This document shows, one piece after another, positions 1 to 64,000 of a stretch of 64,000 nucleotides of DNA. How positions within the stretch are numbered: position 1 is the first letter of the stretch; each line of letters starts with the position of its first letter. Under the pieces are notes generated by a model. The model had not been told where the DNA came from, made no database searches, and was given only the letters and a program-made list of their open reading frames with translations. Source of the DNA: a virus; the IMG/VR virus record IMGVR_UViG_3300043411_001114, positions 1-64,000 of that record; one strand, given 5' to 3'. Both the position numbers and the translations under genes were made by a program.

Positions 1-12
1 AATCCCGAGAAA

Positions 13-1968
13 ATGACGTACCAAAAGGGTTTCACTCCCCAAGAGCTTCATCAATACATTTCCGAGAGGCTAGGACCGGGATATTCGGTCAGCCGCGCCA
101 ATATCGGGAGCGCTCCAGCAGTTCATGTCGTCAAAAATCCTAAATCCGTCACGGCCCGCCGCCGAGTCAGGAGCGCCGCCTTGAGAAAAGTCGCCCACAA
201 CCGGGCCATGAAACTGGCCTGGGGTGAAGTAGAAGCCCCGACGATGGTCGACACCTTGCGCGAGGAGGGGTCGGCCCCCGAGGACGACAACAACGACTTC
301 GAGCGTTATGTCGATCCGCCCGAGGAACTTGCCGACCCCGACCTGTCGGCCGCCTCCCGCATCGACCGTCAGCAGGAGATGCAGGGCACCGGCGATCCGG
401 CCGCGCAGGGGGTTCCCGGTGCCGCCGAGGGTGGTGCCCCACCGCAGCAGCCGCAGCAGCAGTTCATCACCCTCCAGGTGCCCGTTCCGGCCGCCCAGGA
501 TGCCGGTGTCCCGATGGCCGCCACCCCGGCCGCAGCAGCCCCTCAGGCCCCTCCGATGGCCCCACCGCAGCAGCCCCAGCAGGTGATGGCGTCCACCCTC
601 GACTACTTCGAGAGGTACTACGGGCGGCGCATCGCCAACTGGATGGACGCCATTGAAGCCCGCCGGGAGTTGACTCCGGAGGAAAAAGCCGATTACCGGC
701 GTCAAACAGCAAGCCTCTCGACCCTGGAAAATGGTCGAGAACTTTCAACAACCAATAGGAACCCCACGAAAGGAACCGCCAACATGGCACGCACCAATAT
801 CGCCAGCCGCACCAAGGTGGCGACCGCCGGGCGGCGTCAGCACTTCGCTGAGGGTCCGCTCGTCGACGGCGGCGATCGCAGCCGCAACAACCAGGGCGAG
901 CAGGAGGAGGCCTTCATCTCCCAGACCCCGCCCGAGGTTAGCGGGGAGTTCCCCGGCGACGACGCCCATAACATCTCCAACACCGAGCACAACCTGGTGG
1001 CCCGGGTGCAGCGGGGGCGCGACCAACTGCTGCGCGACGCCAACCAGCTTGCCAGCATCCGGCAGCGCCGGGCCTTCGATGAGGCCGGTGGCCCGGTGGC
1101 CACCACCGTCGACCCCAAGGTGCAGACCGGCCCCGAGGGTGAGGCCCTCACCGGTGACGACTTCACCTCGGCCAACCCGAACGAGGGTGTCTCGCCGACC
1201 AACCCGAAGGACGCCTCGCTGCGCGCCTTCCGGGCCTTCGACGGCTGGCTGGCCCAAAAGACCGGCAAGTCGAGCCGCCGCCACAACGAGGCGACCATCA
1301 AGAAGGCCGCCGCCCAGTTCTCGCGCGAGGCCGGTATTAGCCCGCAGGCGCTCTTCCCGGCACTGGGAATCGTCCTCCGGGAGGCTCGAAAGAGCGAGAA
1401 GCAAGCCAACTCCAAGGGAGCCTCGATGCGTAAGCGTTCCAATGAGTCGCTGGAAGTCGCAGCGCCCGACGCCCGTATCGACGTCGTGTCGCCGGTGAAG
1501 AACGTCAGCGACGACAAGGCGCAGGCGAGCCAGTTCAGTGTCCACGACTTCGGGAACAACGCCGGTGACGGTGTCGCTAAGCCCGACCTGTCGACCGACC
1601 AGAACTGGGCACCCGGTGAGGCCAGCAAGACCAGCGCCCGTGTCAAGACCGCCGGTGGCCTCCTGGCCATGCGGTGCGCCGAAGGCATGATCGAGGCCGG
1701 GCTGGAGCCGAACAGCCGCGATCGGAAGTATCAGCTCGCGGCAGAGTTCGAAAACATGAATCGCAACCTGATCCAGGATCGGGTCGCGCTTCTCGAAAGG
1801 TTTGCCGCCGTGCGTCAGGCAGACCTCCAGAGGGTCGCCAGCGGAAGTTCTCGCGGGGCCGCACGTTCGCCGATCCCGGCAGGACTCGGTGGTGGAACCC
1901 GCACCGCTGCGACCGGCCAGCGACTGGCAGCGCACGACCCCCGTAACGATAGCTCGCTGTTCATCTGA
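13..1968 (+). CDS. Putative head assembly / scaffold-like protein with nested start
   Basis: I do not recognise this 651-residue protein by sequence. It lies just upstream of the small head protein and the major capsid gene, the usual place for a protease, scaffold or portal-associated protein. Residues 1-95 are basic then acidic. Residues ~115-200 form a long Pro/Gln/Ala linker of low complexity. The rest is polar and mostly helical, with a Gly/Arg-rich end. No protease catalytic motif is visible. An in-frame ATG at 784 is preceded by AAAGGAA at a good distance, so a shorter 394-residue product may be made from the same frame, as in nested protease/scaffold pairs. The ATG at 13 overlaps a TGA at 14-16 that could end an upstream gene. 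Function is inferred from position only. Confidence 0.6.
   Translation: MTYQKGFTPQELHQYISERLGPGYSVSRANIGSAPAVHVVKNPKSVTARRRVRSAALRKVAHNRAMKLAWGEVEAPTMVDTLREEGSAPEDDNNDFERYVDPPEELADPDLSAASRIDRQQEMQGTGDPAAQGVPGAAEGGAPPQQPQQQFITLQVPVPAAQDAGVPMAATPAAAAPQAPPMAPPQQPQQVMASTLDYFERYYGRRIANWMDAIEARRELTPEEKADYRRQTASLSTLENGRELSTTNRNPTKGTANMARTNIASRTKVATAGRRQHFAEGPLVDGGDRSRNNQGEQEEAFISQTPPEVSGEFPGDDAHNISNTEHNLVARVQRGRDQLLRDANQLASIRQRRAFDEAGGPVATTVDPKVQTGPEGEALTGDDFTSANPNEGVSPTNPKDASLRAFRAFDGWLAQKTGKSSRRHNEATIKKAAAQFSREAGISPQALFPALGIVLREARKSEKQANSKGASMRKRSNESLEVAAPDARIDVVSPVKNVSDDKAQASQFSVHDFGNNAGDGVAKPDLSTDQNWAPGEASKTSARVKTAGGLLAMRCAEGMIEAGLEPNSRDRKYQLAAEFENMNRNLIQDRVALLERFAAVRQADLQRVASGSSRGAARSPIPAGLGGGTRTAATGQRLAAHDPRNDSSLFI
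769..786 (+). promoter_or_regulatory. Internal ribosome binding site and in-frame ATG
   Basis: AAAGGAA at 769-775 lies 8 bases before an ATG at 784, in frame with the surrounding 651-residue gene. The residues after this ATG start a clearly different, linker-free segment. This supports a second, nested translation product ending at 1968. Confidence 0.45.
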
Positions 1969-2005
1969 TTGAACGGCACCCCTACACCTTAGAAAGGAGG
2001 GAATG

Positions 2006-2536
2006 ATGTTCCGTCCGCCGCTGTCGAACCCGACTCAGAAGCGCACCCTGCGTCCCCTGTACGCCAACTACCAGGCGACACCTTGGGCAGGCTTTCTGGA
2101 CCCGGATCTCGACGTCGACTTCGACATCCTTCCCGGCACCGTCATGCAGCGTCTGTATGGCGAGGTCTTCGCTCCCTACACCGGAGAATCGGGCACCGTC
2201 CCCTTCGGTCTCTCGGCCCTCTTCGTCGCCCCCAAGCTGGGCGTCAACGAGGTTTCCTCGTCCGGCACCGGCCTGTTCACGGTCTGGGTCGGCGGCGATC
2301 AGGCGGTCTTCGAGGTCTTGGCTCCGGCCTTCGACATCGAGGCGACCTGGCCGACCACGACCGGCCCGAGCCGTGTCATGCTGACCGCCAACGACAAGGG
2401 TCGCCTGACCCCCGAAGGCGTGACCGCAGAAAATGCCATCGCGGAACTGATCGACATCCCGTCGACCGACAAGATCGTCGTCCGCCTCAACCGTCTCGAC
2501 CTCTCGTCGACGACCGACCTGGCAGGGGGTAGCTAG
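2006..2536 (+). CDS. Small head protein, possibly capsid decoration
   Basis: A protein of about 176 residues encoded directly before the major capsid gene. It is rich in beta-prone stretches (for example GLFTVWVGG) and has no membrane segment. Decoration or head-completion proteins usually occupy this place in tailed phages, so a capsid decoration role is likely but not shown by any motif I can name. Two ATG codons lie side by side at 2003 and 2006. AGGAGG at 1995-2000 fits the second better, so 2006 is chosen. The stop TAG is two bases from the capsid gene ATG, implying translation from one message. Confidence 0.6.
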   Translation: MFRPPLSNPTQKRTLRPLYANYQATPWAGFLDPDLDVDFDILPGTVMQRLYGEVFAPYTGESGTVPFGLSALFVAPKLGVNEVSSSGTGLFTVWVGGDQAVFEVLAPAFDIEATWPTTTGPSRVMLTANDKGRLTPEGVTAENAIAELIDIPSTDKIVVRLNRLDLSSTTDLAGGS

Positions 2537-2538
2537 CC

Positions 2539-3540
2539 ATGAGCCTCCCAGTGGCAGCCGGAAGCGGCCTCGGGCGTTTCGCCCGGGCGAGCGACGACTA
2601 TGTCTCCGACATCGTTTCCGCAAAGCAGCGGCTCGGCGGGCGCAAGCTCTCCGCCCGCGAGAAGCAGGCCAAACTCGCTCACATCCTGAGCGACAAGACC
2701 GGCGGTATTCAGCGTCTGGGCCAGTCGATGATCGGCCCGATCCAGTTGCAGCTTCGCTACCAGGGCATCCTGCGTAACGTGCTTCTGGAGGACACCCTGA
2801 CCCCGGGCGTGCCGATTTTCTACGACGTGCTCGATGACCTGGGGCGTGCCTACATGCTCCACGGCAACGAGGGCGAGATCAAGATCACCCCCTTCGAAGG
2901 CAAGCGTGTCGAGGTGCAGCTGTTCCGCATCGCCTCGTTCCCGCAGATCAAGAAGGAAGATCTGTACTACCTCCGTAGCAATATCGTGGAGTACACCCAG
3001 GACATGACCAAGCAGGCGATCATGCGGCAGGAAGACTCCCGCCTGATCACCCTGCTGGAGGCGGCGGCGGTCTCGTACCGCGCGGTCGATGCCTCCTCGG
3101 TTCCGGGTACCGGCGCTCTGCCGAACGAGATCACCGTCGCAGGTACCCACCTGCAGCCGGATGACCTCTACACGGCGGTCACCTGCACCGATCAGCGGCA
3201 GCTGGATTCCAGCCGCCTGCTCTGCAATCCGCAGGAGTACCGCGACTTCTACCGGTGGGACATCAACACCACCGGCTGGGCGTTCAAGGACTCGGTCGTC
3301 GCCGGTGAGCGGATCGTGCAGTTCGGTGAGTTCCAGATCGGCAAGTCGATCATCGTCCCGCGTGGCACGACCTACCTGACGCCCGATCCCGAGTTCCTCG
3401 GCGTCTTCCCGGTCATGTACTCGCTCGATGTGGAAGAGGACAATCGCGTCGCTCACTTCCACACCGGATGGGTTATGGACGAACTTGTTGGGATGGCGGT
3501 CTTGAACCCCCGCGGTATCGTTATACTTCGTAAGGCTTGA
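2539..3540 (+). CDS. Major capsid protein
   Basis: A 333-residue protein that would form the icosahedral shell. Its size, its place after a small head protein, the strong terminator right behind it and its heavily G/C-ending codons fit a highly expressed major capsid gene. The mixed alpha/beta pattern, with a long central helix-rich part (residues ~130-180) and a compact beta-rich C-terminus, is compatible with an HK97-type fold, but I cannot confirm the fold without a structural comparison. The last residues (GWVMDELVGMAVLNP) are partly repeated in inverted orientation downstream. No maturation-protease site can be assigned. The start ATG lies 2 bases after the stop of the previous gene. Confidence 0.75.
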   Translation: MSLPVAAGSGLGRFARASDDYVSDIVSAKQRLGGRKLSAREKQAKLAHILSDKTGGIQRLGQSMIGPIQLQLRYQGILRNVLLEDTLTPGVPIFYDVLDDLGRAYMLHGNEGEIKITPFEGKRVEVQLFRIASFPQIKKEDLYYLRSNIVEYTQDMTKQAIMRQEDSRLITLLEAAAVSYRAVDASSVPGTGALPNEITVAGTHLQPDDLYTAVTCTDQRQLDSSRLLCNPQEYRDFYRWDINTTGWAFKDSVVAGERIVQFGEFQIGKSIIVPRGTTYLTPDPEFLGVFPVMYSLDVEEDNRVAHFHTGWVMDELVGMAVLNPRGIVILRKA

Positions 3541-3577
3541 GTCTAAAAAAACGCAGGTCAGACGTAGTAAAGTAAAG

Positions 3578-3607
3578 CCCCGCATCTTTCGAGATGCGGG
3601 GTTTTGC
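3578..3607 (+). terminator. Intrinsic terminator after the capsid gene
   Basis: A perfect 10-bp stem (CCCCGCATCT / AGATGCGGGG) closed by a TTCG tetraloop and followed by TTTTGCT. This is a textbook rho-independent terminator and ends the head transcript. Confidence 0.93.
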
Positions 3608-3614
3608 TATTACC

Positions 3615-3656
3615 AGGATTAAGCATCGTCATTCCGACCAATTCATTCATAACCCA
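3615..3656 (-). pseudogene. Inverted, decayed fragment of the capsid gene 3' end
   Basis: Read on the minus strand these 42 bases encode WVMNELVGMTMLNP, against WVMDELVGMAVLNP in the capsid protein (capsid DNA at 3469-3510). I count 29 of 42 identical bases, with most differences at third codon positions. Similarity stops abruptly on both sides. It lies between the capsid terminator and the endonuclease promoter, so it is probably a remnant brought in with, or left by, the inserted endonuclease gene. Confidence 0.6.
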
Positions 3657-3688
3657 ACTCTTCAGTAATGCGACACAATGAAAAAGCG

Positions 3689-3697
3689 TGCTATAAT
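3689..3697 (+). promoter_or_regulatory. Extended -10 promoter for a leaderless endonuclease mRNA
   Basis: TGCTATAAT is a perfect extended -10 element; no convincing -35 is seen. Transcription would begin about at the ATG at 3705, giving a leaderless message, which actinobacteria translate well. This supports the start chosen for the next gene. Confidence 0.7.
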
Positions 3698-3704
3698 GGT
3701 TTTT

Positions 3705-4691
3705 ATGGCACCCGGAATAAAACACCCACGAAGAGGTGAGGCGCTGGAGTTGTGGCTCCAGGGGCACTCCTGCAGAAATATCGCGAAAATGCTTTCCGTC
3801 ACCGACAGGAGCGTTCGGGACTGGCGGGACGCGGATGGATGGCCAGAGCAAAAAATCACCCTTCCTAAGGGGTATGACTCAAGCGGTCGCAAGGAAAAAG
3901 TCGATGCCGAGTTTGCCGCCGTGCGTGAGGAACTTGCAGTCGTGTGGGAGAAATCCATTCAGCCAAGAAGGGTTGGAAGCACGGGAATAGTGATGCAGGG
4001 TTCCGCTCATCGAGTCGCCGAACATTTCGGCTGGTCTCCATCCAAGACAATCAAGTTCCTCAAAAGGGCGGGATTACTCACCCCCAGGCCGTCTAACAAG
4101 ACGCATGGAGGCAGGGCCGCCGAGCTGTTTGAATCGGGATGGTCTGTCCCCCGAATAGCGACCGAGGTCGAGGTTAGTGAAGACACGATAAGATCCTGGC
4201 TGAAAAAGCGAGGACTAGATCTGTCGAATCACCACGATCGCCGTTCACACGAGGAGAAAATCGCCTTCCGACAGGCAATCAGTGATGGCCGGGGCGGTTC
4301 GGTGGTGGGTAACGGAAGATTCAAATACAACGATGTCCGAATGGACTCCTCATGGGAAGTTCGTTTCGCCAAGAATCTCGACCGGCTCGGTGTCGAGTGG
4401 ACTGTATGGGATCGAGAGCGGGACGGCACCGTGGAGATTCCCGGCGAGGTCGTTGGCCGTTACTCCCCCGACTTCCTGGTCGGTGATCTTCCGGTGGAGA
4501 TTAAGGGTGTCTATGACGCCACGGCGGCTCTCAAGGTGTCCACCTGGCGTAAGGAGCGCGGCAGACTTGCGGTCGTGATGAGGAACGAGCTACTCGAACT
4601 GGAGTCAGCCAGAACCGCCGAGGAAGCCATCGCCATCCTCCAGGCCTTTTGTTACCTGGACCCTCCGGCCAGAAGGGATGGCTGGTCTTGA
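3705..4691 (+). CDS. PD-(D/E)xK homing-type endonuclease with helix-turn-helix repeats
   Basis: A free-standing nuclease of 328 residues. Residues ~10-45, ~100-125 and ~138-170 each look like a helix-turn-helix (for example SVTDRSVRDW and VSEDTIRSWLKKRGL), probably for site recognition. Residues ~213-270 carry a nuclease core with E218, P255-D256-F and E265-I-K267, the pattern of Vsr/PD-(D/E)xK enzymes. It sits alone between the capsid terminator and unrelated small genes and is visibly richer in A and T than the head genes, as expected for a mobile endonuclease gene. An ATG nine codons upstream exists, but the promoter places the transcript start at 3705. An alternative is a non-mobile DNA repair nuclease. 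Confidence 0.75.
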   Translation: MAPGIKHPRRGEALELWLQGHSCRNIAKMLSVTDRSVRDWRDADGWPEQKITLPKGYDSSGRKEKVDAEFAAVREELAVVWEKSIQPRRVGSTGIVMQGSAHRVAEHFGWSPSKTIKFLKRAGLLTPRPSNKTHGGRAAELFESGWSVPRIATEVEVSEDTIRSWLKKRGLDLSNHHDRRSHEEKIAFRQAISDGRGGSVVGNGRFKYNDVRMDSSWEVRFAKNLDRLGVEWTVWDRERDGTVEIPGEVVGRYSPDFLVGDLPVEIKGVYDATAALKVSTWRKERGRLAVVMRNELLELESARTAEEAIAILQAFCYLDPPARRDGWS

Positions 4692-5050
4692 TGAAAATTC
4701 CATTCAAAGAAGTTCTTGAAATGATCGAGTGGCTGCACGATGACATGGGGCTATCGTCGGTCGTGACGGGTACAGAATTAGCCGCCCTTCTGGCCGAGAC
4801 GTTGGTTTCGGTCAGGGACCCGTTCTGCACCACCTGCGACGTCAACACGATGGAGGTTGGCGAGTACTACATGGTCGACCACGCTTTATGGAATCGTTAC
4901 GGGGTAGGAAAGGGGATGATGTGCATCGGTTGTCTGGAGGACAGACTGGGACGCGAATTGGTTTCATCCGACTTCTCTGACGTTCCTATCAACACTATGG
5001 ACACCGACTTAAGATCAAAGCGCCTCAAGGCTAGGCTGGGTTTGCTATAA
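4691..5050 (+). CDS. Small zinc-binding phage protein
   Basis: A 119-residue protein whose ATG overlaps the stop of the endonuclease gene (TGATG), so the two are translationally coupled. Residues ~47-95 contain CTTC, then GEYYMV and CIGCLEDRLGR, forming a likely four-cysteine zinc site. Proteins with this CxxC...EYYMV...CxxCLExRLGR pattern are, as far as I recall, common in phages and have no known role. The AT content is similar to the endonuclease gene, so both may have come in together. The last codons overlap the next promoter. Confidence 0.7.
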   Translation: MKIPFKEVLEMIEWLHDDMGLSSVVTGTELAALLAETLVSVRDPFCTTCDVNTMEVGEYYMVDHALWNRYGVGKGMMCIGCLEDRLGRELVSSDFSDVPINTMDTDLRSKRLKARLGLL

Positions 5051-5051
5051 T
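5043..5051 (+). promoter_or_regulatory. Extended -10 promoter
   Basis: TGCTATAAT overlaps the stop codon of the upstream gene. It is followed by a CA-rich leader (GACACCACCACCC) and AAGGGAG before the ATG at 5088. The same arrangement recurs at 18268, 55364 and, in weaker form, 62111. Confidence 0.75.
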
Positions 5052-5087
5052 TAAAAGACACCACCACCCACCCCCAAGGGAGTCATC

Positions 5088-5264
5088 ATGGCCACCAACT
5101 TCGACTACGAACTCTCGCACTTCGGCAACATCTGGGAGATCAGGGCCATCAGCCTCCCCGTCACCCTCGACACCAGCGTGCCCACCGAGTCGCTCGTCGC
5201 CACCTTCTTCAGCGAGGACGAGGCCATGACCGCCTGGGAGCAAGTCACGGAAGCCGCTTTCTAG
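5088..5264 (+). CDS. Small acidic protein of unknown function
   Basis: A 58-residue protein (starting MATNFDYELSHFGNIWEIRA) with a promoter at 5043 and a clear Shine-Dalgarno sequence (AAGGGAG) 7 bases before its ATG. It is acidic and has no cysteine or membrane segment. Its own promoter and the leader shared with three other small genes suggest expression as a separate early unit. The function is not recognisable. Confidence 0.65.
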   Translation: MATNFDYELSHFGNIWEIRAISLPVTLDTSVPTESLVATFFSEDEAMTAWEQVTEAAF

Positions 5265-5290
5265 ACCGTCCCTCCCCTGTCAACACCCCG

Positions 5291-5326
5291 ACGGGCCTCC
5301 TCAATAGGTAGAACGAGGAGGCCCGT
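5291..5326 (+). promoter_or_regulatory. Hairpin sequestering a Shine-Dalgarno sequence
   Basis: A perfect 12-bp stem (ACGGGCCTCCTC / GAGGAGGCCCGT) with a 12-base loop (AATAGGTAGAAC). The 3' arm contains GAGGAGG, the ribosome site for the GTG at 5331. TTTCC follows the stem, so it could act as terminator, translational lock or both. Related hairpins precede 16336 and 18642. Confidence 0.7.
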
Positions 5327-5330
5327 TTCC

Positions 5331-6950
5331 GTGTCCAGAATCATCCGCGCCACAAGTAAGACTGCAGTTCGTTTGCGCCTACCCGAAACTCAGTCCAAGG
5401 GTTTGGATGCTCTGGGTATCACCCAACGCAAGCTCAATGGAAACTTCATGAGTTGGATGGACACCCTCTCGGATCAGGACAAAGCCGAGGGTGGTTTGTG
5501 GTACCCCACCGGGAACGACTGGGGCCATTACATGTCTCAGTTGCATGGCGCGCATCCCGACAAGGTGTTCGGGGTCATGTCCAAGATGTCTCCCCAGCGT
5601 GACTGGCACGGGAACCTTGACGACGTTCACATGATCGCCTCTAACTATCACCAGAACCCTGACGCAATCAGGAGACCCCCGGGCATTTCTGGAAACGACA
5701 ACCTCAAACAATCTTTACGTGTCTTCGGCGCAGAAGACGACCCTGACGCTATTCATGCTGCCTTCCTGGGAACCAAGAAGAACGGCAGAGGTCAGCTGAT
5801 CCCCCGGCTTTCTAAAGACCTCCCCAAGACCTACGACTTCTATCAGGCACTGCGGGACCCAGAGACCGGCGGGGCGGGCAATTACATGCTCCACCCTGCT
5901 GTTGTCGACTCCTGGATGAGTCGGTCGATGCTGTGGTCGAAGAATGCCTGGGATAAAGCCCAGGCTGGTGGTAGGCCACTGTCGTGGCCGGGTAAAGGCA
6001 CCGGTGAGGGGTTGGACAAGCATCTCCCTGTCAAGAAGCTGAATCCAGAAACGGGAGAGTATCAAGTCGTCGGAACCAGACCACCGAACGCTCGCGACGT
6101 TGCGGCCCGGGTGGTGGGCCTGAGTGGCGGCTATGACCGGATGCGTAACGCCATGCGTAACGGTGCGGCAGTTCATGACATGCCTTTCTCGCATGGTGCT
6201 CAGGCCGCCGTGTGGAAGGCCATCAGTGGTAACGCCAACCCTGATCCAACACCCCAATATGGCGATCTTTCTGAGATTCATCATGATCCGCGCGGACTGT
6301 GGAACGAGATGTGGGCACGCCGGGCCAGCGGACTGCACGTCCCTCAACAGCAGGGGATCACCGCCCACCGCACCGCTGCTCATGGGGTGACTCCGGGAGA
6401 CCCTCACGGCCCGGAGGATTCGCACGATGAAGGCTGGGGAACCCCCGAGGACGTCATGTCGATGATTCGTCATGTCCAGATGGGGCCACCCGGATACGAC
6501 CACTGGGAAGGCGGACCTCAAGGAATGTCATTCGATAGCGTTCCGCACCCCGGGCCTCCTGAGCGTGGATATGTCATGGCGGCCTCCCGCAGCAACGATC
6601 CCGACGCGCCCCAGGCCTTCCTGGGCCACCTGGCGGCGTTCGACGACTTCGACGAGATCATGGGCGGCCAGAGTTTCCCCCATCAGATGGACGGCGGTTC
6701 GGGCGGCGACCACCCCTGGAAGGGTGAGTACGCCGACGCGCTGAGGGCCGGGTGCAAGTATTGCGGTGCCGACCCGGACGAGATGTGCGATCCGCACTGT
6801 CCGACCAACCACAGCGAGGACCCCAAGGTCTGGGAGCGCGACTACAAGGCGCTCGGCGGGCCACCGGCCAAGGCGGTCGACGACACCATGTTCCGACTGA
6901 ACAACGTCCGCGACGTCCTGGGCTACGTCAACAAACTGCTGTCTGAGTAG
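5331..6950 (+). CDS. Large accessory protein with C-terminal zinc-binding segment
   Basis: A 539-residue protein starting at GTG after a hairpin that buries its ribosome site. Residues ~35-210 contain GLWYPTGNDWG, SKMSPQRDWHGN and HPAVVDSWMSRSM. I recall similar spacing (WY, SPxxxWxxN, vxDxWM) from a phage family of unknown function with a DNA-glycosylase-like layout; this link is weak. Residues ~340-460 are Gly/His/Pro-rich and disordered. Near the C-terminus CKYCGADPDEMCDPHC may bind zinc; a similar CDYCGEPGHE segment occurs in the gene at 31481. The start MSRIIRAT faintly recalls the leader peptide of five later proteins. The upstream hairpin and position among fibre genes suggest a virion or ejected protein. 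Confidence 0.6.
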   Translation: MSRIIRATSKTAVRLRLPETQSKGLDALGITQRKLNGNFMSWMDTLSDQDKAEGGLWYPTGNDWGHYMSQLHGAHPDKVFGVMSKMSPQRDWHGNLDDVHMIASNYHQNPDAIRRPPGISGNDNLKQSLRVFGAEDDPDAIHAAFLGTKKNGRGQLIPRLSKDLPKTYDFYQALRDPETGGAGNYMLHPAVVDSWMSRSMLWSKNAWDKAQAGGRPLSWPGKGTGEGLDKHLPVKKLNPETGEYQVVGTRPPNARDVAARVVGLSGGYDRMRNAMRNGAAVHDMPFSHGAQAAVWKAISGNANPDPTPQYGDLSEIHHDPRGLWNEMWARRASGLHVPQQQGITAHRTAAHGVTPGDPHGPEDSHDEGWGTPEDVMSMIRHVQMGPPGYDHWEGGPQGMSFDSVPHPGPPERGYVMAASRSNDPDAPQAFLGHLAAFDDFDEIMGGQSFPHQMDGGSGGDHPWKGEYADALRAGCKYCGADPDEMCDPHCPTNHSEDPKVWERDYKALGGPPAKAVDDTMFRLNNVRDVLGYVNKLLSE

Positions 6951-7062
6951 ACGAGGGACACCTGGGCATAAAAACCTCCACCCCTGTTTCCCGCTCCCTG
7001 ACGGTCATGAATAAGTAGCGGGGACTGCCGTCCCTGACGCTCCGTAGTCAGAGGGTGGTTGC
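6951..7062 (+). promoter_or_regulatory. Structured leader of the long tail fibre gene
   Basis: No gene fits in these 112 bases. CCCGCT and AGCGGG can pair around TCATGAATAAGT. CCACCC near 6976 can pair with GGGTGG just before the ATG at 7063, which would hide the GAGGG ribosome site. No clear promoter is seen. A regulatory leader is plausible. Confidence 0.4.
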
Positions 7063-10000
7063 ATGTCGTCGAAGTGGGTGGACGCCAACGGCAACCAGTG
7101 GCGTTTCTCGGCGGCGACCAATACCTGGCAGGCCCTGGTCAACGGCCGCTGGGTCGCCAGACCGCTGCCCGCCGGTGGCCTGAAGCGAGGCGACCTCGAC
7201 CGCTACAAGCCGGGCACGGCCATCGTCGAGACGATGGGTCCCCCGGGTGCCTCGGGCGCTCCGGGGCCGATGATGTCTGTCCAGCCGCTGAACACCAAGA
7301 GCACACCCGACGACGATGACCAGTTCATTCTGGCCGACTCCGACGACTTCTGGAATCTGCGCAAGATTTCCTCGACCGACCTCAAGTCGGCGATGCTCAA
7401 CCACGTCTACACCACGGAGGTCAGCCTCAGCAACAAGACCCTGATCAACCCCCGGGTCTCCGACACCATCCGCGACGGCGCGGGCGGTTCGGTGCTCAAG
7501 ATCGAGGGCGCTTCGGGGTCGGTCAACCACCTGGCGGTCCGGTCCTCGGCGACCGGGAACGCGGTCGGGCTGGCGGCCACCGGTAGCGACGCGGCGATCA
7601 ATATCGCGATCGACCCCAAGGGCGCGGGCCAGGTACTGCTCGGCGGTGTCCCGGCGGTCACCACCACCGGCACCCAGACTCTCACCAACAAGACGATAAG
7701 CCTCACCAACAACACTCTGGTGGGGACGATCGGTCAGTTCAACACCGCCCTGACCGGGGCCGACTTCGCGACCATCGCCGGGACCGAGACCCTCACCGGT
7801 AAGACCCTGACCTCCCCGACGATCACCGGGGCCTCAATCACCGGCTCGTCGGTGACCGGGGCGAGCGCCCTGTCGATGGGTAACACCACCCTCACCGGCA
7901 CCACAACCCCGCTCTTCCTGAGCCTGGGCGGCACCTACGGAACCAGCACCGCCGGGAGTGCGGCCAACCTCAAGCTCAAGGTGCACGAGGACACCTCGGC
8001 GGCCTTCGGGCTGGGCATCTCGACCTCCAACCTGGAGTACCAGGTCCCGCTGTCGAACTACGCGCACCGTTTCTACGCCGGTGGCACCGAGGTGGCGGCG
8101 ATCACCTCGACCGGGATCACCGCATCGGGGGTGGCGGTTCCGACCGTCTCCTCGACCAGCACGTTGACCAACAAGACCCTGTCCGGAGCAAACAATACTT
8201 TCTCTGCGGTTCCTCAAAGCGCTGTCACGAATCTCACGAGCGACCTGGCGGCCCGGGAGTTGGCCGCGAACAAGGGCCAGCCGAGCGGTTATGCGAGCCT
8301 GGACTCGGGCGGCAAGGTTCCGGTCACTCAACTCCCGCACTCGATCATGCAGTACCAGGGGACCTGGAACGTCTCCACCAACACCCCCGCGCTGGCTGAT
8401 GGATCGGGCGACACCGGAGACGTGTACCGGGTCACGGTCGGCGGCTCCCGGAACCTCGGCTCCGGCTCGATCACCTTCGACGTCGGCGACTACGCCATCT
8501 ACAACGGGACGGTCTGGGAGAAGTCGGACACCACCGACGCGGTAGCCAGCGTCAACGGCTACACCGGCAACGTCAGCCTGAACAAGTCCGACGTCGGCCT
8601 GGGCAATGTCGACAACACCTCGGACGCGACCAGGAACGCCGCGTCAGCCACCCTGACCAACAAGACGATCAGCCTCGGCTCCAACACGGTCACCGGGACG
8701 GTGGCCCAGTTCAATACCGCACTGTCGGACGGCGACTTCGCCACTCTGGCGGGCACCGAGACCCTCACCAATAAGACCATCACAGAACCTAAAATCAGCA
8801 CTGTTCGGCATCCGACAGATAACCAGGCGTGGCTGAGTTCTGTTTCCGGCAGCCTGGTGTACATAAGCCCGAATGGGAATTCGGCTCTTCAGGTTGGATC
8901 GGTAGCGTCTGCTGTCAATTATGTTCGGATCACGGGGGCGGCTACAGGCGTTAATCCGGCAGTTACCAGTTCTGGCACCGACACGAACGTATCACTGGAA
9001 CTCAACACCAGAGGTTCGGGAACTGTCAAGGCCAACGGTGTCGATGTTGCAACAATCAGCGGGGCGCAGACTTTAACAAACAAGACCATTTCCGGTGCAT
9101 CTAACACGATCACCAACCTGCCCGCGAGTGCGACCCCTGACGCGGCACGATTGGTGTGCAAGACCGCGACCGGCGGCTCGGGGGTCGAGAACGGAGCGAA
9201 CACCTGGGCGAAACTGGTGACGCTCACGCCTGCCGTCAATGGCTCATGTGCGCTGCTGCTGGGGATTACGACCGGTACGTCATTTCAGCCGCAAACCGCC
9301 ATACTCCAGGTTTGGGCCTATGCCACTCAACCCAGCCCCGCACTGCCTTTGGTGGCGGTGCAACTGATCGGGATGCCCAACAGCGGCTACGCCTTCTACG
9401 CCGACGGATTCAAACTTGTCAACAACGGCTACGGGCAGCCGGTTGAGTTGTGGATTAAGAAGTCCGATCAGTACACCGATTTCAGTGTGACCGAGATTTC
9501 CCGCTCGGTGTCAGGCACGGTCACCTATAACAACAATGCGGCCTGGCAGTCTGCGGAGCCGACCGGTTCGGCGATCAACACCCGTTCCACCGGGGTCACG
9601 ATTTCCGGTGTCCCGGTTGTCACCACGACGGCCACGCAGACGTTGACGAATAAGACGTTGACCAGCCCGACAGTTAACAACATCTTCAACAACAGCGTTA
9701 GGGCAATCAATTTTTCGTCAGCCGCTGGCGCTGTTGACTATTTTGATGTTAACAACGCTACCGGCACTGTCGGGCTACGGGCTTTAGGGACTTCGACTAA
9801 CATCGGAATCACGCTTGAACCTAAAGGCAACGGCAAAACATCAATCTACGCAGCAACTGGGCAGACACCTGCCATTGCTGCCACTGGTGCCGACGCCAAC
9901 CACTCCCTGAATCTTGTTCCCAAAGGTTCTGGCACGGTTCAGGCTAACGGTGTCCCGGTTGTCACCACCACCGGGGCGCAAGACCTCACCAATAAAACTT

Positions 10001-12591
10001 TGACCAGTCCGACGATTACTTCACCGACCGGAAATATCGTTACGTCCATCGACGGTGCCAGCGGCGCGATCACCGGAGTGGCTCGGCGGGTGGCGACCAC
10101 TTCTTACACCGGGGCAGTGACTAACCAGTGGGCGAAAGTTTTGACATGGACTGCCTCCACTGCTTATTACTCACAGTCGATACTTATGGGTTTCGTAGCC
10201 ACTCCAGGCGTGGCTTTAACGGCAACCGTTCTAGTTCAGTTCACCAATAACGCCGCCGGAGTAAATCCAACCGGCAACGTTTACATGACCAGTCTTGGCA
10301 GTGATCCAGGCAGGATTGACGCCAATGCGTTCAAACTTGTTGGGGGCGCTTACGGTGAGCCGATTGAATTATGGGTTAAGCAAAAATCGTACACAGCCTT
10401 GGTTGTTTTCGAGATTGCCCGTTACAACAATGGCGGCACGCTAACTTACCTGACGAACGACCCGCTTCAAGGAACTGAGCCTGTCGGTTCAGTAATCAAT
10501 GTGTCAACTAACGGTGTTGTGGCCGGTGATGTGCCAGTCGTCACCACCACGGGCACGCAGACGTTGACGAATAAGACGTTGACTTCGCCGCGTGTAAATC
10601 AGATTCTGGACACCAACGGTGCTATCGCACTGGATTTTTCAGGAACGCCCAGCGCGGCAAACTATCTTTGGGCAGCAAATGCGGTTGCCGCTGACTTTCC
10701 CAAACTCCGCGCCCTTGGGTCGGCCACAGACGTGTCTCTTGGATTCAGGCCCAAGGGCGCTGGAACATTCAGGTTCCAGGCACCTGCCGGTGAAGAAGCA
10801 CTTCAGATCGTACCTATTGCGTCTGCGGTGAACTATTTCCGATTTGATAGTTCTGCTACAGGTAGTCCTTTGCCGATATGGGCCGGGGGCACCGACACGA
10901 ACATTGGTATCAATCTGCGCCCCAAAGGTTCTGGAACCGTTCAGCAGAACGGTGTCCCGGTTGTCACCACCACCGGGGCGCAAGCGGTTCAGAACAAGAC
11001 GCTGGATTCCACCAACACGTCCACCAAGTTCATCTCCCGCTCTGTCGCTACGGTTACCGCCCCTACCGCGCTGGGGTCTACGGCGGCAACGGATTACGTC
11101 ACGTTCGCGGACATGCGCCGCACTGTGGCTTTGCTGCATTGTGAGGGGTCTGACGGGTCTACCACCGTGGTTGATTCCAGCAACCTGGGGGCGGGTTGGA
11201 CGTGTGCGGGTAACGCGCAGTTGGATACGGCGCAGTACAAGTTCGGTTCGTCTTCGTTGTTGTTCGATGGGACCGGGGATTACATCACCCCGACTGCTGC
11301 TGCGGAGAACTTCGCGTTCGCTGGGGATTTCACCGTTGAGATGTGGATTCGGCCAACGACTAGCTTCGGTACTTCCAGAATCGTCTACGACAACCGACCG
11401 CCAGGGGCGAGCGGGGCGTACACAACTATTTACATTCTGCCCACAGGAGTGATTAATTACTACACAAATGGAGTGAACAGGATCACTGGCCCGACCTTAT
11501 CACTGGACACTTGGTATCACGTTGCGGTGTCAAGAGCTTCGGGCACCACCCGCATGTTCATTGATGGTACGCAGACGGGCAGTTCCTACACCGACGCTAA
11601 CTCGTATCTAGCAAGATTGCCGAAAATCGGTTCGCAGGATTATGCGCCAGGAGCCGATTTTCTCGGCCACATGGACGAAATCAGCATCGTCAACGGATTG
11701 GCAAGGTACACAAGCAATTTCACGCCACCTACTGCGCCACTCAATAATGTGACTGAAGATGTTTCTACCGCTGCCGGAACGGTGGCGCTGCTCCATTGCG
11801 ACGGCGCTAACGCTTCCACGACGGTCACCGATTCTGGTGTGTTGCTGTCGAATTGGACGGCGGCGGGTAACGCGCAGATTTCCACGGCGCAGTCCAAGTT
11901 TGGCGGGTCGAGCCTGGTGTTCGACGGCACCGGTGATTACATCACCCCGACAGCGGATTCCTCTAATTTCGCTTTCGGCACAGGCGATTTCACTATTGAG
12001 ATGTTCGTGCGTCCTAATGACGTGACCAACCCACGGTACATTTTCGATGGCAGGCCATCGGGGGGTAACGGCGCGTACCCGGCAATCTACGTCAACGCAG
12101 GAAACCTTTACTTCTATGTGCAGTCTGCGAATCGTATTACTGCCACCGCCCCCCCGATCAACACTTGGTCACACATAGCAGTGTGCCGAGCGTCGGGTAC
12201 CACGCGGATGTTCGTGGGCGGCGTTGAGGTCGGGTCTTCTTACTCCGACGCGAATTCGTACCTACCTTCCACAGGTCGGCCATTTGTCGGTGCGAATCGT
12301 GACGCTGGTTCAGCGTACGACGGCTACATGGACGAAATCCGCATCTCGCGTGTCGCCAGATACGTCAGCAATTTCACCCCGCCCACAGTCCCCCACCCTG
12401 ACCCGCCAGCGATCAAAATCCCCACCGCAGTCGCCAACACCAACCGCTACACGGTGAAATGCACCGGGCCGCAGCCGGTACTGCTGTCCAACGGGCAGGG
12501 GCAGACCATCAACGGCGGCGGCACCGTGGTCATCGAGCAGGACGAGTCGCTGGATTCCGTGTCCACCGGAGCCGTATGGAGGTTGGTGTGA
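7063..12591 (+). CDS. Long tail fibre with TLTNKT repeats and two LamG-like domains
   Basis: An 1842-residue virion protein, probably a tail fibre or receptor-binding spike. The N-terminus ([20 protein letters not shown], then a collagen-like [10 protein letters not shown]) looks like an attachment part. About eleven copies of a motif near QTLTNKTL(T/S)SP are spread over the first ~1300 residues, a repeat typical of phage fibres. Two ~140-residue modules, each with an FKLV..GYGxP(V/I)ELW(I/V)K core, lie at ~690-850 and ~1005-1150. Two tandem LamG/concanavalin-like domains (LHC(D/E)G...[10 protein letters not shown]...VEMW/IEMF) fill ~1360-1780. From about 8.8 kb onward the DNA is visibly more A/T-rich than the first part, suggesting mosaic exchange of the receptor-binding end. 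GAGGG precedes the ATG. Confidence 0.85.
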
Positions 12592-15188
12592 GCTACCGCA
12601 AACCCGTTGAGGCGCGTACTACCGCAGCGGAGTCCAAGACCTCCCCGGTCAACACCGATGTGGTGCCGCTCGTTGACGCTACGGGCAAGCTGAAGAAGCT
12701 GACGTGGCTGAACCTCAAGACCGCTATCTACCCTGATCGGATTTTCTTCGTAGATGACTACGGCGCTGACCCGACAGGTGCAGCGCCTTCCGGGGCTGCC
12801 TTGGAGGCGGCTCGTGCAGCTATGGGCACAGAACCGGGAATTATCGCCTTCGGTGTCGGCACCTATCTGATTGAGGAAGCTGGACTCAACGCGGAGAACA
12901 ACACATCTCTGGGTCTACGCCAGGGTGTGCGAGGCCAGGGTTCGGGAGCAACGAGGATCATCTACAACGGCGAGAACGCCTGCTTCGAATTCCGCAACCT
13001 GGACTGGGAGTTCAACACCGCATCAGAGCCTTCTGGCGGTATCCACGGCATGTGGATCTACGGCTGGGAGAACACCAACACCGACACCTACGGCATCCGG
13101 TATGGCGATATCGGGCGTATGCGTGTCAGTGATGTGCATATCGCAGGGTTCAATCAGGACGGCTGCGTAGGACTGTTCGGAGATAATCGGGTCGCCTGGG
13201 CTGAGCGCGGCGATATCGAATGTTCGGTAGAGCAATGCACCACCGCGTTCCTGTTCCAGGGGTGCATGCCTAACTCCTTACAGAGCTACGGCTCATCGTT
13301 TGACTACTCCAAGTACCGGCTGACGTTTGTTGTCATGCCAAACCAGGACGCATTCGTCTTGCGCTCACTTCCCGGCGGCATAAACACCCACATGAACGGT
13401 GTTGATCTAGCGCTAACCGGCAACTGCAACAACGCACCGCCGGGAGGGACTAACACCGGCACCCTGTTTAAGGTTGGACGGGACAACGAGGATGGAGCCG
13501 CTCTCTCTGGAGAGCTGCATGTGAACGTGGAAACCTCCGGGTACGTCGATGGGGTAACCCACTTCGACTTCTCTATGGGAGATGGCCCGTTCTGGGAAGT
13601 TCAATCCAGGGTATCGGCGTTTGGGTCAATCAACCTGATTCCGTTCTCTGGCACCAACTTCCGCGCTGGGACAGCCACACCCCGGACGTTCGCCTTCGCA
13701 GGGTTGCTGAAGAAGTCTCCAGCGTTCGGCTCGACCACCAACAGTCAGGCGTTTCAACCGCTGCAACTGCTTTCGCAGGCCAGAGGCGAGTATTGGATCG
13801 CCCCGACTAACGCCGTCCAGATGGTGTATCTGGTCGAGGCAACCGTCGGCACGTTCCGTTTGAATTATGACGGCGACTTGACTGATCCCATTCCGTATGA
13901 CGCTTCTGTAGCTGCCGTACAGACAGCTTTGGATGAGATACCGGGGTTGGCAGGCAACGTCACGGTGGTTAGTGCTCAATCGAGATTCGTAAACGGCTAC
14001 TACAACGATGAGACCGCTTACGGAATCACGTTTGGCGAGGCGCTGGCCGAGACAGATGTTCCTACGTTCACGGTTGACGATTCGGCTCTTACCGGCTCTG
14101 CCGAGGTAGTGGTTCGTAAACCCGGTAGCACCAACAAGACTCTCACTGCCCGGATCGAATCCGGCAATATCATCAAGATAGAGGAAACTCCGGGCGTTTA
14201 CCGGCTGGGTCTTGATATCGGTAACTTGACCGATCAGGTTGGTGTGGATAGGGATTCGCCGTTCGGCTTGACCGCCGTGGATATCTGGATCAAACAGCCG
14301 ACTACCGGCGGCAATGTTGTGTTGGAGGGTCCGTGGTTCCGGCCTAACGCACAGGCTGGTAGCACCTACACATTCCAGTGGTTCGACGGTATTGAGCCGG
14401 TGCTTTCCACAGAGCCAGATAAGTTCGACGTTATCCGTTTGTCTACCTACAACTTCAACGTGTGGGTCGGACAGCACATCACTAAGCCGATAGAGTCTGG
14501 CCCTCCGGGCGCTACCGGAGCTGTTGGCGCTACAGGTGCTACCGGAGCGTCAGGTATCCCCGGCGTTTCCGGCCCGGTTGGGGCCACCGGAGCTTCCGGC
14601 GCTAGCGGTGTGCCTGGCGCTAGCGGTGCTGGCGAGGATTTCATCAGGGCCATCGTCGGGGTTGGATCAACACAACTGACCACCGGCATTTTGACCATGC
14701 CGCGCCCGCAGGCCAATCGGGGAGCCTACAACTACGACGGTGTCGCTGACTCGACGCTGATGTTGACCTACGTCTACCCGTCCGAGGACATCGACATCGA
14801 CAACCTGATGTGTTTCACCCGTGAAGTTGGCACCGGGTCGCCGACGTTGGCGCAGATGGCGGTGTATTCCGTTGACCTGTTGGGTGATTTGACGTTGATG
14901 GCCTCGACCACCTCCGATACCGCTATCTTGACCACCGCCTGGTCGGGTCACTACAAGACGTTGAACACCACCGCCAGTCTGGTGGCCGGGTCGGTCTACG
15001 CTTTCGCGTTCCTCGGGGTGGGCACCACCACGATGCCCGGCTTCTACGGCATCAGCGGGCCATCAGGTGAGTTCGCACTCGACCCGCCGGTGTGCGGGAA
15101 GGTGGACTCCACCACCACGTTGCCGTCCACCGTCGACTTCGGCGACATCGACCCTATCGGTGTCGCGCTTTATATGCGTGGGTACTGA
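12588..15188 (+). CDS. Second tail fibre / spike with pectate-lyase-like beta-helix
   Basis: A protein of about 866 residues starting at a GTG that overlaps the stop of the previous fibre, with GGAGG just upstream. After a short N-terminal segment, FVDDYGADPTGAAPSGAALEAA (~residues 50-75) is the hallmark start of pectate-lyase-like tailspikes: a DYGADPTG turn followed by a helix. The middle is Gly/Asn-rich and fits a right-handed beta-helix. Residues ~635-685 are collagen-like GxT/GxS triplets (GATGAVGATG...GASGVPGASG). The last ~180 residues form a compact, probably beta-sandwich tip. It likely binds or degrades surface polysaccharide. Any catalytic residues cannot be assigned. Confidence 0.82.
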   Translation: MSYRKPVEARTTAAESKTSPVNTDVVPLVDATGKLKKLTWLNLKTAIYPDRIFFVDDYGADPTGAAPSGAALEAARAAMGTEPGIIAFGVGTYLIEEAGLNAENNTSLGLRQGVRGQGSGATRIIYNGENACFEFRNLDWEFNTASEPSGGIHGMWIYGWENTNTDTYGIRYGDIGRMRVSDVHIAGFNQDGCVGLFGDNRVAWAERGDIECSVEQCTTAFLFQGCMPNSLQSYGSSFDYSKYRLTFVVMPNQDAFVLRSLPGGINTHMNGVDLALTGNCNNAPPGGTNTGTLFKVGRDNEDGAALSGELHVNVETSGYVDGVTHFDFSMGDGPFWEVQSRVSAFGSINLIPFSGTNFRAGTATPRTFAFAGLLKKSPAFGSTTNSQAFQPLQLLSQARGEYWIAPTNAVQMVYLVEATVGTFRLNYDGDLTDPIPYDASVAAVQTALDEIPGLAGNVTVVSAQSRFVNGYYNDETAYGITFGEALAETDVPTFTVDDSALTGSAEVVVRKPGSTNKTLTARIESGNIIKIEETPGVYRLGLDIGNLTDQVGVDRDSPFGLTAVDIWIKQPTTGGNVVLEGPWFRPNAQAGSTYTFQWFDGIEPVLSTEPDKFDVIRLSTYNFNVWVGQHITKPIESGPPGATGAVGATGATGASGIPGVSGPVGATGASGASGVPGASGAGEDFIRAIVGVGSTQLTTGILTMPRPQANRGAYNYDGVADSTLMLTYVYPSEDIDIDNLMCFTREVGTGSPTLAQMAVYSVDLLGDLTLMASTTSDTAILTTAWSGHYKTLNTTASLVAGSVYAFAFLGVGTTTMPGFYGISGPSGEFALDPPVCGKVDSTTTLPSTVDFGDIDPIGVALYMRGY

Positions 15189-15331
15189 CCCCCCCCAAGT
15201 TCGCCGAGCTACAGGCAAAGGTCTCTGCCGTCCTGCAAATGCTGATCACTAAATACCCAGATGCGGCTTTCGGCCCATTCAACGGGAAGAACGGCCGGGC
15301 CGGTGCGGTGTACTTCCGGGCCTACCAGTAG
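15092..15331 (+). CDS. Small coiled-coil protein, start uncertain
   Basis: The convincing part is the last ~48 codons, from about 15185: TPPKFAELQAKVSAVLQMLI then a Gly/Asn-rich tail. The nearest conventional in-frame start is a GTG at 15092, which would overlap the fibre gene by 97 bases. No ATG or GTG lies closer, although a CTG does at 15185. A run of eight C residues at 15189-15196 just after the fibre stop leaves room for slippage or a sequencing error. The AELQAK segment recurs in the genes at 15525 and 19223. Confidence 0.4.
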   Translation: MREGGLHHHVAVHRRLRRHRPYRCRALYAWVLTPPKFAELQAKVSAVLQMLITKYPDAAFGPFNGKNGRAGAVYFRAYQ

Positions 15332-15406
15332 TGTGATTCAGTGGCTCTCAAGCTTTTAATGATTGAAGGACAAACCCACAAACTCCTGAAGGGAAATCTT
15401 TAACTC

Positions 15407-15547
15407 ATGGACGGTCTCGTCTATCTGCTCAACCAGTCCGGCCTCGCCCTGAGCCAGGCCAACGATCGCATCGCCGAACTAACCCGCCTCCTGGAGGCTC
15501 GCACCCCGCAGGAAGGACCTACCGGTGACGACTCCGAGACGGTTTGA
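15407..15547 (+). CDS. Short leucine-rich helical protein
   Basis: Forty-six residues (MDGLVYLLNQSGLALSQAND, then RIAELTRLLEAR) with heptad-spaced leucines, so a short coiled coil. GAAGGGA precedes the ATG. Its 3' end overlaps the next gene by 23 bases. It may be a small trimerisation or chaperone protein for the neighbouring fibres; that is inference. Confidence 0.5.
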   Translation: MDGLVYLLNQSGLALSQANDRIAELTRLLEARTPQEGPTGDDSETV

Positions 15548-15827
15548 CGAGGTCTACGCCGAACTGCAGGCCAAGATGGCGGCCGCGATGGCTGTCATCG
15601 CCACCGATCCGGTGATGGCCGCCGCAGTTCGTGAGGCCATCGACGGCGCGCAGACTGCCGCCGAGATCGCCGAGGGCGAGGCTCAGGACGAGGCCCGGGC
15701 CAACGTCCTGAACAACATGATCCTGGGTGTCCGGGAGATGCTGGTCTCTGCGGTCGGTGCTTCTGGCGGTGAGGGTGCCTCCGGCGCTTCTGGCGAAGAG
15801 GGTTCTTCGGGAGCTTCGGGCGAGTAG
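15525..15827 (+). CDS. Coiled-coil protein with collagen-like tail
   Basis: A 100-residue protein starting at GTG, preceded by CAGGAAGGA. Residues ~5-60 are helical (FDEVYAELQAKMAAAMAVIA). The last ~25 residues are collagen-like (GASGGEGASGASGEEGSSG). The AELQAK start is shared with two neighbours. The mix of coiled coil and collagen-like repeat fits a small structural or fibre-associated protein of the virion. It ends just before the tRNA gene. Confidence 0.6.
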   Translation: MTTPRRFDEVYAELQAKMAAAMAVIATDPVMAAAVREAIDGAQTAAEIAEGEAQDEARANVLNNMILGVREMLVSAVGASGGEGASGASGEEGSSGASGE

Positions 15828-15835
15828 TTCGCCCT

Positions 15836-15908
15836 TGGCGCGTAGCTCAATTGGCAGAGCGCTGGACTGTTAATCCGGTGGTTGGAGGTTCGATTCCTCC
15901 CGCGCCAG
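15836..15908 (+). tRNA. tRNA-Asn (GTT)
   Basis: A complete cloverleaf: acceptor TGGCGCG / CGCGCCA, D-stem GCTC / GAGC, anticodon stem CTGGA / TCCGG with loop CTGTTAA (anticodon GTT at 15869-15871), T-stem GGAGG / CCTCC with loop TTCGATT. The discriminator base is G, correct for Asn. CCA is not fully encoded (GCA follows). It stands alone between a fibre-associated gene and a terminator. Confidence 0.95.
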
Positions 15909-15912
15909 CACC

Positions 15913-15956
15913 CCCTCCCCAGGCCTCTCGACGATGCACAAATGGGGAGGGCTTTT
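15913..15956 (+). terminator. Intrinsic terminator after tRNA-Asn
   Basis: CCCTCCCC (15913-15920) pairs with GGGGAGGG (15944-15951), followed by CTTTTCTT. It ends the transcript carrying the fibre genes and tRNA. Confidence 0.85.
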
Positions 15957-15973
15957 CTTCTGAACTACAGTCA

Positions 15974-15982
15974 TGCTACAAT
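15974..15982 (+). promoter_or_regulatory. Extended -10 promoter for a leaderless gene
   Basis: TGCTACAAT ends 6 bases before the ATG at 15989, and no Shine-Dalgarno sequence fits between them. The mRNA probably starts at or next to the start codon. Confidence 0.65.
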
Positions 15983-15988
15983 TAAGGC

Positions 15989-16282
15989 ATGACGAACACC
16001 ACCGCCACCCAGTCCCTCCACATCGGCCACGTCTACCCGGTCGCCCGAACCTTCGGCTTCGGCGAACCGGCTTACGAGAACGTCACCAAGTCCGACACCG
16101 GCGTCGAGTTCGGGGCCACCAGCTTCGTCAAAGATGATCTGCGGGTCACCTTCCTGGCCACCGACGGCATCGTTGACCAGGTGTCGATCGTGCGCGGCGA
16201 GAACTTCATTATCTCCGCCGCCGTGGATGCGCCGCAGGTCGGGCTTCAGGCCCTGGCCGGGGTGGACGTGTTCGCCCGCTAA
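15989..16282 (+). CDS. Small protein of unknown function
   Basis: A 97-residue protein starting MTNTTATQSLHIGHVYPVAR. It is beta-rich with no cysteines or membrane segment. It has its own promoter and is apparently translated from a leaderless message. Immediately downstream comes the 69-bp repeat and the first leader-peptide gene. No family is recognised. Confidence 0.6.
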   Translation: MTNTTATQSLHIGHVYPVARTFGFGEPAYENVTKSDTGVEFGATSFVKDDLRVTFLATDGIVDQVSIVRGENFIISAAVDAPQVGLQALAGVDVFAR

Positions 16283-16283
16283 T

Positions 16284-16352
16284 CCTGTGTCCCACCCGAC
16301 GGGCCTTCTCAATAACTGAGGAGGCCCGTTTTTCTATGTCCCGTCGCATCAT
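16284..16352 (+). repeat. 69-bp direct repeat, copy 1, with ribosome-site hairpin
   Basis: Identical over 69 bases to 18590-18658. It covers a hairpin (ACGGGCCTTCTCA at 16299-16311 with TGAGGAGGCCCGT at 16317-16329, 13 pairs including one G-T), a T-rich tract and the first codons of the gene at 16336. The 3' arm contains GAGGAGG, the ribosome site. The structure could terminate incoming transcripts, gate translation, or both. Confidence 0.85.
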
Positions 16353-18234
16353 CACCGCCCGCGAGCAGGTTGCCATGCTCTCACCCTGGAGTCGCGAGGC
16401 CTTCATCAAGGTAGCGCGATACCCACAGGAGTGGCGCGCCGATGCCCCCTACGGGCGTTTCTCCAACTCGGGTCGCGCCCGCAACCGGCCGCCATCGGTT
16501 CGGGTTGATCCCGACGATCGCAGTGCGGGGATTATCGACCCGAGCGATATTCGCTATGAACTCCTGGGCGACTCGGTATCGGCCTACCACCCTAACGGCG
16601 CTCATCTCGGCAACTATTCGTGGGAAGAGGACTACCACAGCGGCGGTGCCCACATCGGCATCGCTCAGGTGCATCCCAAGTATCAGGGTCAGGGTGTCGC
16701 CGGTGGCATCATCGACCATATTCGAGAAAACTATCAACCCGAACTCGTTCACTCCGGACACCGAGGTGTCGGTTCGCTGAGCTATCAGGGCCGCGCCGGT
16801 GCCTTGCGCGACCTGGGCAACACCGAAGAAGAGCATAACGACTACTTCAACACCATCCCGTTCAACCACGGGAGCACCGAGCCTGCTGGTTTCGGGAATT
16901 TCGGCCCACCAACCGAGGAGCAACGGAAGGCTCATCTCGAATTGATGCAGCAATTCGAGGAAGACAGGCAGCACCCGAACTGGACGGGACGAACCAGCGA
17001 CAACCCTAACGACCCTGACCTGTACGACTACGATGGCGACCGTCACGAGTACGGGTACGACCATGCTGGCGACTACGTCGGACTGTCTTCCGGCGGCAAG
17101 GATTATGAGGGGTACAGCGAAGAGGGATACGACCATCGGGGCTATGACCGGGAGGGTTTTGACATCCATGGTTTCGATGACGAGAACTACGACCAGGAAG
17201 GCTTCCACGAATCGACGGGCCTGAACCGGGACGGGGAAACTCGGCACGGATACACCCCCGGCGACGGTACTCCTCCAGAAGGAACCGTCCCGATGAGTCA
17301 GATGGCATCCCACTGGGCGCAGAACGGGTTGCTGCCCCAAAACCCCGAGCACGAGCAAATGATGGACGATGCCGCCAATTTGGGCGTCGGCCAGACGATG
17401 TATGCCGTGCGGCGGTCACACGAACGCAGCAATCACACCGGGGAACATCACGTCGGCAATGGGGACACCCTCTACTCCTCGCTGGAGCGGGCGCGTCAGG
17501 TGGCCTACCACCCCAACGATCCCAGCAAGGACATGGACATCGTCAGCGCCGACTGGCTCGATCCCGATTATCTGCACACCGACGCATCGGGCGCGACCCC
17601 CGAAGACTTCCACTACGCCCCCGTATCAGGGGAGTGGGATGCCGAAAACACCGCCTCCACCCCGGCGAACATCGTCCACGACCCGCAGCGCCACCAGCGC
17701 ATCCTGGGCGACCTGGGACACGGATGGAATAAGGGCAATTTGCCCTATGGCAGCCATCCTAGTTTCGAATACACCGACCCGAATGGCGGTCGCAGTGGCC
17801 GCATGTGGCAGGAAACCGGCGGTATGTGGCGCACCGAACACGAGCCGCAGTTCGGCACCACAAAACGGGGATTCCATCACGACTACCGCACCGCTGCCGA
17901 CACCATCCTGGAAGGGACCCAACCCGGACCCCCTATGGAACACCACGCCCTGGAGGTCAACAATGACTACCGAGCCTCTGGCGGCGGCGAGGTCGACTGG
18001 GAGCCGCACCCCAGCGGTCAGGGTCTCACGGCGCGAACACCTCACGGCGACCTTAATCTAGTTCAGGACCAAAATACGGGCCGATGGAACTGGCACGCCG
18101 GTCCGCACGGACATCAGCCCGGAGACGACGGTGGTGTTCAAGGCAGGTTTCCCCACAGCCTCAATCACGCCGCCGAAGAAGGTATACGAAGAATCACCGC
18201 AAGACCTTTTCATGGGGGGCAGCTTCATGGATAA
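16336..18234 (+). CDS. Leader-peptide protein 1: GNAT-like domain plus repeat-rich region
   Basis: A 632-residue multidomain protein. Residues 1-18 (MSRRIITAREQVAMLSPW) match four other proteins in this region. Residues ~72-165 look like a GNAT acetyltransferase: IGIAQVHPKYQGQGVAGGII contains the acetyl-CoA loop pattern (Q117xxG120xA122). Residues ~233-310 carry short repeats of the type GYDxxGYDxxGFD, probably a flexible or ion-binding segment. The C-terminal ~250 residues are rich in His, Trp and Gly and hold no motif I know. Its ribosome site is buried in the hairpin at 16299-16329. It may be a virion-borne enzyme that acetylates a host target; acetyl transfer is inferred from the motif and the delivery idea from the leader. 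Confidence 0.65.
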   Translation: MSRRIITAREQVAMLSPWSREAFIKVARYPQEWRADAPYGRFSNSGRARNRPPSVRVDPDDRSAGIIDPSDIRYELLGDSVSAYHPNGAHLGNYSWEEDYHSGGAHIGIAQVHPKYQGQGVAGGIIDHIRENYQPELVHSGHRGVGSLSYQGRAGALRDLGNTEEEHNDYFNTIPFNHGSTEPAGFGNFGPPTEEQRKAHLELMQQFEEDRQHPNWTGRTSDNPNDPDLYDYDGDRHEYGYDHAGDYVGLSSGGKDYEGYSEEGYDHRGYDREGFDIHGFDDENYDQEGFHESTGLNRDGETRHGYTPGDGTPPEGTVPMSQMASHWAQNGLLPQNPEHEQMMDDAANLGVGQTMYAVRRSHERSNHTGEHHVGNGDTLYSSLERARQVAYHPNDPSKDMDIVSADWLDPDYLHTDASGATPEDFHYAPVSGEWDAENTASTPANIVHDPQRHQRILGDLGHGWNKGNLPYGSHPSFEYTDPNGGRSGRMWQETGGMWRTEHEPQFGTTKRGFHHDYRTAADTILEGTQPGPPMEHHALEVNNDYRASGGGEVDWEPHPSGQGLTARTPHGDLNLVQDQNTGRWNWHAGPHGHQPGDDGGVQGRFPHSLNHAAEEGIRRITARPFHGGQLHG

Positions 18235-18267
18235 CATCGGCAAATAACCTACCAGCCGCTGGTGTTG

Positions 18268-18276
18268 TGGTACAAT
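18268..18276 (+). promoter_or_regulatory. Extended -10 promoter with CA-rich leader
   Basis: TGGTACAAT, then a leader containing AACAAACCACCGCCACCCAC and AAGGAG (18308-18313) before the ATG at 18323. The layout matches the cassettes at 5043 and 55364. Confidence 0.65.
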
Positions 18277-18322
18277 TAAAGTTAAATAACAAACCACCGC
18301 CACCCACAAGGAGACTGCACTC

Positions 18323-18571
18323 ATGAGTGAACTCAAGATCGTTGGCCCATCCTCTCCTAGAGGAGATTCCGAAACAAAGATACTCAAGCTGGTTCAGGGC
18401 GATCAGGTTCTCGGGCAACTCGTCTACTACGATTCTACTCGAACTGTGGTTGAGGTGAGACCCTGGGAGGGTCCGATCTACGAGCGGCTCGTCCGGGAAG
18501 CCAAGGCTCGCGGTCTGCTGCACGGCAAAGACATTCCCGACCACCTTCAGCACGACCGGGAACACCTGTGA
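18323..18571 (+). CDS. Small protein of unknown function
   Basis: An 82-residue protein starting MSELKIVGPSSPRGDSETKI, mixed alpha/beta and charged at the C-terminus. It has its own promoter and a strong AAGGAG ribosome site. It lies between two leader-peptide genes but lacks the leader itself, so it may be a cytoplasmic partner (regulator or antidote-like), though nothing in the sequence shows this. Confidence 0.6.
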   Translation: MSELKIVGPSSPRGDSETKILKLVQGDQVLGQLVYYDSTRTVVEVRPWEGPIYERLVREAKARGLLHGKDIPDHLQHDREHL

Positions 18572-18589
18572 CTGTCTTTCCCTGATTCA

Positions 18590-18658
18590 CCTGTGTCCCA
18601 CCCGACGGGCCTTCTCAATAACTGAGGAGGCCCGTTTTTCTATGTCCCGTCGCATCAT
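18590..18658 (+). repeat. 69-bp direct repeat, copy 2, with ribosome-site hairpin
   Basis: Perfect copy of 16284-16352. The hairpin arms are 18605-18617 and 18623-18635, and the ATG of the next gene is at 18642. Identity stops seven codons into the gene, just after the hairpin and the first leader-peptide codons. This suggests the hairpin and leader moved together as a module. Confidence 0.85.
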
Positions 18659-19226
18659 TACCGCCAGGGAACAACTGGCAATGCTCTCCCCGTGGCGGCG
18701 GCTGGCCGAGCGGGTCACCGACTTTCGGTGGGAGCGCAGTTTCAGTGGCGGCGGCGGTTGGGACCTGATCGTCCGCAACCCTGACGGGAATCCGGTTCGG
18801 GTGGTCACCGAACGGGCCACCGGGCAGCGCACCAGCGCGGTGACCCTACCCTACATCCGCAACAACACCGGGGTCAGGCAATACTCCCGGGGCGACGACT
18901 TCGGCCAGCAGCACGAGCCGTGGGGTCGCTACATGTCGCCCGGGCCAGACCAGGAGTCAGACCTCCACCACTACCCCGTGCAGTCGGGATGGGAGCGGGG
19001 TACGGTCGACTTCTCCAACCCGCTCTACATTCCCCACGAATACGGCGACTGGAAGCAGAACCTGGCCGAACAGTACGGGGCGACCGGACGCCAGTTGTCG
19101 GAAAAGCTCCTGGCCGACGGCTACGACGGGGTGATCAGCCACGACAAGTACGGCATCGGCGAGATTGTCGACGTCCGGCCTAAAGGACAGCGGGGCCATC
19201 GCCCCTCGATAGGGGGCGGGTTATGA
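18642..19226 (+). CDS. Leader-peptide protein 2: ADP-ribosyltransferase-like
   Basis: A 194-residue protein with the leader MSRRIITAREQLAMLSPW. Residues ~85-178 (EPWGRYMSP, VDFSNPLYIP, YGATGRQLSEKLLADGYDGVI, GIGEIVDVRP) follow a pattern seen in phage and toxin ART-fold domains: a small hydrophobic core, LxxxGYDGVI, then a final GEIV strand. The exact catalytic triad is not certain. Its ribosome site is in the 69-bp repeat hairpin. Together with the ART-like proteins at 25155 and 25655 it suggests NAD-dependent modification of host proteins. The next gene overlaps by 4 bases. Confidence 0.55.
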   Translation: MSRRIITAREQLAMLSPWRRLAERVTDFRWERSFSGGGGWDLIVRNPDGNPVRVVTERATGQRTSAVTLPYIRNNTGVRQYSRGDDFGQQHEPWGRYMSPGPDQESDLHHYPVQSGWERGTVDFSNPLYIPHEYGDWKQNLAEQYGATGRQLSEKLLADGYDGVISHDKYGIGEIVDVRPKGQRGHRPSIGGGL

Positions 19227-19771
19227 CATTCGAGGCCGTGGCCACGGTAGTGGTCTGTACGGTATGGCTCCTGGTGTTCGCCTGGCTCCTGGCCGGACTG
19301 CGGGACCAGGAGATGCCAAAACCCCAAGATCACCCCTCAAATGGTGAGGGGATTCCCGTCCTCCGATTCATCTTCACCTTAGGAGCCACCATCATGTCTG
19401 CCCTCGAATCCGCCCTGGCCCGACTGAACACCTTCGTCCGCGACGTGGTGACCCAGCTGGGGGTCGCCCGAGACACCAACGCCACCCAGACCGAGAAGCT
19501 GGCCGAACTGCAAGCCAAGCTGGCCGAGGCCCTCTCCGACGACGACGCCGACAAGGCCGCCATTGTGGCGCTGCAGAACGAGGTGTCCAGCCTTCAGGAT
19601 GCGGTGGCGGCCCAGATCAACGCCGCCATCGACTCGCTGGAGAACGTCCCGGCAGCCGAGGACGTCGTCGCCGACTCTCCGGTCGAGGAGGCCCCGGTCG
19701 AGGACGAGGTGTCCGACGAACTGGTGGTCGTCGAGGACGAGGCTCCGATCGAGGACAAGCCCGCCGAATAA
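19223..19771 (+). CDS. Membrane-anchored coiled-coil protein, possible dual start
   Basis: A 182-residue frame. Residues ~5-27 (AVATVVVCTVWLLVFAWLLA) form one transmembrane helix. An in-frame ATG at 19394 preceded by TTAGGAGCC would give a soluble 125-residue product (MSALESALARLNTFVRDVV...) with a coiled coil containing LAELQAKLAEAL and a very acidic C-terminus. A 7-bp hairpin (CCCCTCA / TGAGGGG, 19333-19351) lies inside the frame between the two starts, which suggests separate regulation. The AELQAK segment is shared with the genes at 15092 and 15525. Function unknown; a holin-like or envelope role for the long form is only a guess. Confidence 0.55.
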   Translation: MTFEAVATVVVCTVWLLVFAWLLAGLRDQEMPKPQDHPSNGEGIPVLRFIFTLGATIMSALESALARLNTFVRDVVTQLGVARDTNATQTEKLAELQAKLAEALSDDDADKAAIVALQNEVSSLQDAVAAQINAAIDSLENVPAAEDVVADSPVEEAPVEDEVSDELVVVEDEAPIEDKPAE

Positions 19772-19854
19772 TCTCTCACAGCCTTCCCAGTGGGTGGGAA
19801 GAGGGGGATTGATTAGATGTGAGCCACCCGTCGCTCCATCAGTTCTCCCCCACA

Positions 19855-19900
19855 GGAAGCGGGCCTCTCCCCTCCCCGGACAGGCCCGCTTCCTTCTGTT
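19855..19900 (+). terminator. Strong intrinsic terminator
   Basis: A perfect 12-bp stem, GGAAGCGGGCCT (19855-19866) with AGGCCCGCTTCC (19882-19893), followed by TTCTGTTCTG. It ends the leader-peptide gene transcript. A smaller hairpin (CTTCCCA / TGGGAAG) precedes it near 19780-19800. Confidence 0.85.
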
Positions 19901-20012
19901 CTGTTAATGACCAAACCGAAACCGGTGACTTCGTGCTGTAGCTTTTCGGGCCGGACAGGAGTAGTTCTGAACAGGAGAAGCCTTGAGGGAAGCACCCCAG
20001 AGTTGGGGTGAT

Positions 20013-20041
20013 TTGCATGTATTACTCAATTCTTCGACAAT
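20013..20041 (+). promoter_or_regulatory. Sigma-70-like promoter in a 308-base gap
   Basis: The gap 19772-20079 holds the terminator above and this promoter: TTGCAT at 20013-20018, 17 bases, then GACAAT at 20036-20041. A hairpin (GGGAAGAAA at 20053-20061 with TTTCTTCCC at 20068-20076) follows directly in the leader and abuts the ATG at 20080. I see no gene in the gap. Confidence 0.55.
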
Positions 20042-20079
20042 AAAGTTATAGAGGGAAGAAAAAACTCTTTCTTCCCCAC

Positions 20080-20343
20080 ATGAAGTGGAGAATGGAAATG
20101 CCATCTACCGATAACGGGCAGACGGCCATGCACACCTACCTCGTGACACTGGCCGACCGGGAGACCGGGCAGGATCAGCGCATCCTGGTGCAGTCCGCCG
20201 ACGACCAGGGGATGCAGGAGTTCGTCACCTCCGATCAGGTGCTCCCCTCGTTGAACCTGACCAATCCGGTGGTGATTGCCGTCCACCGGCTCAACATCAA
20301 GCGCTCCTACAAGACGGTGATGGCCACCCACTCCCGGCCGTAG
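20080..20343 (+). CDS. Small protein of unknown function
   Basis: An 87-residue protein. ATG codons at 20080, 20098 and 20128 are all possible starts; the conserved-looking part begins at MHTYLVTLADRETGQDQRIL. It is an alpha/beta protein ending in a basic tail. It is the first gene after a promoter, with a hairpin touching its first start codon. No family recognised. Confidence 0.5.
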   Translation: MKWRMEMPSTDNGQTAMHTYLVTLADRETGQDQRILVQSADDQGMQEFVTSDQVLPSLNLTNPVVIAVHRLNIKRSYKTVMATHSRP

Positions 20344-20373
20344 CCGGACGCGACCCTGTAGGAGGGATGACTA

Positions 20374-20420
20374 GGCTCCTGAACAGGTGAGGGACAACAC
20401 CTCACCCTAGTGAAGGAGCC
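20374..20420 (+). promoter_or_regulatory. Nested hairpin hiding the ribosome site of the next gene
   Basis: Outer stem GGCTCCT (20374-20380) with AGGAGCC (20414-20420); inner stem GGTGAGG (20386-20392) with CCTCACC (20400-20406). The outer 3' arm is the Shine-Dalgarno sequence of the ATG at 20429. ACTAG and CTAGT at the flanks offer an alternative pairing that would free it, so a switch is possible. Confidence 0.6.
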
Positions 20421-20428
20421 ATATAGTC

Positions 20429-21103
20429 ATGACCACACCCACCCAGGCGCGTAAGTCGCTGCGCGAACTCCGCGAGTCCACGGGGACCCTGTTCGCGAAG
20501 AACAACACCGCCACCAAGATCACCTGCAACACCGAGACCGTCAGCTTCGAACTGGAGCCTGCCGGGTACGACGACTCGATCCGCATCGTCCCCAAGGAGT
20601 GCCTGAACGTCCCGGGATTCCAGCGCCTGTGGATGCGCAACGCGGTCTCGATCTCCGACGACGAGCGCATGGAGAGCGAGATCACCCTGCTGATGGGCGG
20701 CCAGGTCGCCTTCACCCCCAAGGTGTTCACGGTCGACGATACCGGTGCCCAGATCGAGGTCGAGGCCGAACTGACCGAGAACCCGGCGAGCCGCGACTTC
20801 GTCATGAGGGAGTCGGGCGACCCGACCGGGCGCGACTATGCGATCCAGACCGAGCAGAAGTGCATCGTCTCCGGCCAGCCGGTCTACATGACCCAGAAAC
20901 AGATCGACGACGGGGAGCCGCCCCTGCATCCCGACTACGCCTCCGAGCGTAGCCGCATCGTGTCGACCCCCAGCCACGACGGCACCTGGACTCATCAGCT
21001 CGTCAACATCGAGCCGGTGACACCCGCCACCCCGGCGGAAATCAAGCCCCCGGCCAAGCGGGGTCGTCCGCGCAAGAGCGTGAGCACCAGCAGCGCTAGC
21101 TAG
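20429..21103 (+). CDS. Protein with C-terminal AT-hook-like motif
   Basis: A 224-residue protein. Residues 1-190 are a mixed alpha/beta domain of no known family, with acidic patches. The C-terminus reads PPAKRGRPRKS, a good match to the AT-hook core (RGRP flanked by basic residues), so it may bind DNA in the minor groove. Its translation start is covered by the nested hairpin upstream. It lies in the head-to-tail connector region, so a head-interior or DNA-associated virion role is possible. Alternatively it is a regulator. Confidence 0.55.
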   Translation: MTTPTQARKSLRELRESTGTLFAKNNTATKITCNTETVSFELEPAGYDDSIRIVPKECLNVPGFQRLWMRNAVSISDDERMESEITLLMGGQVAFTPKVFTVDDTGAQIEVEAELTENPASRDFVMRESGDPTGRDYAIQTEQKCIVSGQPVYMTQKQIDDGEPPLHPDYASERSRIVSTPSHDGTWTHQLVNIEPVTPATPAEIKPPAKRGRPRKSVSTSSAS

Positions 21104-21120
21104 ATGAGAGAGAGAAAATC

Positions 21121-21402
21121 ATGACCGATCTGAGTCCGTTCGCCGACTCGGTGTACGCCCAGCCGGGTCTGACCCACCTGGTTCGCAACTACGACACCCG
21201 CCCCCTCCAGGGACAGAGTCCCCTGTCGGCGGTGGCCGAGCCGTCGGCTCAGGCGGTCGCCGCCGAGGCCTCCTCCCTGGAAGCCGCTGCGGCGACCGGG
21301 GTGGACAATCCCAGCACGACCCGGGCCGAGATGACGTCGCACAGCGATGCCTACGTCAACTTCTTCGACTCGACCACCATCAACCGCAACTACACCGGCT
21401 GA
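21121..21402 (+). CDS. Small acidic protein of unknown function
   Basis: A 93-residue protein (MTDLSPFADSVYAQPGLTHL) rich in Ala, Ser and Glu, probably partly disordered. Only a weak purine-rich ribosome site (GAGAGAG) precedes it. It sits between the AT-hook protein and a fibre-like protein, so a virion structural role is likely by context. It is followed by a strong hairpin. Confidence 0.5.
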   Translation: MTDLSPFADSVYAQPGLTHLVRNYDTRPLQGQSPLSAVAEPSAQAVAAEASSLEAAAATGVDNPSTTRAEMTSHSDAYVNFFDSTTINRNYTG

Positions 21403-21413
21403 CAACCCGAGAC

Positions 21414-21464
21414 GACCACCGCCCCGTCTGCCTGACGTACCCAGGTTCGGGCGGGGCGGTGGTC
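21414..21464 (+). promoter_or_regulatory. Long hairpin between genes
   Basis: A perfect 13-bp G+C-rich stem, GACCACCGCCCCG (21414-21426) with CGGGGCGGTGGTC (21452-21464). No T tract follows, so it may be a processing site, a barrier protecting mRNA ends or a weak terminator. AAGGAGG for the GTG at 21487 follows it. Confidence 0.6.
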
Positions 21465-21486
21465 TCCCGCCATCAAGGAGGTCCCG

Positions 21487-22452
21487 GTGCCCACGAATTA
21501 CCCGGCCGGTTTCGATGAGTTCATCGAGCCGACCCAGCCCGAGAACATTCCGCTGTCCCAGGCCGGGACGGGGAATTTCAACCACGTCGAGTCGCACACC
21601 AACATGGGTGATGCGATTGAGGCCCTGCAGCACTACGCCTCAATCCGCAGTCACGACCATTCCGGTGCCGGTACCGATCCCACCAAGGGGGCCAAGCTCA
21701 AACAGGCCAACACCCACCAGGATGCCGACACAGACACCTCCGTATCTGCCCTGCACCACACTCTGGGCACCGGTGCCTACCAGGCCGCTCCCGGTAACCA
21801 CACCCACGACTACGACGACGGGTCGATCACCAACGCGCCCTATATCCGGTGCACCTCATCGACCAGACCGGCCAGCCCGACCTCGGGCCTGACCATCTAC
21901 GAGACCGACACCAACCGGATGCGGGTCTGGAACGACTTCGGCAACGGCAACCGGTGGAATATCCTGCCGACCGCCACAATCCCAATCGTCCGGCTCTCCC
22001 AGTCGATCGCCCAGACCATCAGCCCCTCGGGCAGCGCGATCCAGTGGAACGAGGAGATCGAAGACAACTTCGGTTACTTCAGTTCGGGAAGCCCGACCGC
22101 GATCACGGTCACCGAGCCGGGTGTTTACCAACTAGACGCGGCCCTGCAGTGGAGCGTGAACTTCCTGCCCGAGGTGGCGGTGGTGGTCGCCTGCATCAAC
22201 GGGATCGAGACCGTGCTGCGCAACTCGTCGCTACAGACCCGCCCCGGCCTGCTCAGCCTGCTAGGGGTCACCATCAACCCCGACTTCTCCCAGACCCTGG
22301 CTATCTCCGGCAAGCTGCGGGTGGGCCTTGGCGACGTTATTACCCTGAAATGCCGTTACGGAGGCTCCTCCATCATCGGCACCATCAACACCTACTTCGA
22401 CATCAACTCGCGCGTGAAGTCCCGGCTGGAACTCAGCTACGTCGGCCCCTGA
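21487..22452 (+). CDS. Fibre-like virion protein with C-terminal jelly-roll
   Basis: A 321-residue protein starting at GTG with AAGGAGG upstream. Residues ~55-110 are rich in His/Gly/Thr (SHDHSGAGTDPTKG, GNHTHDYDDGS), a pattern seen in actinophage head or tail fibres. Residues ~120-160 resemble a short fibre shaft repeat (TRPASPTSGLTIYETDTN). Residues ~165-321 look like a C1q/TNF-type jelly roll: VTEPGVYQLDAALQW, then a run of beta strands ending in LELSYVGP. It is probably a head or neck fibre that decorates the virion or binds the cell surface. Confidence 0.6.
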   Translation: MPTNYPAGFDEFIEPTQPENIPLSQAGTGNFNHVESHTNMGDAIEALQHYASIRSHDHSGAGTDPTKGAKLKQANTHQDADTDTSVSALHHTLGTGAYQAAPGNHTHDYDDGSITNAPYIRCTSSTRPASPTSGLTIYETDTNRMRVWNDFGNGNRWNILPTATIPIVRLSQSIAQTISPSGSAIQWNEEIEDNFGYFSSGSPTAITVTEPGVYQLDAALQWSVNFLPEVAVVVACINGIETVLRNSSLQTRPGLLSLLGVTINPDFSQTLAISGKLRVGLGDVITLKCRYGGSSIIGTINTYFDINSRVKSRLELSYVGP

Positions 22453-22473
22453 TTCGGCTAGGAGAGCATCACC

Positions 22474-23478
22474 ATGACGGAGCCTATCTTCGGCGACGAG
22501 GTCTACAGCCAGAAGCTGGTAAGTCAAGCCAAGGCCCGCAAGTTCGTCTCGCAGAATGGTCGCGGCTATGTCGCGATCGGCATCGTCGACGGCTCCCAGA
22601 CCCCGATCGACCCCGACACCGACACCCTGGTGCTCAAGGTGTGGCGAAACAACCTCACCGACCCCGATCCCGACGACGAGCGGGGGGTGCTGGTCATCGA
22701 CACCGGCGAGTCGGGATCGCCCCAGCCGGTGCGTGACGATGTCGGCAAGTTCCGGTTCGACATCGGCCCGGCCTGGACGGGGCAGCGGGGCCTGCTCTCG
22801 GTCGAGTGGACATACCAGGTCGGCGGCACCGACTTCGCCTTCCAGGACAATCTTCAAATCCTGGAGCAGATGCCGAACTACGAACTGCTGTCCGACTCGA
22901 CCAAAATGATGGTCGAGCAGGCCTCCTGGTTCTTCGCCGACCTGTTCGACTCGACCACCGGCGGCCCCTGGCTTCAGGAGAACTTCCAGACCCACTTCGA
23001 CTACGACCGGATGGCCTTCCTGCTGCGGATGGCGACCATGAAGTTCAACGTCACCGGTTACCCGGTCACCCAGTTCGGGGTCTCCAAGGACGACAAGGCG
23101 ATCCCGGGCAACTTCACCGAATTGATCCTGTGGGGAACCAAGCTGGAGGCGATCCGGCACCTGATCACCTCCTACACCGAGATTCCCGACTTCCGCAACA
23201 TCCAGACCACCTACACCGACCGGCGCGACTACATGCAGCGCTGGCAGGCGGTTCTGCAGGACGAGAAGCCCGACTATGAGAAGGCCGTCAAGATGAGCAA
23301 GCGGAGCCTGCTCAGTCTGGGTCGCGGCTCGCTACTGGTGGCCGGAGGAATCTACGGCGGTTCGGCGAGAGGAATCTTCATCTCGGGAATGTACAGCGCG
23401 ATGGCCCGATCGGCCCGGTTCTACCCGGCCGCCCCGAGCGTCTCGTTCGGTAACCAGGCCTTCGGATTGCCGAGGTAG
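22474..23478 (+). CDS. Putative structural protein near the head-tail connector
   Basis: A 334-residue protein with TAGGAG before its ATG. Residues ~20-135 are beta-rich with an immunoglobulin-like feel (GYVAIGIVDGSQ, LLSVEWTYQVGG). Residues ~145-270 are helical. The last ~50 residues are Gly/Ser/Ala-rich and hydrophobic (LLVAGGIYGGSARGIFISGM), perhaps an interaction or membrane-touching tail. It lies in the block that ends with connector proteins and the tail sheath, so a virion role is likely; the exact role is unknown. Confidence 0.5.
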   Translation: MTEPIFGDEVYSQKLVSQAKARKFVSQNGRGYVAIGIVDGSQTPIDPDTDTLVLKVWRNNLTDPDPDDERGVLVIDTGESGSPQPVRDDVGKFRFDIGPAWTGQRGLLSVEWTYQVGGTDFAFQDNLQILEQMPNYELLSDSTKMMVEQASWFFADLFDSTTGGPWLQENFQTHFDYDRMAFLLRMATMKFNVTGYPVTQFGVSKDDKAIPGNFTELILWGTKLEAIRHLITSYTEIPDFRNIQTTYTDRRDYMQRWQAVLQDEKPDYEKAVKMSKRSLLSLGRGSLLVAGGIYGGSARGIFISGMYSAMARSARFYPAAPSVSFGNQAFGLPR

Positions 23479-23483
23479 TCGTC

Positions 23484-24383
23484 ATGGGCCGCCGCATTCT
23501 GACCGCACGGGAACAGCACGAGATGCTGTCCCCGTGGCGGCTGGGCATGCCCTGGCGCACCGAGCACCCCGACTACCAGCCCGCTGACGTGGCTCACAAT
23601 TACAACCCCGACATCGGCGGTGCCCAGGGCGGCGGCGGCCACAAGAACTACCTCGTCGGCCCGGCCAACAATGTGTGGTGGCACGGCAGCGGTTCGGGTG
23701 ACATTGGTGGCGGTGACGCTGATTTCGGTCTGCATGTCGGTGACTACCAGACCGCAGCAGACAACCTCAACGCCCGCCTGGGTCTCAACCCCAAACATCC
23801 CCAAGGGCGGTGGACAGGGCAACACTCATTAGCCGAGGCCCACCCGGATAGCTATGACGAGAACGGCAACTCAGTCCCCAACCACATGGGCTATCACCGT
23901 TTCACCCACTCCGACGGCAGCCCAATGCATGGAAGCTATAAGCCCAACGTCTTCCCCCTGGCCATCGTCGGCCCGATGGGCAACACCACCGACACCGCCG
24001 TGTCCGACGGGCAGGCTCATGCCCTGATACGCCGCCAGCGCACCCGACCACCGAAGACCCCCAAGGGGTACTACTACATCAACGCCGGGGAGGGCGACGG
24101 CGTCAGTCCCGAGACCGGGATCGTCAGTGCCGTGTCGGCTGCAGTCCCGTCAGTCAGCCACATTCAGAAGCTCGACCCGGCGGAGCATGAACACGTCGCC
24201 CAGGAAGCACACAATAACTGGTACGAATACAAATACAACAATCCTAACAAAGGTTCCTACGACATGTCGAAGGTGGACGGCATGCCACCGACGTCGATGG
24301 AGAGATACCAAGAACTCCAAAGGCAGAGAAAAGAGCAGGAAAACGGTGCCCTGGAATGGCGTCGGCGTAGGAGAGGTAACTGA
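23484..24383 (+). CDS. Leader-peptide protein 3: ART-like effector candidate
   Basis: A 299-residue protein with the leader variant MGRRILTAREQHEMLSPW. Residues ~65-105 (WWHGSGSGD...DFGLHVGDYQTAADNL) and GYYYINAGEGDGVS near residue 195 follow the scheme HGS...HxGxxxxA...YxNxxE seen in phage ART-fold proteins. The similarity is weak but agrees with its clearer relatives at 25155 and 25655. The C-terminus is strongly basic (EWRRRRRGN). It sits between two structural genes and overlaps the next by one base, so it is co-expressed with virion components. Confidence 0.5.
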   Translation: MGRRILTAREQHEMLSPWRLGMPWRTEHPDYQPADVAHNYNPDIGGAQGGGGHKNYLVGPANNVWWHGSGSGDIGGGDADFGLHVGDYQTAADNLNARLGLNPKHPQGRWTGQHSLAEAHPDSYDENGNSVPNHMGYHRFTHSDGSPMHGSYKPNVFPLAIVGPMGNTTDTAVSDGQAHALIRRQRTRPPKTPKGYYYINAGEGDGVSPETGIVSAVSAAVPSVSHIQKLDPAEHEHVAQEAHNNWYEYKYNNPNKGSYDMSKVDGMPPTSMERYQELQRQRKEQENGALEWRRRRRGN

Positions 24384-24979
24384 TGGCCAGATTGGACCTC
24401 ACCGAGCCGTATTCAATCCGGCTGGCGAGGGAGTCAATCCGGGACAGCCTCCGCTCGCACGGCGAGGAGTGTGTGCTGCTGCACATGCATCACGTCAACG
24501 AGGCCCAGGACGTCGTCCCCCGCTGCCCGGACTGCTACGACGATGTTTACAAGCAGGGCGAACGCTACGACTGCTCGCGGTGCTACGGAACAACCTTCGA
24601 CGGCGGTATAGCTCAGGCGTATCGGGCTTGGGGATTGTTCACCGATGCCCAGGATGCCGAGACCTTCGGCAAGCGCGGTATGTGGCACCCGATCGCCTCC
24701 AGCATCCAGACCGAGCACCTGCCCGACCTCTGGCAGCGCGACTATGTGATCCGGGTCGGGCGGTGGAGCGTCGACCATCGGGTCGAGGAAGTCGACGGCA
24801 TCTACGTCTTTAAGCAGGTCGCCAACGAGAGCCTGCGCACCGGTGGCATGCGCGGCCAGACCCTCTACGACACCATCGCCCAGCGGGCCGACATACAGTT
24901 GATCGCCGAGAACATGCCGATCCACCAGTACCCGATCAAAGGTGTTCGGTTCGACCGGTTTGACGGCAAGGATCGGTGA
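24383..24979 (+). CDS. Zinc-ribbon neck/connector protein
   Basis: A 198-residue protein. CPDCYDD (~residue 50) and CSRCYGTTFDGG (~residue 65) form a four-cysteine zinc ribbon. As I recall, the CxxCYGTxFxGG pattern is common in phage head-tail connector-region proteins of unknown detail. The C-terminal half is beta-rich. AGGAG precedes the ATG, which overlaps the previous stop. By context it is part of the neck. Confidence 0.6.
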   Translation: MARLDLTEPYSIRLARESIRDSLRSHGEECVLLHMHHVNEAQDVVPRCPDCYDDVYKQGERYDCSRCYGTTFDGGIAQAYRAWGLFTDAQDAETFGKRGMWHPIASSIQTEHLPDLWQRDYVIRVGRWSVDHRVEEVDGIYVFKQVANESLRTGGMRGQTLYDTIAQRADIQLIAENMPIHQYPIKGVRFDRFDGKDR

Positions 24980-25158
24980 TGGCCGTCCTGTCGAGAACCT
25001 CCCGCACCACCCTGCAGCGTGACATCACCGAGGCACTGCTACGCCTGAAACTGGCCAGGGCGACCAGGGACGGCAAGGAAGAACTAGCCCAGCAGGAGCG
25101 GCTCAACCGGCTGCTGGATCGTCTCGCCCGCGACCTGGGTTTGGGGGAAAAAGAATGA
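24979..25158 (+). CDS. Short basic helical protein
   Basis: Fifty-nine residues, almost all helical and strongly charged (TLQRDITEALLRLKLARATR then LNRLLDRLARDL). It overlaps genes at both ends by a few bases, so it is translated within the same operon. Function is unknown; small helical proteins here may be connector accessory or scaffold-like. Confidence 0.5.
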   Translation: MAVLSRTSRTTLQRDITEALLRLKLARATRDGKEELAQQERLNRLLDRLARDLGLGEKE

Positions 25159-25655
25159 CCAGACGTGTCATCACCGCCCGCGAGCAGGTCGAGATGCTGG
25201 CCCCGTGGCGGCGTGTGGCCGCTGGCGGCAAAGTGTATCGGGGATTTGACCTGAAAATGCCTCCCGATCTGGAGGCTCTCTACCACCGCCATCTCCAGAT
25301 GCCAGAAGACGAGTCTGAGATCGACCAGCACTACAAACTGGCTGATCCCCTTCTTGACCACCTAGAGGCCAACACCAGTCTGGCCAATGACCACCCTGGC
25401 ATCGGCCCCAACTGGAGCCACAGCAGGCACATGAGCCAAGAGTTCGCCAAGGGCGGCAAGCACTACCCGGTGATGGTTGAGGCCGACCATCCAGGCGATG
25501 AGCACATTGACCCTGACCGCCGACCTTGCACCAGCGAGCAAGAGATCAACTATCGACCAGGAACCCCCGTTAACGTCACCGGCCTGTATGTTCCTAATCC
25601 CTTTCAATCGGGATGGCTGAACGTGCTGCAGCAACCCCAGGCAAGGAGCACCTGA
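25155..25655 (+). CDS. Leader-peptide protein 4: ADP-ribosyltransferase candidate (R-S-E)
   Basis: A 166-residue protein with the leader MTRRVITAREQVEMLAPW. The rest reads as a compact R-S-E class ADP-ribosyltransferase: VYRG with R29 (NAD binding), WSHS around S88 (the STS-type strand) and SEQEINY with E128-x-E130, the ExE motif of arginine-specific transferases, followed by PGTPVNVTGL, a strand-turn-strand typical after the ExE loop. It would transfer ADP-ribose from NAD to a host protein. This is the clearest effector of the leader family. It shares a TGATG junction with the next leader gene, forming a tandem pair. Confidence 0.68.
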   Translation: MTRRVITAREQVEMLAPWRRVAAGGKVYRGFDLKMPPDLEALYHRHLQMPEDESEIDQHYKLADPLLDHLEANTSLANDHPGIGPNWSHSRHMSQEFAKGGKHYPVMVEADHPGDEHIDPDRRPCTSEQEINYRPGTPVNVTGLYVPNPFQSGWLNVLQQPQARST

Positions 25656-26434
25656 TGACCAGACGTGTCATCACCGCACGCGAGCAGGTCGAGATGCTGG
25701 CACCCTGGCGCACGGCCACCACAGAGCCAGGAGAAGGTTTCCCAATCACCGACGCCGGGTTCACCCCCCGCAACGACAACGGACGGTGGGATTACCGATA
25801 CAACCCTGAGCTTCAAAAGAACGAGTATCACAACTGGGGTGTCCACCCCCAGTCAGCGCCCGCCTCCAAAACTGATCAATTCTACGGCCGAACCAAGACC
25901 GTTTATTACGACCCTGAACTCACCGACATGGGAAGAGATGACCTCCACTTCATCCCTTCATATCTCGGGAATGACATCACTGACATGAACCCGCCTACAG
26001 GGATGCTGTGGCGGGGCATGAGCAAAGAGGAGTACGAAGAAGCCGGGCAACGCGGCTACTTCCAGTCCAGAGGAGACGCCAATATAGGCGACAGCCAGGT
26101 CGGTAAAACTTACTTTTCCACCAACGCCGACTCTGCCGGGAGCTACGCCTCTGGTTTCGCCCTCCCCGAGCATAAACCGACCTTCACCCATCCCGGCTAT
26201 GTGGTGGGCATCCCTGACCGGCCAGAGCTTCCTCGTGAAGGAGGGCATGAAGTCGGTGTTCCCGGCCAGATTCCGTTTGATTCGGCCACCCATCACTACC
26301 GGGTGCGCCCAGTATCCATCACCCCGGGAAGCCGGGGGATGTACAAGGAGTGGAACGGATGGAGCCAGGCAGGGGGTTCCCACCCCGGAGCCTTATATCA
26401 CTGGGAACCCCACAAGCCGGGAGGTTCTGCATGA
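25655..26434 (+). CDS. Leader-peptide protein 5: ADP-ribosyltransferase-like
   Basis: A 259-residue protein starting at the ATG that overlaps the previous stop, with AAGGAG upstream. The leader differs from its neighbour's only after residue 19. Residues ~117-170 contain LWRGMSKEEY (R120), a QSRG turn and TYFSTNADSAGSYASGF (S155-T156), the arginine and STS-type elements of an ART fold. A final catalytic Glu may be E199 in GGHEVGVPG; this is uncertain. The last residues (YHWEPHK) are aromatic and basic. It probably modifies host proteins like its neighbour but with different specificity. Confidence 0.62.
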   Translation: MTRRVITAREQVEMLAPWRTATTEPGEGFPITDAGFTPRNDNGRWDYRYNPELQKNEYHNWGVHPQSAPASKTDQFYGRTKTVYYDPELTDMGRDDLHFIPSYLGNDITDMNPPTGMLWRGMSKEEYEEAGQRGYFQSRGDANIGDSQVGKTYFSTNADSAGSYASGFALPEHKPTFTHPGYVVGIPDRPELPREGGHEVGVPGQIPFDSATHHYRVRPVSITPGSRGMYKEWNGWSQAGGSHPGALYHWEPHKPGGSA

Positions 26435-26886
26435 CCAGAATCCCAGCCCCCGCAGACCTCACCAACACCATCGCCAACCGGGCGATGCAGAACGCCCGGC
26501 GCGACATCGTCAAGCGGGGCTGGAAGTCGGCCACGGCGCTGCGCCCCTACGCCACCGAGGGGTCTGTCGGCATCACCTCGACCGTCAACCACCTACTGAT
26601 CCAGAACAAGGGCTTCGACCCCTTCGTCATGTGGTGGGTAAAGAATCGGGTCGTACCGCTCGGCTGCCCGATGGGCGACGGGCCGCACTTTCGCAACGGG
26701 TCGGGGGTGGGCACCCCGGGCATGGTCGACATCCCCCACAAAGGCAAGGTATGGCGTCCGGTTCGGTGGCGTCACCCGGGCCTGCAACCGAAACGATTCA
26801 TGGAGACCTCCATCACTCAGGCGATCAAGGACAGCAAGGCCGACATTCGCAAATCGGTGATGATGACCCTGCGGGGAGGACGCTGA
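26431..26886 (+). CDS. Head-tail joining protein, HK97 gp10-like
   Basis: A 151-residue protein overlapping the previous gene by 4 bases. The central part is beta-rich, and the C-terminus reads RWRHPGLQPKRFMETSITQA followed by a basic helix. This HPGxxPxxF pattern resembles the gp10-type tail-completion/neck family. It lies just before the tail terminator and sheath genes, which fits a connector role. The assignment rests on one motif and on gene order. Confidence 0.6.
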   Translation: MTRIPAPADLTNTIANRAMQNARRDIVKRGWKSATALRPYATEGSVGITSTVNHLLIQNKGFDPFVMWWVKNRVVPLGCPMGDGPHFRNGSGVGTPGMVDIPHKGKVWRPVRWRHPGLQPKRFMETSITQAIKDSKADIRKSVMMTLRGGR

Positions 26887-26887
26887 C

Positions 26888-27658
26888 ATGCCCACCGACT
26901 TAGAGCCGCCCTGGCCGTCAGACCCTGCCGGGCCGACACCAGACCCCGCCGCCCGGACCAACGCCGAACTCCCCGGTGCGGGCGGTTCAGGCATGATCGA
27001 GACCGTCAAGAGGGCGATCATGAACGCCCTTAGGGAGGCCTTGTCGGGCAGTACGCTCAATCATCTGGTGAACGGCACCAACGTCACCATCGACATGGAG
27101 TACCCGATCGAGAAGGAGAACTACCCGGGAATCTGGGTCCAGTTCTCCTTCTCTGAAATCACCCAGGCCGGTCTCGGTCACGAGCCGCTGATCAAGAACG
27201 TCCTGGAAGAAGCGACCGAGAATACTCCGGAGGTCGTCAACTGGGAGCCGGTCAGGGAGTTCCAGTTCAAGGGCAGAATCACCCTAAGCATCGTCGCGCT
27301 AACCAGCCTGGAACGCGATCGGCTTGCCGATGCGGTGGTCACCATGCTGGCCTTCTCCCGGCCGCCGTCGATGGTTCTGACCAACCCGGCCGAGGACACC
27401 AGGCAGTTCCGGCAGTTCATCACCAGCCTCGCCGAGAACCCGTATGTTTCAATCAGCGTCAACCATGACCAGATCATCCCCGGCGGCCAGGCGATGACCA
27501 CCGGCGTCCCGTGGGACGAGGAGATTCCCGGCTACGAGGACTCCTACTCCTTCGACATTCTCGGCCAGACCAACATCGTCTTTCGTCACGACGGGACCTA
27601 CAGTCTGCGCAACGTCGTGGAGACCCCGGAGATGCTCACCCAGTACGACTGGCAATAA
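26888..27658 (+). CDS. Putative tail terminator / completion protein
   Basis: A 256-residue protein. After a proline-rich start (~1-30), an alpha/beta domain follows with beta strands such as YPGIWVQFSF, FKGRITLSIVAL and helices such as ERDRLADAVVTMLAFS. This size and fold pattern matches tail-completion (terminator) proteins of contractile tails, which cap the tube and sheath. It stands directly upstream of the sheath gene, as in many myoviruses. GGAGG precedes the ATG. Confidence 0.6.
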   Translation: MPTDLEPPWPSDPAGPTPDPAARTNAELPGAGGSGMIETVKRAIMNALREALSGSTLNHLVNGTNVTIDMEYPIEKENYPGIWVQFSFSEITQAGLGHEPLIKNVLEEATENTPEVVNWEPVREFQFKGRITLSIVALTSLERDRLADAVVTMLAFSRPPSMVLTNPAEDTRQFRQFITSLAENPYVSISVNHDQIIPGGQAMTTGVPWDEEIPGYEDSYSFDILGQTNIVFRHDGTYSLRNVVETPEMLTQYDWQ

Positions 27659-27727
27659 ATCAACCCTGTCAAGCAGTCCATCCCCACCAAGAAGACATAG
27701 AAGGCTTCTGGAAAGGGTCCCGATCAC

Positions 27728-29422
27728 ATGGCCATCGACTTCACCCGCTATCGTCCGCCCGGCGTCTACACCGAGTCCATCGGCGGACCCCAGCTGGCGG
27801 TGCGCTCCTCGGTGCCCACGGCGGTCGCCTTGTTCGGCCTCAGTGTCGGATACCGATCCTACCGCGAGTCGATCCGCATCAATCCTGACGTCCTCGACGA
27901 CGAGGGCGATCTGGTGCCCGCCACCAATGCCCCGCTGTCCCGGCAGGGCATCAAGGTCATCACCGGCAGCCCGGTCATCTACGCGACCGCCAACATCGAC
28001 CTCGCCTCGCCGGGCGCTCCGATTGATGGCCTGCTACCCGACAACACCGAGGGCGAGGTCACCCCGACCACCGGCCAGTTGGTGTATCTGACCAACCAGA
28101 CCAAGCCGACCGAGAACGGTGTGTACGAGTTCCGGGGGTCCACCACCCCGCTACGGGTGGTCGTCGACACCCTCAAGGTGATCAACCCCGACACCGGCTA
28201 CGTCTACATCAACGGACTCGACTACACGGTCACCCTGGTAGATGCCAACGCCGAGTTCGATGACGTCGAGACGAGCACCGACGTCCAGGCCCGCAACAAC
28301 CTCTACACCATCAAACGCCGCAACCGGGGCGACGGGGTGGGAATCCAGGAGGGCGACATCGTCTCGGTCTCCTACCGCTACACCGACCCCGACTACTTCG
28401 AGGTCTACTCGCTCTACGACTACGATGACGTCCGCGAGGTGTACGGCGAGCCGTTCGACTCGTCGGGCAATATCCGGTCGGAGTTGTCGCTGGCCGCCAA
28501 GTTCGCGTTCCTCAACGGTGCCTCCACTGTCCTCACCTGCGCGGTCGACCCCGAAGACCCGGACAACCCGACGATGGGCGACTACGAGAACGCCCTGTCG
28601 AAATTCCGTGACGAGGAACAGATCGCCATCATCGTCCCCGCCACCGGTTCCTCGGAAATCCAGCAGCTCGTGCAGGACCACGTCGCCAGCCAGTCGAACA
28701 ACAAGTACGAGCGTCGGGCGATCATCGGTGTCGACGGATCGTCCTCGACGATCAGCACCGCCACCCGTATCGACTACGCCCAATCGCTGTCCGACCAGCG
28801 GATTGCCCTGGTCAGCCCGAGCCGCTTCCACTACTTCGCGCCGGAGTTGAACAAGAAGATCACTCTCGGCGGGCAGTACATGGCGGCCGCAGTCGCCGGT
28901 AAGTCTGTCTCGCAGATTCCGGCCATGCCCCTGACCCGCAAGGTGATCTCCGGTTTCGCCGGGGTCGCCGAGAACATGCGGGAGGGTGAGAAGAACCTGG
29001 AGTCCCAGAACGGCCTGATGGTCATCGAGAAGACCCGCCGCAACCAGATCCAGGTGCGTCACGGGGTGACCACCAACTCGACCGACCTGCTGACCCGGGA
29101 GTGGTCGATTATCGGCCAGCAGGACGTCATGGTATACCGCATCCGGGACTACCTGGACGCCGACGGCCTGATCGGTATGCCGATCTACGACACCACCCTG
29201 ATTCAGGTCAAGGCGTCGGCCGAGGCGGCCATGGTGTCCCTGGTGCGCGACGGAGTGATCGTCGGCTACCAGAACCTCAAGGTTCGCCAGTTGTCCACCC
29301 TGCCGGACGTGATCGAAGTTCGATACGAGTGGAAGCCCGCCTACCCGCTCAACTACATCGTCGTCCGATACTCGGTCGCTGTCATGACCGGCGACGTGGT
29401 CGTCACCGAATCTTCGACCTGA
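27728..29422 (+). CDS. Tail sheath protein
   Basis: A 564-residue protein that forms the contractile outer cylinder of the tail. The N-terminus YRPPGVYTESIGGP is the classical sheath signature, and the C-terminal portion (RDYLDADGLIGMPIYD, VRYEWKPAYPLNYIVVRYSV) matches the conserved sheath domain that grips the tube. A tail-tube gene follows at once. Length is normal for the family. Its presence assigns the phage to the contractile-tail morphotype. Confidence 0.92.
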   Translation: MAIDFTRYRPPGVYTESIGGPQLAVRSSVPTAVALFGLSVGYRSYRESIRINPDVLDDEGDLVPATNAPLSRQGIKVITGSPVIYATANIDLASPGAPIDGLLPDNTEGEVTPTTGQLVYLTNQTKPTENGVYEFRGSTTPLRVVVDTLKVINPDTGYVYINGLDYTVTLVDANAEFDDVETSTDVQARNNLYTIKRRNRGDGVGIQEGDIVSVSYRYTDPDYFEVYSLYDYDDVREVYGEPFDSSGNIRSELSLAAKFAFLNGASTVLTCAVDPEDPDNPTMGDYENALSKFRDEEQIAIIVPATGSSEIQQLVQDHVASQSNNKYERRAIIGVDGSSSTISTATRIDYAQSLSDQRIALVSPSRFHYFAPELNKKITLGGQYMAAAVAGKSVSQIPAMPLTRKVISGFAGVAENMREGEKNLESQNGLMVIEKTRRNQIQVRHGVTTNSTDLLTREWSIIGQQDVMVYRIRDYLDADGLIGMPIYDTTLIQVKASAEAAMVSLVRDGVIVGYQNLKVRQLSTLPDVIEVRYEWKPAYPLNYIVVRYSVAVMTGDVVVTESST

Positions 29423-29473
29423 TCGACCAACAAACCATGACCAAACACAAATCCTTGAAGGAGGTGACCACCG

Positions 29474-29944
29474 GTGGCTGAAAGCAAGACCAGAATCGGC
29501 GGGGCCGGGTTTACCATCATGACCTTTCGGAACACCCGGCTGGCCTACCTGCAGACCCTGCAGGACACGCCACCCCAGCCGGTGGCCGGTGCCCAGGTGG
29601 TTCAGGCGATCGACGACGCGACCCCGCAGGAGATCGTCACCTCCCAGGCGGTCGGCGCGGGTACTCTGCGCCTGACCTTCTACGAGTTGTGGAACGAGCC
29701 GGTGTGGAGCCGACTGCCGGGCCTGGAGTTGACCAACAACCTCCTGGACGTCCTGCAGCGCCAGCTTCAATTGGGCGAAATCTCGTGCCGGAAGATCATC
29801 AAGTCGCCGAGCGGCATTCAGCGCGCCCGGGTCTACCACGGCTGCGTCCTGACCGACATCGACGAGGGTGAGCAACTGAACATCGGGACGATGACGCTCC
29901 CGAAGACCATCACGATGCAATATATCAAGACCACTATCGTTTAG
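29474..29944 (+). CDS. Tail tube protein
   Basis: A 156-residue protein directly after the sheath gene, the usual order. AAGGAGG precedes its GTG start. The sequence is beta-rich with IGGAGFTIMTFRNTRLAYLQ at the N-terminus and a C-terminal TMTLPKTITMQYIKTTIV strand pair. Its size fits T4 gp19-like tube proteins, which stack in hexamers to form the inner channel. Confidence 0.85.
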   Translation: MAESKTRIGGAGFTIMTFRNTRLAYLQTLQDTPPQPVAGAQVVQAIDDATPQEIVTSQAVGAGTLRLTFYELWNEPVWSRLPGLELTNNLLDVLQRQLQLGEISCRKIIKSPSGIQRARVYHGCVLTDIDEGEQLNIGTMTLPKTITMQYIKTTIV

Positions 29945-29979
29945 CCTTCTGACCTGCACTTTTATCCTTAAAATTCTTC

Positions 29980-30002
29980 GTCTTGAGGAGTTGTTTCAAG
30001 AC
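29980..30002 (+). promoter_or_regulatory. Small hairpin after the tube gene
   Basis: GTCTTGA (29980-29986) pairs with TCAAGAC (29996-30002) around GGAGTTGTT. There is no T tract. It may be a weak terminator or RNA-processing site between the tube gene and the inserted endonuclease gene. Confidence 0.4.
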
Positions 30003-30017
30003 CTGGAATTGGTACTG

Positions 30018-30026
30018 TGATAGTAT
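30018..30026 (+). promoter_or_regulatory. Extended -10 promoter for a leaderless endonuclease mRNA
   Basis: TGATAGTAT fits TGnTAnnnT. The ATG at 30035 follows after 8 bases, as in the other endonuclease gene at 3705, and no Shine-Dalgarno sequence is present. Confidence 0.5.
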
Positions 30027-30034
30027 CAATGTCC

Positions 30035-31426
30035 ATGAAGTGCAAACCGGGATGCACCTGCAAGCGCCACAACAGGGTGCTCACTGACGAGCATCGGGAA
30101 AACATCGCCAAGGCTAACGCGGCCCGCAGGGGAGAATCGCGCAAATGCCCTGACGGGTGCGCCTGCAACCGGCATAAGGCCTACTACCGGGGCGGCAGTA
30201 AAAAGGGGAGAACCTTCTCCGATCAGGCCAGGGCGAACATGACCGCCAGCGCCAGGAATCGTGCCTACACCCCAGAAGGCATCCAGTCCCTGTCCGACAG
30301 GATGAAGGAAAACCACCAAGACCCCGACTTCACGGCCAGAAGGGTTTCTGCCCTGAAAGATTACTGGGCCAACGTCGTGTCTCCGGAAGATTTGGCGCGA
30401 GGGGTGAAGCGATCCAGTAGGGCGGAAAAGATCATCGCCCCGTTCCTGGAAGGCATGGGGTACCACCACAACGAGGGTGTCGGTCAGCTAAGAATCGGCC
30501 GAAGGACACCGGACTTCATCGACTCCGAAAACAGAAGAGTCTTTGAGTATTTTGGCGTGTACTGGCACCCCGATCCTCAGGAAGCTCTTGACCTGGTTGA
30601 CTTCTATGCGAGCCGGGGCTGGTGGGCCACCATCCTGTGGGAGGACCGGGTGCTTAGGTGGATTGAAGACCACAAAGACCTGGTCGATGAAGAACGCTAC
30701 GAGTCGGCAAGACACTCTTTGTCCAATCTTCACAGGTATCACCCAGGTCCTCCGCCGAACCTCTCCCCGAGGGTGATTTACCAACACGAGTGGGACGACC
30801 CCCGGGTGCGGACAATAATTTCAAGCCAATCCAGATATGCAGAAAACAAAACCACCAACAGGGTTGGTGCCCGGCTTTGCGAAATTGACACGAATGTTTC
30901 TTCGACAGAAGCCGCTAGTTTCCTGGACGAAAACCACCTCCAGGGGAGAGCCGGGGGGTCGGTCAGGATTGGGTTGAGGCACGATTCAGAACTGATCGCC
31001 CTGATGTCGTTCGGCGTCCCCCGAATGCAGAAAAAGTCTGCTCCCGTCGAGTGGGAAATGATTCGATACGCGGTCAGGCTGGATCATGCCGTTCCCGGCG
31101 GGGCCTCACGGCTGTTCAAAGAGTTCGTCAGGACCACCAACCCCTCCAGCATTGTGAGCTATTCGGACAACGCGAAATCTTCGGGCAAGCTCTACGAGAC
31201 GCTGGGATTCTCTTTTTCCAACGAGACCGCACCGGACTATGTGTGGTGGGACGGCAAGATCGTCAAGAAAAGATACGAGTGCATGTCCTACAAACTGAAA
31301 CAAAAATACCCCAATCTGCCCGGCATCGACTCGATGAGCGAATCTCAGATCATGTCCGGCCTGGGGTACCGGAAGATTTCCGACCTCGGCAAGAAGGTGT
31401 GGGTCTGGAACAAGAACGACCTGTGA
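30035..31426 (+). CDS. Composite homing endonuclease: finger repeats, Vsr-like nuclease, GNAT-like C-terminus
   Basis: A protein of 463 residues. Residues ~1-95 hold two Cys/His units (CKPGCTCKRH and CPDGCACNRH), each followed by a NUMOD3-like segment (RGESRKC; GRTFSDQARANMT). Residues ~130-210 resemble a Vsr/PD-(D/E)xK nuclease (SRAEKIIAPFLEGMGY, RTPDFID, VFEYFGVYWHP). Residues ~280-430 look like a Mom/GNAT-type fold (LDENHLQGRAGGSVRIGL, ASRLFKEFVRT, YSDNAKSSGKLYETLGF). It separates the tube and tail-chaperone block and is more A/T-rich than its neighbours, so it is probably a mobile gene. ATG 30029 is an alternative start. Confidence 0.75.
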   Translation: MKCKPGCTCKRHNRVLTDEHRENIAKANAARRGESRKCPDGCACNRHKAYYRGGSKKGRTFSDQARANMTASARNRAYTPEGIQSLSDRMKENHQDPDFTARRVSALKDYWANVVSPEDLARGVKRSSRAEKIIAPFLEGMGYHHNEGVGQLRIGRRTPDFIDSENRRVFEYFGVYWHPDPQEALDLVDFYASRGWWATILWEDRVLRWIEDHKDLVDEERYESARHSLSNLHRYHPGPPPNLSPRVIYQHEWDDPRVRTIISSQSRYAENKTTNRVGARLCEIDTNVSSTEAASFLDENHLQGRAGGSVRIGLRHDSELIALMSFGVPRMQKKSAPVEWEMIRYAVRLDHAVPGGASRLFKEFVRTTNPSSIVSYSDNAKSSGKLYETLGFSFSNETAPDYVWWDGKIVKKRYECMSYKLKQKYPNLPGIDSMSESQIMSGLGYRKISDLGKKVWVWNKNDL

Positions 31427-31433
31427 TTCCCTG

Positions 31434-31462
31434 CCTGGCTCTCATCAATAGGTGAGAACAGG
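31434..31462 (+). promoter_or_regulatory. Hairpin beside the ribosome site of the gene at 31481
   Basis: CCTG-GC-TCTCA (31434-31444) pairs with TGAGA-A-CAGG (31453-31462) around TCAATAGG. The ribosome site AGGAAGG begins in the 3' arm. The loop sequence CAATAGG is also found in the hairpin at 5291. Confidence 0.5.
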
Positions 31463-31480
31463 AAGGCCGGGGTCACCAAC

Positions 31481-32203
31481 ATGTCGATGCCTATTCAGCG
31501 TCAGAGCGAGTCCTTCGGGATTTTCGACGACGGCCCCCGCTTCGCCCGCGACCGCTCCTCTCATGACCTCCCCAAGGGTCTGGCCGGTCTGGTCAACAGC
31601 TTCGGGCCACGCATCACTGCCGGGATGCTCAACACCCGCACCGCAGGTGATGACCTCGACGCCGCGCTGGCAGATTCCTCCGAATACGCCGGAGGGGGTG
31701 TGTCGACCAGCCTTCCCGGTGCGGCGGCGAAGATGATCTGGAACGGTTCGACAATGACCGGCCAGGAAAGCACCCCCGCGTTCAATCCCGGCCCGGCCAA
31801 GGCCGCCCGTATCGCCTCCTGCGACTACTGCGGAGAACCCGGCCACGAATGGGACGTCCACCCCGAGGCCCGGGCCGACGTCACCGCATGGGAGCGGGAG
31901 AAGGCCGGTCTGGAGTTTCCGTTCGGCGACCACCACGAAGCCTCCCGGCATCAGGCCGTCAACGTCGACGGGATGGACCCCAGCAGCCACGCCTATCACG
32001 AAGAAAGCTACGGCGGCCCCTATGACCCGGGCGGCCAGTGGCTCGGCGACGAGGACGGCGGCCCGGCACCTCGACGCGACTGGAACCCGAACTCCGGCTA
32101 CGAGCCGTCCTACCTGGACGAGCAGAACCACGAGTTGGTGGCCGGGGACGACGAGAGCGGATACAACTGGGGTCCCGAGCCGGACCCCCGCAGCGTTTAC
32201 TGA
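31481..32203 (+). CDS. Protein with CxxC...H zinc-like segment, function unknown
   Basis: A 240-residue acidic protein. Residues ~110-130 contain CDYCGEPGHEWDVHPEAR, a probable zinc-binding segment like that at the end of the 539-residue protein at 5331. The rest is Gly/Asp/Tyr-rich and probably flexible (YGGPYDPGGQWLGDEDGGP). It lies between the tube and the tail assembly chaperones, a place usually without such a gene, so it may have entered with the endonuclease or be a minor virion protein. Confidence 0.5.
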   Translation: MSMPIQRQSESFGIFDDGPRFARDRSSHDLPKGLAGLVNSFGPRITAGMLNTRTAGDDLDAALADSSEYAGGGVSTSLPGAAAKMIWNGSTMTGQESTPAFNPGPAKAARIASCDYCGEPGHEWDVHPEARADVTAWEREKAGLEFPFGDHHEASRHQAVNVDGMDPSSHAYHEESYGGPYDPGGQWLGDEDGGPAPRRDWNPNSGYEPSYLDEQNHELVAGDDESGYNWGPEPDPRSVY

Positions 32204-32226
32204 CAGCAAAGTGAAAGGCGGTCACA

Positions 32227-32784
32227 GTGACCACGGCAACCAGTGCAGAAAAGAAAGAAGTTCCGGTCGACCCGGCGGTGGAGCCGGGTATCGAACCTCC
32301 CGCAATGCCCACCCGCAGGGTGGTCGCCGAGGAGCCTGAGGACGACCCCCAGTCTCCTGAGAAGACCCCGATCGTCGTCACCGAACTGACCGACTCCGAG
32401 CGGGCAGACTTCGCGTCCCTGATGACCTGCGGTCGGCGATCCAAAACCATCACCGTCATGGGTCACCCGGTGGTGATTCAGACCCTCACCACCGCCGACG
32501 AGATGAGAATCGGCCTCTACACCAAGGACTTCGCCGACACCCAGTTGGGCTTCCAGCGGGCCTATCAGGTGGCGGTGTGCGCGGCAGGGGTCAGGGAGGT
32601 GCAGGGCAAGCCGCTCTTCACCTCGCTGCGCGAGATCACCAGCGACGACGAGGTCTTCGACAGGTCGGCCGCCGAGATCAAGAAGTTCTACCCGATCGTC
32701 ATCACCCAGATTTATCAGGCCATCATGGACCTGGAGCGGGAGTTCGCGGAACTGGCGATCAAACTGGGAAAACTGTCCGGCTAG
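32227..32784 (+). CDS. Tail assembly chaperone, short (G-like) product
   Basis: A 185-residue protein from a GTG with AAAGG upstream. Residues ~1-55 are acidic and disordered; the remainder is helical (FASLMTCGRRSKTITVMG, FYPIVITQIYQAIMDLEREF). It lies between the tube and tape measure genes, where the lambda G/GT pair stands. It ends in LGKLSG just after the slippery heptamer at 32766, so a fraction of ribosomes shift into the downstream frame. It likely coats the tape measure protein during tail assembly and is not expected in the finished virion. Confidence 0.85.
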   Translation: MTTATSAEKKEVPVDPAVEPGIEPPAMPTRRVVAEEPEDDPQSPEKTPIVVTELTDSERADFASLMTCGRRSKTITVMGHPVVIQTLTTADEMRIGLYTKDFADTQLGFQRAYQVAVCAAGVREVQGKPLFTSLREITSDDEVFDRSAAEIKKFYPIVITQIYQAIMDLEREFAELAIKLGKLSG

Positions 32785-33155
32785 ACGAGGTCTCCGAGTC
32801 CGAGATTCGTCTAGCCTTCCACCAGGGCCTACTGAGCGGTAGCAGCCTCAACGCCTTCCAGGCGTGGGCGCTGAAATACGCGATCGTGATGAACCGACGG
32901 ATTGAACTTCAGGACGCCGAGGATCGGCTGCAGCGCCAGACCTGGTATCTCGCCCCGGGCCGGTATGAGGAGTTGTTCCTTGCCGGAGCATTCGCACCAG
33001 ACCCTCTCACCATCGCCGGGAGAGACATAGAAGAAGTAGTAGACGATGTCGATGAACTCGACCGCTACTTCGACCAGCTGGAGCAGAAAAGGTCTGTCAC
33101 CGGCGCGGACGTCATGCACGCCCTGCGGCAGTCCGGTGAAGGAGAGTGGATGTGA
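32227..33155 (+). CDS. Tail assembly chaperone, frameshifted (GT-like) product
   Basis: A -1 shift at GGGAAAA (32766-32772) turns ...LGK into ...GKTVRLDEVSESEIRLAF, then a helical C-terminal domain of ~125 residues (FQAWALKYAIVMNRRIELQD, DDVDELDRYFDQLEQKRS) ending at 33155. The second frame has no good start codon or ribosome site of its own near 32770, and the protein makes sense only as an extension. In lambda the GT form links the chaperone to the tube subunit; the same role is expected here. The end overlaps the tape measure start. Confidence 0.82.
32766..32772 (+). promoter_or_regulatory. -1 ribosomal frameshift slippery site
   Basis: G-GGA-AAA in the zero frame (codons CTG GGA AAA) fits XXXYYYZ and is close to the lambda GGGAAAG site. 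It lies five codons before the stop of the short product. The exact junction protein and the frameshift rate cannot be read from sequence alone. Confidence 0.85.
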
Positions 33156-35446
33156 CGACTCCCTCCGATTCCTCGTTCGACTACACCGACGATTCGGTCA
33201 TAGCCCGGGTCGCCTTCGACATCCCGCACCAGGCGGTCGGTGACGTCAGCCAGTTGACCGCCGCGATGTCGGCGATGCGCACCGAACTGGAATCCATCGC
33301 CCGCGCGCAGTCCGACTGGATGGACTACCTGCGCCAGGTGCCCGAGATCACCAGCCGAGCCAATCAGGCGATCCGCGAGCAGATCACTCTGATGGAGCGG
33401 ATGTCCTACGTCCAGGGTGAGGTCGGGATCGGCGGCGGGGGCGGTAAGTTCTGGGGCGGCGGTGGTGGTGCACCCGGGGCCGCTGGAGGCGGCGGTGGTG
33501 GAGGCGGTGGTGGCTACTCCACTGCGGCAGCGCCCGGCTACGTCAACCCCTTCCGCGATATGGCCTTCGGTACCGGTGCCCACGGCGGCGACGGCGGGGC
33601 CGGTGGGATGGGTGCCGCACTCGGTGCCCTGGAGAAAAACGACCCGCACACCTTCGCCAACGTCACCTCGGCCCGGGGGCAGGCCGTCAATCCGGCCCTG
33701 CTCGGCATGGTGGGAGGCGCTCTGGCGGCCTCCTACGGCAAGGGAACCCAGCCCGGCCAGGCAGGGTCGGGTGGTGAGGCTGACGGCTCCACCGTCCCGC
33801 AAGGCACCAGCGCGGCCCGTACCTCGGCGGGCAAGCCCGACCCGGGCAAGGGCGGCGCACCGATGGGTGCCGCATCCCAGAACGACCCCGGCGAGCCGTC
33901 ACCCGATGGCACCGACAACCAGAAGATGATCTCCAACCTCCTCAACGAGGCCAGGACGGGGCGAATCGGCCCCCGAATCGCCAGCATTATCAGGTCGGTC
34001 ATCGGCGGCGGTCGGGACGCCGGTGGCGGCGGTGGTGCGGGCGGCAGCGCCGACGGTGGCGGGGCCAACGACCTCATCGGGTCGGCTTTGGGCAGCCTGG
34101 GGAGCAGCATGCTGCCCGGCATGTTCGGCGGCAGGGCCGGGGGTGGTATCGCCGGGATGCTCGGCGCTCACAAAGGCACCGCCATCGGGCTGGGTGTCGC
34201 CGGTCTGGGCCTGGGTGCCATGGGTGCCGCCCAGAACATCGGCGAGCGGGTCACCGACCTGACCCAACTCGGTTCGGTGCAGGGTGGCGGTGCGGTCGAG
34301 GGTCACGGGTACGAGGTCTCGGCCAGGATCATGGCCCTCAACCCGTTCATCAACACCGACCAGGCCCGCCAGGTCATGCAGATGAGCCTCAAGTCCGGCT
34401 TCCGTGGCGGCGAAGGCGACATGGTTCAAGACTTCATGGTCAAGAACTTCAAAGACATGTCGATGTCCTTCGCCGACTCGCTGTCGGTCATCGAATCCAG
34501 CGCCCAGAAGAGCGGCGACTCGACCCTGGGCCTTGCCGACAAGATGAAAGACCTCCAGGGCACGCTCGACCTGATGAAGGGCCTCTCCGGCGAGGGTGGT
34601 GCCGCGCTGCCGGAGCGGGAGGCGCAGTTCGAGTCGACCGTCAAAACCCTGAGTTCGCTCAACGTCAGCCCGGAGAGCGCCAACCGGTCGGCGCTGGCGA
34701 TGCAGGAGATGTTCAAGGACAACCCGATCCTGCGTTCGGCGGCACCCCAGCTCGCCAACGCCGCCGCCCAGAACCCGATGTTCATGCAGCAGGTGGCGAT
34801 GCGCAACGGAATCACCGGAATGCTGCCCGGCGCGCTACCTGGGGCCTTAGAAGACGCCGGGATCGACACCCACGATGCTTTCCTCGACCAGGCCAAGTAT
34901 GTCGCCAACATGGTGAGCAAATACCCGGGCGGGAAACGCAACCAGGCCGCCATGTTCCAGGAGTTGATGGCCCAGCAGGGTGTCCCGATGGATCAGAAGA
35001 CCGCCTACGCCCTGTATGGGGAGGTTTCGGGCGGTCGCGACATCGCCGGTGACACGGAAAAGTCCATGCAGGCCGGGGCGGGTCACAAGACCATAGGTTC
35101 CAAGATCATGGACAATTTCACCCGCCAGTCCGGTGCCCAAAGCGCCGCCGACAACTTCTCGGCCAGCCGCCAGGACGGCTTCACCCCCGACGGCCAGCCG
35201 CCTCGGTCGCTACCCCAGTCCCGGGAGCAGGTGGGTTCGGGCAGCCTGACCGCCCAAGGAACGGTGAACGGCGAACTCCGAGTCACCGTAGACCAGCAGG
35301 GACGAGTCACCGCCCCGCCGACGATCCAACTCACCGGCCAGCAGAAGGCGGTCATGGCGGGCGGCGGGTCGGGGCAGCTGAACAGCGTCGGACCGGGCGA
35401 CCCGAACTACATGCACGCGCACAACACCTTCCCGGGCGGGAGGTAG
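33152..35446 (+). CDS. Tape measure protein
   Basis: About 764 residues, the longest protein after the tail chaperones, as expected for the ruler of tail length. The N-terminal ~90 residues are helical. A glycine-rich part (~95-140, GGGGGKFWGGGGGAPGAAGG) and a Gly/Ala/Pro-rich segment to ~330 follow, with hydrophobic helices near 310-375 (AIGLGVAGLGLGAMGAAQNI) that may meet the membrane. The last third is helical then polar. No peptidoglycan hydrolase domain is seen here; those lie in the hub protein. Start GTG 33152 overlaps the previous stop; GTG 33146 is also possible. Confidence 0.82.
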   Translation: MTTPSDSSFDYTDDSVIARVAFDIPHQAVGDVSQLTAAMSAMRTELESIARAQSDWMDYLRQVPEITSRANQAIREQITLMERMSYVQGEVGIGGGGGKFWGGGGGAPGAAGGGGGGGGGGYSTAAAPGYVNPFRDMAFGTGAHGGDGGAGGMGAALGALEKNDPHTFANVTSARGQAVNPALLGMVGGALAASYGKGTQPGQAGSGGEADGSTVPQGTSAARTSAGKPDPGKGGAPMGAASQNDPGEPSPDGTDNQKMISNLLNEARTGRIGPRIASIIRSVIGGGRDAGGGGGAGGSADGGGANDLIGSALGSLGSSMLPGMFGGRAGGGIAGMLGAHKGTAIGLGVAGLGLGAMGAAQNIGERVTDLTQLGSVQGGGAVEGHGYEVSARIMALNPFINTDQARQVMQMSLKSGFRGGEGDMVQDFMVKNFKDMSMSFADSLSVIESSAQKSGDSTLGLADKMKDLQGTLDLMKGLSGEGGAALPEREAQFESTVKTLSSLNVSPESANRSALAMQEMFKDNPILRSAAPQLANAAAQNPMFMQQVAMRNGITGMLPGALPGALEDAGIDTHDAFLDQAKYVANMVSKYPGGKRNQAAMFQELMAQQGVPMDQKTAYALYGEVSGGRDIAGDTEKSMQAGAGHKTIGSKIMDNFTRQSGAQSAADNFSASRQDGFTPDGQPPRSLPQSREQVGSGSLTAQGTVNGELRVTVDQQGRVTAPPTIQLTGQQKAVMAGGGSGQLNSVGPGDPNYMHAHNTFPGGR

Positions 35447-35449
35447 TCG

Positions 35450-36166
35450 ATGGCCAAACCCGTCTCTCCCAGCAGCTACCAGTTCCCCCAGGTTGCCGCG
35501 CCGATCACCTCCCCCGACGAGCGCGGGATCGCCAGCATTTATCACCCCGAGGTGGGCACCCTGCGGCTGCGCTCCAATCCCAAGGAGTTCAACTGGTCGT
35601 ACACGCTCAACAAACGGGTCGACCAGACCTACGGCGGTCGGGTCATCCAGTTGCTGGGGACCCGAATCGAGGACTTCACCTTCACCGCCGACTGCGGTTC
35701 GGGGCGCTGGGAGTACATGAACAAGGTCGCCAAATTCATGCGCGACATCATGATCAAGCAGCGAGGCGGGGCACCGGCGACGTTCGAATACACAACCCGG
35801 GGCTGGAAGTTCAACGCCTACATCGCCAGCATCCCGTTCGCGGACGCGGTCGAGGAGGTGGCCCGCGAGTTCGAGGTGGCCATGAAGGTTCAGGAAGATG
35901 TGTCGGGGCTGATGAGCCGAAACACCCTGTCCGCCGAACTGAGGCGGCTCCAGGACGGCATGGGATTCACCCGCAGCCGCTACAACGACCCGCTCAAGGC
36001 CGGTAACGGGGTACCCAACTCGGAGGCCTTCGCCGGTAGTCCCGAAGCGATATTGGAGAGCGTCCAAGAGCTTGCGCCGAGTTTCAATTTCCTGCCGCAG
36101 AACTTCGGCGGCGGAATCGGGACCCTGCTCGGCACGCTGGCGACCGGAATCCCGGGCGAGGAGTAG
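35450..36166 (+). CDS. Baseplate or tail-tip protein
   Basis: A 238-residue protein after the tape measure, with GGGAGG upstream. The first ~150 residues form a beta-rich domain (GTLRLRSNPKEFNWSYTL, VIQLLGTRIEDFTFTADCG, WKFNAYIASIPFADAVEEV) resembling small baseplate tube-initiator proteins. The last ~80 residues are less ordered. By context it begins tube assembly on the hub. I do not assign a specific T4 homologue. Confidence 0.6.
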   Translation: MAKPVSPSSYQFPQVAAPITSPDERGIASIYHPEVGTLRLRSNPKEFNWSYTLNKRVDQTYGGRVIQLLGTRIEDFTFTADCGSGRWEYMNKVAKFMRDIMIKQRGGAPATFEYTTRGWKFNAYIASIPFADAVEEVAREFEVAMKVQEDVSGLMSRNTLSAELRRLQDGMGFTRSRYNDPLKAGNGVPNSEAFAGSPEAILESVQELAPSFNFLPQNFGGGIGTLLGTLATGIPGEE

Positions 36167-36169
36167 ATC

Positions 36170-36340
36170 ATGGCCGATTACGTTTCCAACACCCCGGTAT
36201 CTGGGCCACGCAACCTCGACTGGAAGGTGGCGTGGGACATCGGCGGCATGTCCTGGAGCTACGAGTGGGGAATGTTCTACTCAACCAGCGGCAGGGACGA
36301 CATGCTCCCGCTCCGCGAGCCTAGCTGGCCGGAGAAGTAA
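36170..36340 (+). CDS. Small aromatic-rich tail protein
   Basis: A 56-residue protein (MADYVSNTPVSGPRNLDWKV) with six tryptophans and several tyrosines. It is packed tightly between two tail genes: its ATG is 4 bases after the previous stop, and the next ATG follows its TAA at once. It is probably a small baseplate component; no homologue is recognised. Confidence 0.6.
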   Translation: MADYVSNTPVSGPRNLDWKVAWDIGGMSWSYEWGMFYSTSGRDDMLPLREPSWPEK

Positions 36341-36940
36341 ATGTCCCAGATGCTGCTCAAGGGTCATGGTGGTGCGAGATTCAAGCTCAGCGTGACCCAG
36401 TTCCGGTCGCCGATGTCGGCCTCGATCAACTCGGTTCAGGTCCGCTCGATGATGCATCACTTCCCGATCCGTGCCGGGCAGCCCGACATCCAGTTCACCG
36501 TCCAGTTCGCATCGCAGGACGACAAGCATGAGTTCCAGGACTTCGTCCGAGACCACCAGCGCAACACCCAGAAGGCGTCCTACACCGGCAACGGGGACGG
36601 GACGGTCACCCTCTTCTGGCCGGAGCGCAACATTGATAACTGGACCGGCTACATCACCACCATGCCGGTCTCCGAGTCGAGGTTCATCTACGCCCCCAAG
36701 GTGACCTTCGGGGTGGCCCTGGTCGACTCGCTGCTCAGCGAGCGGACCGTCGACTTCAGCCGTGGCAACAGTTTCTGGACCGTGGCCGGGTCTCAGATAC
36801 CGCAATTCATCATGGACGTGTTCGCGGTCGAGTCGCTGTTCAGGCTCCCGAACAACCCCAGCTCGCAGGTTATCCAGGAGGTCATGGGGGTCGGCCAGTC
36901 GGTGGCCGAGCAGATCATCAACAACACGACGGGGTTCTGA
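36341..36940 (+). CDS. Baseplate or tail protein
   Basis: A 199-residue protein. A beta-rich part (residues ~10-140, including MHHFPIRAGQPDIQFTVQFA and GTVTLFWPERNIDNWTGYI) is followed by a helical C-terminus (FIMDVFAVESLFRLP). The first part resembles tube-like domains of tail hub-associated proteins. It is encoded between the 56-residue protein and the hub, which supports a baseplate role. Confidence 0.6.
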   Translation: MSQMLLKGHGGARFKLSVTQFRSPMSASINSVQVRSMMHHFPIRAGQPDIQFTVQFASQDDKHEFQDFVRDHQRNTQKASYTGNGDGTVTLFWPERNIDNWTGYITTMPVSESRFIYAPKVTFGVALVDSLLSERTVDFSRGNSFWTVAGSQIPQFIMDVFAVESLFRLPNNPSSQVIQEVMGVGQSVAEQIINNTTGF

Positions 36941-36943
36941 GCA

Positions 36944-39802
36944 ATGACCAGCCCCGATCCTCGCGAAAAGGAATCCGAGCAGTACATCGAGCAGGGTAAG
37001 GACAATGTCCTGCTCAATATCGACCCGACCAGCCCGCCGCCGATGAAGACCCTGGTGTACTCGCCAGAAATCAAGATCCTCATCGCCCGGGGCAACAAAC
37101 AGTACGACGTTTCGGCCGACGTGGTGGCCTGGTCGCTCCGGCGGCCCGAGAACTCGATCGCCTCGCTCGTCTTCCGGCTCTCCAACAAACCGGCCTCCAA
37201 CACCGACCTGAAGAAACTGCGCTACAACCAGCTTTTCGAGCGCATGGATCGGGTCACGGTATTCCTGAAACGGATCGAGTGGGTTCAGGTCTTCTCGGGC
37301 TACCTCGACTCGGTTCCGCACGTCCAAATCTATCCGGGCACGGTGAACTTCCGGGCCTCCTGCACCCTCAAGCGACTCCTGCACACCTGGTGGGACCCGG
37401 GTCTGCCCGAGTCGCAACGCATCTTCGACCAGTCCGGCAGGGCTTTAACGGAGCTGGAAAACGGTGAGATGCAAACCGACATGGGTTTGGGGTCGCTGTT
37501 GCGTCGGCTCCTGGTCCTGGTCGGCGGCTGGAATCCCCAGAACATCCATATCCAGCGCTTCCCGTCCGGCTTCTACGACTACATGGAGGAGCAGATCAGA
37601 CGACTGACCCCGGGAGCGGAGAAGGACGTTCGATCCTTCAAGGAACTGCTGCTGGGCGAGGGTGACATCAGTATGGGTCCCGGAAGGGCCGCAGGACGCC
37701 AGCAGGGTGTCACCATGGGTGGCTACATGGTGTCGCAGCCCGAACGGATGCTGGAGGTCATTCGGGCGGTCGACGAGATGGGTATGGGGCCGGACAATAT
37801 GGACCTCGCCGCATCGCAGGGTTTGGGCACCGTCGCCGAGGGGGTCAAGGACTACCAGGATCAGGAGTTCTCCAAAGGCCAGACCGAGGTCGGCAAGAAC
37901 TGGTACGACGCGGCCCTCAAATCCGACGCCGCGATCCATTGCTTCATGACGATCGCCGCCGAATCGAACTGGATCATGTACGCCAACCGGGCGGCACCGG
38001 AGTCTCTGGGCTACCCCTACGACCCGGGCGCGATCTCCACCGACGGCTCCTCGGTGGGCCTGTATCAGCAGCAGAACAACGGGGCCTGGGGTTCGACCGC
38101 CCAGCGGATGAACGTCAAGGCCTCGACCCAGATGTTCCTCGAACAACTCAATCGGTACGAGTGGCGCAACATGGATCGGGCGGCGGCCTGCCAGGCGGTT
38201 CAGCGTTCGGCCTTCGCCGACGGCTCCAACTACAAGAAGTGGGAGCAGGCGGCGATCGAGCAGGTGCGGGCGATCCGATCCGGCACTGGTACCGCCACCG
38301 GTGCCGCCGGGGCCGCCAGCGGCAACCCGATCCCGGGCACCAACCTGGGTGGCACCCCGGTCGGCACCAACATCGCCCCGGCCCTGCCCGGCACCAGCAA
38401 CATCACCGGAGTTCCAGGAGTGCCTACGGTGAACGGAATGCCTGGGCCGACGGCGGCCGCGAGTGTGGTTGGCAAGCCGCTCTACGACTCGGGTGGCGCG
38501 CTGTCGTGCGCCCTGGCCCAGGTCGGGAAGCCGTATGTTCTTGGAGCCAACGGACCGGACGCCTTCGATTGTGGTTCCCTAATGCAATTCTCCTATCGCT
38601 CAATCGGGCTGGAAATCAGCAGAACCACCTACACCCAAGCCAGTCAGTTGGAGCGCATCCCGGCCACCAACCTCCGACCCGGAGACATGATCCAACCCGA
38701 CGAGGGTCATGTTGTGATGTACGTCAGTCCGGGGTGGGTTGTTCACGCCCCACAGCCTGGCGATGTTGTTCAGGTTGCTCCCATGTGGTTCGACCCGAAT
38801 ACTGCGGTGTGCCTGAGGGCACCCGGCGCGGAGTTCGGTGGAACCGTCCCGACCGCCTTCGACATCACCAAAGCCATGTCGGCCACCAACGCGGTGGCCG
38901 GGACGGTGACCACCGGACTGAACGGCAGCACCGGCACCGGGCAGACCGAGCCGGTCGCTCGAAACCTTTTCACCTACCAGTTCGCGGGCGGCCAATTCGC
39001 CAGCGCCATCTCGATAATGTTCGGAGGCGAGGTCGGCACCCAGGAGAAGGCGTTCATCAACGACGAGCCGCTGATTCAGACGGTGGTGTCCTTCGCTCAG
39101 GCAGGTTTGCGGAACTTCCAGTCGGCCCCCAACGGCGACTTCATCGCCTACTACCCCGACTATTTCGGTCTGGATGGCAAGGATGCGGTCTTCGCGCTCG
39201 AAGACATCGAGATGAAGAACGTCCAGATCGACCTCAACGATGACGCTATGGCTACCCACGTCTATATATCCGGCTCGACGCAGATGAATGGCAGCGGCGG
39301 CGGTGGCGTGATGGGGTGGCTCAACTCCAAGGGCGTGGCCACCGTCGAGAACCAGTGGCTGTTCGCCCGGATGGCGGCGGCGGCACCCCACGTCCCGGGC
39401 GAGTTCATTCCGAACGGTAAGGACGTGATGCGCAAGTTCGGTGCCCGGCCGCTGCAGAAGTCGATGTCATCGGTTCAGTCGGGGCCGATGGAGTTCCTGC
39501 TGGCGGTCCAGACCTTCATGACCAAATGGGCCGAACAGTATGCCACCACCATCGAGACCACATTCCTACCCGAGGTGTTCCCGGGCATGCGGCTCCACCT
39601 GGTTGATCACGGCCTGCAGGTGTACGTCGCCGAGGTCACCCACAGCGGCGACTACGAAAGCGGTTTCACGACCTCTATGGTCATCACCGCGCCCTCCAAT
39701 CCGGCGCTGCGAAACATGGCGACAAACATCTTCAACTCGACCGCCAAGGACATTGCGGACCGCCAGGACCTGACGTCGAACAAGTCGGAGGTGGCTAACT
39801 AA
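36944..39802 (+). CDS. Baseplate hub with lytic transglycosylase and NlpC/P60 domains
   Basis: A 952-residue virion enzyme. Residues ~30-150 look like a hub domain (beta-rich, KILIARGNKQYDVSADVVAW). Residues ~320-440 resemble a lytic transglycosylase: AAESNW with a likely catalytic Glu at ~340, then SSVGLYQQQNNGAWG. A Gly/Pro/Thr linker follows. Residues ~510-620 form an NlpC/P60 peptidase: GKPYVLGANGPDAFDCGS with Cys ~543, then EGHVVMYV with His ~589. The rest (~650-940) is a mixed domain, again hub-like. It would sit at the tail tip and open glycan strands and stem peptides of the host wall during injection. Confidence 0.8.
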   Translation: MTSPDPREKESEQYIEQGKDNVLLNIDPTSPPPMKTLVYSPEIKILIARGNKQYDVSADVVAWSLRRPENSIASLVFRLSNKPASNTDLKKLRYNQLFERMDRVTVFLKRIEWVQVFSGYLDSVPHVQIYPGTVNFRASCTLKRLLHTWWDPGLPESQRIFDQSGRALTELENGEMQTDMGLGSLLRRLLVLVGGWNPQNIHIQRFPSGFYDYMEEQIRRLTPGAEKDVRSFKELLLGEGDISMGPGRAAGRQQGVTMGGYMVSQPERMLEVIRAVDEMGMGPDNMDLAASQGLGTVAEGVKDYQDQEFSKGQTEVGKNWYDAALKSDAAIHCFMTIAAESNWIMYANRAAPESLGYPYDPGAISTDGSSVGLYQQQNNGAWGSTAQRMNVKASTQMFLEQLNRYEWRNMDRAAACQAVQRSAFADGSNYKKWEQAAIEQVRAIRSGTGTATGAAGAASGNPIPGTNLGGTPVGTNIAPALPGTSNITGVPGVPTVNGMPGPTAAASVVGKPLYDSGGALSCALAQVGKPYVLGANGPDAFDCGSLMQFSYRSIGLEISRTTYTQASQLERIPATNLRPGDMIQPDEGHVVMYVSPGWVVHAPQPGDVVQVAPMWFDPNTAVCLRAPGAEFGGTVPTAFDITKAMSATNAVAGTVTTGLNGSTGTGQTEPVARNLFTYQFAGGQFASAISIMFGGEVGTQEKAFINDEPLIQTVVSFAQAGLRNFQSAPNGDFIAYYPDYFGLDGKDAVFALEDIEMKNVQIDLNDDAMATHVYISGSTQMNGSGGGGVMGWLNSKGVATVENQWLFARMAAAAPHVPGEFIPNGKDVMRKFGARPLQKSMSSVQSGPMEFLLAVQTFMTKWAEQYATTIETTFLPEVFPGMRLHLVDHGLQVYVAEVTHSGDYESGFTTSMVITAPSNPALRNMATNIFNSTAKDIADRQDLTSNKSEVAN

Positions 39803-42800
39803 ATGGCCGAACTCTCATTCTCCCGCCGGACGGGCAGCGAGCGCGATATTCAGCCGGTCGCTATTGTCGCAGTCGACGCCTCGACCAGGACAGCGACCGG
39901 AGTCACCCGAACCCGGCACAGCATCCAGATCAACTGCGCCTACGCCACCGGTGACACCATCACGATCCCCGCCTCGGGCGAGCAATGGTATGTCGAGCGA
40001 TTCGACATGGAGTGGCGGCTCTACGGCCGGATTCCGTTCAATGACGCGACCCTCAACATCGCCCCCGAGGAGGGGCAGGTCTCGGTCGGCTCGGCCAGCG
40101 GTCCTCTGGAACTGAACGGCACCGAGGTTCGGGCCAACGGCGAGACCTTGCGCCTCAATGGGGTCTACTTTCGGGATACCGGCGAGCAGTTCGAGCGGTC
40201 GACCGACAAGATCAACTGGACCCCGGTCGCGGCAGGTCTGGCGGGCCTGGTGGAACTCATCGCCAACGCCCTCACCGGCTACGAGGGCGTGAGCCAGACC
40301 GACGCGGTGCAGGCGCTCAAGGACTGGGCGTCCCTGATTCAGGAGATTCTGGACAGCTTCTGGCTCTTCTGGACGCAGATGTGCGAGAACATCTTCGTCA
40401 ACGGCCTCAAGCGGCTCGGGGTGGGCGAGACCGACCTGGAGAAGATCGTCAACGGGTTGCAGAACTTCGTCAACTACGCCTTCAGCCTGATCTTCTGCGA
40501 CTTCACCGGCGACCTCACCCCGCAGACCTTCCTGGCCCGGCTGCGCGACCTGCTGGCCCCCCTCAAGGACAACCCGATCATTCTGGGATTCCAGGCGATC
40601 GCTCAAATTCTTGAGTTGTCCGTCGGCAACCTGCTCAACGACGCGGTCGCCGGGGCCACCGGATTCCTGGAACTCCTGTTCAACATCATCACCTGCAACT
40701 GGGAGGACATCGACCTCGCCTGGATCGAGGGGATCATCGGCCTGGTCGGAGAGGACACCCCGTTCGCGCCAGCAAACATCTTCAAGTTCATCGTCGGACT
40801 GATCGAGCCGCTGATGACCAACCCCTTCGCCCTGGGCCTGATGGCCATCGCCGAGGCTCTGGGCAAGGAGGTCTCGGGCCTGCTGGACGGGGCCATCACC
40901 GGTGGCATGGAGTTTATTCGGTTCCTGTTCGACCTGCTGCTCTGCCAGGTCGACCCCGATGAACTCACCGCCGTTCTCGGGATCGCCGGATCGACATTCA
41001 GCCCGGCCTTCATCGCCAAGGCGATCAACGACTTCTTTCAGTTCTTCCGCGACAACCCTTTCCTGACCGGGTTGCAGGACTTCCTGGGTCTGGTCGGGGA
41101 GACCACCGGCAATCTGTTACAGGACGCGGTGGCCGGTGTCACCGAGTTCGTCAGCCTTGTGGTGGGCGTCATCTTCTGCGACCCCGACAAGCTAGAGCAG
41201 CTGGGCGACCTGGTGGACGGCATCCTGCCCGGCATCGGTGACCCGTTGGGCATCCTGCGCCTGATCTACGAGAAGATCATCAGCCCCATCCTGAACAACC
41301 CTCTGGTGATGCTCATCAAAGGCTTTGCCGAAACCGTCCTGGGTATCGGTGGCGGACTGCTGAACCAGGTTCTGGTCGGTTCGGGCGACCTGATCAACTG
41401 GGTTCTGAAAATCATCAAGACCATCATCCCGCTCGGCACCGGAGCGTGGGCCGCCTTACTCCCGTTCGTCGACTGGGATGCCGTCGATGAGGCTGACGTC
41501 AATTTTCCCGATCTGGGTACCGTACTGGCCGGTTTCGATCCTTTCGATCTTTTCGTGCCGCTGCAGCAGTTCTTCGCCAACCTGACCAGCCTGTTTGGTT
41601 TGGACTTCCTGGACGAGGACTTCGATCCCCTAACCGCCGTCAGCGACTTCCTGACCCACGTCACTACCGACCTGAGTGGTTGGATTCAAACCAACGTCAT
41701 AGGACCGATAGTCACCGCCATACTCGGATCAGGTTTCACCAGTCTCGCTAACATAACTACGTTCTTCAATCGCCTCCGTCAGATCTTTAACGGCTTCAAT
41801 TTCATGGGTGGTTCGTTCAACCCAATAGACGCCGTCAGGGCGTTGCTTGAACTATTCTTCAACCCGGACAAGGTTCTACAACTCGATGACGACGACGAAC
41901 TGCCCGTCAGCACCATTAAAGGCATCGCCGATTTCGCCAACTCGAACATCATCCGGCCGATCGTTACCACGCTGCTGCTCGGTAGCGGGCTAGACCTCAC
42001 CAAATTCGGAATCAACACCCAGGAAGACCTCGACAATGTCGACATCGGCGTACTTGGCGACCTGGCCGGGAGTCTACTGACCTCTCTGGGCAACATTCCG
42101 GCCGACCTGCTGACAGGACTGATCCCTCCCGCGATCATGGGTGTGGTTCCGGTCGCCAACATCTCCGACACCTCGCCCAACCTCCTCCTTCAGGGGGCTT
42201 TCCTTGATGCGATTAGCGTCGAGGACAACGACAACTGGTTCTGGGACTCGACCACCAACATGGCGGGTAGCGTCGGTGGTTCTGCCAAGACGGTTATCTC
42301 CCCGGCCAAGAATCGGTACCTGTACTCACGACAGACCATTCCGGTCGCGGTGGGAGACAGGATTCGGCTGAACGGCTTCGTCAAGACGACCGGACTGACC
42401 GTTTCTCCCGGCGGTTCCACCCCGATCTCCATCTCCCTGATCCCGTTTATCCGAAACTCGTCAGGGGCCACCGAGGCCCAGACTCCGGTGGTCATCGGAA
42501 CACAGTTAGGTTCCTCGACAAGCTGGACGAATGTAGGCCAATCCTCCACCACCCACTACGAGGTCACCAACGCCAGTTGGGTTTATGTTGTGGTTCGTCT
42601 GGGTGTCGCTTCGACCGCCACCGCCGGAACGGTCTGGTGGGACGCGATCAGCCTCAAGAAGGTCGGCCTACTCACGCAAGGAAACGTAGACAGCCTTCTG
42701 GCCACATGGGAACAGTCCTGGACTACAATTTTCGGCACGAGCGGTGCGGGAAAGAATTGGTCGCATTTCGTGGCAGCCCTGAGTCAGCTTAATTGGACCG

Positions 42801-43573
42801 CAGGTCAAGGTGTGGAAAAGGGTGATGGTGCCAACGGAAATGTTGTAGGGGTCATCGACTCTATTGGGAAATCCATATTCGGTGACGCCTATAGCTACAA
42901 TTCCCCCGGCCAAGTAAAGACTGCGATGCAGCACTTTATCAACAAGCTGTTCGGTGTCAACACAGTACAGACCGAATTACAGACTGCCGTTATCCCGCCG
43001 TTGGATGCGTCGTCAATTGACCGAGGGACTCTCGATATCGGCCGCATTCCGACTGACGATGTTGGGGCGGCACTCACCACTACGGGATCGGGCGGTCTCA
43101 TGAAGAGGACGGGCCAAACCGCATACGCTGCAGGAAGTACTGGTCGCCGAATTATTGGAGATAATTTCTTTGATGCCACACCGGTAACTAGTCCCGACAT
43201 TACCGTCAGGGGGGCCAAAAAGGGTTTCACCGTAACTTTGGCCGGGTGGTATATGGTAGAACTTGCGTATAAACTCAATCCCGTAGCGACTTGGGGGTGG
43301 AACTTTGCTCCAGTTCTTTACGTCAACGGTACGGCAACAAAGCGCGGAACGGATTGCATGTACACCTGGGGAGCTGTTGGAAGTGCTGGGTCACAAAAAT
43401 CTGTTCAAAACAGCTTTATTGTATATTTGGGCACCAACGGTTATGTCGAAGCTGGATACGACGTCGCCTTAGGGGCTGGATTTGGTGACACCAACGTCCT
43501 GGGAGGTCCAGACGGAGGAACTGGCATAGAAAGCTACTTTTCGATCTCACTACTGAACCGTAGTTACGCATAG
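39803..43573 (+). CDS. Minor tail protein with ~100-residue hydrophobic repeats
   Basis: A 1256-residue protein. After a beta-rich N-terminus (~1-135), at least four repeats of ~95-105 residues follow (~residues 200-480). Each contains a PLxxNPxxxGL helix, a GNLLxDAVxG(A/V)T turn and a (F/T/L)C(D/N/Q) element (FCDFTGD, TCNWEDI, LCQVDPD, FCDPDKL). Repeats continue more loosely to ~770. Residues ~790-950 resemble a carbohydrate-binding beta sandwich (NLLLQGAFLDAISVEDNDNW). The C-terminus is a jelly-roll-like tip (GFTVTLAGWYMVELAYKLNP). It is probably a baseplate-attached host-contact protein. The 3' third is more A/T-rich than the 5' part. Confidence 0.7.
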   Translation: MAELSFSRRTGSERDIQPVAIVAVDASTRTATGVTRTRHSIQINCAYATGDTITIPASGEQWYVERFDMEWRLYGRIPFNDATLNIAPEEGQVSVGSASGPLELNGTEVRANGETLRLNGVYFRDTGEQFERSTDKINWTPVAAGLAGLVELIANALTGYEGVSQTDAVQALKDWASLIQEILDSFWLFWTQMCENIFVNGLKRLGVGETDLEKIVNGLQNFVNYAFSLIFCDFTGDLTPQTFLARLRDLLAPLKDNPIILGFQAIAQILELSVGNLLNDAVAGATGFLELLFNIITCNWEDIDLAWIEGIIGLVGEDTPFAPANIFKFIVGLIEPLMTNPFALGLMAIAEALGKEVSGLLDGAITGGMEFIRFLFDLLLCQVDPDELTAVLGIAGSTFSPAFIAKAINDFFQFFRDNPFLTGLQDFLGLVGETTGNLLQDAVAGVTEFVSLVVGVIFCDPDKLEQLGDLVDGILPGIGDPLGILRLIYEKIISPILNNPLVMLIKGFAETVLGIGGGLLNQVLVGSGDLINWVLKIIKTIIPLGTGAWAALLPFVDWDAVDEADVNFPDLGTVLAGFDPFDLFVPLQQFFANLTSLFGLDFLDEDFDPLTAVSDFLTHVTTDLSGWIQTNVIGPIVTAILGSGFTSLANITTFFNRLRQIFNGFNFMGGSFNPIDAVRALLELFFNPDKVLQLDDDDELPVSTIKGIADFANSNIIRPIVTTLLLGSGLDLTKFGINTQEDLDNVDIGVLGDLAGSLLTSLGNIPADLLTGLIPPAIMGVVPVANISDTSPNLLLQGAFLDAISVEDNDNWFWDSTTNMAGSVGGSAKTVISPAKNRYLYSRQTIPVAVGDRIRLNGFVKTTGLTVSPGGSTPISISLIPFIRNSSGATEAQTPVVIGTQLGSSTSWTNVGQSSTTHYEVTNASWVYVVVRLGVASTATAGTVWWDAISLKKVGLLTQGNVDSLLATWEQSWTTIFGTSGAGKNWSHFVAALSQLNWTAGQGVEKGDGANGNVVGVIDSIGKSIFGDAYSYNSPGQVKTAMQHFINKLFGVNTVQTELQTAVIPPLDASSIDRGTLDIGRIPTDDVGAALTTTGSGGLMKRTGQTAYAAGSTGRRIIGDNFFDATPVTSPDITVRGAKKGFTVTLAGWYMVELAYKLNPVATWGWNFAPVLYVNGTATKRGTDCMYTWGAVGSAGSQKSVQNSFIVYLGTNGYVEAGYDVALGAGFGDTNVLGGPDGGTGIESYFSISLLNRSYA

Positions 43574-43587
43574 AAATAAGGAGTGTG

Positions 43588-43749
43588 ATGAGAGAAATTC
43601 GAGTATCGCCAGACGGCAACTCGGTAGCTATTAGAAGCGACGCTGACGTGGACGCTTCTAATGCTTGGGGTGTTATGAGAGCAGTTGGTGGCGGGTGCTG
43701 GATGCGCTCGTCTCAGGTTGCAGAATGGGAGGTCATTAGTCATGGCTAG
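43588..43749 (+). CDS. Small protein of unknown function
   Basis: A 53-residue protein (MREIRVSPDGNSVAIRSDAD) with AAGGAG 7 bases upstream. It overlaps the next gene by 8 bases. It holds a single cysteine in GGGCWMRSSQ. It may be a cofactor of the fibre or lysin genes beside it; nothing shows its role. Confidence 0.5.
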   Translation: MREIRVSPDGNSVAIRSDADVDASNAWGVMRAVGGGCWMRSSQVAEWEVISHG

Positions 43750-43936
43750 TATGGGTCACACCAAAAGAAACCCAGACACAGGAGTAATAGCCGTTCGAAC
43801 TCATTTCGATGAATCAATCCCCGAACTGGCTTCTATGGCATGGGCAACAATTAACCCAATAACCGGCTCGGGCCGTGCTACCAGTGAAGAGGTAGATTCT
43901 TGGGATGATTTGTTTGTTCCAGAACCTGAGGAGTAG
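43742..43936 (+). CDS. Small acidic protein of unknown function
   Basis: A 64-residue protein (MASMGHTKRNPDTGVIAVRT) with GGGAGGT upstream of the ATG at 43742. The C-terminus is acidic (DSWDDLFVPEPEE). It is co-translated with the preceding small gene and stands right before the lysin B pair. Confidence 0.5.
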   Translation: MASMGHTKRNPDTGVIAVRTHFDESIPELASMAWATINPITGSGRATSEEVDSWDDLFVPEPEE

Positions 43937-43945
43937 GGGTAGAGC

Positions 43946-45058
43946 TTGAAAGCCTCGTTTTTCTACGCTATCGGGACTAGCTACATCCTAAACATCATGA
44001 CCCCGGGCTTCGGGTCGATAGTATCGCTGGACAATGATCAGATTCTGCGATTCGGGAATAGCATTATTAACCCACGCGAACTTGCCCACTCCTCTATTCG
44101 AGGTCTCAACGGCGAGACCTTCATGTGGGACATGACGCCTCTAAGTGACCCCTTCCGGCTCATGCTCGACCCAGAGCTTTGGGACCAGCGGGAGATGGTC
44201 GAATACCCTGCCGTTGTCTTCCCGGGCAATATCAGCATCGGGTACGGGAGATCGTCGCTTATGGCGAAAATCATGAGTTTACCCAGAGGAAAAAAGTTTG
44301 CCATCGGCGGTTACTCGCAGGGGGCAGCGGTGTGCAGCACGGTCTATGAGGCTGGCCTGAAACCAGGCACAAAAGGGCCTTTGGAATCCAGGAGAGACGA
44401 TTTCCTGGGTGCGGTGTGTTTCGGTAACCCACGACGCCAAGTTAACCACCGAGGTGCATCTGGGGCGTTCGGAACCTGGTCCGGGTCATGGATTGATCAC
44501 ACCATCACCACGGGAAGCGGCGGGGCATTCCCGGACGGTGGCCCGCTCGGTCGTCTGACAGGTTGCGAACAAAAATGGGTGGAGTTCACGGCACCCAGAG
44601 AGTTAGTGTCCGCTATCGGGAACTCTGAGGCAGACGAGTTGTTGCGTTTTGCTGGTGGCATATTTTTGGGGACGCCTGACGTTTTTTCTTTTTTGAAGAA
44701 TGTCCTCAAAGATGGTGTTGTCGACGTCATGCAGGCAGTCAACGACTTAGTGTCCGGAAAGAATGGACAGCTACCCAACTACTTCATCGACGCCAACGGT
44801 AACCCCCGCGACGTCGGCGGTGCCGGGCACACCACCTACTCAATATTCCCACCTCCGAACTCTGGCGGGGTGCACCCCACCACCACCACAGTGATCGGTG
44901 ACAAGACCTACCACACGGCGGTCGGGCAGACCGCCTACCAATTGGGCGCGCAGTGGCTCAACGATCAGGCCGAACTGTATGTCGACGACCCTGTCATCGC
45001 ACCACCCCCTCCCGTCGTGAACTACGGCTGGTCGACCACACTATCTCCGCCGGTGTAA
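43946..45058 (+). CDS. Lysin B-like mycolyl esterase, copy 1
   Basis: A 370-residue alpha/beta-hydrolase starting at TTG. GGYSQGAAV carries the nucleophile Ser ~124; ESRRDDFLGAVCFGNPRRQ is a conserved lysin B segment; the C-terminal GGAGHTTYS likely holds the catalytic His. Lysin B enzymes cut the ester linking mycolic acids to arabinogalactan, so the host should have a mycomembrane. The protein starts with KASFFYAIGTSY and shows no signal peptide. A near-relative follows at once. The place inside the baseplate cluster suggests one or both may be virion-associated and used at entry rather than only at lysis. Confidence 0.85.
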   Translation: MKASFFYAIGTSYILNIMTPGFGSIVSLDNDQILRFGNSIINPRELAHSSIRGLNGETFMWDMTPLSDPFRLMLDPELWDQREMVEYPAVVFPGNISIGYGRSSLMAKIMSLPRGKKFAIGGYSQGAAVCSTVYEAGLKPGTKGPLESRRDDFLGAVCFGNPRRQVNHRGASGAFGTWSGSWIDHTITTGSGGAFPDGGPLGRLTGCEQKWVEFTAPRELVSAIGNSEADELLRFAGGIFLGTPDVFSFLKNVLKDGVVDVMQAVNDLVSGKNGQLPNYFIDANGNPRDVGGAGHTTYSIFPPPNSGGVHPTTTTVIGDKTYHTAVGQTAYQLGAQWLNDQAELYVDDPVIAPPPPVVNYGWSTTLSPPV

Positions 45059-45060
45059 AA

Positions 45061-46212
45061 ATGAAGGCCTCATTTTTCTACTGTCATGGCACAAATTATC
45101 TTTACAACTTCATGACACCATTCATCGACAGCGAATTATTCAACACCCTGTCCCCGATCGCCCAAGAATCACTACTGTCCATCGACAATGACCTGTTTCT
45201 TCGGGTTGGAAACCAGCTTGTCTCTGGTGGTGGTCTCGTAGAGGCGGCCATACCGGGCCTCAACGGTGAGAAGTACATGTGGAACATGACTCCGGCCGAT
45301 GACCCGTTTCCCCGCATGCTCGACCCGGACCTCTGGGACGACCGGGTCATGGTTCCCTACCCGGCCGTCATTTTCCCCGGGAATGCCAGTATCGAGTACG
45401 GCAGGGCGTCGATGGTCTCCAAAATCTCGGCTTTGACTCGTGGAAAAAAGTTTGCCATCGGAGGCTTCTCGCAGGGGGCAGCGGTGGCTAGTTCGGTCTA
45501 CCTGTCCGGCCTGAAACCTGGCACAACAGGGCCTTTGGAATCACGGAGAGACGATTTTCTTGGTGCGGTGACGTTCGGCAACCCGCGACGCCAAGTTAAC
45601 CACCGAGGCGCTGGCGGACAGTTCGGCACCTGGTCGGGATCATGGTTGGACGACGCCCCGGGTGCCGGGGGGTGTTTTCCAGATTACGGTCCCCAGAAAA
45701 GGCTGACCGGATGCGAGGACAAGTGGGTGGACTTCGTCGCTCCGGGTGAGGTGATTACCGGGAACGGCACTTCCGAAAAGGAGTTGGAGTGGCAGTTTCT
45801 CTCGTCAATCATGGTTGCTTCCATTGACCCTGGTGAGGCGATCAATTGGGTGATCAAGTCGGGAATCGAGGGTCTTATCGACACGGTTGGCCAAATGATG
45901 AACGGAGGGGCCTACGGAAGGGTGGGAGTGAACTACTTCATCGACGCTGACGGTAATCCCCGCAACGTCGGTGGTGGGGGTCACACCGCTTACGGAATCT
46001 GGGGGCTGCCCAACTCCAGTGGGGTCATCCCCACCACCGACACGGTCATCGGAGATGAAACCTACCGCGCTGCGGTTGGACAGACGATGTATCAGGTCGC
46101 CCTCGAATGGCTCAATGACCAGGCCGCCGAATACACCACCGACCCTCTGGTCATCCCGCCACCCAACCTTCCCACCCCAGGATGGTCAACTACCATATAC
46201 CCACCGGCCTGA
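45061..46212 (+). CDS. Lysin B-like mycolyl esterase, copy 2
   Basis: A 383-residue paralogue of the gene before it, starting MKASFFYCHGTNYLYNFMTP. GGFSQGAAV holds Ser ~137; SRRDDFLGAVTFGNPRRQVN is nearly identical to copy 1; GGGHTAYG probably contains the His. Compared with copy 1, the start has an extra ~15 residues (TPFIDSELFNTLSPIAQES) and the substrate-side segments differ, so specificity may differ. Only two bases separate it from copy 1, and no strong ribosome site is seen, so it may be reached by reinitiation. It is probably the result of tandem duplication. Confidence 0.85.
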   Translation: MKASFFYCHGTNYLYNFMTPFIDSELFNTLSPIAQESLLSIDNDLFLRVGNQLVSGGGLVEAAIPGLNGEKYMWNMTPADDPFPRMLDPDLWDDRVMVPYPAVIFPGNASIEYGRASMVSKISALTRGKKFAIGGFSQGAAVASSVYLSGLKPGTTGPLESRRDDFLGAVTFGNPRRQVNHRGAGGQFGTWSGSWLDDAPGAGGCFPDYGPQKRLTGCEDKWVDFVAPGEVITGNGTSEKELEWQFLSSIMVASIDPGEAINWVIKSGIEGLIDTVGQMMNGGAYGRVGVNYFIDADGNPRNVGGGGHTAYGIWGLPNSSGVIPTTDTVIGDETYRAAVGQTMYQVALEWLNDQAAEYTTDPLVIPPPNLPTPGWSTTIYPPA

Positions 46213-46240
46213 TTCCCCATATCTCAAGACAGGAAAATTC

Positions 46241-46576
46241 GTGACAAAACATCTTCGCATCGAGGTCAACGGCAACGAGTGGGTGAACGGCGATTTCGCC
46301 GAAATCACCTTCGTTGACGGGCCTACCGGAGTCAAGATCGAGGGCAAAATCGAATCTGCCGCTGGCGGCAATGGCGGCCTGTTCGGGATGCTGATGGGCA
46401 AGAATCCCGGAGAATCGGCGGCGGCCCCGCAAAGGCGCACTATCACTCCGCGCGCCCCGATCCGTCGTCCCACCCCGAAACCGGACGAGGTGCTCGTTCC
46501 GGAGCCGGAGTTAGAGGAACACCTCAACTACGACCCGGTCATCGTGGAGACGGTGGAGGACGAACCGGAGGCCTGA
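46241..46576 (+). CDS. Small acidic baseplate-region protein
   Basis: A 111-residue protein from GTG with ACAGGAA upstream. Residues 1-45 form beta strands (HLRIEVNGNEWVNGDFAEITF); the rest is Pro/Arg then very acidic (VPEPELEEHLNYDPVIVETV). It is encoded between lysin B and the gp25-like wedge gene, which suggests a baseplate accessory role. No family recognised. Confidence 0.5.
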   Translation: MTKHLRIEVNGNEWVNGDFAEITFVDGPTGVKIEGKIESAAGGNGGLFGMLMGKNPGESAAAPQRRTITPRAPIRRPTPKPDEVLVPEPELEEHLNYDPVIVETVEDEPEA

Positions 46577-46602
46577 CCTTCGCCCCCACCCTGTCGGGGA
46601 CA

Positions 46603-46632
46603 GGCCTGCAGACCATAAATGGTGAGGAGGCC
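46603..46632 (+). promoter_or_regulatory. Hairpin covering the ribosome site of the gp25-like gene
   Basis: GGCCT (46603-46607) pairs with AGGCC (46628-46632), and ACCA with TGGT inside. GAGGAGG at 46624-46630 is the ribosome site for the GTG at 46635. CGG at 46595 and CCG at 46633 can extend the outer stem. Confidence 0.5.
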
Positions 46633-46634
46633 CC

Positions 46635-47051
46635 GTGTCCTACAGCCTTGCCATATCCAACGGCGATCTTGTTCAGCAAGGGTCGCGGCTCGGTCTTGTC
46701 TATGGGGTCGACAAACTGCGCCAGGACATCAATTGCTGGCTCCTGGAGCGTTATGGGGGCGATCGTTTCCATGTCAACATGGGGTCGATCCTGCAGGAGT
46801 TCATCGGCGGGATCATCAGCGAGTCCAGCCGGGCCGAGGTTCAGGCGGAAATCTTCCGGGTGCTACAGAACTACCAGTCGATGCAACTCAAGAGGTTCAA
46901 GGAGAACCCCCAGCAGCTATCGGCCAGCGAGTTGCTGGTCTCCGTCGACGACATCTCCACCTCGGTCGGTTACGACACCATCTGGGCCTCGGTGAAGCTG
47001 CGCAACGGGTCCAACCAGAGCACGACCATCAAAGTCGCGACCAACGCCTAG
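46635..47051 (+). CDS. Baseplate wedge protein, gp25/W-like
   Basis: A 138-residue protein. Its size, the DLVQQGSRLGLVYGVDKLRQDINCWLLE start and the central RAEVQAEIFRVLQNYQ helix match gp25/W-like wedge proteins of contractile phages and type VI secretion systems, where they form the inner baseplate with J-like proteins. A J-like protein follows at once, the usual order. Its GTG start lies in a hairpin-guarded ribosome site. Confidence 0.85.
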   Translation: MSYSLAISNGDLVQQGSRLGLVYGVDKLRQDINCWLLERYGGDRFHVNMGSILQEFIGGIISESSRAEVQAEIFRVLQNYQSMQLKRFKENPQQLSASELLVSVDDISTSVGYDTIWASVKLRNGSNQSTTIKVATNA

Positions 47052-47067
47052 TGGAGACCCTTGAGTT

Positions 47068-48918
47068 ATGTCGAAAAATCCTGACGCCGTCGCCAAAGAG
47101 ATTCTCGCCAAACTGGCTTTGACGGCACCCGGGTTCAGCCTGGAATTAGGCACCCCGGAGCGCAAGATCGTCGACGCGGTGGCCGAAGCCGTCAGCGAGG
47201 CCTACATCGACCAGTACCTGATCGGCTCCCTGCTCGACATCGAGTCCAAGGCCGGTCTGGAACTAGAGCAGTTCCTCGGAATCTTCGGTTTCGGCCGCCT
47301 GCAGGGCAGGAGGGCCACAGGAACTGTCCGGATCGAACTGAACAACGCAAACGCCCAGGACATCAACATCACGTCCGGCAGCCAGTTCTACACCCGCCAG
47401 TCGCTGCCGGGAAGCGGCAACCCGCTGTACTTCTCGTCCACCCAGGCGGTGGTCATCCCGGCAGGCTCCTACCTGGCTGACGTCCCCGTAGAGTGCACCG
47501 ACGTCGGCACGGTAGGCAATGTGCCACCCGACAGCGTGGTGTTCGTAGGAGACGTCCTGGGGGCCACTTCGGTCACCAACCTGCAGGCCTTCACCGGCGG
47601 CGTGGACGTCGAGACCGACGAGGAATTGCGGCAGCGGTTCAAGGACACCTTTCTGCGGTCGATCACCGGCACCGAGGACTGGTATCTCGGCCTGGCCTAC
47701 CAGAACAAGAACATCTCCAAGGCGGCCTGCTTCGGCCCGATCCGCAAGTACGCGACCCAGATCGAGGTGCCCAGCACCTCGGTGAGCCTGGACGCTTACG
47801 TCAGCGACGACGTCAAGTACGCCTGGGACGGCGACTGGCACGTCTCGGTGTTCAAAAACCTCGGCCAGGAGGACGAGAAGTTCTACCGCCGCAATATTGA
47901 CTTCACCTGGGTGTCCGGCTCGTCGCCCTCCTTCGGGAGGATCTCTGACGGCGATATGGTGACCGGTGACGTGGTGGACCTGGAGTTCGAGTTCACCACC
48001 CGCTCGTCGCGCAACGACCCGGTCAACGGGATCACCAACAAGATCGACGTCTTCGTCAACGGCTCCGACCCCTACACCGTGACCGAACGGACTAAGGTTC
48101 CGCCCTCCAACGGGGCGACTGCGGTGGTGCTGTCCGCCGACGAGGACGACCAGCTTTACGCCGGAAGTTTCGCCCGGGTCGGATCGACCGGTTCCCCGAC
48201 GGCGGGGAACCGTTTTACCCGCCTCGGAAGCACCCCCATCATCTCGTTCCCGTCCATCATCACCGTATCGACCACCAACTCCGGGGCCTCCGGCGGGGTG
48301 ACGAGAACAAACTACCAGCAGGGCATCGACTACCACCTCCTGCGCCCGGCTCCCGACCAGATCGTCACGCCCACGACTCTGCTGGCCGGATCGCCCTACG
48401 AAATCGCCGGTATCGAGTGGACCAGCACCGGCCCGGTCGCCGGGACGGCCATCACCCTGAACTACATCTACAACCGGGTTCCCGAGGTCATGCAGGCGGT
48501 CATCAAGACCTCGAAGCAGATCGCCACCGACGTCATGGTCCACCAGGCCGGATACCAGCACCTGAAGGTCTACCTCTCGGTCGAGTATGACCGTGGGTTT
48601 GTCGTCACCCAGGTCAACAACGCGATCAACGAGCGGCTCCGCTCGTATTTCGCCGGAATGCCCTTCGGGGCCTGGATCGAAATCTCCGACCTCACCCTGG
48701 CCGTCCATCAGGTTCTCGGGGTCGACAACGTCAAGCTCACCTACGCCGACGATCCCGGGGTCGACCCGGTGGCCAAGGACTACGGGATCAAGACCTACGG
48801 CGACTCGGCCGACGTCGTCTCCCTGACCGAGGATCCTTTCGAGGACGACTTCAAGCTGCGCGACAACCAGCTTCCCGTTTTCCTTGAGGCGATAGTCAGA
48901 CGGCGGGCGAACCGATGA
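47068..48918 (+). CDS. Baseplate J-like protein
   Basis: A 616-residue baseplate wedge protein. The helical start, GRRATGTVRIELNNANAQDI (~85-105), the IPAGSYLADVPVECTDVGTVGNV segment (~130-155) and ETDEELRQRFKDTFLRSITGTEDWYLGLAY (~180-210) match the baseplate J/gp47 family. The C-terminal half contains extra beta domains, and the conserved VEYDRGFVVTQVNNAINERL end is present. It is a normal-to-large member of the family. Together with the gp25-like protein it builds the wedges around the hub. Confidence 0.87.
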   Translation: MSKNPDAVAKEILAKLALTAPGFSLELGTPERKIVDAVAEAVSEAYIDQYLIGSLLDIESKAGLELEQFLGIFGFGRLQGRRATGTVRIELNNANAQDINITSGSQFYTRQSLPGSGNPLYFSSTQAVVIPAGSYLADVPVECTDVGTVGNVPPDSVVFVGDVLGATSVTNLQAFTGGVDVETDEELRQRFKDTFLRSITGTEDWYLGLAYQNKNISKAACFGPIRKYATQIEVPSTSVSLDAYVSDDVKYAWDGDWHVSVFKNLGQEDEKFYRRNIDFTWVSGSSPSFGRISDGDMVTGDVVDLEFEFTTRSSRNDPVNGITNKIDVFVNGSDPYTVTERTKVPPSNGATAVVLSADEDDQLYAGSFARVGSTGSPTAGNRFTRLGSTPIISFPSIITVSTTNSGASGGVTRTNYQQGIDYHLLRPAPDQIVTPTTLLAGSPYEIAGIEWTSTGPVAGTAITLNYIYNRVPEVMQAVIKTSKQIATDVMVHQAGYQHLKVYLSVEYDRGFVVTQVNNAINERLRSYFAGMPFGAWIEISDLTLAVHQVLGVDNVKLTYADDPGVDPVAKDYGIKTYGDSADVVSLTEDPFEDDFKLRDNQLPVFLEAIVRRRANR

Positions 48919-49058
48919 TGGGAGTGATCCGCATGGCTAACCACCCCCTCAAGCCAGATCCTCACCACGCGGCGTATATCGGGCTGATCATGAGCCTGGT
49001 CGCCTTCGGCTTCGCTGTAGCGGCCTTGGGTGCGGCACTGGCGATGGGGGTGCGCTGA
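48915..49058 (+). CDS. Small single-span membrane protein
   Basis: A 47-residue protein (MMGVIRMANHPLKPDPHHAA) followed by one transmembrane helix (YIGLIMSLVAFGFAVAALGA) and an MGVR end. ATG codons at 48915, 48918 and 48933 are possible starts. It overlaps baseplate J and the next gene by a few bases. Its size and single span allow a holin or a membrane-docking tail protein. Its place inside the baseplate genes favours neither. Confidence 0.55.
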   Translation: MMGVIRMANHPLKPDPHHAAYIGLIMSLVAFGFAVAALGAALAMGVR

Positions 49059-51550
49059 TGTCGTCATCAGCTTGGCCTCTCATGCCTCCGAAATCCACCG
49101 AGACCCGGCTGGAACATTTCGATGAACAGCTGTACACGGCCGATCCGACCACCCTGCTGTACAAGTTCGTCGACGCCCTCTGTGGCGACGCCGGTGCGGG
49201 GAGCCTGAAGAAGGAGATATTCCTCCAACGTCTCTCTGGTGCCATGGACGGCATCTATGGCTCCGACTTGGATTACATCTTCGGCAACACCCGGGTGCTG
49301 TCCCGCGTCTCGTCGGAGGCGTACACCTACAACACCATGAGCCAGATGCTCACCTCCGACCAGTGGGACGAGGTGATGGCCAAGGATGCCTTATACCGCA
49401 ACCGCATCCGGGAGTTCTTCATCGCCGCCGCCAAGGGCGGCACCGCCGAGGGAATCCGGCAGCTGGTGCATGCCGCCATCTCCTGCGACTGCCAGGTGCT
49501 GGAGAACTGGAGATATATTGATTGTGCAGATGAAGAGACAGAAATCCTTACTCGTTCAGGATACAAGCGTTATTCTGAGCTAAAAGAAGGTGAGGAGGTG
49601 CTTACACTGAACATATCTTCCGGGTTAGCGGAGTGGCAGGCCACCACCAAGATCAACGTCTTTCCCGTAATTGATCATGAAATGCTTTCTGTAGAGATGG
49701 GCGGCAGACACTCCTCCTTAACCACCATGAATCATCGCTGGCCTGTGAGCAGTAGGATTAAAAACACCGAAGGAATCCGTGGGTATTCAGACATTCGCAT
49801 TCGTGCATCCGCCGAAATAACAACCGAAGACAGATTTATTCGAGCCGCGCCAGCAATAAAATTAACCGATTTCGCTAAATTTTCTGACTCTCTTGTCGAA
49901 CTAGTCGCTTGGTTCGTGACTGAAGGTCATGTTCATGCCCAATCATCAGTTGTCACCATCGTGCAGTCCCACGCAGTTAATCCCACCAAAGTGGACAATA
50001 TCAGGGCAGCTCTGACCACACTCATCGGAACTTCTGTCAAGAATTTTGATCGCACCGGGGCAAGAAAAGACCAAAGCCCTGCTTGGCGAGAATGGGTAAG
50101 TTGCTCTAAACCGGACATTACTGTATTTCGGCTCAATTCGGCTGCCGGGCGACTGTTGATCGCCCAGGCTCCTGAAAAAATAGCGTCGATGGATTTCATT
50201 AATTCATTGACACGATCCCAGCTTCAGCTTTTCCTAGACACCTGCATCGCCGCTGATGGACATGTTCGAGGAGATGGTTACCGATCTTTCATTCAAAAAT
50301 CAATGGAGAGAACCGTTCCGATTCAGATTGCGGCGACTCTGCTTGGAATACCCACCTCCATCCAGAAGACGCAAGGAGTGTGCCACGTTTTAAGCCTTTG
50401 TGAGAGGCAGAAGTTCGTTCAACCTCTCGGACAAGGGCGGAAAAACGCAAAAATTGTCCGATACACAGGAACCGTATGGTGCCCCACAACCCCTAACGGA
50501 ACTTGGTTTGCTCGACGTCGGGGCACCACTTACTTCACAGGCAATTCCTTCGGTCTGGCCGGGGATGTCGGGCGGGCCGGGGAGGGTGGGTCCTTCTCGG
50601 CGGTTGATCTCGCTACTGGACACGAGGTGATCCGCAAGACCCGCAACCAGGCCGAGTCCTACGCCGACACCAGCGGCCTGGATGACGGGCCACACAATAT
50701 CCGGGCTAACCAGGCCCGATCCGAAATCACCATCGTCCCCTACAAGACCGACCTTCACCCCCGGGAGACCCGGGTGCTGCGGGATATGCTTGACCGGATC
50801 ACCCCGCAGGATACGGTGGTCACCATCAGCCCCGAGGGACTCAGCGTCAGTTCTCCCGTCACGGTACGGGCGATCACCTCCGACTCGACGTACTACCAGG
50901 TCGAGAAGATGGTCACCGGCACCCCGGTATTGGACGAGCTTCCGCCGCCGGAGATGCTGGCGATCGACCTCGATCCCACCGCGAACTGGCTCAACCCCCG
51001 AACCCCGGAACTGGCCCCCTACGCGCAGTTCAACATCACCCAGGAGTTCGGTTACTACTACCTGGTTTCGGGCGGTCGGCGGTCACCGATCGACGAGGTC
51101 ACCTACGGGGTTCTGGAGGAGAACGACAAGGTCCGTCTGGAGGCGGCCTTCGAGTGGTACGAGCAGAACGAGCAGTTCGGGCCGTGGACCGAGTACGAGA
51201 AGGCCGACAGCCCCGACAACTACCCTGGTGGCAAGTTCGGGCTGACTCCCAACAGCCTCCCGGCCCGCAACCCAGACCGGAGTCCGTACCAGTTCCAGTA
51301 CGAGTCGCAGTCGGCCTACATCACCCAGAAAAAACAGGAGGTGCTGGCGCTCGGCGGTAACGCCAACGACACCAGATACCAGCTTCCGATACAGAAGTCG
51401 ACGACGGCCAAGCGTGTCTACACACCCGACCTGGCCATCGCCTTCACGGCACCAGTTCGAGACTCGACGGTAACCAGCAGTTGGACGTCTCGCAAGCCTC
51501 GCTACGTCAGCAGCGAGTTACGCAACTCATCGTCATTCATCCGGTCGTGA
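49058..51550 (+). CDS. Baseplate/tail protein interrupted by a class 1 intein
   Basis: An 830-residue precursor. Residues 1-155 and 497-830 are the host protein (489 residues after splicing), encoded directly after baseplate J, the position of P2 gpI-type baseplate proteins. Its exact identity is not known. The N-terminal part is helical (LEHFDEQLYTADPTTLLYKF, IRQLVHAAISCDCQVLENWR). The C-terminal part is beta-rich (ITPQDTVVTISPEGLSVSSP). Residues 156-496 are an intein. Joining gives WRYID-SFGLAGDVG, a smooth extein junction. Splicing must occur before tail assembly for the protein to work. Confidence 0.75.
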   Translation: MSSSAWPLMPPKSTETRLEHFDEQLYTADPTTLLYKFVDALCGDAGAGSLKKEIFLQRLSGAMDGIYGSDLDYIFGNTRVLSRVSSEAYTYNTMSQMLTSDQWDEVMAKDALYRNRIREFFIAAAKGGTAEGIRQLVHAAISCDCQVLENWRYIDCADEETEILTRSGYKRYSELKEGEEVLTLNISSGLAEWQATTKINVFPVIDHEMLSVEMGGRHSSLTTMNHRWPVSSRIKNTEGIRGYSDIRIRASAEITTEDRFIRAAPAIKLTDFAKFSDSLVELVAWFVTEGHVHAQSSVVTIVQSHAVNPTKVDNIRAALTTLIGTSVKNFDRTGARKDQSPAWREWVSCSKPDITVFRLNSAAGRLLIAQAPEKIASMDFINSLTRSQLQLFLDTCIAADGHVRGDGYRSFIQKSMERTVPIQIAATLLGIPTSIQKTQGVCHVLSLCERQKFVQPLGQGRKNAKIVRYTGTVWCPTTPNGTWFARRRGTTYFTGNSFGLAGDVGRAGEGGSFSAVDLATGHEVIRKTRNQAESYADTSGLDDGPHNIRANQARSEITIVPYKTDLHPRETRVLRDMLDRITPQDTVVTISPEGLSVSSPVTVRAITSDSTYYQVEKMVTGTPVLDELPPPEMLAIDLDPTANWLNPRTPELAPYAQFNITQEFGYYYLVSGGRRSPIDEVTYGVLEENDKVRLEAAFEWYEQNEQFGPWTEYEKADSPDNYPGGKFGLTPNSLPARNPDRSPYQFQYESQSAYITQKKQEVLALGGNANDTRYQLPIQKSTTAKRVYTPDLAIAFTAPVRDSTVTSSWTSRKPRYVSSELRNSSSFIRS
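49523..50545 (+). mobile_element. Intein (Cys1, LAGLIDADG endonuclease) in the baseplate gene
   Basis: A 341-residue intein. It starts with Cys156 (CADEETEILTRSGYKRYSEL), has a TxxH block (LTTMNHRWPV), two LAGLIDADG-type helices (LVELVAWFVTEGH and LQLFLDTCIAADGH) and ends ...GTVWCPTTPNG...TTYFTGN before Ser497. The residue before the terminal Asn is Gly, not the usual His; this TGN-S ending is also known from other phage inteins. The DNA is visibly more A/T-rich than the flanking coding sequence and uses different codons, which marks recent transfer by homing. Confidence 0.9.
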
Positions 51551-51571
51551 CCAGGCTGAGGAGAGCAAAAC

Positions 51572-54500
51572 ATGGCCGGTAAAACCGACTACTTTTATGA
51601 CTTTCACTACCCACTGCCGTTTGTTGAGTTGATCCTCAAACTGCTCGGCAAAAAGCAGGACGGCACCACGCAACTCACCGACACGGCGAACCGGGAATGG
51701 TTCTCCCAGCCCCGGCTGTCGTCCAGCGGCCAGACCGACTGCATCACGGTGAACTTCCGACTCCCGCTCTCGGTCAGCGAGATCAGCACCGAAATACTGC
51801 GGATGCCGTGCCTGGTGGAACTGTGGTACCAGGATCGCTCCAACAACTGGCGTCCCATCCTGGACACCCAGCGGACCCCGCTGAAAGTCAATGTCTCCCG
51901 GTCGGACACCGCGTCGTGGTACAAGTATTTCTCGAAGTGCTACCCGATTGTGGCGAAGAAGGTGCAGTTCCGCATCACCCGCACCAACGATCCTGCAGTG
52001 GACGGGATCCCGTACCCGGTGGGGATGCGCAATACCCTGATCCGGCGCAACGTCTATGACCGCGACTCGGGCGGCTCGTTCGAGGACGAGGTCGACATCA
52101 TGGGCAACGTGGTGTCGAAGTACATCAAGGACTGGGATGCCCAGCGGGCCGCCGACGACAACTACCTGACCTTCTGGCGGTCGGCACCACAGCCCGACCC
52201 TGCAGCGGTGGTGAGCCTCTATCTCGACGTCCGCGACGAGGAGGGTCGACCGCAGGTCATCGACAAAATCTATCTCGATCCTGTCTACAGCGGTCAGCAC
52301 CTGAACCTGTACTACAGCATCGACGGCCTGGTGGGCACACGATTCCTGTCACCCATCACGCTCGGGCCTGCGACGGGAACCGAGGAAGACCCGACGGTGT
52401 CGGGCATGGAGTGGCGTTCGGGGCAGGGTCTCCGGGATTCGTTGGACGTCGAGGACACCGACTCATCGTTCTACACCTGGCCGCTGTCGATCGGCCCCCT
52501 GCCCACCCAGGACGGCTGGATCGGGGTCGAGTGGCGACCCAATTTCGAGTCGGCCAACGTCGAACTGAACCACAACCCGATTCTGTTCCAGGCCGAACAG
52601 GTTTCCGGCAAATTCAAGCCGACCCTGCTTTACGACCCCGAGAACCGGACTTTCGAACTGGTGCTCGGAACCGGGCACGTCTACACCAGTTCGGCGATCA
52701 GTCAGGAGTTCGTCGTCGGCGACTCGCTGCGCATCGTCGCCGGATGGCGGTATGTGTCGGGTGGTGACGATGTGGTGGTCATCAAAGTCACCGACCAGCG
52801 GGGCCGAGTCCTGGCGAGCCTGAGCGAGGACACCGAACTGCCGGAGATCATCGGATTCGATGGCACCTGTCGGGTGGCGGACTTCCGAGGAATCCTGCCC
52901 AACCTCATTGTGAAGCTGGAGAACCCGGAACTCTCGTCGGAGAACTTTCTCAAAAACCCTCTCTACTACGTCGATCCCGACCCGGTGATTGTCGATGAGT
53001 CTGGTTCGCGCCCGGTGACGTCACTCAACAACGCCATCTACGCCGCGCCGTTCGTCGCCCGCGAGCACGGCTCTGGCGGCTCGGACTCCAGTCATTTCGA
53101 GGACAAGGAATGGACCCCGATCTGGCGCGACTACACCGCCGTGCGGGGGATGCTGCACCTGCCCAAGCCGGTCTCGATGAGCTACCTCAAACTGGAGTTC
53201 ACCAACCTGACAGAACAGCCCTACCCGATCTACGAGGCCGGAATCGAGACCTCCTACAAGGTCTTCCCGATCCAGGTCACCCAGCAGTCGTCAATCGGGC
53301 CGAAGCTCTACACCGGCGGCGGCGGCTTCCTCGGCATGGGGACATTCATCTCGATGAACGGCACCCGGTCGGTGAACTGGCTCGACCCGGTGTCGGTCAT
53401 GCAGGCGGTGGGCAGCGTTCTCGGCCCCCAGACGCCACCGGTGATCATCAGCACCGCCACCCCCTACATCGTTGACCGGCTGCCCAACAATGGGACGCAG
53501 GCCGTCGAGGAACAGACCCGGATCGAGGCCGCCTCGGCCTACGTCTACCCGAGGGAGGCCCTCAACCCCTACATTCTGGCCCAGGACCAGTACAACACCA
53601 CCATCAAAGCCGAGGGTCTGCAGGCCATCCAGCCCTACGTCGACGTCCCGTGGGAGGCTATCGAGGCCGCCAATCCCGGTTCTGTCACCAAGGTTCGGTC
53701 GACCGGCACCGTGCCGATCCGGGGCACCGACTGGTGGATTTATCCCGGCCAGCAGATCAAGGTCCCGGCGTCGGTGATGACCAAACTGACGTCGACCGAG
53801 ACTGTCACCGAGCGCAAACTGACACTGGAGAACCGAACCCGGTTCAACACCACGTCGGTACACCGCTACGAGACCAGGACGGTCAAGAGGGATGCGGCGA
53901 TCGCGTACTTCGCCGGGGTCCGGGAGGTTCAGCCCTACACCTCGACCTACATCACCGGCGAGGATCGGCCTTACTTCGAGTTCCCGAGCTACGACGCGAC
54001 CCAGTGGACTTACGTCGAGGAGAACGCCCAGAAGTCCCCTCAAGGCCCCATCTCTGCCCGCTACCCGAACATTCCCCTGATCATCAGCAAACACTTCGAG
54101 ACCCAGTCCGAGTTCGTCAAGGTCTCTATGGAATTTCAGGATTCGGGTTTGCTGAGGTCGAACTCGATGTGGGCCGACATCGACCAGGCGGTGGCCGGGA
54201 TCGAGGACACCAGACTCTCGCCCTACGTCAACACCGTCCCGGCCAACATCCCGGGCGGCAACTGGGCCGACGACCGTGCGGTCTGGCTCGACCCGGGAAC
54301 GGTCTGGGGCGCGGTGCGTGGCCTGGTCTCGATCAATGTCGACAGCGACCGGCGTTACCAGGGCCGTCGGGTGCTGCACTTCACCCGGGCCGCCGGGTCT
54401 GGTGAGGCCGGTATCAGCCTCGATCAGTGGACTAATTTCGTCCCTGGTGCGCAGTTCCGGATGGGGGCCGTCTTCTATCGCCCGAACAATACCGACAACG

Positions 54501-55363
54501 AACTGGTGATGACCCTGACCCGCTCGGACGGGGTGGAGATTCACCGTGAGGTGCTCGACTACGCCCCGGTCGGACGGTGGTTCGAGCGCACCACCCAGTT
54601 CGTCGAGATACCCGAGACCTTGCCCAACAACACCTTCGACAGCGGGCTGCTCGGCTGGGTGCCACTGGGCGGCTCCTGGGCCGCCGAGACGGCGGTGGGC
54701 CGGTCGGGCACTAAATCCGCCCGGCTGACCACAAACGGCACCCTGTCCAGCCTGACCTCGTCTCGCATGCAGTCGCTGACCGATACGGTGGTCACCGCCT
54801 CGGCCTGGGTCCGGTGGCAGGACTTGACCCCCGGCACCGACCTGATCTACCTACAGGTGCTGATGTACGACAACGACGACGAGTTGGTGGCCACCCACAC
54901 CCTGGAGAACAAAATCTCTCCGGCGCAGGCGACCATGACGTCGTGGGTACCGGTGTCGGGTTCGGTGACGGTTCCCGACGATCAGGGTGTCACCCAGGTG
55001 GCGTTCCGCATCCTGGTGGCGGTGGCGGCTGGCACGGGTGGCAAGGTCTGGGTCGATGACTTTGCCACCGACGTACCCGGAGCGCCCCGGCAGCAGTTCA
55101 CCGCCGCGCTGACGGTGGTGGGCGACGAGGAAGAGAGCCTGTACGTCTCCGACCTCTACACCGAGGTCACTCCGGTGCGGTATTTCGCCCGGCTGGGGAC
55201 GGCACCGGAAGACCTCATCGAGGTCACCGACCTGCGCTACACCAAGGGGGTGGCCACCGTGACCACCAGCCAGCCGGTGAACACCCTGGACGTCCAGGCG
55301 GTCATCAACAGCCCACGAGCCTGGGCTTTCGGCTGCAAAATAACTCCCGCCTACTTAAAATGA
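51572..55363 (+). CDS. Large baseplate-attached host-contact protein
   Basis: A 1263-residue protein with GAGGAG upstream. It contains several beta-rich domains: residues ~200-450 look like LamG/concanavalin-type folds, and ~690-740 (VTKVRSTGTVPIRGTDWWIY then PGQQIKVP) has a LysM-like ring. Residues ~1010-1180 resemble a carbohydrate-binding module (NNTFDSGLLGWVPLGGSWAA ... GGKVWVDDFATDV). It probably binds wall or surface glycans and may be the main adsorption protein at the baseplate edge. No catalytic motif is seen. Confidence 0.65.
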   Translation: MAGKTDYFYDFHYPLPFVELILKLLGKKQDGTTQLTDTANREWFSQPRLSSSGQTDCITVNFRLPLSVSEISTEILRMPCLVELWYQDRSNNWRPILDTQRTPLKVNVSRSDTASWYKYFSKCYPIVAKKVQFRITRTNDPAVDGIPYPVGMRNTLIRRNVYDRDSGGSFEDEVDIMGNVVSKYIKDWDAQRAADDNYLTFWRSAPQPDPAAVVSLYLDVRDEEGRPQVIDKIYLDPVYSGQHLNLYYSIDGLVGTRFLSPITLGPATGTEEDPTVSGMEWRSGQGLRDSLDVEDTDSSFYTWPLSIGPLPTQDGWIGVEWRPNFESANVELNHNPILFQAEQVSGKFKPTLLYDPENRTFELVLGTGHVYTSSAISQEFVVGDSLRIVAGWRYVSGGDDVVVIKVTDQRGRVLASLSEDTELPEIIGFDGTCRVADFRGILPNLIVKLENPELSSENFLKNPLYYVDPDPVIVDESGSRPVTSLNNAIYAAPFVAREHGSGGSDSSHFEDKEWTPIWRDYTAVRGMLHLPKPVSMSYLKLEFTNLTEQPYPIYEAGIETSYKVFPIQVTQQSSIGPKLYTGGGGFLGMGTFISMNGTRSVNWLDPVSVMQAVGSVLGPQTPPVIISTATPYIVDRLPNNGTQAVEEQTRIEAASAYVYPREALNPYILAQDQYNTTIKAEGLQAIQPYVDVPWEAIEAANPGSVTKVRSTGTVPIRGTDWWIYPGQQIKVPASVMTKLTSTETVTERKLTLENRTRFNTTSVHRYETRTVKRDAAIAYFAGVREVQPYTSTYITGEDRPYFEFPSYDATQWTYVEENAQKSPQGPISARYPNIPLIISKHFETQSEFVKVSMEFQDSGLLRSNSMWADIDQAVAGIEDTRLSPYVNTVPANIPGGNWADDRAVWLDPGTVWGAVRGLVSINVDSDRRYQGRRVLHFTRAAGSGEAGISLDQWTNFVPGAQFRMGAVFYRPNNTDNELVMTLTRSDGVEIHREVLDYAPVGRWFERTTQFVEIPETLPNNTFDSGLLGWVPLGGSWAAETAVGRSGTKSARLTTNGTLSSLTSSRMQSLTDTVVTASAWVRWQDLTPGTDLIYLQVLMYDNDDELVATHTLENKISPAQATMTSWVPVSGSVTVPDDQGVTQVAFRILVAVAAGTGGKVWVDDFATDVPGAPRQQFTAALTVVGDEEESLYVSDLYTEVTPVRYFARLGTAPEDLIEVTDLRYTKGVATVTTSQPVNTLDVQAVINSPRAWAFGCKITPAYLK

Positions 55364-55372
55364 TGCTATAAT
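55364..55372 (+). promoter_or_regulatory. Extended -10 promoter with CA-rich leader
   Basis: TGCTATAAT directly after the stop of the 1263-residue gene, then GACACCACCACCACCC and CAGGAG before the ATG at 55413. It starts a new transcription unit downstream of the tail genes. Confidence 0.75.
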
Positions 55373-55412
55373 TACGGGACACCACCACCACCCCCGTCAG
55401 GAGATCATCATC

Positions 55413-55598
55413 ATGCCCGACACCAAGACCGTCATCGTCATGCCGACCCGCAAGATGTCCAAGGAGCAGCTCGCCGAGCAGGCCCACTTCGCGCGCCGGG
55501 CCGGTGCGGACGTCAACCGTGCCCGTCAGGCCCGCAAGGGGTTCGCCAAGGGCGGCCGGGCCGGTGGACGGCGTGCGGCGATCGCTTCGTTTGGGTGA
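55413..55598 (+). CDS. Small basic protein
   Basis: A 61-residue protein (MPDTKTVIVMPTRKMSKEQL) whose C-terminal half is strongly basic and glycine-rich (RRAGADVNRARQARKGFAKG). It may bind nucleic acid. It has its own promoter and CA-rich leader like the small genes at 5088 and 18323. Function unknown. Confidence 0.6.
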   Translation: MPDTKTVIVMPTRKMSKEQLAEQAHFARRAGADVNRARQARKGFAKGGRAGGRRAAIASFG

Positions 55599-55613
55599 AA
55601 CCCCTGGATAACG

Positions 55614-55663
55614 CCTCCAAACCCACCTGAATAGGTGGAACGGCACCGGCCGCCGAACGGAGG
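55614..55663 (+). promoter_or_regulatory. Folded leader before the gene at 55674
   Basis: A perfect local hairpin, CCACCT-GAAT-AGGTGG (55623-55638), lies inside a possible outer pairing of CCTCC (55614-55618) with the ribosome site GGAGG (55659-55663). The GAATAGGTGGAAC segment resembles the loops of the hairpins at 5291 and 31434. Confidence 0.45.
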
Positions 55664-55673
55664 TTTCCTCTCA

Positions 55674-55937
55674 GTGAGTCTGGCAGACCATTACGATCAA
55701 GCCAACAAGCAGGAACCCAAGCCGCGCGTCTGCAAGGTGTGTGACTGGTATCGGACTTTAGAGTCTCGGGACAGGATTTTCTTCGACGAAAAGGCCGAGG
55801 AAGCACTGTCCGGCCGGGGGAGCATGCAGCAACTCCGGCGCGCAATATTATCCACCGGTTTCTACGCGGCCCGTTCGACCTTCCAGGTCCACCTGAACGA
55901 GCACCATCGGGAACTGCTGCAGGAACTGCGGTCATGA
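55674..55937 (+). CDS. Small DNA-binding-like protein
   Basis: An 87-residue protein. GTG at 55674 with GGAGG upstream is preferred over an earlier GTG at 55635 that lies within the folded leader. CKVCDWYRTL may be half of a metal site. The remainder is helical (SMQQLRRAILSTGFYAARST) and could be a helix-turn-helix. It overlaps the phosphoesterase gene by 4 bases, and both begin with a similar SLxDHY segment (SLADHYDQ, SLEDHYND). That likeness suggests a shared interaction peptide. Confidence 0.5.
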   Translation: MSLADHYDQANKQEPKPRVCKVCDWYRTLESRDRIFFDEKAEEALSGRGSMQQLRRAILSTGFYAARSTFQVHLNEHHRELLQELRS

Positions 55938-57115
55938 GCCTGGAAGATCACTACAACGACCTGGAGCCATCCGGCGACGAGGCCGAAGAACACCCCTGGC
56001 GGGCCGACTGGGAGGGTGCTGAGGGCACCATCCAGACCGGTGCCCTGCCCGACGACTTCGATCCCCACGACTTTTCTGCCGTCCTGCACCGTCTCGGGTA
56101 CTCACCCGACGAGGTGAAAATGGAACTCGTCTCGGCCTCCCGCTGGGAGCAGCGCACCGCCGTCCGGGACGACGAGGGCCGCAAGACCGGCGAGATGGCG
56201 TCAACCTACCTCAACGCCTACAAATACAAGGCGGTGCGTAACGCGCTGTGCGTCCCCCTCCCGGCCCTGTACGCCGAGGTCAAGGCGTCCAAGCCGACTA
56301 AGAATGCCCCGTCCCCCACCGGACGCACGGCGGTGGTGGTGTTCGGCGACCTCCAGTGCGGCAAAGTCGATCACCTCGGTGGCCTAACCGAGATGCTGCA
56401 CCGGCTGGACGAAAAACGAGCGGCACTGAAAAAGTACCTCAAATCGGCCAAGGTGGAGTCGGTGATTATCGCCGACGTCGGCGACATCGTGGAGGGCTTC
56501 GAGAACATCCCGGCGCAGACCAGAACCAACTGCCTGTCGCTAATGGATCAGGTCGACGTCGCCGCCACCGAATTATGGAAGACGATCCGGGTCGCCGAGA
56601 AGTTCGGGCCGGTCGACGTCCTGTCGGTGCCGAGCAACCATGCCCAGTGGAGACGTGGGAAGAGCCTGGTCGGCAAACCGACCGACGACTGGGGGCTGCA
56701 CATCAATCAGCGCCTGGAAAGGCTCAATGAGGAAGCCGGTCTGCGGGTCGCCTTCCACCGCCCTCCAGACTGGGAAGAGACCCTGTCCTTCGAGGTTCAA
56801 GGAATCACGCTCGGGATGGCCCACGGCCACCAGGCCAACAGCCCCGACCGGGTCAAGGACTGGTGGGCGAAGATGACCCACGGCGGGGTGCTGGACTGCC
56901 AGATTCTGCTGACCGGCCACTATCACTTTCCCAGCCTCCGACCCAGCGGACGGGACGCCAAGACCGGACGCACCCGATGGCACATCCAGGCCTCCACCCT
57001 GGACAACGGTTCGGCCTGGGTGCGCAACAAGATGGGCGAGGATGGGGACCCGGCCATGACCGTTTTCGTCGTCGACCAGACCGGCTTCGACGTCCAGTCA
57101 TTCAGTTTGCTGTGA
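55934..57115 (+). CDS. Calcineurin-like metallophosphoesterase
   Basis: A 393-residue protein. Motifs of the two-metal phosphoesterase family are present in order: VVVFGDLQCGKVDH (~residue 136), DVGDIVEG (~183), SVPSNHAQWRRGK (~235), MAHGHQANSP (~297) and LLTGHYHF (~328). The GD-Q and SNH variants differ slightly from the standard GD-H and GNHD. The closest known types are Mre11/SbcD-like nucleases and phage phosphodiesterases. It is encoded next to a helicase gene, though on the other strand, so a DNA-processing role is likely. The N-terminal ~120 residues are acidic then helical. Confidence 0.8.
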   Translation: MSLEDHYNDLEPSGDEAEEHPWRADWEGAEGTIQTGALPDDFDPHDFSAVLHRLGYSPDEVKMELVSASRWEQRTAVRDDEGRKTGEMASTYLNAYKYKAVRNALCVPLPALYAEVKASKPTKNAPSPTGRTAVVVFGDLQCGKVDHLGGLTEMLHRLDEKRAALKKYLKSAKVESVIIADVGDIVEGFENIPAQTRTNCLSLMDQVDVAATELWKTIRVAEKFGPVDVLSVPSNHAQWRRGKSLVGKPTDDWGLHINQRLERLNEEAGLRVAFHRPPDWEETLSFEVQGITLGMAHGHQANSPDRVKDWWAKMTHGGVLDCQILLTGHYHFPSLRPSGRDAKTGRTRWHIQASTLDNGSAWVRNKMGEDGDPAMTVFVVDQTGFDVQSFSLL

Positions 57116-57128
57116 GAGAGGAATCGCT

Positions 57129-57428
57129 GTGAAAATTTGGGTCATCAAAATGTTTGGCCGCAAAGTTCTGGAAATAGAATCCAGGGAGGAAGTCACCGTC
57201 GACGACGTGGTGCGCAGGATGGTGGCCGCCACCGTCGGGATCGTCGTGGACGACGAGTGCGACTGCGAAGAGGACTACCGGGGGATCATCGAGGGGTTGA
57301 TCCCCTGCGAGTCGTGCGGCGAGATGTTCCTCCCCGACGATGAGGAAGCGGTGGACGCCGAGTTCGCCAACCTCACCGAGAGACTGATCTGGGGTCCCTC
57401 CCCGGAGGAAGAACCGGAAGAGGAGTAG
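57129..57428 (+). CDS. Small acidic protein with CxxC
   Basis: A 99-residue protein from GTG with AGAGGAA upstream. It contains CDCEEDY and later IPCESCGEMFLPDDEE, possibly one zinc site, and is strongly acidic at the end. Its 3' end overlaps by 56 bases the 3' end of the antirepressor-like gene on the other strand. Function unknown. Confidence 0.55.
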   Translation: MKIWVIKMFGRKVLEIESREEVTVDDVVRRMVAATVGIVVDDECDCEEDYRGIIEGLIPCESCGEMFLPDDEEAVDAEFANLTERLIWGPSPEEEPEEE

Positions 57429-58293
57429 CGTCGTCGGTAATTACCGGCTCGCGCTTGGTGGTGAGCAGGACACGCAACTTGTGCAACCCCTTCATGGTCA
57501 CACGAACCTGCGGGGTGCCCAGATAGTAAACACCATCAGACCTATCGAAGTATCGTTCACCGATTTTTTCGGTCAGCCGACCGGCCTCAATTTGAGATTG
57601 ATAGGGTCGCCAGTGAGACCGAGACCCCCTGGTTCGATAAATCCATCCCTGCTGTCCCATGAATTTGAACAATCGGTTGGCACCGATTTTGATGCCATAG
57701 TCGTTGTGAAGAATCGCCGAAACATCTGCGACAGCAAATGTCCCCCTAGCGTCTGCTAGGGCGAGCCAGCTTTCCGCGACCGGCTCAATGAGCTTCACAT
57801 ACTCCTGAGTGTCCTGGTGGTTTCGCTTTTCGTCGTCCAGCGCGTCCTGGGTGGCAATCAGCGCCGAGGCCAGCGCATCGGCACGGCGGGCCAGAAGCTG
57901 GGTCTGCAGCGCCAACTCGCGGGCGTCGGACGGCTCGTCCGGGGTGTGGCGCTGCTGCAGTTCTTCGCGCATCCGCCGGAAGGCCTGGATCAACTGGACC
58001 TTGAAGTCGACCACGGCCTCGTTGTTGCGCATGAAGGTCAACAGCAGGCTGGCCTGGTACTCGTTGAGCACGGCGTAGGTCTCGGGACGCCCCGGACCTG
58101 CGGTTATTTTTGCGATCTCAAATCGCAAAACGCCAAACTCCTCGAATTTGGCCTGATGGGTGCGAACCAGGCGAAAAACAGAACGGTGATCGGAGTTGGT
58201 GCCCTGGGCGATCACCAGGGTCGTGGTGACGGGATCGCCGCCGTCAGCGGTTACCAGACCAACGGTGGTGTTGGTATGCTCAAGTTCTGGCAT
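57373..58293 (-). CDS. Antirepressor-like protein (Rha N-terminus, KilAC C-terminus)
   Basis: A 306-residue protein. Residues ~1-115 match the Rha pattern: TNSDHRSVFRLVRTHQAKFE, then RPETYAVLNEYQASLLLTFM and VDFKVQLIQAFRRMREEL. A helical linker leads to a KilAC-type domain (~155-280: DVSAILHNDYGIKIGANRLF, FMGQQGWIYRTRG). Such proteins bind DNA and often control lytic/lysogenic or host-gene states. The start ATG at 58293 is chosen over an upstream in-frame codon because the conserved part begins there. It is read after the helicase on the same strand; no integrase or repressor is in this window. Its target is unknown. Confidence 0.82.
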   Translation of the reverse strand: MPELEHTNTTVGLVTADGGDPVTTTLVIAQGTNSDHRSVFRLVRTHQAKFEEFGVLRFEIAKITAGPGRPETYAVLNEYQASLLLTFMRNNEAVVDFKVQLIQAFRRMREELQQRHTPDEPSDARELALQTQLLARRADALASALIATQDALDDEKRNHQDTQEYVKLIEPVAESWLALADARGTFAVADVSAILHNDYGIKIGANRLFKFMGQQGWIYRTRGSRSHWRPYQSQIEAGRLTEKIGERYFDRSDGVYYLGTPQVRVTMKGLHKLRVLLTTKREPVITDDATPLPVLPPGRDPRSVSR

Positions 58294-58319
58294 GAGGACT
58301 CCGATTCCTTTTGTCGGAC

Positions 58320-58347
58320 GACCCCCGTCCCTGAACAGGCGGGGGTC
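58320..58347. terminator. Hairpin between the helicase and antirepressor genes
   Basis: A perfect 8-bp stem GACCCCCG (58320-58327) with CGGGGGTC (58340-58347). On the plus strand it is followed by ATTTATTT; on the minus strand it lies just after the helicase stop but lacks a T tract. It may work as a partial terminator or processing site. Confidence 0.55.
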
Positions 58348-58349
58348 AT

Positions 58350-61280
58350 TTATTTGGCCTCCCCGAACAGCAGCCATTCGAGATTCTTGGCCTCATCCGG
58401 GGTCTTAGAAGAACTATAGCTCAATTCCTCGCTGGTCCCCTGTACTGCGGCGGCCAGCGCGCGGCGCTCGTTGCATATCTGCCATATCCGTTCCTCCACC
58501 GAGTCCTCGGTGATGAGAACGTAGGCGGTCAAACCGTCCAGGTGGGAGTCTGTGCGGTCGATGCGGGCATTGCGCTGGGCCAGGTCGTCGTAGGAGTAGG
58601 TGGGGTCGACGCTGATGACATACCGGGCCTCCTGCAGGTTCAAGCCGTAGGTTCCCGCATCGGAGGAGCAGAAGGCGGTGATGTCGGGATCGGCCTTGAA
58701 GCGATCCTGAGCGGCCTGGGACTCCGCTGCGGACTGTCCGGTGGCGTAGTGCAGAACGTGCGGCACCGTTAGATGTGGGGCCAGCGGGAGCAGTCCCAGT
58801 TCCGTCCAGTGGCAGAAGACCACCGCCTTGTCCTGAGCCTCCCGGACACCCTCCAGCATCCCGTTGAGGACCTCGATCTTCCCCGAGTGGGTGGCATCGA
58901 ACAGGTCGGGCCGTTGGGCGAGAATGTCGGCGGCGACCTCGCTCTTCGAGTTGAGCAGCGCCGCCGGGTTGATGCAGGCGATCCGGGCCGCCAGGTAGTG
59001 GTGGGCGAGACTCTCGCCCTTATCCCGGGCCTGACGGGCGCTGTCGAGGATCAGGCCGAGCAACTGCTCGGTGCCCGGAGTGGCCTGGACGTACATCGGG
59101 ATGGTCTCGATGCCCCGGAACTGCTCCTGCACCCCGGGGTCGGTCTTGCGGACAGCCATCGTCCAGTCGCCGACCCGGTGCCGTATCTCCTGCAGTTTGA
59201 CGAGGTTCCAGTCGTAGGTGACGAACCCGAAGGATCGACCGGTTCGGGTCTTCATCGGGACATTGCGAACCCGGTCGGCGTAGCGCTGAATAAAGTCGGT
59301 CTTGGTCGATAGCGGGTTGTGCCCCTCCTGGCCGTCGAGGGAGAAGACGTCCCGGTACCGCAGCGGGTTGCCTCCGACCACGGTGGCACTCATCGGCCAC
59401 ACAATGGCATGACAGGCCCTCACCATCCTGTCGAGCGCCTGGCGGGCCTTGTTGGGGGTCGAGTCGGTGATCAGCTTGGAAGCCTCGTCAAGCACCCACA
59501 AGACCCGCTTCCCGGCAATCAGGGTGATCAAGTCTTCCTCGTCGTGCCAGAGTTTCTCGTAGTTCATGACGTAGACCTGGTGACCGGCGGCGTACATCTT
59601 GCGGCGCTTGGCCTTGGTGCCGTCAGTGACCACCGCGTCCAGCCCGGCCGGGGCCTGGAAGGTGCGGCAGAGGTTGATTTTGAGTTTGGACAGCGTGCAG
59701 GCGATGACCAGGTCGACGTCGTCGTGATTGAACAACTCCAGGGCACCGGCCCCTGAGCAATGGCTATTGTGAGTGACATTATGTCCCCGAGTAACGTAAA
59801 GATTGTTCTGAGCGGCTACGGTGATGCACACCTGTTCCTCAGACATACCTTCATCGAAGACGTTGGAAATGATTTTGTTCGGAATCTGACGCTGCACGGG
59901 CGGACAGTAGGCTTGGGCTTTGCGTGATAGCCGGAACGGCATGACGTCAGGCGGAAATACGATGCTGACACGCCAAGATTGACGACCAGGAATACGATCA
60001 CCGTTTTTGTCGGTGTACTTGGTGATTCTTCCCGAGGAAATGGTGGCTCTGCCCCGCAGGCCACGAACAAGATCAGCCACCTGATCCCGAAGAGCCTCAC
60101 TGGTGGTGGAAAACTCCACTCCAGTCTTTCCTGAGTAGGCATGGCCATCGGTGTCCAGAAGTCCCTGGAGTAGGGCTAATCTCTCAGCAGCAGAAGATCG
60201 TAAATAGTTCTCGGGAACATGTTTCTCGTAAGAGAATTGTCCCCAAAGACCCATGTCCTTCAAAACACGCCTGATCGAAGCCGGAACCATGGCGACTGCA
60301 GTGTGTTCGGTTTCCGTCGCCGTCACACGATTCCATCCGAACTGATCAATAATTTCTTTATCGGTGTGAATACTGTCAGCTCGGAAACACCCATCTCCAA
60401 GAAGAACCCCGAGCATGTAGGGGGGTAGTGGCAAGGATTCTGGAAGCGGCGAAAAATGAACTGTCTCAAGCGCCGGAATCTGCCAGCGATGCTTTCCCCG
60501 TTCGGGCAGGTTGACCATGATTTCTTTGGTGGTGAGAGTTTTCCAAGGAGCCTCTTCGATACGCTCTTTTCTGGTCGGGTCACTGAGGGAAGGACCACGA
60601 CGTCGGGTGCTGGATTTTCGTACATTCCAGAGGTGATCTCCGTCGCATCTGACGAAAGTCTTGTCGTTGAACTCGACGCGATAAACAGAACGCACACCCT
60701 GAGGGTGTACTGCAATCACCGAAGTGGCCATGCCGTCTGAGCCAATAACCTGATCGCCGGGCCGCAAATCCCCCATGGTGCGCCATCCTGTCGGGGTGAG
60801 CACAGGCTCACTGACGGGTTCCGCCTTCCCGGACCCGGCCGCCCAATTCCAGAACCAGAACCTGTCGGTGTTTGTCTGACCGTTCCTGGCCCGCTCCAGC
60901 GCCCGGTTCATACTGAACGTCTGGAACGGCTTGAGGGTGTAGCCCTCGATGTCCAGCGGGGCGTTCCAGCGGGCCACGTCCTCCCGGACGGCCTGCGCCG
61001 AGGGTGTCCAGACGGGATGGTAGCCGTCCTTTTCGAGCGCCTCGATGAACTGGTCGGCCAGGTGCAGGCCGTTGAGGATGAGATACCGGCTCACCCAGTC
61101 CTTGTGCCGTTCCAGGAACAGCCCACGGCTGGTCTCGTCCAGCGGTTCGAACGACAGGTTGTCGGGATAGTCGGGATGCTGGTCGACCAGGATGATGCGC
61201 GATTCGGGGACACCGGAGTCGAGTAGGGCGATCACGTCCCTCTCGGTGGCATCGAGGGTCACGGTGTCCTGGTCGGTCAT
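58350..61280 (-). CDS. SNF2-like superfamily 2 helicase with intein in the P-loop
   Basis: A 976-residue precursor; 623 residues after splicing. The host protein has a Walker A motif split as AAGSGK-(intein)-SHCSGA, a DEAS box (VLWVLDEASKLI), SATVVGGN (motif III) and, C-terminally, CHWTEL, SSDAGTYGLNLQEARYVISV and QRNARIDRTDS (motifs V-VI). This is the layout of SNF2/DEAD-type DNA translocases. It probably acts in phage DNA replication, recombination or repair. It is on the minus strand, opposite to most genes here. The ATG is 6 bases from TAAAAT, so its mRNA may be leaderless. Confidence 0.88.
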   Translation of the reverse strand: MTDQDTVTLDATERDVIALLDSGVPESRIILVDQHPDYPDNLSFEPLDETSRGLFLERHKDWVSRYLILNGLHLADQFIEALEKDGYHPVWTPSAQAVREDVARWNAPLDIEGYTLKPFQTFSMNRALERARNGQTNTDRFWFWNWAAGSGKAEPVSEPVLTPTGWRTMGDLRPGDQVIGSDGMATSVIAVHPQGVRSVYRVEFNDKTFVRCDGDHLWNVRKSSTRRRGPSLSDPTRKERIEEAPWKTLTTKEIMVNLPERGKHRWQIPALETVHFSPLPESLPLPPYMLGVLLGDGCFRADSIHTDKEIIDQFGWNRVTATETEHTAVAMVPASIRRVLKDMGLWGQFSYEKHVPENYLRSSAAERLALLQGLLDTDGHAYSGKTGVEFSTTSEALRDQVADLVRGLRGRATISSGRITKYTDKNGDRIPGRQSWRVSIVFPPDVMPFRLSRKAQAYCPPVQRQIPNKIISNVFDEGMSEEQVCITVAAQNNLYVTRGHNVTHNSHCSGAGALELFNHDDVDLVIACTLSKLKINLCRTFQAPAGLDAVVTDGTKAKRRKMYAAGHQVYVMNYEKLWHDEEDLITLIAGKRVLWVLDEASKLITDSTPNKARQALDRMVRACHAIVWPMSATVVGGNPLRYRDVFSLDGQEGHNPLSTKTDFIQRYADRVRNVPMKTRTGRSFGFVTYDWNLVKLQEIRHRVGDWTMAVRKTDPGVQEQFRGIETIPMYVQATPGTEQLLGLILDSARQARDKGESLAHHYLAARIACINPAALLNSKSEVAADILAQRPDLFDATHSGKIEVLNGMLEGVREAQDKAVVFCHWTELGLLPLAPHLTVPHVLHYATGQSAAESQAAQDRFKADPDITAFCSSDAGTYGLNLQEARYVISVDPTYSYDDLAQRNARIDRTDSHLDGLTAYVLITEDSVEERIWQICNERRALAAAVQGTSEELSYSSSKTPDEAKNLEWLLFGEAK
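59766..60824 (-). mobile_element. Class 3 intein with LAGLIDADG endonuclease
   Basis: Residues 153-505 of the helicase precursor (353 residues). The first residue is Ala, not Cys or Ser. The class 3 triad is visible: Trp218 two residues after the block B His216 (GDHLW), Cys485 in block F (EEQVCITV) and Thr503 before the terminal His-Asn (NVTHN). Ser506 is the +1 residue. LGVLLGDGCF and LLQGLLDTDGH form a LAGLIDADG endonuclease. Class 3 inteins start splicing from the block F Cys, and the DnaB intein of mycobacteriophage Bethlehem is a known case. The insertion point, between Lys and Ser of the P-loop, blocks ATP binding until splicing. Confidence 0.9.
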
Positions 61281-61286
61281 CCTGCG

Positions 61287-61292
61287 ATTTTA
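61287..61292 (-). promoter_or_regulatory. Probable -10 element for the helicase gene
   Basis: TAAAAT on the minus strand ends 6 bases before the helicase ATG. No Shine-Dalgarno sequence is strong here. A leaderless message is likely, as for several plus-strand genes. Confidence 0.45.
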
Positions 61293-61721
61293 CCCTGCCA
61301 CCAGGGTGTTTTGCAGATTCTCAGACAGTGGTGGTACAAATTACGAAAATCCCTCGAACATAAGGAGACACCACCCCGGCGTTATGCGGACGAGTCCGCC
61401 GGGTTACCAAACCAACCGTTTCCTGCTGCTACCTGGCACCTAATACGTCCTCGTAGTTGTGCTCACTCCCCAAACGCTCGGACAGGCGGGCTACCTGATC
61501 TGTGGGTCGCGAACCCGGTGATGGTCGGATCGAAGCCCCTTGGCCAGAAGAGGTCAAGGGGCCAGACGTGGTGCGGGACAATCGGTGAGCGGTCAATGGG
61601 AGGTCATGGCCCTGGGAGGTCCCAGAGGGCATGGGTTACTTGTGTCCTCTTCCTCCGAGGAATAACTGCAGGTCTGGAACACCACCAATACAGACTGAAG
61701 ACTTTCAAACTACTTTTGAGC
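61293..61721 (+). ncRNA. Structured 430-base region without a convincing gene
   Basis: A -10-like TGGTACAAA at 61332-61340 is followed by AAGGAGACACCACC and a 19-codon frame (61384-61443). Downstream are an 11-bp hairpin, GCCCCTTGGCC / GGTCAAGGGGC (61535-61562), CTGGGA-GG-TCCCAG near 61612, TTCCTC / GAGGAA near 61650 and GGTCTG / CAGACT near 61670-61700. No long reading frame has a ribosome site. I checked for tRNA and tmRNA and found neither. A small noncoding RNA or long regulatory leader is possible. Confidence 0.35.
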
Positions 61722-61728
61722 TACCCTG
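61722..61728 (+). promoter_or_regulatory. Weak -10 element (TACCCT) for a leaderless gene
   Basis: TACCCT lies about 7 bases before the ATG at 61735. The spacing is that of the leaderless genes elsewhere in the window, but the hexamer is weaker and no -35 is evident. Confidence 0.35.
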
Positions 61729-61734
61729 TAGGGC

Positions 61735-62097
61735 ATGAAGGTTAAAGACGACCAGTCATGGTCCTTGCAGATGGCTGAGTTCTCCGCAGACGAGTCAAGC
61801 ATCAAGTTCCGGGATTTTCTGGTGTTGTGGGTGGATACCGCAGAGATGGTCATGCAGGACGGTAATGGCTCGAAGCACCCCCATGACAGTCTCAGCAAAG
61901 CATTCGAGGTAGCTGAGCAAAGTTTGGGGTATTTATCGGTGGAATGGCTGGGCCAGATGCTGCTGGTGATCGTCCAGCACTGGGTTAACGGCGATCGGGT
62001 GTGGGATGCCATGAGCGTGTGGGAGCGCAGGATGGTGGAGCAGGCCACCGCCCTGAAGCTGGTCGAACTGCAGGGTTCTGCGCAGATGGGCGAGTAG
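61735..62097 (+). CDS. Small protein of unknown function
   Basis: A 120-residue, mainly helical, acidic-neutral protein (MKVKDDQSWSLQMAEFSADE, then VEQATALKLVELQGSAQMGE). There is no visible ribosome site, so its mRNA is probably leaderless. It has no cysteine motif or membrane segment. It lies at the head of an early-type gene block. Confidence 0.6.
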   Translation: MKVKDDQSWSLQMAEFSADESSIKFRDFLVLWVDTAEMVMQDGNGSKHPHDSLSKAFEVAEQSLGYLSVEWLGQMLLVIVQHWVNGDRVWDAMSVWERRMVEQATALKLVELQGSAQMGE

Positions 62098-62110
62098 TCT
62101 CCACACCGGC

Positions 62111-62141
62111 TTGACTTTACTGTTTTTATAGCTCATACTAA
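62111..62141 (+). promoter_or_regulatory. Promoter with CA-rich leader
   Basis: TTGACT at 62111-62116; the -10 is CATACT (17-base spacing) or TACTAA (19). A leader containing CAGCCACCACCACCAAC and AAGGGAG precedes the ATG at 62182, as in the cassettes at 5043 and 55364. Confidence 0.6.
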
Positions 62142-62181
62142 TAGAGCAAGCAGCCACCACCACCAACAAGGGAGTCACCAC

Positions 62182-62898
62182 ATGACCGCCACCATCGCCA
62201 CCACCGACATCGCCACCATCCTGGCCAACGCGGAGGCCAACTACGTCAAGGCGATCCTGGCCAAGACCGAGGCCGAGGCGCTGGAGAACGTCAAGAAGTC
62301 CGGCTCGTCGGTCGCCCAGCGCAAGGCCTCCATCAACAAGGCCCTCGCCGAGGCGAACAAGCAGGCCATCGCGGCCCATGTCGCGGCGTTGAAGTCGATC
62401 CCGACCGAGGCCTCGGCCCTCGCCGCGATCGGTGACGAGGTCTCCGACAACGGCCTGACCACCGACCAGGCGGTCCTGGCGATGGAGCACGTCCTGCACA
62501 TCAAGGCGGCGAAGGACCTGATCGACGCCACCTACGAGGCGACCCGGGCGATGGTCTACCGCACGATGGACCTCGCCTTCGCCGACGAGGAGTTCCCCGA
62601 GCACACCAACGGGGTGATCGACGTCCCCGAGACCGGGAAGCGTTTCGCCCGCGAGGGTGCCGGTCGCAAGCCCGCCACCATCGACAACAAGGCCCTGGCC
62701 GACGCGATCGGTGCCGAGTTGTGGGACGAGATCAGCACCGAGCAGGTCACCGTCAAGCGTGTGATCGACGAGGAGAAGCTGGCGGCGGTGGTCGCCGACC
62801 ACCCCGAACTGCTGGAGGCCATCCGGGGCGCAGTCGTCCCGGGCGAGTGGAAGACCCCGCGCCTGATGGTGCGCAACATTCCCCCAACGAAGGAGTAG
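62182..62898 (+). CDS. Helical protein of unknown function, probably highly expressed
   Basis: A 238-residue protein with a strong promoter, CA-rich leader and ribosome site (AAGGGAG). Residues ~10-140 are long helices rich in Ala, Lys and Glu (AILAKTEAEALENVKKSGSS). Codons are very G/C-ending. Residues ~150-238 are mixed, with REGAGRKPATIDN as a basic loop. It may be an abundant DNA- or protein-binding factor. No family recognised. Confidence 0.65.
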   Translation: MTATIATTDIATILANAEANYVKAILAKTEAEALENVKKSGSSVAQRKASINKALAEANKQAIAAHVAALKSIPTEASALAAIGDEVSDNGLTTDQAVLAMEHVLHIKAAKDLIDATYEATRAMVYRTMDLAFADEEFPEHTNGVIDVPETGKRFAREGAGRKPATIDNKALADAIGAELWDEISTEQVTVKRVIDEEKLAAVVADHPELLEAIRGAVVPGEWKTPRLMVRNIPPTKE

Positions 62899-62900
62899 TG

Positions 62901-63464
62901 ATGGAGCACGACCTCGATGTGATCGACGTCGTCCCGACCGGAAGCCCCGAGGTTGACCCTCGGGGCGTTTCGGTTGTGGAGCCGCTGGAGATTGACGAGA
63001 CCCCGGTGGAGAGGCCGGGCGGTGAGTTGATGGCCGATGCGGGACTGGAGTTGTCCTACTCAACCGACTCGGCGGCAGAGTTCTTCAACCGCTCGAACCA
63101 GTGGCTTTACTGGGGCCTGCGGGAGGGGGTGTTCACCTACGAGGACGGCACCACGATCGAGCCGATCCGCATCGGCCCCGATCAGCGCCGCCGATTCACC
63201 CTGGCGGTGATCAAAGAGATCATGAAGTGCTGCTACCGGCGCGGAAACTTCAGCAAGAACGACGTCGAGATCATCATGACCCGCATCAAGCTGGCCGAAA
63301 AGGGCGTCGAGTGGCGCGAGGTCGAGGGCTGGCGTTACGCCAAGACCGGCCGGTCGACCTGGCGGTGGGTTCCGCCCGACGAGGCGGTTCGAGACCAGTT
63401 CACCGGCGAGTGGGAGTGGGTCGGGAAGATCAAGCAGCGTCGGGGCAAGAAGCCGCGCCAGTGA
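62901..63464 (+). CDS. MerR-like helix-turn-helix protein
   Basis: A 187-residue protein starting at the ATG with GAAGGAG upstream, 2 bases after the previous stop. Residues ~50-115 (STDSAAEFFNRSNQWLYWGL, then RIGPDQRRRFTLAVIKEIMK) resemble a MerR-like winged helix in which a DNA-reading helix is followed by a wing and RRRFT. The C-terminus is basic and aromatic (STWRWVPP, KQRRGKKPRQ). It is likely a regulator or DNA-binding protein of the phage. Its stop overlaps the next start (GTGA). Confidence 0.65.
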   Translation: MEHDLDVIDVVPTGSPEVDPRGVSVVEPLEIDETPVERPGGELMADAGLELSYSTDSAAEFFNRSNQWLYWGLREGVFTYEDGTTIEPIRIGPDQRRRFTLAVIKEIMKCCYRRGNFSKNDVEIIMTRIKLAEKGVEWREVEGWRYAKTGRSTWRWVPPDEAVRDQFTGEWEWVGKIKQRRGKKPRQ

Positions 63465-64000
63465 CCAAGCCCGCCGACGCGATCAGATCGGTGATCGACG
63501 AGTCGCTTGCCGGTCAGCGCGACAACTTCCGTAAGGTTCTGGCGGCCCGATCCACCGACGAACCGCTGCCGGTGGCCCGCACCGAACTGCTGTACGTCTG
63601 GGATGCCTACGGCAATCAGTTCCTGGACTTCGGTGCCCTCAATGCGCCGATCGGCCACCTCTCCCCTGCGGTTCTGGGGCTGGTCAAAGACCAGATGCGG
63701 TACGCGATCACCGGACCCGAGCAGGGATCCTCCCTCGACCGGTGGCCGATACAGTACGCCGCCGACCTGGCGTCCTCGTTCGCCGGACTCTGGGGCGGTG
63801 CCGGGGTGCAGGTGCTGTTCTGTGAGGGTCAGCACGATGCGGTCTCGACCGCCGCCAGGATGGTGTGGTCCAGCGACCGGACCCGGCTCACGGTGCTCTC
63901 ATCCGGGCTGCACGACTGGCTCTCTCCGGCCCTGGGGAGGGTGAACCACCGCAGCCCGCTGGAGGTGCCACACATCGGGGGCTGGACGGGCGGGCTGCTG
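63461..64000 (+). CDS. Class III aminotransferase-like protein, cut by the window edge
   Basis: An open frame from GTG at 63461 through the last base (180 codons seen). YVWDAYGNQFLDFGALNAPIGH, then a short SPAVLGLVKDQ, matches the N-terminal signature of class III PLP-dependent aminotransferases (for example glutamate-1-semialdehyde aminomutase and acetylornithine aminotransferase types). The PLP lysine would be beyond the edge. It overlaps the previous stop by 4 bases. A metabolic enzyme of this kind in a phage may make a modified precursor or alter host amine metabolism; the substrate cannot be judged from this fragment. Confidence 0.75.
   Translation, partial: MTKPADAIRSVIDESLAGQRDNFRKVLAARSTDEPLPVARTELLYVWDAYGNQFLDFGALNAPIGHLSPAVLGLVKDQMRYAITGPEQGSSLDRWPIQYAADLASSFAGLWGGAGVQVLFCEGQHDAVSTAARMVWSSDRTRLTVLSSGLHDWLSPALGRVNHRSPLEVPHIGGWTGGLL

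Follow-up and report, generated by a model that had tools for sequence, protein, structure and literature searches.

A putative mobile class 3 intein in the Walker A codons of a helicase gene from a Bixzunavirus-related phage

A helicase gene whose ATP-binding loop is interrupted by an intein raises the question of whether the insertion serves as a control step for the helicase or rather spreads on its own account. Such a gene lies in the window analysed here, a stretch of 64,000 nucleotides comprising positions 1 to 64,000 of the IMG/VR virus record IMGVR_UViG_3300043411_001114. The earlier note on this DNA had described a class 3 intein in the P-loop and had proposed that its splicing could control helicase activity. 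In our reading, the insertion is very probably a full-length, mobile class 3 intein that occupies the Walker A codons in the helicase gene of a Bixzunavirus-related actinophage.

The window comes from a virus contig of 112 kb, whose virion module resembles that of Bixzunavirus by PHROG matches and by a major capsid protein of 90.7% identity. The host of the phage is therefore probably an actinobacterium. The features of the locus are collected in Table 1. The positions 58350-61280 given before cover the whole host gene, while the DNA of the intein itself extends from 59766 to 60824. The helicase and the adjoining Rha/Ant-like antirepressor ORF share one strand and are likely co-transcribed.

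Table 1. Features of the intein-containing helicase locus (window positions)
Feature	Position	Strand	Remarks
Intein-containing SNF2-like helicase precursor	58350..61280	-	976 aa ORF; spliced product 623 aa
N-extein, host residues 1-152, ending in Walker A GSGK	60825..61280	-	
GSGK codons of Walker A, directly before the intein	60825..60836	-	G146, G148 and K149 (orthologue numbering) invariant
Class 3 intein with LAGLIDADG homing endonuclease domain, host residues 153-505	59766..60824	-	353 aa
Intein residue 1, Ala (host Ala153)	60822..60824	-	no N-terminal nucleophile
Block B His64 (B:10), Leu65, Trp66 (B:12)	60627..60635	-	
First LAGLIDADG motif PYMLGVLLGDG, intein 135-145	60390..60422	-	
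Second LAGLIDADG motif RLALLQGLLDTDG, intein 215-227	60144..60182	-	
Block F Cys333 (F:4), proposed initiating nucleophile	59826..59828	-	in 61/61 relatives
Block G Thr351-His352-Asn353	59766..59774	-	in 61/61 relatives
+1 Ser, second nucleophile and Walker A Ser	59763..59765	-	
C-extein with helicase motifs II-VI (VLDEAS, SATVVGG, QRNARIDR)	58350..59765	-	
Rha/Ant-like antirepressor ORF, overlapping the helicase stop	57373..58377	-	context only

By its helicase motifs and a SNF2-type profile match, the extein is an SNF2-like SF2 helicase. It matches Pfam Helicase_C above the cut-off and PHROG 62 ('DNA helicase') at 3e-77, and a profile of its orthologues matches the structures of Fft3, RapA and RAD54, with RAD54-like similarity across residues 145-596. 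All 14 orthologues compared keep GxGK and the DE of motif II unchanged. The proposed insertion between GSGK and S of the P-loop was borne out, as in silico removal of the intein rejoins Walker A as GSGK-S and improves the match to the DEAD-helicase profile from E=0.18 to 4e-5.

Class 3 inteins are defined by Trp at B:12, Cys at F:4, Thr at G:5 and His at B:10, together with a position A:1 without a nucleophile (PMC3196547, PMC5050341). The intein begins with AEPVSEPVLTPTGW and ends with NVTHN, and its first residue is Ala instead of Ser, Thr or Cys. Each of the residues named in the earlier note is correct, although its 'Ala1' follows intein numbering and the others follow host numbering; converted throughout, host Ala153, Trp218, Cys485, Thr503 and Asn505 are intein A1, W66, C333, T351 and N353, followed by the +1 Ser. 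W66, C333 and T351 align to the equivalent residues in the inteins of Alice, Phrappuccino, Proteus phage 10 and IMG/VR relatives, and H64, H352, N353 and the +1 Ser complete the set of block B His, C-terminal His-Asn and +1 Ser/Thr. Relatives of the intein are encoded in 540 phage records; among 61 aligned relatives, H64, C333, T351, H352 and N353 occur in 61/61 and W66 in 60/61, one row of this alignment (L066) being a composite made of one intein's tail and a second intein's head. The intein is thus no chance feature, given these many records and the nearly invariant catalytic residues.

The AlphaFold2 model of the intein, a confident one (pLDDT 89.5), has a Hint fold like that of solved class 3 inteins, with a profile match at E=7e-34. 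In Foldseek searches, the whole model matched PI-SceI, a Hint plus LAGLIDADG protein, and its first Hint segment, over ~67 aligned columns, matched 6rix, 6riy and 6bs8 at 1.3-1.5 Å, with about 1.4 Å and 42% identity for 6rix/6riy. Both LAGLIDADG motifs are intact, as had been noted from the letters, with acidic residues in GDG (D144) and LDTDG (D226), and are modelled as helices. The Pfam LAGLIDADG_3 match reaches 28.7 bits against a cut-off of 22.5, and the acid Asp226 is present in 61/61 aligned relatives. These motifs mark the insertion as a putative LAGLIDADG homing endonuclease intein for which cutting of the intein-less site is predicted. Its GC3 is 0.535, compared with 0.85-0.89 in the flanking exteins, an A+T richness at third positions relative to the host gene that looks as if it were of outside origin.

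The nearest relative is the intein carried by the helicase gp175 of Mycobacterium phage Alice (Bixzunavirus) and its relatives. This intein, known from Alice and eight more named phages, is 63% identical over all 353 residues, carries the class 3 residues and a LAGLIDADG domain, and occupies the same codon in the same helicase family, between GSGK and S. Outside the Alice group, the best phage match to the window intein reaches 37%. The two host helicases are only 57% identical, the Alice intein has a GC3 of 0.77 whereas the window intein is much richer in A+T, and the window phage represents a lineage apart from the Bixzunavirus carriers, its closest helicase relatives being intein-free. We take the 'HEL' intein of an earlier catalogue to be the same allele as that of Alice, Alice being a Bixzunavirus. 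Published in 2016 as a survey of inteins in mycobacteriophages, that catalogue assigns 2 inteins to 'HEL', in a helicase related to HepA and in subcluster C1 (PMC5050341). With the same codon in an orthologous helicase and sister inteins, the window intein is a diverged new member of the known class 3 P-loop allele, and elements of its kind have already been catalogued.

The distribution of the intein bears directly on the question of mobility. It is found in only 11/190 Bixzunavirus helicase records. The orthologue of JustHall is intein-free. Among nine carrier phages, the inteins differ at 0-1 of 1077 bases and the exteins at 0-31 of 1863. Shaqnato, which carries the intein, and Phox, which lacks it, are 2 of 1863 extein bases apart, whereas Alice and Shaqnato, both carriers, show 25 extein differences and 0 intein differences, with ~14 predicted at the same rate. 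This carrier pattern is the signature of homing or recent recombination in Bixzunavirus. Since the intein is present only sporadically among near-identical helicases, it is evidently dispensable. In IMG/VR, the P-loop is uninterrupted in 15/15 distinct orthologues, which were collected with C-extein queries and hence without bias regarding the intein, and which come partly from metagenomes and partly from cultured phages; two of the collected orthologues (L105 and L116) are identical in sequence. A search for a second carrier close to the window phage found none, and a scan of genome contigs with single-sequence patterns returned no relative, which is weak evidence of absence.

Phylogenetic trees of the two parts of the gene disagree. 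The extein tree places the window gene with an intein-free group (L102-L104), and a clade of window and carriers is rejected with a p-AU of about 1e-6, whereas in the intein tree the window and Alice inteins are sisters with 100% support. Measured on these separate trees, window and Alice are 0.63 changes per site apart in the intein and 0.91 in the extein. Sister inteins in exteins that refuse grouping, together with the sporadic presence, constitute a homing signature. Any transfer between the window and Alice lineages, in whichever direction, would be old because the two inteins are 37% diverged. For the split between window and Alice, an ancestral insertion followed by loss in many lineages retains a small probability. 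Co-conversion of flanking codons was considered as a mark of transfer from Alice-like phages and set aside, the base identity of the flanks to Alice being no higher than to empty relatives. GSGK is common to window and Alice, while most relatives have GAGK, and the intein-free JustHall also has GSGK. Within Bixzunavirus, the +2 base is C in 9/9 carriers and T in 3/4 of the empty genes examined, which is suggestive only.

By analogy to class 3 chemistry, splicing would start with an attack of Cys333, helped by His64 and Thr351, on the Lys152-Ala153 peptide bond, by which Cys333 takes over the N-extein. The acyl group would then move from Cys333 to the +1 Ser, cyclisation of Asn353, assisted by His352, would free the intein, and an O-N shift would join GSGK to S, yielding the 623-aa helicase with intact Walker A. 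In co-infections, the endonuclease would cut empty GxGK-S alleles and repair would copy the intein in. The conserved codons of the ATP site would be a target that is hard to mutate away and from which an intein is hard to lose imprecisely. For the window copy itself, we infer splicing, DNA cleavage and mobility.

A different role was suggested by the insertion point itself. Inside the ATP-binding loop, the intein could be kept as a post-translational switch that leaves the helicase ATP-dead until a signal, for instance redox state or metal, arrives. Such conditional splicing has a precedent in DnaBi1 of M. smegmatis, a class 3 P-loop intein in which H2O2 blocks splicing by forming a disulfide with the catalytic Cys (PMC6195587). 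It can reasonably be supposed that the precursor would lack normal ATP binding until splicing, and the DnaBi1 study assumes likewise, from RadA, that ATP binding needs splicing (PMC6195587). However, this is expected for any P-loop intein, and a need for splicing does not amount to regulation. Most orthologues by far lack the intein, and these include the near-identical helicases of sister phages. Moreover, insertion between GK and T or S is the commonest site among the relatives and recurs in many unrelated ATPases, as conservation of the homing target predicts without regulation. The second Cys of a DnaBi1-type switch is also lacking, since the Cys of M. chimaera DnaB1 that corresponds to Cys48, the redox partner in DnaBi1, aligns to Val47 in the window intein, and Alice has Val as well. 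Further cysteines exist as possible alternative partners, namely Cys60, four residues before His64, Cys146 and Cys307. Conditional splicing is a very improbable account. The control step proposed in the earlier note is not supported, the intein being sporadic, spread between near-identical helicases and devoid of the Cys48 partner. The intein acts more as a mobile parasite than as a switch.

Two further readings are both very improbable. A homing intein could have been domesticated as a timing device, with helicase activation depending on the state of infection through another cysteine pair, e.g. Cys60-Cys333. Alternatively, the intein could be degenerate, splicing slowly or not at all despite intact-looking motifs, with the loss tolerated and the helicase dispensable. 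The class 3 pseudogene intein Arth_1007 offers a precedent for such decay (PMC3196547), and the source is a contig record known by its sequence only. However, all defining residues are intact, among them the block B His and the block F Cys, both missing from the Arth_1007 pseudogene, the reading frame is open and the helicase motifs of the C-extein are conserved. Mobility of a full-length intein remains the preferred reading. In the alignment of 61 relatives, a Cys occurs at position 60 in 27 rows and at position 61 in 20 (host 212-213), 3-4 residues before the block B His; in class 3 inteins of phages, this residue may be a second Cys with redox activity close to the active site.

The window intein can be compared with further class 3 systems. 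The class 3 prototype, the DnaB intein of mycobacteriophage Bethlehem (PMC3196547), is alike in the block F Cys mechanism and WCT by residue identity; likened from its description, it differs in its host protein, DnaB. The mycobacterial DnaB inteins (M. smegmatis DnaBi1, 6bs8; M. chimaera DnaB1, 6rix/6riy) share WCT, the +1 Ser and a superposable first Hint segment, and DnaBi1 is likewise inserted in the P-loop of a helicase, but these are mini-inteins without an endonuclease whereas the window intein has a LAGLIDADG domain. The class 3 Snf2 intein of Deinococcus radiodurans, likened from description, also resides in an SNF2-type helicase (PMC3196547, PMC6195587), in a bacterial gene rather than a phage gene. 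Among the relatives, one (L072:3001-4140) has a Cys at position 1 in addition to the full Trp/Cys/Thr set, with a P-loop site between GK and T, and could use either nucleophile; in another (L071:3001-4005), the class 3 Trp is replaced by Phe but the set is otherwise complete. A metagenomic phage gene (L066:3001-4515) contains two class 3 inteins around a short extein stretch of PhoH-like appearance.

The window intein represents a diverged second lineage of a P-loop class 3 allele that was before known from mycobacteriophages. The nine carriers with near-identical inteins, among about 190 records of related phages growing in laboratory M. smegmatis, provide a ready system for watching class 3 homing, and the near-isogenic helicases of carriers and non-carriers allow a direct test of the cost or control exerted by a P-loop intein. 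The main value of the window intein is that it forms one end of this tractable homing system.

Other putative mobile elements were noticed in the same phage. A low-GC ORF in the tail module (30017-31426, plus strand; 0.56 against 0.63-0.67 in its neighbours) matches Hef-like/HNH homing endonucleases (phrog_559, phrog_3339) in its C-terminal part and would be a second, free-standing homing endonuclease. Beyond the window, the same record holds a DNA polymerase III alpha gene in two pieces (G000:C1 about 71180-75553; L121:8181-12554). The break lies just before the catalytic PDIDVDF motif, a region that is contiguous as FERFINPDRPDFPDIDVDF in phage I3, and the pieces are separated by an ORF of low GC (0.46) that contains helix-turn-helix and Phage_endo_I-like domains. 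The tail of the N piece, about 43 aa (RIELDSGEVLELNPGDSVQLSDGRVVVARDLKEGDDI), had no match in phages; it resembles the end of an intein N-half and is too short for a Hint domain. The split polymerase could reflect either a homing endonuclease that left the gene in pieces or a split intein in reduced form. Finally, a Class III aminotransferase-like gene (L121:102-1631), with about 32-35% identity in Bixzunavirus, lies beside a thymidylate kinase gene and perhaps serves nucleotide or DNA modification.
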